A stretch of DNA of 64,000 nucleotides from Tribonema minus (taxonomy: Eukaryota; Sar; Xanthophyceae; Tribonematales; Tribonemataceae), in contig JAFCMP010000312.1 of the NCBI GenBank assembly GCA_017506865.1, positions 434,001 to 498,000 of the forward strand, given 5' to 3'. Below the pieces are notes generated by a model, which saw only the letters and a program-made list of their open reading frames with translations, did no database searches and was not told the DNA's origin. This document shows, in pieces, positions 1-64,000 of this stretch; the first letter of the stretch is position 1; the number at the start of each line of letters is the position of its first letter. The position numbers were made by a program, and so were the translations under genes.

Positions 1-484
1 ACTAGGATTTACAATGTTCACAACGCGAGAACAGCACTGAGAGTGCGCATCCTACGCCAGACAATGGGCGCATGGAGCGCAACATCATCAACTATCTGTG
101 TTAGGCTGTAACCGTAACACTGCAACATCGCAATGCGGCAACAACAGCCCTGTGCCTGAATGACGTGAATGATGAAGGCCTCACTTTAGACAGTTTCCTG
201 TGGTGACTGTCATTTCGCTTGCAGTTACGCGAAGGCTGTGCTTTGCCAACATGTAGGGATGATTGTGCCACAAGCTCTGCTGCGTGCATGTTTGCAACGC
301 ACTGGCGACACTGTGCCACATTGTTCTGCTAGTAAGCTGTGGCAACGCTCAACCATCAGCAACAGGCATCCTGTTCGTGCTACCAGACTTGCTCGTGCTA
401 CAGTACCAGGATCTGTCACAACTGACAGCGCACACCCACTGACCACCAGCACAATCACCAAACCTCGGATGTGTTGACCTCTAT
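1..484. other. no gene assigned, left edge
   Basis: Only short overlapping open frames are present on both strands, none with a recognisable domain or splice-consistent neighbours. The stretch may hold introns or earlier exons of the helical-repeat gene that follows on the + strand, because that gene has no visible start in the window. Confidence 0.4.
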
Positions 485-3400
485 GACAGGCAATGCATCA
501 GCATCGGCGCTTGCGGCAGCGCTGTGGCAGAACGGGTGCCTCGCAGCCTGTGTGCGTCTGCTGGACACTGCGCACATGCACAGCATGCTCGGAACTCATA
601 GCGCGGCTACGGGCGTCACCTCTGCCAGCACAGGCGAGTACTTTGAGTACACCTAAGTGTTCATTTGGTGCTCTCACTAGTAGTATGACATGCTCACTGT
701 TGTAGATAGAGCAGTTGATGTAGATAGACAGAGGGGTTTGACTTGATGCAACGTGTGCCAGAAGTTCATTGCCTTGTCGGGCCAAAACACTACTTGGTCC
801 AGTCATTTTGAGTCCTGAGATTACACACGCATGTCGGTCACCTGTAGACTGTTTCTCCAATGGAAAGGTGATCGCGCTAGTGGCCGGTGGAATGTTGTTG
901 CATACCCATGGTCACTCATGCATTTCTCGGCCGCTGACATGACAGTGCTGTTTTCAACAGCGACGATGATGGTCCATGCTACTGCTGTGTACATCGAAGT
1001 ATTTCAAAGTGTGACTGTGTGCTGTTGTGGCTGCATGTAAACACTCGGGAGTAACCACTTCACGAAGGGTATCTGGACGTAGCAAGAGCATCACCGGCAA
1101 ATGCCTGTCTGTGCACGGTCACTGTTTTCCTTTGGCTTGATGCCATGAGCGCTCCACTGATGATTATATCCGCACACTCTCCTTGTGCTGGCTGCTCAAT
1201 GTGCTTTGGTTTTATTGAATGTGCAGGTGGTGGCTGGCAAGCGCTGGTGAAACACGCTGATAAAGGTGAGAAGCCGCATTTGCCAGGCACCTTTGCTACA
1301 GTGACATGCCGCCCTGCAGCAACAGTGCAGAAGTGCATGCATGCAGAACAAAACAGATATCGATGATTTTGTGAACTCAGCAGCCAAGTGCGACAAGAAT
1401 GGCTGTGCCACCCCCACCCCACGTATTACTGCTTGCGCCCAACGCTGAGCTGCCCTAAAGTTACACAACAAGCGCTCCCAGACCATCTCGCATGTGTCGT
1501 TATAGCACCCTTGTTTTACATAAGGTGCATATTTGGGGCTGTTGTCACCGCGTGTGCTTCAACTACATCAAATAGATTGCACCGCCCCGTGGGGGTATTA
1601 GCAGACGTGTCTTCTCCAGATGCTCAAGCATATCTGTTTTGCAAGTAGAAAAGTATGCAGCTTCAAAGCAGGATCAAGCCAGAAACTGAAGCCCAGCTGC
1701 AGCACAAGTAATCTCTGGCATTGCCAAGATGTTGAGTTGTTTACCCTGCTGCTTGATCTCCACCGGCCCACCCTGCGAGCGGGAAAGTCCCTACATTACC
1801 AATAGCGTGTGTATCATGTTGATCAATTCATGCCTTTTGCAACGCATGACGTGCTTGTACGACAGTGTACACCTGGAATATACTGTGGCTGCTTAATCGG
1901 AAGATACTTACAACCGCTCCTTTGCACGTATGCACGCTGCAGCGTCGTGGGAAGCTGGCGCCCTGCCCACACAGACTCGTGCAGCCGCACTGTTGCGTAG
2001 CGCAGCGCTGGCATCAACATTCGCAGGCAAAGGGGATGGGAGCACTGTGGCATTGCTGCTGAGGCACACGCCCATACTCACTGTCCTTGTGAGGTGAGGC
2101 CTTCAAGTGCTGGCCTGCGCTGAATTGCTGATCACACAATTATTGAATTTCCGAATGTTTCGAGTGCCTGCGTGAACCAAAAAACCGGCTGCTTAGTCAT
2201 AGTCGAATGTACAGATGAGAGGCACGCTACTTCAATTACTTCGACTATATCTGACCGCAGCAGGTTGGATTAAAGCCCCGCTACAAGTCCCACCATGTGC
2301 ACCACTCGCATTTGATGCGTTCTGCTTAGCCCCAGGGGTGTCTTTTTCATACACAGTAAGATTTTTGGTGCACTTGCTGCAGACCAATGAAAAGGTGTTT
2401 GCGCGCACATCAAAGCAGCCAACGGGTGCTTTTGCCAAAGTTGATACTGACTGTGCATTGCCGCCCCTGAAATTGCCCTGCTGTTGTTTGCGTGCCAGGA
2501 CTTTGATGGACGCTCAGGCAGCCGTTTCAACGGACGACGGGCTTTCAACCCAGCATCAAAGCCTTACTGCACAGGCTGCATCGCTGCTGGCCCTGCTGCT
2601 AACTCGACAAGACGGCATGAGTAAGTGACGCGCGCAAGAGCTCTTTCAACGGTAATTACGGATCTGAAACATTTCCCTCCATGATTGATGCTGCATTTGT
2701 TTGGGAGCACTATTCAATCCGCGCCACCTCCCCATGCAAGGGGCAGAACTTCAAGTCAGGGTATGGCCCCAGCTGATCAGCCGCATCTGAGCATCGCCCT
2801 TTGTCCACACGTGCGTCAAACCTCTGGTGTCCGAGTCTCGAAGCTCTTCAAAAAGGTTTCCAACAAGTAACTTTGCCCCCACGAGTTGCTGTCCATGCCG
2901 CTAATTAATTGAATGTCTTGAAGGAGATAGGCCGCCTGAATTGAATGTGTTGACCAGTTGTGATTCGTGTGCCTTGCTTGCATTACACATGCTCAGGCTC
3001 ATTCATGTCATTGAAAGTTAATCCCTCTCGCCTGATATATCAATGCCATCACTGACCGCCCGCTTTGCCTCTATGATGTTTTCTGTTCATGCAGCTGGCC
3101 CAGGCTCCATGCTGCAAACGCCGTCAGCCATTCCAGCAGCTGTCTTTACGGCTCTGGCCACTGTAAGTACAAGAGAAATGTCGATTTATGAACTGTTCTT
3201 TCAAGTGAAGAGCAAGAGGGGATCCTTGTTCAGCCTCAGATAGCTGGTGCCGACACAGTTGCCTTGGCTTGAAGCTTCGGTTAGGGCAAAAACTGGGGTT
3301 ACTTATATGGCGCACAACCATGCGCAGGCGGGTTCACATCCCCGAATTGCTTGTGGCGCATGGGGATGTACAAATTGTAGTGCAAGCTGTGCTTGCACGT

Positions 3401-6400
3401 TGTTGCTGTGCTCACGTGTCTGTTTTTGGTGTGCAGTGCCATGTTGATGGCCTGGACCCAAACCGAGTGTTACGTCAGATACAGTGCTAAAACTCTGAAA
3501 TTGATCATGCTGCAATCTGGATTTTCATGCCTGCACCCCCCCCCCCCCCCCCTTGTATCTATAGGTTTTGGAGCGTCATGTGGATCTCTCCCTTCAGCTA
3601 CTGGGGGCATGCCAGCAGCTACTGACAGCGATGTTGAGCGCTGATGCCTGGCGCCACCAGCTGCAGCTAGACCGCTGTACAAGCCACACTACTAACTCGC
3701 TGGGCAGCGGAGTTGCTATGGCTCAGCGGCTGGCGCAGTCCATGGCACAGCTGTTGGCAAGGTGAGCAATGATCATCGCCCTTCATAGTGTCTCAGGCCA
3801 AACATGATAATAATCCGACGGTGGAAAAACACTCCTTGGCTCAGGACGTGCTGCAGCACTTCTGATCGTGTTGAGTTCCTCTGCGGTGTTGCCGGCAACT
3901 GGATGCAGCCTCCTGGCACTGCAGCAATATTACACTCATGCGATCGCTGGTGACCAACAACGAACTTTGTCTGCTATCCTTCGTGACTGCCCATGTAGCA
4001 GCCTGAGTGTGTGCTTCACGCAGAAAATGCAAGAGCAGTGACTGCGTTGGCGGCGCTTCACGATTCCAGCACCGCGTGTCATGCCGGATGGTGGACCGAT
4101 TGCTTTGCTGCCCACAAGCCAGATGTCGCATTTCTGCAGTCGCTTGATGTTGGATACTAGCATGGTGGTGTATCTGCTGCACACATGCTGCAGCTGACCA
4201 CTCTGGTTCACCAACAGAGCCACACCTGGTGCATGACCTTTCAAGACGTTCCCAATGTGCACAACTGTACCTTGTCCACTCTGTGCACATGCTGTGCTTT
4301 GCGCGGCCAGGGGTGATCTTCAATGCTTGACGTGAATACGTCAAGGTCAGCGATGTTGTTGTCCGCACTGCTGTCGTGTCTGCCTGCTCCACATACTTCA
4401 GACGTACCGTACTTGAAATGCTTTCTACGAGGTTGCGCCAGATTGTGCAACTGCCTCCAAGCATGATGATGCTGTGCATGCTGTGCATGCAGCTTTGCAT
4501 GTGCCTCAGTGTCTTCTCGTTAATCATTGCACTCTGCGTAGTGGGCCGCATAGAGCTGGCAGCTGCCATACGGGCTGTTGCACGGCTGACGCCAGTGCTC
4601 TCTCTCGTTGTCATGATGCAGTGTGCGAGTGGTGCAGGACCTGTGTGCGCTGCGCCTGAGCGTTGCTGCCATGTGTGCACTGCTGCACGCCTGCCCTGCT
4701 CTGGCGACCATCGTCACCAGCCCATCCAGCACTCCTACCCTGCCCAAGCTGCCTGCCGCCGGCATCACAATTGCTGGCACCAGCACGATCAGTTCAGGCA
4801 CGCCAGTGGCAGCCAGCATGTCTGCGCAGCGTCAGCTGCAGACACGCAGCAGCAGCAGCAGCAGCGGCGGCGGCGGCAGCGGTGGCGGTGGCACCGGCGG
4901 CGGCGGCGGCGGCAGCAGCGGCGGCGGCAGCGGTGGAGACAATTCACATGGTGGCAGCGGCGATGGCGCCCACTTGATTGCCAACGAAAACAGCGCCGGC
5001 ACCAGCAACAGCGCCAGCAGTAGCGGCAGCAGCGCATATCACCACGTCGCTCGCGGTGGCGGCGGCAGCCCTGGGCTCGTTGCTACTGCCGTGCAACACG
5101 TTGTAGCGGCGCACGCGGCCATGACGGCATCCGGCCATGGCTTGAGCCGTGTCACCGCTGCTGAGGCAGCGCTCAGCTCAAGCGCGCCACTGCCGCCGCC
5201 CACGCAGCAGGCGGGCACCGCACGGAAGCGCGCGCAGCTGCGGGCGCTGAATGCGAGCGCTACTGCCCGCCAGGGGAGCACTGCTGAAGTACAAGAAGCT
5301 GGGCGCGGCCGCGGCAGTGGTGGCAAGAGAGAAGCAGGCGGCAGTGGGCTGCGTGACGAATGGGAGGACAGGGCGGTGCTTTGGATGGAGCTGCTGGGCG
5401 CACTCGTTGACGTCAATGAAGAAGCCAAGGCAAGTGCGCGATGGATGGACTTCAGTACACACACACTGTACATGAAGTGAAACTCACAGGCTGCTGCAAA
5501 TGTCCTTGCCTTTGGTGACAACACATCAATAGCCAAGTGAATTGCACAATGTACTTTGGCGTACTGCGCCCCTCTTTGTGCTTTCAGATCTTCAAGTGAC
5601 GTACTGCTCGTCTCTGATGTTCATCCTGGATCAAGGAAGCCAACTCAAAGATTGCAAGACACTGCAATGACATCACACCATGTGACTGTTTTGTTCAAAC
5701 TGAGGGCTACCACAGACTTGTGCAGTGATCCCAAGCAAGATGCTGGCAGCGCTTGGTCGTGAAACCTGTTGTGTGCATCAACGTTCCCACAGCACGCCAT
5801 GCGCAATAGTTTGTTCACGTTAATGATCGCATCCACATGCAACCCGATGAGAACACCGCCACAATGTTTGCTCCCTCTTGCCACCTGTACCAGGCTCAGG
5901 CCCTGGCTCTGGACCTACCGCAGCATCTCTGGCAGCTGTGGCCAGTCGCAGCAGCTGCGGAGGTCAGCTCAACAGCGACCATCGTCGGCGGCAGCGGCGG
6001 CGGCAGCGGCCTGATGTGTGCGCTGCTGCGCCTCCTCTGCGGGCTGACACATGGCAGCGCCGCAGCAAGGCACTGTCTGCTGTTCACTGGACCCCCTGCC
6101 ACGCGTGCAAGCGCAGCGCGGGGCGAGTGGCCCAAGGAGACACACACGCTGCTCCACAGGTATGTATATGCGAGCTTGCACTTTGTAGTACAGCAGTAAC
6201 AGTCACCTGAGAGCGTACGGAGTCGGCAGTCCTTGGCATTGCTGATTGTTGAGGATCAGTGAGACTGAACCTTGATTGATGCATCTACACGATTGGGTGA
6301 GAATATCTGTTGATCTCAGCTCTGTGAGTCTCAGCGTTGGATCATCGTGAGCCGCTAACGCGCACCCTGCCTTCACCTAACATCCACTTGCATGTCGAGG

Positions 6401-8455
6401 TACCCTGCCAATCCTCGCTGTTGCCACGTGGTGCATCTGTTGGAGATGTGACCATGCTCACCGTCTCCTCCTCATCCACACTGCGCTCATCTCATCTCTT
6501 GACGCTGCCGCAGAGTCATGACCCTGGCGCTCAGTACAAAAGGAGTGTCACCACCAGCAGCTGCGTTGGCAGCAGCGGTGCTGCGCAATGCATGTCTATC
6601 CGGCGAGTGCCACACGCTCATGATGCAGGCCAACTTCTTTGCCGACTGCAGTGGCCAGGTCAGTGAGAGCAGCATCGGAGAGGTGTAGGCATTGAAGGTG
6701 TACGGCAGTCATTGGGTGCTGGAATTTGAGGGTCTTCCGTTGTGCACTGTCGGCGCTGCCTGCGCAAAGCAGCCCGCTAATCTTGGTGGCTTGCAAGTGC
6801 GCGCTGATGGCTGTTTGGCATGTCCATGCATGGTACTAGAGGTTGGATCATAATGTGTGAGGACTGTTCTGGCTCACTGCATGCTGCCGCAGCTTTCTTT
6901 TCGAGGAGGTCAAGTTTGACGTGACAACAAACTGCTTGCGTTGGCGCTCTGCATGACACCAAGATATAGTTTGAGGCCTTGAATGCACATGATGTTTTTT
7001 GGACACAAGCCCATCACTGTTGTTGACGCTCACAGCTTGATGTGAAAATTCACCACCTCAGGCACATTGCCATTCAAAACATACTCAACATTTGCTATGC
7101 CATGTCTCACAGCATCAACAGCTCAGTTTTTTGCCTAGCGCGGACTTCTATCTTATCGTGTTTTTGCAACTCCCACCGCCTGCAGCTGGAAGTGCTGGCC
7201 GGCCTGACAGGGCAAACAACGCAAGGCGGCAGCAAAGCTTTGGCAGCAGCAACCAGAGCTGGGGGGCTCGGCCTCATCCTAGTGAATGCCACGCTGGACT
7301 CCGACAGTATCAAGGCCCTGCTGGCTCCGGTGAGCAAGTTACCCTGCGCGACAGTTGGGCCATGTCATACATACATGCCCCCCTAGCTTCAGTCTTGCGT
7401 GCATGACATGCCGTTCGTTCACTGACTACTTCGTGATCACCGCCAATGGCCGGCCGGACAGTAACCACAAACCTGAGGCTTCAAGTACCTGTAGCCATGG
7501 CGCATTGATGCAGCAGCCATGGCTACACTCAGTGCATGCCTGAGCTATGCATCATTGCAGCAGCATACAGTTGACTGGACGTACTCTGAGGCGTCAGTGA
7601 GCAATGTGCTCGTGTCATTTCATGACAAGACATTCCTTCAGCTGTGAAGCTTGCCAGCACATGTGCACTTGCACCTCTCATTGCTCGTTCATCAGGGTAT
7701 GGACCTCGAGTCGCTGTCGCTGGCATTCTTTGACATTTGCATTCACACCTCGTGCATCTTGCTCAAGCGTAGCTGTTCAACACACGTTTCCGCACGTTTT
7801 ATACCTTTGCCAGGGCGTGGGGTGCGCGCGTGCGCTGGAGTCGCTGCTGTCGGCCACGCAGTGCCCATCAGTGCCCTCCCTCACCCAAGCCGCCTGCCTG
7901 CTGGCACGGAACCTTGCACTGCACCGGACCGCTGCTGCAACGACGCCCACTACGCAAGCGCTCCTGCCGCCACTCCTGTGCGCAGCGCTACAGCGCTTCT
8001 CAACTGCCGCCGCCACCGCCGCAGCAGCTAAAACCCCACAGGCTGCAGTCGGTGATGTAGAAACGGCGAACGCTGCGTCCGCATGCGCTGTGGCAGTGCT
8101 CTGCAGCAGCTCGGGCAGGGGCGGCAAGGAGCACAACCAGCATGGTAGAGACGGGGCGTGGAGTGGTGGCGGTGCTGTGCATGATGCTCTTCGCACAGCT
8201 GCTGCTGCCGTTGCATCGGTAGCTTCACAGCAATCCGGCCAGGTCAACATGTTCAGCGCTGCCGGGACCAGTACGGGCGACGGATTACACAGTGATAGCG
8301 CGGCGACTGGGTACAAATATGCAAATAGGCGGCTGCAGCGACACACTCCTGGGAGTGGGGCGCTGTGCGCGCTGCAGAAGAATGTTGCTGTTGCTCTAGC
8401 CTTGTTGAAGGCACAGGACAACAGCGGACAGCACTGCGTTACAGATGACAATTGA
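485..8455 (+). CDS. multi-exon ARM/HEAT-like helical protein, possibly rotatin-like
   Basis: Exons read as ~485-633, 1227-1265 (weak), ~1926-2093, 2220-2620, 3095-3162, 3565-3761, 4622-5429, 5894-6159, 6514-6658, 7186-7329 and 7814-8455, ending at TGA. From 2220 onward every junction is in phase. The peptide is a run of Leu/Ala-rich amphipathic helices (for example ACLLARNLALH in the last exon), the pattern of armadillo-type solenoids. A long Ser/Gly-rich insert lies in the 4622-5429 exon. Two donors are GC (after 633 and 5429). The C-terminal style resembles rotatin, a centriole/basal-body protein, but this is an inference from pattern only. The 5' part is unresolved: 634-1925 contains only the weak 39-bp exon, and no start codon was identified. 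The introns hold only unassigned ORFs on the minus strand. Confidence 0.55.
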
Positions 8456-9168
8456 GACGAGGCTCTGCCTTGTGCTCGTTTAGGCAAGCAAGCCTATTCT
8501 GGCACGTTGTCGCTGTCGTCCTGTTCCTGACCCTTGATACAGATTACATGTGAATGGGACCTGATGGTGCCTTCAGCTAAGAAAAGATTGTCTTGTTTGG
8601 TTTTTGAAGCCACAGACTGCCTCTGCCATTCCTTATAGCCCAGCAAACTAAGAATACCGCTTGTGCTTGGACCATCTCCTTGCGCCAGACCTCGGCAGCA
8701 GTGACAAATGTACATCACAGGTCAATGCACAGGCATGTGTCCACATGCGGCACGCAAGCTGCACCACCAATTTCTTGATGGGAACAAGGCACGACCACGG
8801 GCGGGGAGCGTGTAAAGTAGATGATATACTAGGCGGCCTCCTGTGAGCGACGCTGTCCCGCCACCTCGTGTGCTTGCGCTTGCGCTGCGGATACCGGCGC
8901 TCAAGGGCCCGCACGCGCTTCCATCGCGGTGGCCTGTGCTGCCGCTGCAGTGGGACCAACATTCTATCTCAGCTTGACCCCCCCCCGCACTAAATCGGGG
9001 GAGCGCACTGTGTCGAACTTCACGGCGAAACTGTCAATATTCGGTCTCTACTTGCGAGAAGAAACAACAGACAGACACGCTCTGAGGCAGAGACGGACGC
9101 AGAGACGGAGCAGGGGTAACAGAGAGGAGCGAGAGAGTGCAACAGAGAGGGAGGGAGAGAGAGCACCC
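8456..9168. other. intergenic, no gene seen
   Basis: Space between the helical-repeat gene and the next + strand ORF. It contains a GA-rich stretch (about 9090-9165) leading into the CA microsatellite. No convincing coding frame, RNA gene or long repeat was seen. Confidence 0.4.
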
Positions 9169-9215
9169 ACACACACACACACACACACACGCACACACAC
9201 ACACACGCACACATA
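9169..9215. repeat. CA dinucleotide microsatellite
   Basis: An almost pure (CA)n tract interrupted by a few G-for-A changes, directly upstream of the ORF that begins at 9260. It could be part of that gene's promoter or 5' UTR. Confidence 0.9.
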
Positions 9216-9259
9216 TTTCAGCGTGTCAGTTCACGGGCAGCGCAGTTTTCAGTGAAGGC

Positions 9260-10142
9260 ATGGTCAGCAAAGCAGCAACTCTGGCAGGCACGGCTGCGTG
9301 CCTGCTAGGGATGGCATGGTATCTGCCTCGCCGCATCAAGAGGAGCGCTGCCAAGCGCCAGCGAGAGAAGCTGCTGGAGTGCAAGTCCAGCTGCAGGAGG
9401 GCATCATGGTCGTCCGACGCACCAGTCGATCGGGAGTTGATGCAGCTGGTGCTGGAGCGGTTTTTCATACAGAGGGAGATGATAGAGAGCCGTGTATGGC
9501 AGTACTATCTGGTGGACTCTAGGGCACAAGCGGATGATCCCAACGCGGAGAGCGTGGTCGCCGAGGCCTCTTTCCAAGGGCACCGGATCATGGAGGCCTA
9601 CTAAACAGGTTTCAACTATCTCAACAGATTCCTGCGGCTGCAGCCAGTCAAGCTGCCTGATGAGGAGGTGGCGGCAATTCAGACTGCGCTGCAGGCTCAC
9701 AGGAAGCATTGCGGGAGTTGGGAGCTGGTACGCATGTTGATGATGTTGCGATATCCAGCTCTGCAAGCCTCACCCTGGGACCAGGAGTCACCTAAGGAGC
9801 GCTTTGAGATGATCATGAGGATTCAGGACTCTCTCACCATCATGATAGAAATTCTGGAGGGGTCCATGGCAGAAGTGAACGGTCTCGCTGCGGATGCGCC
9901 ACACAGGGAGGACACAATCGTAGGCGTGCTCCCTGTGGCTGATGAAGTGGCTTCCCGCAGCATGACGTACCGATTCTGCCTGGAGGAGTTTCTCAGAGAC
10001 CACAGTAGGGCACACGAGGTAGCCACAGCCACAACGCACTCATACATCCGGTATCATTCCTGCATTAGGGACCCACGCCCAGGACCGGTATTATGTCCTG
10101 GACCGCATGGGCTCAGCACACGACAAATCGGGCTTGCAATAA
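9260..10142 (+). pseudogene. unrecognised protein gene with in-frame stop and frameshift
   Basis: An intronless reading frame starts at ATG 9260 with a hydrophobic N-terminal segment (about residues 5-20), then a basic stretch and charged helices. It meets TAA at 9602-9604. The same frame resumes at once and reads on with the same composition to about 10050. A +1 shift is then needed to reach the natural-looking end (RYYVLDRMGSAHDKSGLQ, stop TAA 10140-10142). Uninterrupted coding character on both sides of the stop suggests a decayed gene or retrocopy, or assembly errors. No family recognised. Its 3' end abuts the LINE fragment on the other strand. Confidence 0.5.
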
Positions 10143-10148
10143 CTAAAT

Positions 10149-11670
10149 CTACGGAGGGGCCGGCAGTTCGGCGCTGGCTGGCGAGGCCCGGGGCACTTGC
10201 AACAGTGCGATGCGGCGGTAAGCGCTGACGTCGCCATCAGGGGCGTTCCAGTTGTCGATCACGACACGTGTGAGCGCGCGCTGTAGCGCGAGGGAGGTGC
10301 GGCGGCGCCAGAAGGCAACGCGCTGCGCGAGATTGTAGCTGCCCTGCGAGCTCTGCTCGGCGAGTGCGTGTAGCAGCGCTTGGGTGTCGCGTGACATAGC
10401 GCCGAAGTGGTCAATGGCTGCGGAAAATAGGGTGTGTGTAGTGGGGTCCAGGGCCCCTGAGACTACGTATGTGTCGATCTTTTCCTGCGAAGCCAATTCA
10501 AGCACGCGCTGCACATTGCGCGCGCCCCCCTGAGCCTGACGGAGGCGGGAGGGGCATGAGCTGTCACGTATGGTGACGTCTATGCAACAAGCTACTGTCG
10601 ATCTTTTCCTGCGAAGCCAATTCAAGCACGCGCTGCACATTGCGCGCGCCCCCCTGAGCCTGACGGAGGCGGGAGGGGCATGAGCTGTCACGTATGGTGA
10701 CGTCTATGCAACAAGCTACTTCAAAGCCGCCGCGCAGTTTAGTGCACCGGCCTGCCGCTACCGCGTCTGCGCTCGGCTGCACTCTAGGGACTGGAAGGCA
10801 AACCTGGTTGCTGACGAAGACGATGTCCATGAACTTGTTGAACCCGTGGCGCGCTGCGTAGCGGCGGAAGGGGGCAAGGGTGTCCCGGTCGAGACCGCGG
10901 AGGTGGGCCACCTGCTTGAGCAGCTGAAAGAGCGCTTCTGCGAGCAAGTTGTGTCGCGTGACGTTAAGCCCTTGTGTGCAGCGGCGCAGGTGGGCGGCCG
11001 AGTCCACTGGTTTATGGCACTTGGGGAACCGCGCCGCAGCGGGGGCGGGGCGCTCCACGCCCAGGTGGCGCCGCAGCGTCTCGCGGAATTCTGGCGGCGA
11101 CATGGTCTCCGCTGGGTCAGTGCTCAGCAACTGCGCCAAGAAACCCATGGCCCCCTTAGAGGCGCCGCTGCGCCACGCCGCGACTGCTTCCAACGCATTT
11201 GCTGCTTCAAGCCGGCGCAGCTGCGTGGCGGCGAGCGCTGCGTCTAGCACCCGTGATAGCGCCGCTTGACGCCGCGGCAGCACGGGGGCCGGCGGGGTCT
11301 GGGCAGAGCCTGGCTCGCGCGCCACCGCTGGCGCTGCCCGGTGCGCGCCGGCGCGAGTCCGCATGCCCAGCCCCGCAGCTCCGCCTGCCCGTTGCAGCAG
11401 ATCGCGCAGCGCCCGCCATGCGCCGGCGTCCTGGCGCCAGTCCCGGTACCAGACCGAGGGCAGGAGCAGTGCGAGCGCCGCTGCGGCATCATCGCTGCCG
11501 CTGCGCAGCTGCTGCAGGCAGGTAGCTCCCTGTGTGAAGGTGAAGCCATAGCGGGCGTGCTCTAGGACGCGGCTGCGTGCCGCGACTGGAAACGCCGCCA
11601 GTGCCGGTCCCATGCACTGGAGGGTACGTGCAGCAAATGCGGCACATGCACGCGGCGCCGCGCCCAGCAC
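10149..11670 (-). mobile_element. 3' part of a LINE-type retrotransposon ORF, disrupted
   Basis: The minus-strand translation matches the C-terminal region of plant/algal non-LTR retrotransposon polyproteins. It has a segment like FRETLRRHLGV, then a Cys-Cys/His-Cys zinc-knuckle-like region (PKCHKPVDSAAHLRRC) followed by RHNLL. Next comes an endonuclease-like block with CIDVTIRD and a downstream QEKID. The reverse transcriptase palm is not visible, so the element appears 5' truncated, as is common for LINEs. The frame is broken by a 124-bp direct duplication (10473-10720) that shifts the reading frame; the two open frames are 11670-10564 and 10691-10149 and share the duplicated block. GC content is higher than in neighbouring DNA. 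It is likely inactive. Confidence 0.75.
10473..10720. repeat. exact 124-bp tandem duplication
   Basis: Copies at 10473-10596 and 10597-10720 look identical base for base. Since 124 is not a multiple of three, the second copy shifts the retrotransposon frame. Identity implies a recent event or an assembly duplication. Confidence 0.9.
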
Positions 11671-12620
11671 GCCAAAGCCACCGCTCCCCAGGCCGCAGAT
11701 GCACGCGTACCTGCTGATGTGCTGGTAGCGTCACTGGGGCCTCGCCACCCCAGTCGGCGCCGCGTACCCATGCCACTGCCGCCGCCCACAGAGAGGGCGG
11801 CGCCGCACTTCGAAGTTACGAGAATATGAGTGAGTACATTGATATCGCGCTCACTGCCCTTTTCAATACGATGTTATGTTTCACATGGATAGAATCTGGT
11901 CGAAAAGCACAGGAAGCAAACGTGAATGCAGTGTGCGAATCAGAATCCACTGAAGTGGCGCGTTGCTCCTTATCTGGTGAGGATGCCCCCCTCGCACCAG
12001 AAGCAGCTGCTGATTTATCTGTCTGGCTTCATACGGACTCCATTCTGGAAATGGGGGGCTCGCGCTCCTGTCTGATGCCAGTTGTTTGTGTGTGTAACGC
12101 AGAGAGTCTGCGGGCGGTGCTGATCATGCAGCATGATGAGATTTGGGACTCAAAGCCATTCTAGTTCGTGCGAGGCAGGCATATTCACGATATAAGCAGA
12201 CGTGCCACATTGCGCGTGTTTGTACTGCTTACCCAGTCACGCTGCAGAGAGAGATCACACAGGCACTCGTGACACATCTCTGGCAGAGCTTCTGTGGCCG
12301 TCGGTCGCTGTTGAAGGAACTTGAGGTTATGCCATTACGTCTGGGACCATGAGGAAATACATTTGGAGGCAAAATGGTGTTGCAAAAAAAATAGAAGTAT
12401 GTGAAATTTCCAAATCAGTCAAAACGCATTTTGAACCATTTGAGAAATGTCGCTGGTGAATTTATGATACAAATGCATTAGAAATGTGTCAGAGAACATA
12501 ACACAGTACAGCAAAATGGATTAGAATGCACAGTGAAAGCATTTGCTTCTTGCCAACTGCATTTCAAAGAAATATAGCACTAAATTTCTCAGCTGACCTA
12601 CCTAGATGAAGTGCTGTCAA
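11671..12620. other. intergenic, no gene assigned
   Basis: The first ~150 bases are GC-rich and probably belong to the LINE fragment. The rest drops in GC and holds only short open frames. No RNA gene or domain was recognised. Confidence 0.4.
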
Positions 12621-12900
12621 GTGCTTGCATATACATCATCTCTAGAACTCCACCACCAGTGGCAGCCCACTTCTCCATGATCACACAGCAAACTGTGTGA
12701 GGCATAAACCCAAACGTCACCTCTGTTTCAAAACCTCTGTATCGCATCCACACAAGACGATGTCTACCCCAAGGGGCTGGTTCCCTCCGGAGTGCCACCG
12801 GGCAGCCCCCATGATCACACAGCAAACTGTGTGGAGAGGCATAAACCCAAACGTCACCTCTGTTTCAAAACCTCTGCATCGCATCCACACAAGATGATGT

Positions 12901-27597
<14,697 letters not shown>

Positions 27598-27924
27598 ACC
27601 GCCACCACCACAACCGGCCTAGTTGTAAGCAGGTTAATGCTGTCAGACGGTCAGCATTTTCTCGGGAAAGTTAAATTTTGTCGGCGGGAGTCCTAATAGA
27701 CTAAATAATTATAGATAAAGGATGTGGCTGTAAAGGCGAAGGGATGTGTCCGGGGTTGCTACTACTAGTAGTAAAGGGGATGTGTCCGTAAAAGCACTGA
27801 AAACTTCCAGTAAAAAGCAACATGTATGGAGCAGCCATGTGCTTATATTTGCCCATTATGAAAGTATATCGCCTTCACTATTTCAAACGGGCCGGGCCCG
27901 GAGCACTGCAAGGAGTGTGGCCAG

Positions 27925-28323
27925 GTGGCGCCACAGCGGCCGGGCAGCCTGCCAGTGAGCGGCGTCAGTGGCAGCGGCGGCAGCACTAGCGGCGGCAGCG
28001 GCAGCGGCGGCGGGCGGCGGCGGCGACGGCGGCGGCGGCGGCACTGCAGCAGCAGCAGCGGCGGCGGCGGCGGCAGCGGCATCGGAGGCGACGTTGAGGG
28101 CATGCTGCTGCTGGAGCTGCAGCAGCAGCTGCTCAATCATTATGAGGCGATGGAGCAGCAGTGGCGTGAGCTCCGGCTACGCGAGCTGCAGTTGCACGTC
28201 GAGTACAGCGACGGTAATGCGCGCGTGCAGCATCGGCGCGAGCTGCTCGACTTCATGCAGCAGCAGCAGCCGCAGCAGCAGGTCGGGCTGCACTCAGTCT
28301 CAGACAGTCTGGCAGTGCTATAG
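27925..28323 (+). CDS. Gly/Ser-rich protein with Gln-rich coiled coil, unrecognised
   Basis: An open frame continues from about 27850, without an ATG at its start. It begins with a Cys-x2-Cys pair (HCKECGQ), runs through Gly/Ser and Arg tracts from GGC repeats, and ends in a charged helical stretch (ELQQQLLNHYEAMEQQW) and Gln runs, stopping at TAG 28321-28323. It is probably an exon of a larger gene; the ankyrin-type segment 240 bp downstream on the same strand could belong to it. It lies back to back with the start of the beta-helix gene (27597, minus). Low-complexity content makes coding status uncertain. Confidence 0.4.
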   Translation: MAPQRPGSLPVSGVSGSGGSTSGGSGSGGGRRRRRRRRRHCSSSSGGGGGSGIGGDVEGMLLLELQQQLLNHYEAMEQQWRELRLRELQLHVEYSDGNARVQHRRELLDFMQQQQPQQQVGLHSVSDSLAVL

Positions 28324-28565
28324 CGGCACCACTACCCACAGCAGCAGCCGCTGCAGCTGCAGGTCCAGCGGCACCACCCACCACCCACAGCAGCAGCGGC
28401 AGCAGCAGCAGCAGCAGCTTGCACAGACACGCGGAGCATTATCATTATTATCATAACGTTATAACTCTGAAACACTGCCAGGTCTACGCCGTTCAACTTG
28501 CTGCTTGAGTCTCACCATGTACTACGAGCACTATCAGTCTGGCTCAACTTGAACCAAGCTTCACC

Positions 28566-29010
28566 CTCAACAGTGGGCGAGACGCGCCGGCCTGGAGCTG
28601 GCGCACAAATCGTGCATTCGCTACGGCAACCTCGCTGACCTGCGCCTGCTTCAGTCGCTGTTCAACCTGCCACTGGTGCAGGAGCACTGTCGGATTGCTG
28701 CTGAAGGCAGTCACTTGAAACTGCTGCTGTGGCTGCGACAAAGCGGATGTGCCTGGTGTTCTTGGGCATGCATACAAGCCGCGAAGGGCGGGCATCTCGA
28801 GGTGCTGCGGTGGGCTCGTGCCAATGGGTGTCCGTGGGATGGGAACACTTGCACATTTGCTGCAAACTCAGGCCGGGCCACCTGGAGGTACTGCAGTGGG
28901 CTCGTGAAAACGGCTGCCCCTGGGACAAGAACGTCTGCACCTATGAGGCAGAAGCAGGGCACAAGGAGGTGCTGCAGTGGGCTCGCGCGGATGGGTGCCC
29001 GTCGGATTAG
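28566..29010 (+). pseudogene. ankyrin-type repeat array with frameshift
   Basis: The translation shows diverged ankyrin units of the algal type (AAKGGHLEVLRWARANGCPW, then HLEVLQWARENGCPW and HKEVLQWARADGCPSD). The first two units are in one frame, and the next units are in another frame after about 28870. One indel therefore separates them. The array ends at TAG near 29010, and degraded unit-like sequence continues beyond. It is most likely a decaying member of a large repeat-protein family; an assembly error at the indel is possible. Confidence 0.6.
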
Positions 29011-29096
29011 TAAACGCGTTGATGTGCTGCATGTCAGGGGCAGAAGGAAGCAGCAGAGCGGGCTCATGCCAACAGGGTTCTTCAGATATGCGTGTA

Positions 29097-29274
29097 CGCA
29101 CCTCAACTGATTGTGGCAGGCGCCTTGAGGAGGCAAGGCAATGCGCGCACAGCAACAGTGCCTTCAAGAAGTTCTGCATGAGTTGACGCACCTCAACTGA
29201 TTGTGGCAGGTTTTGAGGAGGCAAGGCAATGCGCGCACAGCAACAGTGCCTTCAAGAAGTTCTGCATGAGTTGA
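29097..29274. repeat. 90-bp tandem duplication
   Basis: Units 29097-29186 and 29187-29274 are nearly identical, apart from a short substitution/indel (CGCC versus TT). They lie just downstream of the ankyrin array. Confidence 0.85.
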
Positions 29275-29289
29275 TGTGTGCTTCTGATG

Positions 29290-29560
29290 GATGCAGGCAC
29301 TTCAATGTCTTCTAGTGGGGTCGCACAACCGGTTGCACGTGAGATTGTATGACAGTAGCTGAGCCACATGTAAGTCATGTTGGAGATGTTTTAGCGGCGC
29401 CACGATGCAGGCACTTCAATGTCTTTCAGTGGGCTTGCACAACCGTTCGCACGTGAGATTGAATGACAGTAGCTGCGCAAAATATAAGTCATTTTGGAGA
29501 TGTTTTAGCGGGCCAGCGCCACGAAGCAGGCACTTCAATGTCTTTTAGCGGGCCAGCGCC
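29290..29560. repeat. ~114-119-bp tandem repeat, 2.3 copies
   Basis: Units begin with GA[TA]GCAGGCACTTCAATGTC at 29290, 29404 and 29523; the third is partial. They are diverged copies of one block, possibly decayed ankyrin-coding sequence. Confidence 0.8.
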
Positions 29561-32500
29561 ACCAGGGTCCCTTGAGGCGAGCGGACATGCAGACTGGCAG
29601 TATCCCATGGCCATGTTGTGGTGTTGCGCGAAGCACCAGTGAGTATCATGTAGTACAGGACCCAATCAATTGTACGTCCTTCTCAAGCTCGCCCATGTAA
29701 TCGCCCTAAGCTTGTATACGCTGTATGTCCTTCTGTTCCCTGCTGACACAGTCTGCACGCTCCTGTGGAGCCTCTAAGCTCAGCTGCATGGCAAGCGCAA
29801 GGAGAGGAGAGCAAGGTCGTTTTCTGTGCAGCACACGCGCTGATGCCAGGTTGAGTGCTGATGCAGCAACTATACATGGTGCATTTGCTGGTCAAGATGG
29901 TCAGGGAGCAGGTGAGCTGAGCAGGTAGATGCAGCTCAATAGAAGTATTACACTTTTTTGACGTGTATACCTCTACACATACCTTCCGCTTATACATATA
30001 TACATACCTTCCGGCGCACATGTTGTCACAGGAGCAGCAGCAGACGCCCTGTACATGCTTGTACGTTTCACACATTACAGTGGTGAGCTTGCAAAGTGGG
30101 CATAATGCTGCACACTGATCGTCAAATACTCGATGAATCAGGACTCAATTGGCCATGCCATTTGCTCGAAAGTCTCATTTAATTTGCTCGAAAGTCTGTG
30201 CTTCAAGTTAGCATTATCGGATCCGTTGAGTACGCAAGGTGCGGGTGAAGGATACGCCATGCACATCATCTGCACATCAATCACAAGTGTCACTTATCAA
30301 CAGCTCAGCTTTGAGGTGTGGTTGATAGTCATGCTGATTGAGCATTGAAAGCACCTAATACATTGCATGTAGTCTACAGCCGCTTCCATGCGTGAATATA
30401 TCATCATTCGCATATCCGTGTATCAGCACCTGTGATCATCAGTCGCTCTGCGCACAGGTTCATTACTGTTCATGAAAGTTACCAATAGTAGCGACATCTA
30501 CCATCCATACTTGTAGTTGATGGCACGCAAACCAGCAGCTGAGCAGATGACATGGGTATGCATGCTTTCCGTCACTGACCAACACGCGCAGTTTGTGGAT
30601 GAGTCACACTACATCTTGACACTGAAACTGTGAACATGCATGCCAATAATGTGTCTTTATTGCGGTACTTTGGTCTTTTGAAGCTTCGACACGCGCGCAT
30701 TGGTGCAACATGTGCTGTGAAGTGTGAAGTGAACCATTGTTCATACGGGCTTGATAAAACTTCCGAGCGAGATGAGGTGTTTATGCACATGTGAAAGATA
30801 CTTCTGCCGTTGTCTGTCTGCAGACAGCACAACCACACAGGCACCACGGCAGGATGCTGCAGTGACATTCGACCCACGCCACATGAGTAAAATCAAAGCA
30901 CTTCTTTCGGCCATATTGCAGTGGTGTTGTCAGTGTCACTGCTCTTAAGCTTTGTTGTTGGGTTGAGTAACTGACCAGCTGCATACGCAGTAAAGAAAGG
31001 TGCGCACATGATGCTGTGAGTCGTCTGGCAATTACACTCTGCGCATGCATCGTTTGCATTAACTTGAAGGCTGGACGAGCATTGCAGTAGCAGCACTGCC
31101 AGCTCCCTTGTCAACATTTGGCTGAAGCAGATGTTGTGATCAGCGCTGCACACTATCAATATGACTACATGCAGAGTTCAGCTTGCAATGCATAGTATAT
31201 GGCAGGCACTGACAAGACAACTGCATGCACAGCGAAGCACTTTTTGATGCACACCGTCAGGGAGACTGTGAAGCAAGGCCTTGCATGTGACTCACATCAT
31301 TGCACACTCACTGGCGGCGCTATCTGTTGCATTCTCAGGCAGTGCTCGTTTTTGGTGACTTGCACATTGCATGATGTCAGGTCCGGCACTTCCAATTTAG
31401 AGTGGCATGTCATTTTCTGACACCAGAAACACACAGCAACAGGGTACACAATCGATGAAGTGCTCTTGTGTAGATGTGGTCAGCTTGAGTGCAATGTGCG
31501 ATGGTTTCAATGCACAGACTGCTCTCCGCTTCAAGCGGCTTTAGCACCACGCTGGCCGGCAGCAGCTATACTTTGAAGTACATGGACACTAGTTGCAAGC
31601 TGCGCATCAACATTCTGGGCTTATTTACGCTTTAATCAATGCTTTTAGTGCATCTACAAAAGAAGTAGTTGTAGCAATCATGGGCCACATGCTGCTACAT
31701 GCATACACTCACTATAGAGAATCACACTACATCATGAGACGCGCTGCCGCCGTGCACGTGCAAAAGCACAGGCATTGTGGGTCCAAACACCCACAGAGAC
31801 CCTCTCGTGCGACACCTCTCGGCCCAGGCTGCATTGGGTGCGGAGGCTGCCATATGGCATGCCCCAGTGCCTGCAGGCATGCCATAGCACCTGCCATACT
31901 GGTGGCCATCCAAACACACCGTACAGGTCTCAGGGCTTGAGCAGGCCATCCGTAAGGCCCGCATGCTTCGTTTTTTCATGATAGCTACTCCTCGACTCTG
32001 ACAATGTGGCATTGGCTGCTGCGCCGCCGTCGCCGCCGCCACCGCCGCTGGCGTCGCCAGCTGTGCGCTTGCACAGGCAGTGATGGTCACGGTGCAGGTG
32101 TCACAGCAGTGGCGTTGCTAGTGGTTGTACTGGTAGCACAGCAGCGCTGGTCGGCCATCTGTTGCACATCTGGTCTATGAAATTGGCTTGGTGGTGATAA
32201 CAGCATGTGACGTTTGATGGTTTTTTGCATAGTCATCTTGCAGGAGCTGTGTATATCCACAAAAAGTGATGTCCTCCACAATCATGACTTGCAATTCTCA
32301 CAAGTTTGGCAGAAGGTGGCCCTTGATGACTCAGGGTGACGCTCAGCTCCAGCAAGATCCCCATGCCGACACGAGGCACATTCATGGCAGTATCATGTGT
32401 TGGTGATGGCATTACCATGTGATTTGAGGAGTCGGTGAAGAGGCGTCGGAAGCGGACTATCGCATGAGCCTCCAGTGTGCGCTAGACAATTTATAAACTT

Positions 32501-32738
32501 CCTGCAGGCTTGTGGTGCCGTGCCGTGCCTTCTTCCCCGGTTCAACACCGGAAGTTCAACTCAAACTTGAAGTATTCATATGTCGAGGAACTGAGAGGAC
32601 GAGGGGGGCACACCCAAAAACCAGTCATCGCAGCGTCGGCAAGCACTTTGAGACGAACATGACATCACAACGGCCCTAACCTCATCGTCGCTCGAAGCCA
32701 AGACCAAGATTGTCACCGTTGGTACTTAATCTGAACTC
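29561..32738. other. intergenic, no gene assigned
   Basis: About 3.2 kb without a convincing gene. Open frames on both strands are short, low in recognisable motifs and not linked by plausible splicing. A small tandem ATACCTTCCG-containing duplication lies near 29980-30015. Confidence 0.4.
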
Positions 32739-35700
32739 ATGTCGGCCTCAAAGCTGGATCCGGTCAAGTCAGGAGCGATTTATAGGGTTGTTCCAGGCAG
32801 CAAGGCGTACTTGGCCATGACTTCTCCTCTTCCGCGACAAGCCTCTTCTAGTTCTCAACGCCAGTGCCAGCAGCATCAACCTCCTCTGCAACCACCGTGG
32901 TTCGCCGTGTCGCCACCAACATCAGCAGCAGCAGCACCACCGCCCTCAGCAGTGAGCCAATCATTGCGCCGACCCGAGCCCGTACATGCGGGCGCAAGCG
33001 TCCCTGCTGGCCGCAGCGTCAGCGAGAGGTTCTTGGCGTTAGTTCAGGCCAGCCCGATGCCGAGGGTGCTCAGGCAGGCTCATGAAATCGGAGTGTCAAG
33101 CGCGCCATTCCTGACGCCTGCTACACTTTGGGATGCAGTGCAGCCGCCAGCGCGACCGCTCCGTTCGCCTTCGTCCCTTGACACAATCGCAGAGCAGCTT
33201 CCCGACCCAGGATCGGCGGCACGCGGTCACAACACAGTTCCTGCCTATCAGCGACAGGTCATGATGGCTTCGCCGCAGAGCACGCCAGCGGCGGCGCCGA
33301 GACAATGGCCACACAGTTGCGAGCAGGCGCAGCGCCACGAGCAGCAGCAGTGTGCGCTTGCAGCAGTACATGGCGGCGCTGCAGATGTGGCAGCAGCGCT
33401 GCCGTGCGCCGGCGCCGCGGAGCAGTGCGATTTTGCGCCGCCGCAGCAGCCAGTGCGGGCGCCGCTGCAGGCGGGAGCGGACGCGTGCCTTGACGCTGCT
33501 GCTGCAACGTCGGCAGCGTCTGCGGCGCACGCGATCGCTGCCGCTCCATCACCATTACAGGCGGAGCAGGAGCAGGCATGGGAAGCTGGGGCAACTGGTG
33601 GGGAGAGGGGCAGGGGCAATACAGTGGATGACAGGGTGTTGTACCCGGAGGGGACTGCCGTGCGCCGGCAATTTGTTGAGGGCTGGTTTAATGGCCAGGT
33701 GCGTCGTGCATCCGCTGCAGTTTGTGGCGCAGCGCAGGTGCTGTCGTGTGCACCATTGTGAGTAGTTGTTGTTTGTCATAAAGAGCAGCGCGGGTTCATC
33801 ACGCACTTGTGATAGAAGGCTGTCTAATCGTGTTGAATCTGGTGTAAAAATGTGGGAATTGGTGATGTGTACGGTGAGGTGACTGCTGCGCATGCGGCAG
33901 GGCACTGCATTGAGTCCGATGCAAACAGTGAGTCTGCAGGTGCCTTTGTGCTCCCTGTATGTGTGCGCTGTCTGATCTCATCGAGAGAATGGCAGCATCA
34001 GGTATCACGCACAAGCCGCCAGCAGCTGCATCACACGCACTCCAGCATGTTCAGCTGGTCTTAAGGCGCCTGCACACAGTTGATGTGACTAGCTTGCTTG
34101 CTCTGATCGGAGATTTATGCTGTGTGTACTGAGCAGGTGGTGCTGCGCCATGCGGTAAACTCTGAAAATAGCGCCAGCACCGCTCAGCAACAGCAGCAGC
34201 GAGTGCTGTGGCGCGTTCTGTACACGGATGGAGACAGCGAGGACTTGCAGCTGGAGGACATGCATCAGATGGTAGCAAACTATGCCACTTGGTCAGCAGC
34301 AACACGATCGCCGCTGTTGGAGCGCGAAGTTGAAGCCGATGATGCTGCAGATGATACACAAGCCGCAGCGGCAGCAGCAGCGGCAGCAGCAGCGGCAGCA
34401 GCGGCACTGGCGGCGCCAGCGACCGAACCACCGATGCCAGCAGCAGCAGCAGCAGCAGCGCTGTCACGACCAGCAGCAGCTGCAGTTGGCACACGCGAGG
34501 TTGTGCTCCGCGACTGGTGCATCACCATGTCTCCGCTGCCGCGCAACGACGGCAGCAGCAGCATCCGCAACCTGCAGAACAGTGGCGTAGCTCAGCCCAA
34601 GTACTACATCCACGGCTTTGCCGATGCGGGCAGCAGCACCAGCAACGAGAGCGCCGCTGCTGTCATCGACGATACTTCAGGAGATGACGCTCGCAGCAGC
34701 AACAGCAGGAGCAGCGCTCCAGTGAAACTGCAGGTGGAGGCGCGGATCGACCAGCACACTGTCGCGACAGTCGGCGGCGCGCGCTATGGCGTGCGCGGCG
34801 CGCCTTCGGACGCGGGCGCCGCAGCGCGTCCACCGCCCCACGGCGCGCTGTTTGCGGTGCGCGGAGGTGTGCCCATGCAGTGGCGGCGCGCAGTGGCGCG
34901 CGCTTACGAGCGCGCTGCTGCCGCCGCCGCCGCTGAAGTCGCGGCTTCAACTGAGGGACAGCAGGGGGGTGGTGGGGACCGCTATGGCGATGTGCAGCTG
35001 CCGACGGGGACCATTGCTGGTGGGTGTGTGGAATTTGTCTTCCTGGCAGCACTGGACTGTTGATGATCACTTGTATGGCGATTTGCTTTGCAAGGCAGTT
35101 GTGTGTGGCATGCGCGCTCCGCCTCTCATCATGTGCGCTGCACATCGTTTCTGACGCTGCGTGCCAGAATATGCACCTTCTTGGCTGTAAGCGGGCATCA
35201 GCTAACACGCGTGTCACAAGGTTCAGAGTCAAGCTCAAGCTGTCATTTGGGAGAGCCTCAGACTCGCGTGCGTCCGCTTGCTCTGCGAGATCAGCACATT
35301 GACGTGTGTTGGCGTCATGCAGCGTGTCTCAGCTACAATATTTATTAGAAGAACGGCAAGTAGGTATTGCAGTAGCAGCGTTTTTGCAGAATGAGCTGGT
35401 CAGTTGTGTTCAGGTACCTCAAGATACCTCCAAGTTCACTACTGCGGACCTTGACCAGTGATTCCGACGTATATACACATTCGGCAGTATTTGTAAATTG
35501 CACCGCCACCATGTACTCCGACACGACGCAACAAAAATTATGATTTGTCAATGAGCGCCTGAGCTGTGTAACGCTGTTTCCTGCTCGTTGCAGGGCGATT
35601 GAGGAACAAGGCAGGCAGCAGCACACCTGCTTCCACCAGCCAGGCCTCCAAGGCCGATGTACAATCTACAGTCTCCCGGAAAACTGGTGCCGTCGCCACA

Positions 35701-38700
35701 CTGCCATCTGCTCATGGCAGCGCAACAAAGAAGAAACCTGCAGCAGGCAAAGCATCAGCGGCGGCGCCCCCCTCTGCATCAGCTGACAAACAGGCGTCAG
35801 TGTCCAAGGTCTCGCGCAAACGCGGTGCCGTGGCCACCAAGGCAAAAAATGCGCGCAGCAGCACTGGCCTGGCAGCCCTAGTGGCAGTGAAACCGGAACC
35901 GCAGGAGGTAGCGGCAGCAGGAGCGTCGCCAGCTGCGCCTTCAACTTCGCGCAGCAGCGGCGCACGGAGAAAATCTGCAGCGAAAGCGGCAGCAGCAGCA
36001 GCAGCAGCAGCGGCACCGGCTTCCCACTGCAGCGCTGCCTCCAGAAAAACTGCCGCGAAAGCACCCAAGTCACAGAAGCAGCGGCTTTCGGCAGCCGCTG
36101 AGACCCCCATAGCCGCTAGCAAGAAGCCTTCAGAGAAGGGCAGCAGCCATGCAAAGGGGGGTGGCGGCAGCGCAGGACATGCCGCTGGTGCTGGCGGTGG
36201 CGGCACCAACAGCGGCGGCGGCGGCGGTGGCGGCGATGAAAGCGGCGTGAAGGTTACATGTACGCGCAGCGGCAGGAAGCGCGTGCCGGTGCTGGAGTGG
36301 TGGCGCAGCCAACGGCTCAGCGTTGGCCCGGATAGCAACGGTGAGGCCCCTGAGTTGAAGTTGCTCACTCAAAGCTACTTGTCATGTATGGTGGATTTGG
36401 CTACATCAGGGGGGTTGCGTCAAACCTCCTCACTTGTTGGCGACCAATATGCTCGTAGTTTGAAGTATATACCTGACAGTGAGTTGCAGTGGCTGGCTAC
36501 CATGCAATTACAGCGATCAATGCCAGAACTCATTTTGTCGCTGTGTGAGGACCGAAGAGCTGCTCAGCAGTGGCCTGGACAGTAGGTTTCAGATCAATCT
36601 GTGTCGTGCGTGTCCAAGCCATCTCATGAATGGTGAGGTCAATTCAGGGCACAGCCTCGCATTGTACAATTTAGTCTTGCGCAGGTCTGGAACAAGCAGC
36701 ATTGAGGGTTTGCGCCGCCTGTGTCTTGCGTCTGGTGATTATTGCCAGTAAATCAAGTGCTGCATACTGTATGAAGAGGTAGAGGTAACTACACTAGCCT
36801 TCTCAGCGCTCACTGCTTCAATGACGCATAGAGTGTTTATGTCATCCTGCGTGCAGCCTGCTCGAAAGGAGTGGTGACTTTTCTCAATGTTTGTTAGTTT
36901 TTACATGCTGAAGTGCATACTGGCATGTTGTGGCCAATTGCAAGCTGGGGTACCCTTGAATTATATTTTCAAGTTTCTTACTGTTACCTGCAACAGCAGC
37001 TTTGAGGTCTATTCAGTATGTAAATGCGACTTGTACGCCCAGTGCATTTTCGCATGTCGGTCCACATTCAAACTGATAGCCCAGATGCGGTGTTTGAACT
37101 CACTTTACACATTCAAGTTCAACTTGCTTGTTCTGGCCAACCTCCGCATACGGTTTGACGATGCCTTGGTGCATCCATTGCTGTTGCGCGCTGTGCAGCG
37201 GAGCTGCTTTCACCGTCACCAATGAGGCCCAGCCTTGCTTCTGCAACTTCAACCGGCAAACGGCGACGCTCCGCAGCTGCTCTAGCAGTCAAGCAAGAGC
37301 CCCAGGAGAGCACCAGCAAGCGCAGAAAAGGAGCAGCGGAAGGTGTTTTGAAGTGGCGGCCGCGCATAATTTCAAAAGAAGTACTGCCAGCCTATTGCAG
37401 TGCAGATGCTGACACCCCGCTGAATATATATACATTGACATATCGAAGTCAAACAGCAACGTGCCTGAAATGTTGACTTGTTCTTGCTGCTGCAGTCAGC
37501 AGGCTTGCTGTCGGTTGAGCCAGTAGCTTCAAGTGGACTGCAGGTAAATAGGCATACTTGACGTCCAACTCATGTGATGCTGATCGTGAAAAGGAAGGTC
37601 TCGTCACGCAAATTCTCAAGTACATAAGCTGTTCATTGAAGCAACCATCTGAATTCAGCCCCACACACAGCCACCGTTGTGACACTGACGCATAAAACAA
37701 TCATTGTGCCCCCGACTTAGAGCGGCCGAAGTGCCAGCCCCAAACGTGAATTTCGGGTGAATACTGGTTATATTTTTGAACATCCTCCTTTCTAGACTAG
37801 ACTCATTTCTTTTCTAGACCAGATGGATTAACCCTTGGGCATGTGTAAGTTGGTTTGTCGATATTTGTGTCACAGGCGATGAATGGACGGAGCAGCAGGA
37901 AGCGCTACTTCAACAGGCGCAGCTGCGCACCGACCCGGGGCACGCCAACTTCTGGGTTCAAGTTGCAAAGGGCGTGCCCGGCAAGAGCGCCGGCCAGTGC
38001 TCGCAGCGCTGGTTTGCGCAACTTGAAGAGCACAACGATGGAGCGGGCGGCACTAGCAAAGGCAATCAGGCGGGGACCAAGCGCAAGAGGGGCAAAAGCG
38101 CCGCAGCAACGCCATCGGCACAGGTACGTTGCCGCTTCTGCATGTCTGTGTGACGTAGGGCACTGAAGTGCTTGGTGACCTGCAACATCATGAAGAAATG
38201 GTGGTTGTGCCGCACTGCATTGACTGCAGCGCTAGTGACGCAAGTTGTCTCAAGTATCTCGAGTACATGAACACATGTCAATGTTTGTATCACAAGCTGT
38301 CCCGTCTGCACCGGCGCTGGGATGCGCTGGTGTGATAATGAAAGGCAAATGCAAGTCGAATTGCTTGCTTGTACCTGATTCATAAAACCACCAGAGAGAC
38401 CTCAAGTTTTTTGGGTTAGAAGCATTTCCAGTTGCTGGTGCCAGGGGCTTGATGCCCTGGTGACGAAGGCTTGAAGCAGAAGTAGCGATGATACTGTTTT
38501 CAGGGACAATTGTGGTTCATGACAATGAGCAGTATCTTGTGCGGCACCACGGCAGCGTCCGTACATCTGGTGCACGCATATGAGCGTGATGGCTGTTCAG
38601 TACCATGCAATACGTGGTCAAACGCGGCGCATGAACATCTGCAAGTTGAAGTTTTGAATCAAATCCCACTGTGATGCCAAGCGCAGGATGTGCAATCAGA

Positions 38701-41557
38701 GAGGCGCTAACACCATGGCTGTACACACACTGGCACATGACACTCACTCTGTAAGTACTGCAGAGGCTGTGCCATGAGGTATTGCCGATAATGCAGCAGC
38801 AAGAGTTGAAGTAGGCACTTGCACTATTACGTCATGATGGAAGGACGTCATGCGGCATCAGACCAGCACTGACAGGGTTGCCACTGGCACTATCATGGCT
38901 CAAACAGGACAAGCCGGCAGCCTCCGCAGCGAAGACAGCGCAGGCGGCGTCAAAGGGCGGCAAGCGCGGCCAGACACGCGCCGCCGCGATAGCGAGCTAC
39001 CTGTCATCACAAGCGGGGCACATGGACGATGTGTTCCAGGTGCTTCATAAGCATGTAGTTGCATGTTATCTGCACATGTGTTGTCTTGGCAATGCATGTG
39101 CGCGCATGTCTGAAGCCCTTGTTTCAGAGTGTTGCATGCGTAAAGCGTGGTCAGGCATGTACAGACGCGACACCGAGCTATCAACTCTTCCCGGAAGCAC
39201 CTTCAATATGTTACAGCAGCGCGGCACGTAGACAGAGTGCTGTACCTCAGATGCCTTTCGAACGTGCAGTGACTTACATGCACAACAACAGTTGTGAGGT
39301 ATGCCTTCGCTTTTGTGTTGTGCAGCAACTTATACTGACTGCTTAGCAGGGCCTGCAAGCAAAGTGGTTTAGGTCGCTACCAAACCCCAAGTCTTGGGTG
39401 CCAACGCCTACCAACCTGCATCTTAGGCATGGATGGAATGCAGCACTTATGTTTTTGCTGCCTTTCATAGCATGCATGAGTCCTCTGGCAGCCAGAGTAG
39501 CATTCAGATGGTGATCATTAGACATTAATGGCCCCTTATATTCAGCAATACCATGCCACATTCGTTCAGCGCTCAAAAGTGTGGCATGGCCGCTTTAAAA
39601 AGTGATCCGACACTTGTTGTCATGACGGCCAAAGACGGACGGTGGACAAACAATGGGCATCAAGGTCAAAACAACTTCAAAATCCTTACAGCACTGTCAT
39701 TTGCTGCACAAGCAGCCTCGTTGTCGTGCAGAACGCACAAGCATGTCTCAGCAGTCAACAAATTGGTGCAGTTGATGGCGCCGTTGTACTGCAAGCAGAC
39801 CTGTCATGCCTCCCTACACCCGCGCCTTGACCTATGCGCGTCACCTGCTGTACTGCGCTCTGGTGATTCCCGCACTTTAACATCGTGGGTTCATGCGCTT
39901 TGACTGCCTGTTTGCCCGGTGAAAGCCTGTGGTCTTGTCCCTGCTTCCACAAAAAGAGCAACAACGGGCACTTGAAGTTGCCGCAGCAAATATTATCACT
40001 TCCCATCTGCTGCCTTGCCTGGTAATATCTGTACTAGACTATCGTACTGATTTACTTGCTTTGGTGTCGCCTGTGATGCATGTGACACCACTGCCTGCAG
40101 GATAGTGGCGGTGCGCAGGGAAAGAAGAAACGGAAGCTATCGGTTCCAGGCGTTGTGTCGCTGCCACCGAACACGTTGGGCGCGACAGTACCAACCCCTA
40201 AAGCACAAGGCAAAACTGGCAAAGCCGGCAAGAGCCCTGCCAATGCCCGGCAATCGCAGGTATGGAGGGATAACCGAGTCGTTACATAGAGCCCTAGTGT
40301 CACCCCTCGCCTTGCAGACAGGTTTTGAATTACTGCACCCTAGGAGGCAGGGCCTGCTGGGGTTATCATGCATGATAGCCATGCTTGTGTGATTGATAAG
40401 GCTGTGCTGTACCGCCTGCACATTGCTGCTCACCTTTCCTCAACATCTCTGCATCCTGCAAACGGCACAGGGTGCGTAAAGATCAATTCTGCTGTTACTC
40501 TACTTGCTCGTATGTCGCTGTTCAAATTGACGACTGTTGTTGACCGTTGTCAAGCTCCAAGAACTCCATCATTAACTTAAGGACCTTAAGTGCTTGGTGA
40601 GTACTCAGCACTCCACTCTACTGGAACTCCAATGTCACCACTACCCTCTTTTAGGAAGTGGACTTCAAAAATCACGAGAGTATTGCGGCTGGAATTCCCC
40701 TCAGTTGGGACCATCCTGCCTCCACTGAATGTGCGTCGACAGCTCTGAATATGCTTTGCGCAAAAGCTTGCTGCACCATCGTGGTAGAGCTGTGAGCTCA
40801 CTACCTCTGCTGAATGCTGCTGCTGCTATAGGCCAGCGGCAATGTGAGCAAGAGCTACATGGTGGCAGTGTCCAAGCGCATGCGCAAGCAGCCACCGCCT
40901 AAAGCAGGTGATTTTGCACTTTATTTGTGCACTCAATATTCTACTTTGCGCACTGCATGCCACTGACGCGGTCTCAATGTTTTTGTTACAATGCGCAATG
41001 TGCTCAGCTGCTCATGCTGGATATGGCTTTGCCCTTCCTTCGCATCACCATTTCTGGTCGTTCTGTGCCCCCATGCCATCATCCATTCCATTTGGGTCAT
41101 ACCATTCTGAACAGCAGCAGACTGGCGTCTGCACCAAAGCTAGGGCTGCACAGCTGTAGGACTCGAGTGCAAGCACGTAGTTGTGATCCAAATGAACACT
41201 GAGGTGTGGCTGATTGAGTAGCATTCCTCTGCATTTGTTGCTGAGCTTCTCCGCTACGAAATTGCTGTTGCTTGTCAGGTGGGCTTGTACCGCCTGTGCT
41301 GCCGCTGTGAGCACCTTGCACTACTCTAATCTTATGATTACAAACTGGGCCTGGCTGCTGCAGGTGCCATCATGGTCAAAGCCAAACGCCCGAAAGCCGC
41401 AAAAGCCGTCACGACCACCACTGCAGCCGGTGCAGGCTACAAACTCAAGGGCATGGTGTCTAGTGGCGGTGCAGTGAGGCTTGAAGAACAAGCTGCGAGC
41501 AGCAGTGAATATGACGGCTTTGCAAATGAGTCTGGCTCTGAGTCTGACACAGAATGA
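32739..41557 (+). CDS. KNL2: KNL2/M18BP1-like centromere protein
   Basis: Start ATG 32739 follows an in-frame TAA at 32727. Exons: 32739-33698, 34137-35019, 35594-36340, 37199-37342, 37876-38123, 38908-39039, 40101-40259, ~40655-40731 (end unresolved), 40832-40907 and 41364-41557 (TGA), about 1200 aa. Phases join throughout except the eighth exon. Visible regions: Tudor-like (~300-370, VRRQFVEGWFNGQV then WRVLYTDGDSEDL); SANTA-like (~439-600, VVLRDWCITM, then VATVGGARYGVRGA); CENPC-k (~836-862, RSGRKRVPVLEWWRSQR); SANT/Myb (~912-960, DEWTEQQEALLQQ, FWVQVAKGVPGKS, CSQRWF); Lys-rich linkers and an acidic tail. KNL2/M18BP1 licenses CENP-A deposition at centromeres. The SANTA region is interrupted by a Ser-rich insert. 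Poly-Ala and poly-Gly tracts come from GCA/GGC repeats. Confidence 0.75.
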
Positions 41558-41848
41558 AACTACTCTCATGTACCTCTATTATATTCCACTTGTGGCTGTG
41601 GAAATGCCATGCTGTGTACTTCCAGCATACTGCTATAAAACTTGCTGTATCTGTGTGCTGGTGCAGGGGTTAGTGCCATGCACGTGCGTCTGCACACATG
41701 CGCCTGCCACAATGTGCTTACGACAGCAAAAACAAGTCATACATGCATGTCGGCAATCTTGAGGAAAAGTGTCATAAATAAATGTTATGGTGTCAATCTC
41801 CATCGGTAACATTGAATCTCACATGACGATACATTATTCATGGCAAAA
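41558..41848. other. intergenic / KNL2 3' UTR
   Basis: Downstream of the KNL2-like stop codon. No gene seen; a likely 3' untranslated region that approaches the convergent tRNA-like unit. Confidence 0.4.
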
Positions 41849-41849
41849 G

Positions 41850-41920
41850 TCCACACCGACAGGAATTGAACCTGTTTCTCCAGGCTATTGCCTGGTGTGC
41901 TTCCATTGCACCACGGTGTG
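41850..41920 (-). tRNA. tRNA-like gene with non-canonical anticodon arm
   Basis: The minus strand folds as a cloverleaf: acceptor CACACCG/CGGTGTG (7 bp), D arm GTGC-AATGGAA-GCAC, T arm ACAGG-TTCAATT-CCTGT. The Pol III A box (TGGTGCAATGG) and B box (GGTTCAATTCC) match consensus, and TTTT follows three bases after the discriminator. The anticodon arm is abnormal: CCAGG-CAATAG-CCTGG leaves a six-base loop (or a six-pair stem with a four-base loop) without U33, so no anticodon can be assigned. It could be a degenerate tRNA or a tRNA-like Pol III transcript. Confidence 0.65.
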
Positions 41921-42996
41921 CGGTGGGTGCTGACAATCAATGCACATTCATGCTTTGACGCAAGCAATGGCACACATACACATACGTAGAGACAGAGCTT
42001 CCGCATGCATCAATTCATCAAGTATCATAATGGTACATGTAATTTTACGTCACATCAGTGTATGCAACTTCAAGCATTGCGTGATGTGTCCAGCCAAGGT
42101 CTCTCTTGGTGGTAGTGAACCGACAAGGGCCAGCACCAGGCCCCCGCACCACGACAAGGTGGAGACTTTATTTGCGGGGGCGAACCTAGGTACACCAGAA
42201 TATACAAAGAACGCACGATGAGCAGCAGACAAGCACACAGTGACGGGAAGCGCAGGATCACATGCCCGCAGCAGATGGAGGCTGCAAGGTGGCCCGAATC
42301 AGATATGCGTTTCTAGAAAAGCCACGACACTTGCATAGGTGGTGCACTCAACTACATTGGTGCTTGACAAGCTGCATCCAGACAAGCGCATGCTGCTGAA
42401 CACAGGCACGGCCCGGAAAGAGCGAGGAAGGCAATCCCTCCCCTCTTTCCTGAAGAAGGGGCCCAGTGACGGGTGAGTCCCCTCCCGCAGATAAATCAAG
42501 ATCTCGCTCACCACTGGTTAGAGTGCGCGACGTGGGCAGTAAGGCTGTCAGCCAGGAATGCAGTACGACAAGCTGCGCGAACAGGTCTGCTGCGTCAGCT
42601 GCTGCGCGCGCAAGGCTGCAGCAGTTCAACTTCGCAAACTGGACCAAGCTAGCAGCCGGCATGACGTCGACTTCAGTGCACCTGGGCCTCCTGTGTTTGA
42701 GCAGCTGCGCTTGTCTGGCACTCACTTTTTTGTGGCTTTGTGGTGCCGAGCCAGCCTGAGGTGGTGCTCAGGCCAGGGCGGTTTACACCACTGAAAGCAA
42801 TGCAGATATGCCGTGGTAGCCTCTGAGCGGCACCTGCCACTAACACCGCATGTTTGCGTCCATGACCTCTAGAGGGGGCCATAAGGCCGCTACGAATGCG
42901 TATCAGCCGCCGGAGTAGCATGAACACACAAATGATTCATAGCCGCCAAGCAGCACATGGGTTACAAGTGCACTTGCCATGGCGGTAAGTCGGTGT
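41921..42996. other. unassigned, possible short exons
   Basis: Open frames near 42466-42794 (+) and 42348-42725 (-) overlap and neither shows a known domain. A Cys-containing + strand stretch (REQVCCVSCC, about 42570-42600) may be an upstream part of the p300-like locus, but this is not supported by splicing. Confidence 0.3.
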
Positions 42997-43136
42997 GACA
43001 TGGCATGACACCATCAAGGATGTTGCTGCTGGAATGAGGTTTGCCAGCACCAGCACCGTGACCCTCAATGACCAGCTCCGGGCTGCTGGCAAACCTCATT
43101 CCAGCGACAACGTCCTTGATGGTGCCATGCCATGTC
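42997..43136. repeat. near-perfect 53-bp inverted repeat (hairpin / foldback element)
   Basis: Arm 42997-43049 is the reverse complement of 43084-43136 with about four mismatches, separated by 34 nt. It could be a small foldback transposon or a hairpin small-RNA precursor. It sits at the left border of the duplicated p300/CBP-like segment. Confidence 0.9.
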
Positions 43137-43138
43137 TG

Positions 43139-45455
43139 ACGTTCATAGCATCTGCCTCGGCGGCGGCACCAGCAGCAGCAGCAGCATGGATCTTCAAGCT
43201 GCATTACACAAGTTTGAGGTGGCGCTCGATGCTGAGCTTGCCAACGCTGCCTCAACGCATGCGACCTGTGCAGCAGACTGTTCCAGATGTGAGGGCAAGG
43301 CATGCATGCTGTGTGGAGAGCAGTGCCGTCATATGAAGCTTGCATACCTGCTCTGCATCAGCAGCAAGTAACTGTGCCAGTCTCAGAATGGCCCGGTGAT
43401 TGTCCATGGGGATGTGTATTGGACAACACCCGGCGATATACGCGTCGTCTGCGCTGCATGTCACAACAGCTTTTCGGAGCAGGTGCCAGATGAAGCTGAT
43501 GCATGGACGGAGCCGATGCCTGCTGCAAGCGATGGCATAGAGCTTGCTGCGCAGCTTGTAGAGGCCGGTACCTGTGTGCACAAGGCCGACGTCGCCAGTC
43601 ACGGCCTGACACAGATTTCCACAGACTGGTGGATCGGCTGTGACCACTGTGATCGGCGAGCTCACCGCACATGCGCAATGGTGGTTGCATGCACAGATGC
43701 GTGGCTTGCCTCTTCATCTTTTGCATGCCCCAACTGCATATAGCTAAGTGTAAGTCACGCCCGCTGCAAGGGTCGTTGGGTATGGCAGCGGTGGGGCTGT
43801 CTATAGCAACAGAGGAGCTTGATGCTCAGCCTGCTGCAATTAAAGTTGCAGCTGAGACCACACTGGTGGCACCAAGGGGAGGCGGCGGCGGCGCTTCCAC
43901 AGTGTAGCTGTTGACTGACAGTGTGCATTCTGGAGCAATGCAGAGCGCCCTGGCGGGGGTCGCTGCATGCGGGCGGTGACTGGGCGGTATGGGAGACAGC
44001 ATTGACGCCCGAGGCACGCGTCGGGGAGTAGCTCAAGGAGGGCTCACTGGGTGTCGGCAGTGATGCGCTTGCACAGGGGGGGGGGGGGTGATGTTGGCAC
44101 GTCACTACCTGCGGCGTCTGTGGCGGATGCAGATGGTGCTGATGGCTGTGGCCCGCCTCAAGAGCACACTTAGCGGCACTGCAGGAGCACTGCTTGACGT
44201 GTTCTCAGCGGAGAAGCTACCGCGCTCGGATGTAAGCGACTATCATGATGTAGAGCAGCGCGTGCAGAGCGTGCTCCCCCCAGGTGCTCCGCCGGTTGTC
44301 ATGAGGCTGGTCAGCAACTGCCACAGTGCAGTCAGCATACCGGCACCCTTCCAGCACACATTCTGCGCTGCACCCGGAAACAACCCGCGGAAGAGAATGC
44401 TGTATACCAGCAAAGCCCTGAGCCTGTTTCAGCTCATCGACGGCGCTTGGGTCATGAGCTTCATGGTGTATGCGCATGAGTACGGCCACGATGCACCAGC
44501 CTGCAACCGCGGGCGTGTGTATGTGTCGTACCTCGACAGCGTGCCGTTTTTGCAGCCCTACAGCAGCCGTTCAGCAGCATACCAGATGAAGCTGGTCGCG
44601 TACTTCGACTGGGTGAGACGGCGGGGGTTCGGCACCGTGCACCTGTGCAGTGCTCCGTCTGGCGACGATGGCAGGTACGTGTTCTGGTGTCATCCTGAGC
44701 ACCACCGCACCCGCAATGAGGATGGACTGCGGGCATGGTACTGCGAAGTAGCCAAGCAGTGCCAGAGCCACGGGATCATCGCGGCGTCCAGTGGTCTGTA
44801 CGAGTGCGGCCATCGGGAAGAGCAGCCCGCCCTTGCCAGCGATGACAGCAGCCGTGGGACCACAAGCGACGAGCGCCCTGTGCTCCCCCCGATTTTCAAA
44901 GGCGACTTCTGGATTGCGGATCTGTGAAACACGATGTCGGCAGACGAGCGCGTTGCTGCTGCACCGCTGCCAGATTACGCAACGCAGCATGTCGTCATCA
45001 TCACCGGGCAGGTTCCACCCGATGTGCTGGTCCTCAAGCTGGCTGCGCCCGAGGCGTCCCTTGTCGGCTCGTGGAGTTCACATGTCGTGGTGCCAAGCTC
45101 AGGGCGGGCGTTCGACGCTGACACGCTGGCCGACACCGATGGGCCGCGCTCCAACAAGGTCGTCGATGATCGACTGGCGCTGCTTGAGGCGTTCGTGTTG
45201 ACCTGCTTGCAGTTCAACACGCTTACTCATGCTCTCAGATCGCATCATGCGATGCTCACATCGTACGTCAGGTCCCTGGAGCAGTCCTCACAATGGTGCC
45301 GCCGCACCACAATCGCCGCAGCGCACTTGTGGCAACGGGAGTTCAGCGCCTGCTCGTGCGGGCAGTGCTGCGCGTACAGCAGCAGTGCTCTGCATGGCCG
45401 CAGCCATCGTGCGCAATTGCAAGAAGCTTCACATAAAGGCCTCAAGCATCGTTAG
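43139..45455 (+). pseudogene. p300/CBP (HAC-type) acetyltransferase locus, + copy, with in-frame stops
   Basis: In order: a Cys-rich RING-like part (CEGKACMLCGEQC), an in-frame TAA at 43369-43371, then a RING/PHD part (VVCAACHNSF ... WWIGCDHCDRRAHRTC ... FACPNC) ending at TAG 43741. After a ~350-bp gap comes the HAT domain (44091-44927), an in-frame TGA at 44925, and the region that follows the HAT in CBP proteins (LQFNTLTHALRSHH, then Cys/His-rich, ZZ-like) to 45455. The order matches p300/CBP/HAC coactivators, nuclear enzymes that acetylate histone lysines. The inverted copy has sense codons where this copy has TAA and TGA, so those look like nonsense mutations; unrecognised introns at the breaks are an alternative. 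No bromodomain, TAZ or KIX region was identified. Confidence 0.65.
44091..44927 (+). CDS. p300/CBP-type histone acetyltransferase (HAT/KAT11) domain ORF
   Basis: A 278-residue uninterrupted frame (first ATG 44091) covering the whole HAT core: KLPRSDVSDY, then TSKALSLFQLIDG, AHEYGHDAP, VYVSYLDSVPFLQP, GFGTVHLCSAP, VFWCHPEHHRT, RAWYCEVAK and a terminal FKGDFW. In p300 the sequence corresponding to YLDSV forms part of the acetyl-CoA/lysine site. The catalytic Tyr of p300 lies in a WYKK segment, conserved here as WYCE. The p300 Trp in the HIWACPP segment aligns with Cys here (HLCSAP), so activity may be altered. The poly-G run just upstream (about 44076-44088) is unusual. Whether it is translated alone or as part of the larger locus is not clear. 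Confidence 0.75.
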   Translation: MLARHYLRRLWRMQMVLMAVARLKSTLSGTAGALLDVFSAEKLPRSDVSDYHDVEQRVQSVLPPGAPPVVMRLVSNCHSAVSIPAPFQHTFCAAPGNNPRKRMLYTSKALSLFQLIDGAWVMSFMVYAHEYGHDAPACNRGRVYVSYLDSVPFLQPYSSRSAAYQMKLVAYFDWVRRRGFGTVHLCSAPSGDDGRYVFWCHPEHHRTRNEDGLRAWYCEVAKQCQSHGIIAASSGLYECGHREEQPALASDDSSRGTTSDERPVLPPIFKGDFWIADL

Positions 45456-45459
45456 GTGA

Positions 45460-46902
45460 TCATCAACGACCTCGTCGGAGCGCAGCCCATCGGTATTGGC
45501 AAGCATGTCAGCGTTGAAAGCACTCCCTCAGCTGGGCACAACGACATTTGAATTCTAGGAGCCGACAAGTGACGCCTCGGGCACAGCCATGTTGAGCACC
45601 AGCACATCATGTGCCACATGCCCAGTGATGACGATGACGTGCTGCATTGCGTAACCTGGCAGCAGTGCAGCAGCAACGCGCTCGTCTGGTTATGCTCCAC
45701 AGCTCCGCCATCCAGGAGTTGCCTTCCAAGAGCGGGGGGAGCACAGGGCGCTCGTCACTTGTGCTTCTCCAACAGCTGTCATTTATGGCAACAGCAGTCT
45801 GCAGTTCCTGACAGCCGTACTTGTAGTGGCCAACGGACACCGACATAATCCCGCGGCTCTGGCACTTCTTGGCTGCCTCGCTGAAGCACTTCTGCACTCC
45901 ATCCTCAACGCGGGTGCGGTGGTGCTCAGGATGACACCAGAATACGTAGGTGCCATCGTCGCCAGACGGAGGTGCGCGGCGCTGAACCCCCGCCATCTCA
46001 CCCAGTCGAAGTACACAACCAGCATCATCTGGTATGCTGCTGAGCAGCTGCTGTAGGGCTGTAAGAAAGGCATGCTGTCGAGGTACGACACGTACACACG
46101 CCCATGGCTGCAGGCTGATGCATGATTGTGGCCATAATCATGTGCATGCACAATGGAGCTCATGACCAGAGTGTCGTCGATGAGCTGTAACAGGCTCAGG
46201 GCCTTGCTGGTGACACTGTACGACATACTTTCTGGCACAAATCCAAGATATGAGAAACGAAATAGAACCGAAACGGAACACGGAATAAGAAATTATTATG
46301 TCTAGCTGAGGACACAGATACCGCTGAAGGTCCACTATGCCTACTTATATGACATGCGCCCGAATATATATAACCCTGACCCTAACCCTATGCATGCTTC
46401 GCATCTGCGTGTGCGATCACTATTGCGCATGTACGGTGAGCTCACCAATGACAGTGGTCACAGCCAATCCACCAGTCTGTGGGAATCTGTGTCAGGCTGT
46501 GACTGGCGAGGTCGGCCTTGTGCACACCTGACTCTACAAGCTGCGCAGCAAGCTCAAATTATCGCTGGCAGCAGGCATAACAATTGACGCTGCTCATGCA
46601 TTGGCTTCGTTTGGCACCTGCTCAGGAAAGCTGTCACGACAGGCAGCACAGAGGACGCGCGTGCCGCTGGGTGTTGTACAATACACATCCCCATGGGCAA
46701 TCACCAGGCCATTTCAAAGTTGCAGACTGGCACTGGCTGCTGGTGCAAAGCAGGGATACAGGCTTCATCTGACGGCACTGCTCTCCACACAGCATGCATG
46801 CCTTGCCCTCACACATGGAACTCTTACAGTCCGCTGCACAGGTCGCATGCGTTGAGGCGACGTTGGCAAAGCTCAGCATTGAGCGCCACCTCAAACTTTA
46901 TC
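45460..46902 (-). pseudogene. inverted, degraded second copy of the p300/CBP-like locus
   Basis: Reading the minus strand from 46902: the RING-like Cys region (CEGKACMLCGEQC, ~46860-46740), a RING/PHD-derived segment (~46600-46430), then after a telomere-like insertion a HAT part. That part runs from ~46238 (SKALSLLQLID, VYVSYLDSM, YFDWVRWRG) to ~45610 (VFWCHPEHHRT, RPVLPPLLEGNSW) and on to 45460. A frameshift splits the HAT near 45990. Compared with the + copy it lacks about 600 bp between the PHD and the HAT core. It encodes sense codons at two positions where the + copy has stops. Confidence 0.75.
46372..46391. repeat. short interstitial telomere-like repeat
   Basis: About three CCCTRA units (CCCTGA CCCTAA CCCTAT). 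They lie exactly where the inverted p300-like copy loses alignment with the + copy. Confidence 0.7.
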
Positions 46903-47212
46903 TCAGACTCAGTCTGGCACATGCGTGGGGAAGATCACATGATGTTGAATCCAGTCCGACGGCACGCTGCAGCAGCTGCAGCTGCCCACCGACAGGCAGA
47001 AGCTGTGTGATACTTTGAAGATGGCAGCCAGCCTGCCTGCTGCCAGTGGAAACCTCGTTTCTGCGACACCGTCTTTCATTGAGCGCCTCGTTGCTAATCT
47101 TACCAGAGATGTAGCTCGTGAGGCACCTTACAAGACTGAATGAGAAGCGAGACAATGAAGGTCAATGAGTGCAGGGTTTTGCAGCTGCCCATGCTGGTTA
47201 ATACAGCTACTT

Positions 47213-47542
47213 TCGGACTGACTGGCCGTTGAGCAAAACGATGTGTGCGGCAGCCTCAAGCCTTATCTGAATAGGTACATAGCTGTTGGGTGCTCCAGAG
47301 TTTGAGTTGGAACCAACCACAGCAAACCTGCACTGTATCTTGACCTTTGAGGTAACTGTTGTGGCGCTTGCTCTGTGCGTGAGGTGGTCATGCTTGGTGT
47401 TACAGTAGTGATACAATAACATAGGGTGCGCTGACCACTTTCGTTGTACAGGCAGTGTAGATACGGCAGTCAAAGGCTGTACTGGACATGCACCTGCCTC
47501 TGGCCTAGCAAACAGTGGCAGGTGAACCCGCGATCCTAGCAC
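47213..47542 (-). other. unrecognised ORF fragment
   Basis: A minus-strand frame whose C-terminal third looks protein-like (VKIQCRFAVVGSNSNSG, VPIQIRLEAAAH). The pattern recurs in short minus-strand frames near 40590-40720 and 52220-52400. No family recognised. Confidence 0.25.
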
Positions 47543-47549
47543 TCATGGC

Positions 47550-49036
47550 GTGTACCGCAATGTTGCATTCGCAGCCCCATCATGCGCGTTTCATGTATCG
47601 GGAAAGCCCTCCTGGCATCCCTCAGAAATCAGGACGGATGTGATCCGGACAGCACTGCCTTTATGTACGTTCCGAAATGATACCTGCCGCCAGTGGAACC
47701 ATAATGGCTGGCAGGTCAAGATGCCCAAGCACTAGAGGCTGGGCAGCAGCGGCGATAGTGGCTGCGCCGGTGGCACCACCATCCTCGGCCTGCTGAAGGC
47801 CGATGTGGACAAAACTGTCAAGAACGCGGCATTGTGGCCCTCACTGACAGGCTGTCGAGCGAGGTGTTTCTACGCCCGCGTCATCATTTGATGGCGCTGG
47901 AGCACCAGCACAACAAGCTGGGCTTGACAATCGCCCAGTGCCTCGGCATCATCAAGATCATCGGCACGCAGGCATTGAACAAGCTGCGGGAAAGATCAAG
48001 CGACGTAGGGGTTCAGCTACCGTCCGCTGGTCGATGATCCAACGGTCTGACGGGCCGCTGATCGGATGCTTGTAGAAATAGCTGAAGCTTTGTCTCGGTA
48101 GGTCAGCAAATGGAACTTTGAAAGTTTGGTTCAGTTTTTAGGGGGGGCTTTTGCCACAGCTAATGCATGTAAAGTTCTGGCGAGCATCAATTACGATATT
48201 TTTCTGAGGCATTCTGCTGTATTTCTTATATTCTCCAACACGTTTCTGATGCACACTTTTTGCAACTATGTATGCAAACTTTTCTCTCTCTCCATTGTGA
48301 CTCATTATGCACGTCACATGCTTTGAACTTCAAGTACTGTCCGAGCACCGTTTTTGCCTCCCGATGCGTTGCCTCAGGAGCCTAGACGTTGTTGGTGTAT
48401 CAATGCTGCTCTCACAATTTAGCAGGCTCAAAAGGTCATGAGCGGGGCTGCGCAGCGGCCATCGGTGACAAAGAGCACCACTAGGAGATGTGTATTCATC
48501 AGGACGGCGAAGGCACCGGCTCAATCCAAACGGTCGAAGTTTGAAAACCGACATAGATATTCCAATATATCATATATGCTATTCTTACACCTCCTGTCCA
48601 GAATAATGCACCGTGTGAAGCAAGAACACACGCGTGATCTGCGTGTCACCGGAGCAGTGGTGCCATGCCACTGCAGATGTAGATGTACATGACATTATCA
48701 CATATGTTGAAGTTGTCAGCCGATGCCTCTTGTCAGCTCTACTGGCTCAGCTACACTGGCTACCCGTGCCGACGCCAGATAACTTAGGTGGTGGTCGGCT
48801 GATAACCAACAATACATCTATTCATGGTGAACTTCAGAAATACCTCCATAGCGCCGAGGCGTCTACAAGGTGATGATGAACAAACTTCGCGTTCGCAGGC
48901 ACCTAGCACATGCCTGGCATGTGCCAGAATGTAAGTAGTGCGTACTCAGTCTGCACACTTCCGCCGCAGGTAAGACACTTACTTTGATGTAAACTTCAAC
49001 CACGTCACAGACTTCAAGAGCACGGCATCGCGTACC
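47550..49036. other. unassigned
   Basis: Only short open frames, for example around 47740-48040 (+), without recognisable domains or consistent splicing. Confidence 0.3.
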
Positions 49037-49215
49037 TGCTCCCACATCTTGGGCGGCTCTGCTTCTGACGTGAGCAGCATGTGCCTCCTGTTGCTCTTCT
49101 CGATCACACGACGCCGAAGGTTCTTGTTGGTGATGCGCTCCACAGCGGCAGGCTCGTCCTAGCTCACGTGCTTAGTGGCCGCCTCCGGCCTAAACGCGAT
49201 CGTAGACTTGATTCT
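49037..49215 (-). other. exon-like fragment interrupted by TAG
   Basis: The minus-strand frame reads IAFRPEAATKHVS, then TAG, then DEPAAVERITNKNLRRRV and EAEPPKMWEQ before a GT donor-like site. Coding character on both sides of the stop suggests a decayed exon. No family recognised. Confidence 0.3.
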
Positions 49216-49586
49216 CGGTGCCCTCTGTCCTTGCCATCTACCACTGCCAACACCTGAACAGAGCGGTTGTGGAACGAAGCGATGTGAGGTGTAGCAAAAA
49301 ACTGATATCAGACAACAGGACAGGAATGCTCTATTTTCCGAATGTGACAGAGTGCCGTCTGCAAGTGTTGGAGTCAACATCAATATAAGAAGATGTGGTG
49401 AAAATCGCTGCCGCCAGACATGGACGTATGTATGTATGCATGGGTACAGAGCAGTGCTAGAGCTTCTGGCAAACCTGCACGCTGAGCCTTTCCCTCTGGG
49501 GCAGGTTTTTGATTACCGTCAGTCATAGGAACACTTGCACGAGGTAATGGTAATGCATTGACAGAAAATGATGCTGATGATCCACA

Positions 49587-50265
49587 CTATATGACGCATG
49601 TTCTCATGCTTGCTCCTTGCACGCTGCGGCCATCAGCCATAACGAGCCTGATGCCTGACAGGCAAAACGAAGGGAAAATGCAGTGTTCACACTGGTCGCG
49701 CGTCGCCTTTGCGTGTGGCAGGAGAAAAAGCTTACACCCTACTTGCACTTCCTTACGGAGCTTCAAATCCACTTCCTTACGGAGCTTCAAATCGAGGTGC
49801 TCCACATGCTGCCCAGGCTGCTGTTCACAATCCGTGCATTCAGCCAAACAGTTGTACTTGTTCAAAAAGCGAAACTTGGAACACTTCATCCATTATCGGT
49901 TTACCGCCCCCTTTGTGACCCCTCTCCTCACCTGTGGTGTGCTGGCCGAAGAAGCTGGCCTCATATTGCCGGACGTCATGGGCCAAAGCACAACCTTCGC
50001 AGTGTATGACTCCTTCACTTCCCCGCCATTGACGGGCTTGAAACATGCTCCAAAAGCTGTGAATGCAAAGCACAAGAGCGCAGATTGATGTATACGTCAA
50101 CACAGTTCTGTATACGTCACCACAGTTCATTGCATTTCCAAAAGTTCGAGCACAACATTTTTGGGCTGATGCTTTGTTTTTGATCGCGCGCTGTGTCATA
50201 TATGTCATAGGAATACCTATAGAGGAGAGTGCCAATGTTGTGTGGACTCCCAGCCAAGTCAGCAA
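49587..50265 (-). other. unrecognised overlapping ORFs with internal duplication
   Basis: Two minus-strand frames (50265-49840 and 49889-49587) overlap and could be one frameshifted gene. The second encodes a direct duplication of DLKLRKEV, from two tandem copies of a 24-bp block near 49750-49795. No domain recognised. Confidence 0.25.
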
Positions 50266-53200
50266 GCCACACCTTCTCTTTAAAAATCACTCAACTCCCT
50301 ACGAGCATATGCATTCTTGTCTAGCCCAAAGCAACTCGTTTTATGCTCTGAACACGGCTTTGGTGTCAGATCCAAACAGCTCAGCAAAGAAATAGAGCTA
50401 GTGGCCAACCCAAAATGCTTGCGAGCTCTACGTGCACGATCATGTTGGCCTTTTGCCGTTTGACGTACCGTGGTTCAGATGTGGTGTGCGGGTGCTGCGG
50501 CGAGTGCCGGTATCATGCTGCGGTCATTCAGAAGCATCGTCGTTCGTTTCCGTGGCCTCACACCCAAGGCGTGAACGCCTCCACGCGAAGTGTCTTCATT
50601 GCTTGCTCGCATGGATTGATCCGGTTTGGACGTAGCAAAAGCTGCGATGAATAAAATATATCCTGATGCGGGCTTGCGGGTGACAAGCGACTGGACAGCC
50701 AGGGCCACAGTTGAGCTGCTGCGCCGAACAGCTACAGCAACCCCAAGTTGAAGCGGCGAGTCACCAAGTTTCGTGCGCACCTCGTAAGCCTCTCACGAAA
50801 GTCGCTCGCTGCCTTACACGACCGATGTGTTTATGAAGCTTGCATTAATGTTTGATGTCCTCTGCGGACTCTCGTTCATCAAATGGTGTCCACATGGCGA
50901 TGGCGTTTGACACACACAGGTACTGGCGCTAAAGGCTGATGCTGTAACTGTAGCAAGCATATCTGCTACAGCTTCAACTTTGAGCAAGCGAAAACATGTC
51001 TGGGCGCAAAGGACACAAGCAGATGTGTGCCAAGGGCCGGGTGGTACAGGCCATTGCGAGCTTGAGCGGCAGAGGAAGATTCAAAAAGTAGAGACCAGAA
51101 TGTAAGGTGTATAATAGCACTCACAGTCAACTGGCCAAGGTTAGGGCTTGGTGCAGGAGAGTGCCTTGGGGGCTAGCGTTGCTACTCCGGTGGCTGGGCT
51201 CGACTCCGCTATGTAGCCTACTGAGTAGCCTAAGGTGTGGCAGCTCAAGTCAATGTAGAGGCTCTCTAGGATGCATCATGACGCTCCACTAATTTAAAAG
51301 AGAACTGTCTAGGGACTCGGAGTTCCAGGAATATTTGCGGTCACTTGTGAGGTCGGGCTCCCGTATGTATGCTAAGTGACTCCCATCTCACCTTCTATTT
51401 AAGAAATTGATTGCTGACCTCGCCCCCATTGGCGTCCCCCGGCCGCACACTGGAACCCCCACTGCGAACTCCTTGCACCTGCTCCAGGACCTGCTCCTGC
51501 ACGGCGGCCGCACCCATCAATCAACACGTGCCGCCGCCTGCCCATTGCGCGCGCAGGCGCCGCTCTCCAACCACCTTACTTGGACAACACTCCGCAGAGT
51601 TGTAGTACTATAGTCACATGTTACAGCAGTTGATTAATCAAGGGCGCCGCGAGGCCCCAAGATTGTGTCCCTGTGTCGGTTGTGGGTTGAAGGCGTGCGC
51701 CATCGCCGATGGCAGGGACCGTGATGGCAGCAGAGAGGCTCCAGTCTTTGACGTTGGTGATGCAGGTGTTGGTGTTCACGTTGATGATCTTGGTACAGCA
51801 CTGGCAGGCAGCAGGCTTGATCCTCAGCTGCTGCGTCGACATCGGCCACAAAGCGGACATAGCCGCCGCCTGCCTGCGCCATCGCCGCCATTGCTACCCC
51901 CTCCCCATGGACGGGACTCTGAACTGTGTGTGCAACAACAATCAGGGGTGCCGCGAGGCCCCACGTAGCGTCCAGATGTGAAGTGCTGGGGCGGCATATG
52001 CGGCGTACAGCGACAAGAAGTGCCAGCAGAAATTGCGGTCTGTTGCCGTCACACAAACAACACTCCATAGCAGTGTGCTTCATTACTTCCGCTTGAGGGG
52101 TGGTAACATGAATATTGGGCTATTCTGCAGCACGTTTGGATACACGTGCATTCATATTCTGCTTGTGCACGTTTTCCCCGCTGGGATATCTCGAGTGCAC
52201 AAACAGTCACAAAGCCTACAAACACTCATTAAGCTGAAGCTGACTACAGATGAAAGTCAGACGGCGCTTCTTCCGCCGCAGCCCCCGAGCCCACTTGGAG
52301 AGCTCCACCTTCACTGGTGCGTAGCCAAGTAGGACATTGCCCTCTACTGTAGGACAACCCTTGCAGCGCACTAGAAAGCGAAGCCGTAATTCCCCACTGC
52401 CTGCGGAGCTGCTTGCTGTTGAATAATCCAATCACTCCCCAAATGATGTCGCTGGCTTGCCACAGTTGCTGGCAACCTTAGCCGGTTGAAGTAGTCATGT
52501 TTATTCTTCAACAGCGTGTCTTGTGTATTCTGAAGAGAGGCGGTCGAGGTCGAGGCAAGTGTTTGCTTTGCATCACGACAGCCCCTGACGACCAACAGCG
52601 TGTCAGGGCATATTGCGCGACGCCACAGGCTGAAGCCTTGTGCTTCAGTTGTCAAAAGAGTTGGTGAGTTGCTGTTTTCATTGCGGAAGTGTTGCAGGTG
52701 CCTCACCATGGTACGTGCGCACGGTGAGATCGGCTGCCACATGTCGGTTCATGAACGTCTTGGACCTGTCCTTCGTACCAGTGTATGCTAATTGTCGTTA
52801 TCCTGGACGCCGAAGCTGAACTGGCACGTACACGCGGTTGCTCGCGGCTATCTTGAACGCCATGCTGGCTAGGGCCATTGTCACTCTCCCAAAGCTTGCA
52901 GGCTACTGCACAGTTCTCCTCTAGTTATGACGTGTTCAAAAGGCTGTCTTCAACTTCTCATCAGTCTAGGAGTCAACGCAGGAAACCAAGTAGAGCATAT
53001 AGAAGTATACATTCATGCGGCGCGTCCAACACCTTAAGATCATGCTCTCTGCCATTATGTTTCTCCCTGAGTGTTGCAAGGAAATGCCCGTCAAGAGCAT
53101 GTATACATGTATTGTGGCAGTGCACTGTGCGCATTTAGTCCAGGTGCTAGGAAGTATTGCGTGATACTACGGTAACAGTAGGAGTGCGCTACGGCACACA

Positions 53201-53324
53201 CAGCCGCTTGCCAACGTTCAAGCCCTGCACATTTACATATCTGCCGTAGAATGCTGAAACTGGTCATGCTAAGTCACGCTGTCTGCCTGCATCCAGCGTG
53301 TGCTTGTGCACTGCCCTTGCAGTC
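50266..53324. other. unassigned
   Basis: No convincing gene. A minus-strand frame at 52219-52431 has a protein-like stretch (LRLRFLVRCKGC). Sequences at about 51637 and 51940 share a 20-bp direct repeat (GGCGCCGCGAGGCCCCA-like). A 31-codon frame at 50997-51092 is Lys/Arg-rich but unsupported. Confidence 0.3.
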
Positions 53325-53609
53325 ATGTCGCACAGCAGGGTGCAAAGGAGGGCACGCCTCGACCAACTTCTAGCTGACAAGTTCTCGGATGAAGAAGTCA
53401 GGGAGCTGCTGTTTGATGAGACAGTCCGGGATTGCCTGGTACACCACTGCTTCGCTACAGCACTGGCCTTCGCATGCAGCAATCCGACGCAGTTCCAAGA
53501 GCTGGGCTTGGATCCTGGTGTGACGAAGGCATTGGCAAGGGTTTTCCCAGGTACTGAAGTACTAGAGAAGTATGCTATCGTCAGTCTCACCCGAGTCTGG
53601 GGCCGTTGA
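53325..53609 (+). CDS. small alpha-helical hypothetical protein or exon
   Basis: ATG 53325 opens a 94-codon frame rich in charged helices (RRARLDQLLADKFSDEEV, ALAFACSNPTQF, TKALARVF) ending at TGA 53609. The composition is more protein-like than the surrounding frames. It could be a complete small protein or an exon with a donor near 53550. No family recognised. Confidence 0.35.
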   Translation: MSHSRVQRRARLDQLLADKFSDEEVRELLFDETVRDCLVHHCFATALAFACSNPTQFQELGLDPGVTKALARVFPGTEVLEKYAIVSLTRVWGR

Positions 53610-54954
53610 TGTCATTTCATCAATTTTGCTTAGAGCGCGAATACCCCTCGCTTCATGGATTAAATACGCAAAGCAACACTCCTTCTCCGAAGAGAGACTT
53701 GAGAGCAAGCCGGCTTCCCTATTTTCACGCTATGTACCACCACCGCCCCACAACCAAACCATGATGTATCTTTGGGACTCCGTCCTGCGGCAACAACTTC
53801 TCCATGCGTTAAGTTGCATTAAACAGAGAGCATGGTGGCATAAAATAGAGCACTCCTTCTTCAAATGCCAGCGTCAAAAGCCTCAACTCCCTCCTCTGCC
53901 ACTGCCACATCAAACGGCATTGCTTGGGTGCATCGCGATGGCAGCGTTGGTTGATATTGGATGTTGTACGTATGGACTTGTATTTATAAAGGCCCAAGGG
54001 AGGCCGGGTTGCCTATGCAATCGAAAGCTTGCGTCAACGCAGCAGCCTAGTCTGCGCTGTGCCATGTTGTACTTCACAAGGAACACCCAGAATGCGCAGT
54101 TGGTGTAGACCTTGCGCCGCTTACACAGTTGGAACTGTGAAACTGCCTGGACTGAAGCTACAGCTTCAGCGCGCTGCCTTTGGTTTGTCTCATCGAGATG
54201 CATCATTTCGAAGCACAACATGTCCTTTTTATTAGTTGTCGCTCAGGGCACGAAGAAGCCCAGATGGTGTATGTCCATGGACTTGCAACCAAAACCTACA
54301 TGTGTATTTGTGAACATGTACTTTTACTTCAAAGTGGCCTCAGTACTGTGGTCAGTGTTTCATGTGTTGCAGGCCTCAAACATCAAACAGCGTAGTTGAC
54401 AGATCAACGCAAATGCTTTCGTGCGCAACGACTCTGGCCTGATGATAATGCTGCCAGATGTGCAGCAGAGTGTCTTGACAGTGGAACTTTGTTGATCTCA
54501 AGTGCCTGAAGCCAGGTTTCACATGTCCCCTGCTCTTGTTGCCTCTCTAAATGCGCAGCAATACAGGTGTCAAAGACATGATGGCAGGTGCCAAGTTGGG
54601 ACAAGCTTCTAGGTCAGCAGTAATGCCAGAGTCACTACAACGTCTGGGTCACTGCACATACTGCGCAGTACTCGACAGTGAAGGCGTGGCAATCACTACG
54701 AGAGGTGATGGAAACTCAAGACACGCACATGTGCCTGAGATGAATAAAGTAGGGCGCACGTCCGTCGGCTGCTGCTGCCGTGTGCAGTTATCATCAGCAT
54801 CGTTGCAAATAGTGAGGTGGGGCTCTGACCTGCTGGCACTTTCAATGGACAGCAATACCTGATAGTGGTGCCTGCAGTTGAAGACAATCATCTGTGTAGG
54901 TAGCAATACCGATCAATGGATTTGAAGCACTTGACGTATGTTTTCTTCCTGAAG
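53610..54954. other. unassigned
   Basis: Overlapping open frames on both strands without recognisable domains. Exons encoding the N-terminal part of the J domain that follows would be expected here on the + strand but were not found. Confidence 0.3.
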
Positions 54955-55174
54955 ATGCGCCATTGCTCTCAAATGCCACCCGGACAAGCAAGGCGGTCCT
55001 CACGCGTCAGAGGCATTTAAGGCGATCAGTCATGCGTTCGCAGTGCTCAGCGACCCCAACAAGCGGGTGGCATACGACTGTTACAGCGGCAACGAGCCCG
55101 CCAACGGGGCGAACGGCGGTGGCTGTGGCAGCGGCAGCATGCACGACGCATGGGCCAACGGCCGTGGTGTGGGG
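54955..55174 (+). CDS. J-domain (DnaJ/HSP40) exon, partial gene
   Basis: Starting after an AG at 54953-54954, the frame reads [14 protein letters not shown] then [20 protein letters not shown] and AYDCYSG. These are helix II, the HPD loop that stimulates Hsp70 ATPase, and helix III of a J domain, in the style of DNAJB12/14-type proteins. A Gly-rich linker follows, with a plausible GT donor at 55175. Helix I and the start codon are not found upstream, and no C-terminal part was recognised downstream. It may be one exon of a longer gene or a fragment. Confidence 0.65.
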
Positions 55175-55204
55175 GTAGGCACCCTGCCCATGGCTCGATT
55201 GTGA

Positions 55205-55728
55205 CTGCAGATTGACAAAGCATTGCGCCAGCGTGTCTTGTACTTCAAAGTATGCAAGAGACCTTCTCGAAAGAAGGGTTTCACGGCTCAAGACTGTGGC
55301 ACTACCGTTTGCATTGCAGCGTTTCAGTTTGGTTTCACATGATGGAGTACAGAGCTAAAACTAATCATACATGTGCGAACTTTATAGTGAGTGACCTGGA
55401 ACTCACAGCGGGCGCCTCAGTCGTGCACACACCCATACTGCACAGTGCTGGTGCAGTTGCGCTGCAGCTTTACCTAGTTGCGCATCGTTTCGCTGCTCTC
55501 CACACCAATGCTTCAGGTGCGGTGGCCTTTGAGACCTAATAGTGCACTGGCAGTGTCAAGCACGGCTTCGTGTCTGCGATTCCAACAAGCACGCCTTAAA
55601 ACGGGCAATGAGAGGTGCCACTTGCATTAGAAGGGCAGCGGCATCAACGACAACGTGACACAAACCGCAGCGCGCACTCTCTTGCATAATGCTGCGTGCA
55701 TTAGCGCACTGTGCAGTATGAAAACAGA
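55205..55728. other. unassigned, between J-domain exon and DBR1 3' end
   Basis: Short frames only. Probably the intron or 3' region of the J-domain gene and the 3' UTR of the convergent DBR1. Confidence 0.3.
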
Positions 55729-55998
55729 CTATACTTCCAGGGCTATGGAGTTGGGGTCGTCCCCGGGGTCCGCCCCCCCTCCCCCCTCCCACAAGGCGGC
55801 CGCCTCATCCTCCCCTTCGCTCTCCACCGCATCTGTATCCACATCCTCTAAACTGCCACCGACTGCCGCAGCTGCTGCTGCGCCACTGGCGCTATACGCC
55901 CCGTCATCGCCATCTAGGCCATCCAAATCGAGCTCATCAGGGTCCCTGGCGGCCGGTAAAGCGAGCGCATTTCTGGCCCGCTTTGGCGCTTGCGCGGG

Positions 55999-56031
<33 letters not shown>

Positions 56032-59000
56032 GATAGGGGCATTGGCTGCTCCGCCGCCGTTCAGTGAAGCAGCTTGGGAGCTGGCGCATGGAACTGTCAC
56101 TCGGTGCTTGAGCCCGAGGCCGGCCAGGAAGGCATCCGTCTGCGGCAGCAAGACGAGTGCGCGCAAGTGAATGGAGCGTGGGGTCGAGCAACGCTGGATG
56201 AGGATGTGGCCAAGTGATTGTTGCAGGCGCCATACACATTCGATGCTCGAACGATCAACACGCACGGTGGCAGACTGCAATACAAACTTGGTGCTCAAAG
56301 TGGTGGAGCAATGTGCACAGATTGATCAGGCATCGTGACGAGGACACGAGTCTCAGAGTAAAGTGTCACGTGCAGAGCTACAAGTGTGATTGCCACTTGT
56401 CACACTCAGTGAAATTGATTACATTGACAGGTCGGTGTTAATTCGTGCTTCCAATTTACATTTATGTCTACTTGTGCTGGTGAGGTTTACGCACCATACG
56501 CAACAGGTGCTGCGGCCCCACACCCAGTGCTACGGCAATCATGATACCGCCACACTGCACTACACACCTAAAAATCATGCTGCTAACCTGAATGTCTGAC
56601 GCGTTGTCACAACAAATTGGTCGTCTCGGGGACATGAGAGCCGCCATGAATCCGGCGTTTCACAATTCATGCCCTCGGGCCACACACATACACATACACA
56701 CAGAGCCTTCCAGTATGCATAATAAACGAGCACACACGATCAAGTACCTGTGGGTCCCCCTGCAGCGCGCCGGCGCCGCCGTTGTGCGGCCGCGGCGGCG
56801 GGTTGAAGTTGTGCGGCACGCGGTCGAAGCGCTTGCGCACGTCCGCTATCTCCTCGTCCGTTACGCGCTCGCACTCTGTGGGCAGGTAGACGTTGCCGCG
56901 GTGGCTGGAGAGCAGGTGGTGCGTCTTCTTGACTATGGCCAGCCACTCCGGGTCGTACCTGAGCACTGGCGCGCCCCTGCCTTCTGGCGTGTCTGCAGGC
57001 GGTGCGGCAGCGCACACGCGCATGGGACAGGGATATGCAGTGAGGCATAGGGGTTTCAAGGATGAGATACATCGATACAGGCATACTCAGGTTTCTGGCA
57101 TGTTTGCAGGCAGCGCAGGGGCCACACACTTAAGGTACATATAAACTGTAAGGTACGCAGGTTCTGATAGTAGACGATGCGGGGATAGCGGCTGGCGAGC
57201 AGGTGATGAGGTGAATTCTTGCTGGTGCTGAGCATGGTACTGTTGCACCGCGTGTCTGGCGGGGTGTGTCTACCGGGAAGACAAAGGCAGAAGCAGCGGG
57301 GAGTACTGTTGATGCAAGTAGGCACATAGTTTGCGAGACAAATACTTGATCCCAATGAGGACGGCGCACACTCGTATACGGCAAGAAGTCAATTAACCAA
57401 GACGTGGGTGTATCGCATGGCCTTATGGTGGGGCCTATTATTGCAAAGATGAGTGAGCCGAGCGCCAGAGCAACCCACAGCAAAGCAGATCAGGCGCTCC
57501 GTCAGGAAGCACTACTTAGACTCATCCAAATTGAAATGCTGAGTGTAACTGCAATGTACGGCCATGCACAACACAGAATTTGCGGGGGGGGGAACATGTT
57601 CCCCTGACAAGCAGCGGATACGATGATCTGCAGCAGTACCATCGCTCTCGGCAGCGGCACGACCTGCAGACTGCAATACACTTCCATGCACGACACAAAA
57701 TTTGCGAGGAAAATCATTCCCTCAAACAGCGAAGCCAAAATGATGATGGCGACCAGTACCTGTCGGTCTCGGCAGCGACACGAGCTGCAGGAACTCGCGA
57801 TTCGGCAAACACTTGTCCAGCGCCAGAAAGCGCGTCTCAGTCCCGTCATCATGCTTCACCAGCGCCGCAAACTTTGTGTGCAAGTGCGCGCTGAACCAGT
57901 AGGCGGGCTTGAGCATGTGCAGCAGCTGCTCAGCAGGGGGGCTGCCAAGGGTGTTGTCCTCAATCTCCTCGCGAAAGTAGGATTTCCTCTGCAGCAGGCG
58001 CCCTGCGTGCCGGGAAGATATGTCATACATGCCATGTTAGCAGTCGTAGGCAACAGAGCCAGCGATCTTGCAGTGTATGGATTATATACAAAGAGTACAG
58101 TACATGAGGGTATGTCATACATACCAGGTCAGCAGTTGTGGGTGGTGGTGCGAGCGATCTTGCATCGCGTGAAATAGATAGGGGTACATTGTGATATTGT
58201 GTGCAGCTGCTCAAGGGGGCGCCCGGCCCGCAGCCATAAGCAGTGAGGCTGATCGGGGATTGGCAGCGTGCCTAACCAAATCTAACCCTAGCCCTAGCCC
58301 TAAGCAAAGAGCACAGCGCTCAGCCTCGAACCGTCTCCAGCAGTGGATCAAACTGCCGATGCTAAACTCAGTGTCACGTAACTGGGGTGGTGCGCATTCA
58401 CAAGCACACGTGTGAAGTTGCAGTGCTACACCTCGCACACATTTCCAAACTTCAACAGCATGTCATAAATGTGTTTGGCGAGGTACACGAGCTTCTCGCG
58501 GTCGCTGAGCCTGGATCATCCTTGCAATAGATATTGCATCTGACCTCTTGTGGGACGTCGCTCATCAACACTCCCTGCCATCATCATGGCTCACCTACGT
58601 TGCCATGGTCGCTGAGCCTGGATCATGTGTACATTGGATAGTTTATCTGACCTCTTGTAGAACGTTTCTTGTGCAAAGAGCGCGTCGCAGGCAGTGCTCA
58701 CCTACGTTGCCATGGCGCGCTATGCCGCGCGGCCAGTCGTGGCTCATCATAATGTCCACCTTGCCCGTGAGCTGCGCCAGCTTGTACACATCGTACTCAC
58801 GCACGTGGTACACGCTGCGCAGCGTGTCTGGCGAGTATGGCGGCGCCTGCAACAGGCACGTCACACGCAACAGTGAAGTTGGTACCATAACAACAGGTAC
58901 AGCACATACAACAGTAACGTTGGCACACGTCAAATTCGCGCACGTGGTACACGCTGCGCAGCGTATCAGGCGAACATGGCGGTGCCTGCGACAGGCACGT

Positions 59001-60913
59001 CACATGCGGCAGTGAAGTTGGTACATGTCGCAACAGGCTTGTCACGTGCAACAGTGAAGTGGGTACAAGATCGTTCTCGCACACGTGGTACACAATGTGC
59101 AGCATGTCCGGCGAGTACGGCGGCGCCTGCAACAGACACCTCACATGCAACAGTGAAGGTGGTACCATAGCAACAGCACATGCAACAGTGACGGTGGCAC
59201 GCATCATACTCTTGCATGTGGTAAGTGAGGTGCAGCATGTCCGGAGAGTGTGGCGGCGTCTGTAACAGGGGCATCTTACATGCGATAGTCCAGTTGTAGA
59301 CAAATTCACCCTGTGGTGGCACCTCTCACAATCAGGCCTACTCATCTACAGCACAATGACGCTGTGTGGCATGTTTTCCATTTGTTTACTGCTTTTTGTT
59401 CATCATTCTCGTTCATTCAGTACAGGATACAAAAGGCACGACTGTGTTGTTCATGCTTACACATGAGCATTACATGCTTGTCAGCAGTGAAAAACGTTGC
59501 CAGAGCCTTAACGACTTGCATACATGTGGTCTCACCTCAAAATGTCCTAGGCTGTAATGCCTGTGGTTGTATATCCCCGTAAGCCCCCCTATTCTGATGC
59601 CCCCCACATTGACCACGCCGCTGAACCCCAGGAAATATATATTGGGAGCCACCCAACCCCCGTAGTGCAGTTCCTGCAAGTAGTTGCTGGCTTCGTGATT
59701 CCCCCCAATGAATATGGTCAGCACGGGGGCAACTTTGCGACCATGGTAGTAGTCATGAAAGGACGCCAGGTGCCTGCATCACAGGCACAAGCGCAGGAAA
59801 GGCGGAAGTTGTTGTCCATTGCAGTTGAGCCATGACACAAAGGCCAGCGCTGTGCTCCTCTTGTAGAAATTGTTGTTGGACATTATAGGCAATCATCATG
59901 AATACATATGTGAAGTTGATGTAAGTAGTGGCATGCGATCAGTCCCATAATGATGTGTTCTTCGATTACTTTGTCGCCGCCATATTCCTAAAATAGCCCG
60001 TGTCGTCACCATATTTCTTCAGAAAATGTCATGTGCAAGCCTCGTTAAGTCGCAGCGGCGGGCGTTGCATCCAAAGTACAGGATACGCGTACGTGCGGAT
60101 TTACACACAGGTATAGCCTTCAGAGTTCAACACATACAAATGGCGTTGCACAAAGTTGTGTTGACAACGTACGCAAGGGTGAGAAGTCCCAGGAATCATC
60201 CACACTGACCCATGAGACCCACGTTAACTGAAGCCGAATCAGATCGAAATCTCTGTTTGTTCAACATACGAGGCGTTGCATTGGGCCCGTATATCCTCTA
60301 GCAAATCTCTCACAACTTCATGTCCTATCACCACCAAACACCAGTAGCCGTGAATATGCGAAGCAGAATGTGAGTGGCATTGAGAGGCATGATTTCAGGC
60401 GTGAGGACCTGGTCTGAAGTGTACTATATACGCATTGAATACAGGGAGAAGATTGACCTTGCACCGAGATGTTCGCGGGTTTTTCCCGCCCTCGACATAG
60501 CCCTCTGGTTGTGAACTTCGTGACAGGCAACTCCTACTGAAGCGCTCGTAGAAAGTGTTGCTGAGCTGGGAAGATTTCGCACTCAGTACATGAGTGCCTC
60601 ACGGCAAAGGCACTACTGTACCTGCATGACTCGAGCCAGAAATCAGGTAGTGAAGGCAACGAGTTTTACAACCCATAGATCACCTGTGGTGTGCGGGAAC
60701 CGCCATTCCCTCAAAGTCTCCCGCATCCCGCAGCGACTGAAAGTCTCCACAGCACAGCAGCAGGTCCACTTTGATGCTAGCGGCCTCCTCTATCCTTGCT
60801 ACGGAAGCGTAGATAGGATCCAGCTCACCATGGCTGCAGCCCTCCACCACCACGTTCAGCATACCAGAGCCCGGCGCTCCTGGCACCGAGCTGCCACTAG
60901 CAAATGTCGCCAT
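55729..60913 (-). CDS. DBR1: RNA lariat debranching enzyme, complete six-exon gene
   Basis: Exons: 60913-60684, 59773-59536, 58846-58702, 58002-57760, 56992-56748 and 56139-55729 (TAG). All phases join and the total is 1512 nt, 503 aa. The enzyme cleaves the 2',5' branch bond of excised intron lariats in the nucleus. The metallophosphoesterase motifs are all present: [10 protein letters not shown] (~23-32), CCGDFQ (~54-59), GGNHE (~100-104), SHDWPRG (~191-197) and SAHLHTKF (~242-249). Conserved DBR1 blocks such as [32 protein letters not shown] and [14 protein letters not shown] are present. The DBR1 C-terminal region ends in a low-complexity Ala/Asp/Glu tail, with poly-Ala from a CTG/GCA repeat near 56001-56030. 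The frame is open upstream to ATG 61033; the 60913 start already leaves 17 residues before the usual start. Introns contain tandem copies of exon edges. Confidence 0.95.
57558..57790. repeat. tandem duplication over the donor edge of DBR1 exon 4
   Basis: The stretch around the exon 4 donor (57753-57790, CTCGGCAGCGACACGAGCTG) has a diverged copy at 57633-57670. The flanking CATGCACRACACARAATTTGC block is likewise present twice (57562 and 57688). The period is about 120 bp. Confidence 0.75.
58016..58170. repeat. ~94-bp imperfect tandem repeat in DBR1 intron 3
   Basis: TATGTCATACAT and GCGATCTTGCA blocks occur twice in the same order (starting near 58019 and 58112), just upstream of the exon 4 acceptor on the minus strand. 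Confidence 0.7.
58282..58304. repeat. short interstitial telomere-like repeat
   Basis: CTAACCCTAGCCCTAGCCCTAA: about three hexamer units with A/G variation, within DBR1 intron 3. Confidence 0.6.
58503..58716. repeat. copy of the DBR1 exon 3 donor edge
   Basis: The junction GCTCACCTACGTTGCCATGG at 58696-58715 is the real exon end plus donor on the minus strand. It is repeated at 58590-58610. GTCGCTGAGCCTGGATCAT also occurs twice nearby (58501 and 58608). Confidence 0.85.
58798..59285. repeat. four tandem copies of the DBR1 exon 3 acceptor edge
   Basis: On the minus strand each unit has an AG acceptor followed by the exon 3 start ([17 protein letters not shown] or a decayed version). Unit starts are at 59259, 59126, 58985 and 58846, with spacings of 133, 141 and 139. 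Only the 58846 unit continues into the full exon. The upstream three are progressively altered ([45 protein letters not shown]). Confidence 0.9.
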
Positions 60914-61903
60914 CTTGCTTTCTCGCGCTGCTTGCTCGCTCGCTCTCGCTCTCTGTTTTTCCTGTTTCCAGCGTAACTTCAACTGCAGAAGTTTTGAAGT
61001 TGAAGTTGGTGTGTTGCACGTGGGGTGCAGCAATCATACCAACGTGCTCCAAGGTGGCACGTGGAGCTTGCAGCCCAGGCGGAGACTGATTCGCATCCCG
61101 CCGTCCCGCCCACAGCTAGTTCTTCTAAATATATAGACATCTGAGCTGGCGTTGTCTATGCGTGTACTGTGCAGGCGCTGGTTGAGGCCTTTTGCCGGCT
61201 TCCGAGGCGTGCGGCGTGAGCGGCGCTGCCGATGATGCCGCGGAGAAGTTCGTGCACTGCGTTGACAGGTTTTCTCCGTCAATCATTCATGCATTCATTC
61301 ATTCATTCATTCATTTGTGCATGCACAGACACCGTCGTGATTCCATGCATGCATTCAAGAGGCTGTGCTTGTGCTGGCCTATCGATGTGATGCATCGGCT
61401 GTTCTCATAAGTCGTGGGGGGGGGGGTGAGCGCTGCTGGTGATGACGCTGCGAAGAAGCCTGTGCAAAGGCGGGGAGATTGCTCTACCGTTGAACCTTTG
61501 GTCTGCTTTTGGGTATGTGTTGCATGCGTGTACCTCTATCGTACCGTAAACTGCGGCAGATACGCATTTCAAGAAATCATTCAAATCATAGGGTGATTTT
61601 TTTCACTGTAGGGTCACTTCAACACGATTTGTTGCTGAGCTTTTGAGCTGTTTACTCTTTTTAAAATAGGTACAACTGTCTACTTCAACTGTATCACTAC
61701 GCTCACAGAGTCATCAGGCCGGCGGCAGCCTGCCAGTCATGACGAATGCCATGGCTGCTATGCTTGTTGTATACCTTCGCAAAGGCGCTGGCAAGGTGCA
61801 GAAGCACATCTTGCTGATGCTGCATGCTTGTTCATCCTGGACGATCCACGACCCAAGAGATGTCCAACTTTTCACTTACATGCACTCCTTTGCTGCGTCT
61901 CAG
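60914..61903. other. shared upstream region between DBR1 (-) and the NPHP4-like exons (+)
   Basis: Divergent promoter region at the left end, rich in the dispersed ACTTCAA/TTGAAGT motif (60974-61008). Contains an ATTC tetranucleotide tract (61285-61313) and a possible short + exon at about 61171-61215 (ALVEAFCRLPRRA before a GT). No other gene was recognised. Confidence 0.4.
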
Positions 61904-63742
61904 AACTGGCGGCAACGTGGTGGTGGAGTGGCGTCAGCGGCAGCAGCAGGCGTGCGGTCCAGCTGTAATGGGGTCAAAGGGGCACGTATCAGCGCTCAGC
62001 AACGACCCCTCCGTCAGCGAGATATTCATCGAGTACAGGGTCCGCGCCTTTCCCAGGTATGCAAAACAGTGTTGTGAATTAATGATGTAAACCCCTGAAC
62101 ATTATCTTGCTTGATGCTGCTTCATTGGCGGTGCTCAAGAAAGAAGAAAACTTCAAAGCACTTGATGTGAAGGCACTTCGGAGTATGTGTTCAGTGGGAG
62201 TATTCTGAAGAGATGGAGTATACTTGGCTCGCCATCAGCTCCCACACTCTCTGTCAGGTAGCATTTTACTTGGGTTGCAGGCCAGGTGGCCCTCGTGTTT
62301 TGGAAGTACTTCCTGTTGCGCCGCGCACCCAGTATCATTGTGCAGCGCGTGTTACACATCATCGTCTCATCCTCTACGGAGCGACACAGATTGCGCTCAC
62401 AACTTGTTGAACCCTGCAATGAAAGTACGTAAACAGTCGCTACGACCCTCCGCTGTCTGCGCTGCAACACCACGTGTGCCTTGCAGCGCCGGCGAGTTCT
62501 ACCTGCTTTTCTACAGCAACAGGAAGCACGTATGCCTTGCTCTTTGCATGCCCGCGCATTACCTCTCACACATGCAGTAAGGACTTTTCACGTTTGCCCA
62601 ACTGTATTGTTGTTGCGATTATCGTCGGCTCTTGCATGCCGCGCCATCTCACCCCCTCAGCGCAGCCATTTACACTGCTTAAACACGCGATCCTTGCAGC
62701 GCCGGGGAGTTCTACCTGCTGCTATACGATGACATCAACAACCGCACATGCCTTGTCATTCGCATGCCCGCATCTTACCTGTTATACATGCACTAACGAC
62801 TTTTCCCGTTTGTCCAACTGGATTGTTTTTGCGGCCATCTCATTTCCTCACCATTCCCGTTGCGGCTTTGGCGCATGCCCTCTTGCAGCGCCGGCGAGTT
62901 CTACCTGCTGCTACACGATGACAGGGATCGCACGCGCCTATATGAGATCTGGCACGTCATGGTGCACTCGCGTCTGCGCCTGGACGTTCACGCAACACTG
63001 GGACAGGCCAGCGCCGCCAACCTTGTGGTGCGCGGTGATCGGTACTCCAGGTGAGCACTGCTGCAACTCACTCACTCTCTTCAGTGAGTGAATCATTCTG
63101 GTCGAGTCGTTCTGGTCATTATGAGTGAGTGACTCAGAGTGAGTGACTTCAAAGGAGCAGGCCAATCTCATTTTGCGTGATCATCGGTACTCCAGGTGAG
63201 TGGTTGCGCTGCAACTTACTCTGGTTGTTGCGCATCACTATCTTTACTGCAAGTAAGCTGCTTCATTGTATGCGCCGGGCCGGTACTCCAGGTGAGCACT
63301 GTATGTGTTACCGTGAGTTATTCGGGTAATTGGGTCGATGCCGCTGCCAATTTTTTGTCCACCGCGGTCAGTGCTCCCGTCAAGCACTGCTGCAACTGCT
63401 AAGATGTTCTTGAATGCACTGTGAGAGCGTAATGGCGTGAGCGCACGAACACAGGTAAACAGCTTGAAGCAAATCATCTGCTCTGATGACGCCGCTGGCA
63501 CTCAAGTCAAGCTCGCAATGCAGTGAACTTGCTTTTACGTTCATATCCTGTGCTGCGCTGCCCTCCTGAATGCTGAGCCTTTGCACTTGCGGTTGTTGCC
63601 TCTGCTGTCGCTGCTGCTGCTTCTGCTGATGCTGCTCCTGCCGCTGTCACCGCTGCTACTGTCACCTTCCATGTACAGGCGGGTCCGCTGCTTCAGTTCT
63701 GCACCCGGGGACTGCGAATTTGACCCACCCACCACCTTCCAG
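61904..63742 (+). CDS. NPHP4: nephrocystin-4 C-terminal exons (partial)
   Basis: Exons 61904-62056, 62889-63050 and 63679-63742 join in phase (2, 2, 2, then 0). The peptide reads SNDPSVSEIFIEYRVRAFPS, AGEFYLLLHDDRDRTRLYEIW, HVMVHSRLRLDV, NLVVRGDRYSRRVRCFSS and FDPPTTFQ. This corresponds to the late C-terminal part of nephrocystin-4, a ciliary transition-zone protein. In human NPHP4 this region lies near the end of a protein of about 1400 residues. Less than 1 kb separates it from the divergent DBR1 start, so the N-terminal two thirds cannot fit upstream unless nested in DBR1. It is either a 5'-truncated copy or a gene with an unusual layout. Further exons may continue beyond 64000. Confidence 0.75.
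62487..62940. repeat. three tandem copies of an NPHP4 exon acceptor edge
   Basis: TTGCAG followed by CGCCGG[CG]GAGTTCTACCTGCT occurs with exon starts at 62487, 62700 and 62889 (spacings 213 and 189). Only the third continues through the whole exon. Intron sequence between the copies is also repeated (for example GACTTTTC[AC]CGTTTG). Confidence 0.9.
63036..63305. repeat. three copies of the NPHP4 exon donor edge
   Basis: CGGTACTCCAG followed by GTGAG occurs at 63040 (the real exon end), 63187 and 63282. The first two continue with related GCTGCAACT sequence. Confidence 0.85.
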
Positions 63743-64000
63743 GTACTGCGACGCACAACATTAGATGGACCCACTCACTTGCCAAATGGCTGAGACACCA
63801 CGTGCAGCTTCAGATGTCCACTGCCCCCAGTTGCGCTGTGGTGCGGTTGACAATGGCCAACAGGGAGGCTGGTGTAGAAGGTCAAAGGGATTTGTTCTGC
63901 GCCACCAAGTTCATGCCAGCACCCTGCCTGCGCCGCATACACATACGTTGAAAGTGTACATGCGCAGCGTAGCCTGACATTAACATAGCCGGTTCACAGT
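63743..64000. other. intron or downstream region at right edge
   Basis: No exon was recognised after the 63742 donor. The NPHP4-like gene probably continues beyond the window. Confidence 0.4.

Follow-up and report, generated by a model that had tools for sequence, protein, structure and literature searches.

The CENPC-k motif is absent in mammals and in betaKNL2, and in non-mammalian vertebrates the CENPC-like motif lies between SANTA and SANT. These three parts are described within one M18BP1/KNL2 protein in Xenopus and chicken (PMC13294675, in part). For mammalian M18BP1, PMC9210943 gives the order SANTA, CENP-C-binding region and SANT. The basic regions around CENPC-k are needed in Arabidopsis alphaKNL2, and SANT is undetectable in the plant KNL2 variants described in the same excerpts (PMC11879092). 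The lineages listed with CENPC-k in KNL2 are vertebrates, invertebrates, chytrids, cryptomonads and plants, with no stramenopile in the portion consulted of PMC9210943, where a plant survey retrieved KNL2 from 0/5 algae.

We analysed a stretch of 64,000 nucleotides (the window) and find a gene that very probably encodes the CENH3-loading factor KNL2/M18BP1 of a red-plastid, brown-alga-like stramenopile. Like the protein of non-mammalian vertebrates, its predicted product joins a SANTA-like region, a CENPC-type motif and a probable SANT; it differs from that protein in an extra Tudor before SANTA and in probable insert loops within SANTA. CENPC-k, basic flanks and a putative SANTA are common to it and land-plant alphaKNL2, whereas a probable SANT is present here, unlike in the plant variants. 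A four-part KNL2/M18BP1 had been proposed in the initial annotation. The identity and the four parts are supported, but SANTA and SANT lie below their curated cut-offs.

Gene model and coding signal

The model comprises nine exons on the + strand (32739-41557) and encodes 1,180 aa with one stop. Position 32739 is the A of its ATG and 41557 the final base of its TGA, so the coordinates first given for the gene are exact. Its domain order is PTM/DIR17-type Tudor, diverged SANTA, CENPC-k and SANT/Myb. The features are as follows (coding scores in bits/codon).

32739..33698, + strand: exon 1, aa 1-320, encodes a low-complexity N-terminus plus the initial Tudor half; coding score +0.18
33639..33698, + strand: Tudor, first half, aa 301-320, spliced PF21743 match; exon 1 alone gives no match
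34137..35019, + strand: exon 2, aa 321-615; coding score +0.328
34137..34271, + strand: Tudor, second half, aa 321-365, core WRVLYTDGDSEDL; the exon-2 frame by itself reaches 21.3 bits with PF21743
34497..34901, + strand: SANTA domain, aa 441-575, probably interrupted by inserts; end motifs and trimmed Pfam match
35594..36340, + strand: exon 3, aa 615-864, basic linker and CENPC-k; coding score +0.446, read-through past donor -0.458
36262..36321, + strand: CENPC-k motif, aa 838-857; motif score and PDB match
37199..37342, + strand: exon 4, aa 864-912, basic linker; coding score +0.318, falling to -0.451 past the donor
37876..38123, + strand: exon 5, aa 912-994, holds SANT/Myb; coding score +0.456
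37878..38027, + strand: SANT/Myb, aa 913-962; Pfam Myb and AlphaFold three-helix model
38908..39039, + strand: exon 6, aa 995-1038; coding score +0.586
40101..40259, + strand: exon 7, aa 1039-1091; coding score +0.437
40832..40907, + strand: exon 8, aa 1092-1117; coding score +0.471
41364..41557, + strand: exon 9, aa 1117-1180 and TGA stop; coding score +0.229

The splice junctions were picked by eye. All eight introns are GT-AG and agree in phase, which bears out the phase-compatible exons of the initial annotation. The leave-one-out coding score is positive in 9/9 exons, and both tested read-throughs past donors (exons 3 and 4) are negative. Stop codons were ignored in scoring the read-throughs and intron windows. 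The intron windows, 3,348 in number and overlapping, have a median of -0.479, a 95% value of -0.264 and a maximum of -0.156. From intron phase and coding signal only, we infer that all nine exons belong to one transcript.

The locus could instead hold two adjacent genes: exons 1-3 would form a KNL2 resembling plant alphaKNL2 (Tudor-SANTA-CENPC-k), and a Myb/SANT gene would start at an ATG in exon 4. The exon-3 frame does stay open until a stop at 36585, the exon-4 ATG is in frame, and a TGTAA lies at 37019 in intron 3 (one of 8 on the + strand in 32001-42600). However, the stretch past the exon-3 donor scores -0.458, within the intron range and non-coding-like, against +0.18 to +0.586 for the exons, and a gene end with this frame at 36585 was rejected on that score. 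Exons 3 and 4 join in phase across intron 3, which is flanked by similar psiKxE sites (VKPEPQE and VKQEPQE), and vertebrates hold SANTA and SANT in one protein (PMC13294675, in part). We therefore consider two genes unlikely. Two other weak Pfam matches, K_channel_TID and NtrZ, lie below their own cut-offs in low-complexity stretches, and an NCBIfam search with three pieces of the KNL2-like protein gave no match.

Domains of the predicted protein

The CENPC-k motif gives the clearest signal. When compared with the CENP-C peptide of PDB 4x23, the peptide TRSGRKRVPVLEWWRSQRLS at 36262 reaches a score of 49, while the runner-up among 68,403 stop-free 20-mers in the six frames of the window scores 27, and the best scores per Markov window are 19-37 (n=12). 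We judge the motif to lie far above chance, in agreement with the CENPC-k pattern first noticed here. CENP-C is also its sole PDB sequence match (E 0.43, at E up to 10). Relative to the vertebrate core RxxxxPxxYW, its proline is shifted by one residue towards the N-terminus; taken by itself, this short core is not rare in the window (4 observed vs 0.875 expected). Non-mammalian vertebrate M18BP1/KNL2 has a serine near the arginine anchor (PMC13021935, in part), with which we compare TRSGR here, the residue match being our own reading. The surroundings are basic, with 36 K/R vs 12 D/E upstream of the motif and 10 K/R vs 4 D/E directly after it. The psiKxE sites are VKPE at aa 713 (exon 3) and VKQE at aa 894 (exon 4); such sites are also found in the C-terminal half of land-plant alphaKNL2, where SUMO sites are described (PMC12903445, in part).

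The SANTA region is more diverged. VVLRDW at 34500 is an exact VxLxDW, and VRGGVPMQW at 34857 follows hxxGhPxxW. Both end motifs were taken from the accessible part of PMC9210943, the second being relaxed here to hydrophobic residues, and it fits only with F to V changes. The two motifs occur in order and in frame once in the window and in 0/40 Markov windows. The natural, untrimmed sequence gave no match to Pfam SANTA, either as exon frame or as full protein. Two trimmed copies match at 12.7 and 13.8 bits, under the cut-off of 21, collinear over profile positions 1-90 of 92; decoys matched in 0/5 cases. The SANTA-like block of the initial annotation is partly supported, by its end motifs, with Pfam below threshold and in trimmed copies only. 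A single-sequence AlphaFold model of the stretch (pLDDT 30.7) was discarded. None of the 15 PDB matches of exon 2 (E up to 10) is SANTA or Tudor by name, and the one PDB match of the trimmed SANTA, an antitoxin at E 0.39, was taken as chance. A whole-genome search with the SANTA region gave 1 match in 8 candidates, this gene alone. Pfam SANTA had no match in the whole genome, but the controls were likewise silent, so this negative carries no weight. Against viral contigs, exon 2 gave 25 pattern matches, none of them a relative.

The SANT exon matches Pfam Myb at 24.0 bits (E 4.1e-5), just under the cut-off of 24.4, and the AlphaFold model has three helices (pLDDT 75.8), in support of the SANT/Myb block already annotated. 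Foldseek returned 81 matches for the model (best E 0.14) with Myb/SANT chains on top. By VIA Z, homeodomains are level with Myb/SANT (8.4 vs 8.2), and we therefore describe the fold as three-helix Myb- or homeodomain-like without a subfamily. Among the best 50 matches of each fold search (Foldseek and VIA) there is no KNL2 Myb chain. In a PDB search with the exon, a Mis18-binding protein 1 fusion came last of 27 (E 1.7), which we do not take as evidence. The region beyond SANT is basic (36 K/R vs 14 D/E) and has no PDB match; exon 6 may resemble what follows SANT in M18BP1 of animals.

The Tudor-like segment over the first exon junction, also proposed at the outset, is recovered by PF21743. 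The spliced 82 aa score 31.6 bits (cut-off 27.2, E 1.4e-7); within the full-length protein the same domain scores 22.0 bits, below the cut-off. A PDB search with it gave no match. The core WRVLYTDGDSEDL is common to the PTM/DIR17-like Tudor family, from which this domain differs by a long Q-rich loop between strands and by its place inside a KNL2-like protein. We take one aromatic-cage position of 53BP1 to be an aspartate here. That the domain is a methyl-lysine/arginine reader is a guess. The term Tudor occurs 0 times in the plant KNL2 papers listed by the literature search.

It is very unlikely that the gene encodes another chromatin protein with an acquired CENP-C-like nucleosome motif and a coincidental SANTA match. 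Such a reading draws on the sub-threshold SANTA in every tested form and on Tudor and Myb, which also occur in other chromatin proteins, with four further PF21743 places over cut-off in this genome; against it, SANTA end motifs, CENPC-k and SANT follow the order of animal M18BP1, and no further SANTA-like copy was found in the genome.

Candidate centromere partners and proposed mechanism

A separate gene on C511 carries RRSGRSRLQTLEWWKSE and, about 3.7 kb downstream, a cupin-like exon; in Pfam this exon matches CENP-C_C best, at a score below cut-off (E 0.003). The CENP-C_C profile gave no match genome-wide; 4/14 prokaryote controls matched, none over cut-off. Since C511 carries this CENP-C candidate, KNL2 and CENP-C look like separate genes. 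The KNL2-like gene shares the CENP-C motif with CENP-C, the sole PDB match of the motif, but that it is CENP-C itself or a paralogue is extremely improbable, as its 1,180 aa contain no cupin match (profile search, E up to 10) and the better candidate sits on C511. The genome also encodes putative CENH3-like histones; these H3 relatives have three residues inserted in loop 1 and a helix 2 of RWTADAILALQEA type. No Mis18 was found in the genome search, a difference from non-mammalian vertebrate M18BP1/KNL2; the sole Yippee-Mis18 match reads as Yippee.

From published KNL2 work we infer nucleosome binding, CENH3 loading and the roles of SANTA and the basic flanks. CENPC-k would seat the KNL2-like protein on centromeric nucleosomes, its arginine contacting the H2A/H2B acidic patch and its double tryptophan the CENH3 tail. 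The flanking basic stretches, and probably SANT/Myb too, would hold the protein on DNA, SANTA may contact CENP-C or itself, and the protein would promote loading of new CENH3. The Tudor-type domain before SANTA may be an added chromatin-contact module and could couple loading to a histone mark; this role in loading is a guess.

Evolutionary setting

The genome encodes a Rubisco of the red type and an antenna protein of the fucoxanthin type, and EsV-1-7 repeats are matched 150 times. Because of these features the host is probably a brown-alga-type, red-plastid stramenopile and not of the green lineage. The gene had been framed as that of an algal ancestor set against land plants; this framing does not hold with such a host, and the vertebrate KNL2 set was already described. 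With a stramenopile host the comparison spans distant eukaryotic groups, and an ancestral set of SANTA, CENPC-k and SANT therefore becomes more plausible. A fuller proposal is that the Tudor reads a histone methylation associated with centromeres and gates the loading of CENH3, and that the SANTA, CENPC-k and SANT core is the form in the last common eukaryote ancestor, with SANT lost by land plants and CENPC-k by mammals; we hold this combination to be possible but rather doubtful. In the excerpts of open-licence literature searched, no KNL2 from an alga was described as containing Tudor or SANT, and the terms KNL2 and M18BP1 are absent from PMC9252888.

KNL2 helps to set where new CENH3 goes, and hence where centromeres, the attachment sites of chromosomes at division, persist. 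Plants and mammals each keep only some of the parts combined here, so the gene bears on the earliest form of KNL2. With a stramenopile KNL2 of the vertebrate-type set, the ancestral architecture would become testable by a tree. A Tudor in KNL2, if true, would couple centromere licensing to a histone mark directly and physically.

A nine-exon gene model and the case for one gene

The KNL2-like gene is predicted to consist of nine exons. Their open reading model ends exactly at the limits proposed in the initial annotation (32739 to 41557), and the spliced form encodes 1,180 aa with a single terminal stop.

Exons of the predicted KNL2-like model (window coordinates)
32739-33698, +, exon 1
34137-35019, +, exon 2
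35594-36340, +, exon 3
37199-37342, +, exon 4
37876-38123, +, exon 5
38908-39039, +, exon 6
40101-40259, +, exon 7
40832-40907, +, exon 8
41364-41557, +, exon 9

All eight introns (438–1,061 bases) are GT–AG. They agree in phase, as the initial annotation had it for the exons, and their GC content is 0.46–0.53 versus 0.55–0.67 in exons. The model is a prediction, because its junctions were picked by eye from open frames and three donors (GTGTTT, GTGCTT and GTGATT) look weak.

Codon usage of each exon was scored after training on the other eight, in contrast with the introns. The score is positive in 9/9 exons with the modelled frame highest every time, at 0.191–0.642 bits/codon with stops scored and 0.18–0.586 with stops ignored, so both versions of the test agree. 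It is improbable that exons 1–3 form one gene and the Myb/SANT region a separate neighbour starting inside exon 4. The frame past the exon 3 donor stays open, which would allow a three-exon gene ending at 36585, but this read-through scores −0.402 (−0.458 with stops ignored) and lies within the intron range (median −0.479, 95% −0.264, maximum −0.156 in 3,348 overlapping 80-codon windows, stops ignored). The exon 4 read-through scores −0.437 and −0.451, respectively. Also against two genes, similar psiKxE sites, VKPEPQE and VKQEPQE, flank intron 3 on either side. Since the codon score is trained on the alanine-rich gene itself, it is support for a single gene and not proof.

Close downstream of the stop lies a tRNA-like gene with an odd two-base anticodon call (41851-41920, −). 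Further downstream on the gene's strand, 43372-44927 (+) has a match to HAT_KAT11, a p300/CBP-type acetyltransferase domain (E 4.9e-14), preceded by a PHD-like zinc finger that stays below its cut-off (E 0.0034). Two other frames are repeat-bearing: 19429-20184 (−), with a match to the Chlamydia PMP repeat family at E 2.1e-7, and 26587-27618 (−), with GGAxY-like repeats by eye and no Pfam match at E 0.01.

Putative domains of the predicted protein

Compared with the CENP-C peptide of PDB entry 4x23, the CENPC-k motif TRSGRKRVPVLEWWRSQRLS at 36262 reaches a score of 49, which bears out the pattern first noted by eye: the runner-up among the window's 68,403 peptides (six frames, stop-free) scores 27, ten shuffled motifs reach 24–30 at best, and the best scores in 12 order-2 Markov windows are 19–37. 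A phmmer search of the PDB with the 46-aa stretch (E up to 10) gave one match, a CENP-C at E 0.43. The short core pattern is weak alone (4 in the window versus 0.875 expected). The vertebrate core is RxxxxPxxYW, or RxxxxPxxWW in fish (PMC4830207, excerpt), whereas the window motif is RxxxPxxxWW with the proline one place earlier.

SANTA is bounded by VxLxDW and GFxxxxxxxFxxGFPxxW (PMC9210943, excerpt). Exon 2 carries VVLRDW, an exact first motif, and 119 residues later VRGGVPMQW, which corresponds to FxxGFPxxW with both phenylalanines changed to valine. Singly, neither is rare, as the first motif occurs once versus 0.375 expected and the relaxed second twice versus 0.45; the pair, 50–180 residues apart in one open frame, occurs once in the window and in 0/40 Markov windows. 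Neither the natural exon nor the spliced protein, nor either of two shorter stretches, gave a Pfam SANTA match. Removal of two probable insert loops, guided by hypothesis, gives 12.7 bits over profile positions 1–90 of 92 (E 0.19), and slightly further trimming 13.8 bits over 1–68 (E 0.084), both below the cut-off of 21 (E values over 24,736 models). None of five shuffled or reversed decoys gave any Pfam family. As SANTA alone was the model in question, we take the trimmed match as probably real but diverged. Single-sequence fold prediction of the stretch yielded no usable model.

A Tudor-like segment had been placed across the first exon junction. Spliced, its 82 aa match PF21743 with 31.6 bits (E 1.4e-7, cut-off 27.2); in the full-length protein the score drops below cut-off (22.0 bits), so the claim stands for the isolated segment. 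Both unspliced halves are below cut-off (no match for exon 1, 21.3 bits for exon 2). The cut-off is passed at four other places in the genome, three of which (L033, L034 and L036) were compared with the window Tudor. By eye, L033 on contig C111 is the closest of the three, the pair reading FFSGTVQF...YRIVYEDGDEEDL and WFNGQVVL...WRVLYTDGDSEDL. In all four sequences the second aspartate of DGD occupies what we take to be the position of a cage aromatic in 53BP1, so a methyl-reader role is putative.

The SANT/Myb block is retained with a score slightly under threshold: exon 5 matches Pfam Myb with 24.0 bits (E 4.1e-5, cut-off 24.4), and its AlphaFold model has three helices (pLDDT 75.8). In the PDB the exon finds three-repeat c-Myb at a whole-sequence E of 3.5e-7, the best single repeat reaching only E 0.23. 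Foldseek ranks Myb/SANT chains first, with no match reaching E 0.001, and VIA places homeodomains level with them. A genome search (E up to 0.01) adds two further places, of which the stronger is 44% identical over 44 residues (E 0.002).

Candidate centromere genes and lineage markers in the genome

The SANTA-region query matches only the KNL2-like gene in the 158-Mb assembly (8 candidates scored). Besides its own position, the CENPC-k query matches one place, C511:654149 (48% identity, E 0.07), where the frame reads GVRRSGRSRLQTLEWWKSEKAVY. An exon that lies ~3.7 kb downstream, on the strand of this motif, is matched best by Pfam CENP-C_C (18.2 bits, E 0.003, cut-off 29); Pfam finds nothing in the motif exon or in a 679-aa frame upstream. 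We read this locus (L039) as a candidate CENP-C. Stretches like AKIPEGSDRPADAF of its cupin-like exon recur, diverged, between motif and exon. Over the 17 core residues, aligned without gaps, the window protein has 10 identities to C511 and 8 to 4x23. Since C511 and 4x23 likewise have 10 in common, joint evolution of the two algal motifs is not shown by these counts.

Candidate centromere genes elsewhere in the genome
C511:649000-658900, −, candidate CENP-C (L039), CENPC motif and cupin-like exon
L023, L025, L024, L027, L030, L031 (contigs C1, C346, C540, C179, C90), CENH3-like genes, five or more places, at least two sequence types

An H3 query gave 36 matches, of which 30 were kept as loci and 12, then 7, were looked at. 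L023 and L025 (C1 and C346) have a three-residue loop 1 insertion with RWTADAILALQEA or RWAATAILALQEA, and relatives on C179, C90 and C540 have FTPRGVKFRWAADALLALQ and similar sequences. From these features all five places look like CENH3, and some may be alleles; most diploids have a single CENH3 gene (PMC7738545, excerpt). Another type of H3 relative (L017 and L018 on C223 and C144) has a divergent tail and ~63% identity to canonical H3. The sole match of a Yippee-Mis18 search (3 candidates) reads as Yippee, and its reading as Mis18 was dropped; Mis18 was not found genome-wide by this profile search, which is blind to introns.

The top eight PDB sequences for a 54-aa Rubisco piece score 104–105 bits and include 5mz2 and 1bwv, which we take to be diatom and red-algal enzymes; 1gk8, 8ruc and tobacco, presumably green-type, score 60–64. 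Both genomic Rubisco matches are fragments with one stop each and may thus be nuclear copies of plastid DNA. For the first-ranked of 92 light-harvesting pieces, the one compared with the PDB, the five best matches are all fucoxanthin-type proteins. EsV-1-7 repeats gave 150 scored matches among 550 candidates, every one above cut-off; this family is expanded in brown algae, patchy across eukaryotes and also present in viruses (PMC7457493, excerpt). The initial annotation set this alga beside land plants; together these three results point away from a green alga and make a brown-alga-like stramenopile very probable.

Possible role and comparison with known KNL2

KNL2 is targeted by its CENPC-k in Arabidopsis, chicken and frog; in chicken the motif binds the CENH3 nucleosome, and in plants it depends on adjacent DNA-binding regions (PMC11879092, excerpt). 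In Xenopus, phosphorylation of a serine near the arginine anchor blocks binding in mitosis (PMC13021935, excerpt), and the SANTA domain makes contact with CENP-C during metaphase (PMC9210943, excerpt). The window motif has a serine at a position that we take to be equivalent, and basic regions (K/R versus D/E) cover aa 581–837 (36/12), 863–912 (10/4) and 963–1180 (36/14). With motif, matching serine and basic flanks present, we propose that the protein would be a loading factor bound to the CENH3 nucleosome.

In non-mammalian vertebrates a single protein unites a CENPC-like motif with SANTA and SANT (PMC13294675, excerpt); the window protein would share this set, its SANTA and SANT matches being below cut-off, and adds the Tudor. 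In plant KNL2, SANT is described as undetectable (PMC11879092, excerpt), in agreement with the initial annotation, whereas the window protein has a SANT/Myb match just under cut-off. Term searches of an open-licence library found no paper pairing KNL2 with a stramenopile and no mention of Tudor in the 12 plant KNL2 papers listed. The lineages credited with CENPC-k in KNL2 are plants, cryptomonads, chytrids, invertebrates and vertebrates, and KNL2 was unretrieved from five algae (PMC9210943, excerpt). By this comparison, what is new here is a predicted KNL2 in a lineage outside the published CENPC-k list, with an added Tudor.
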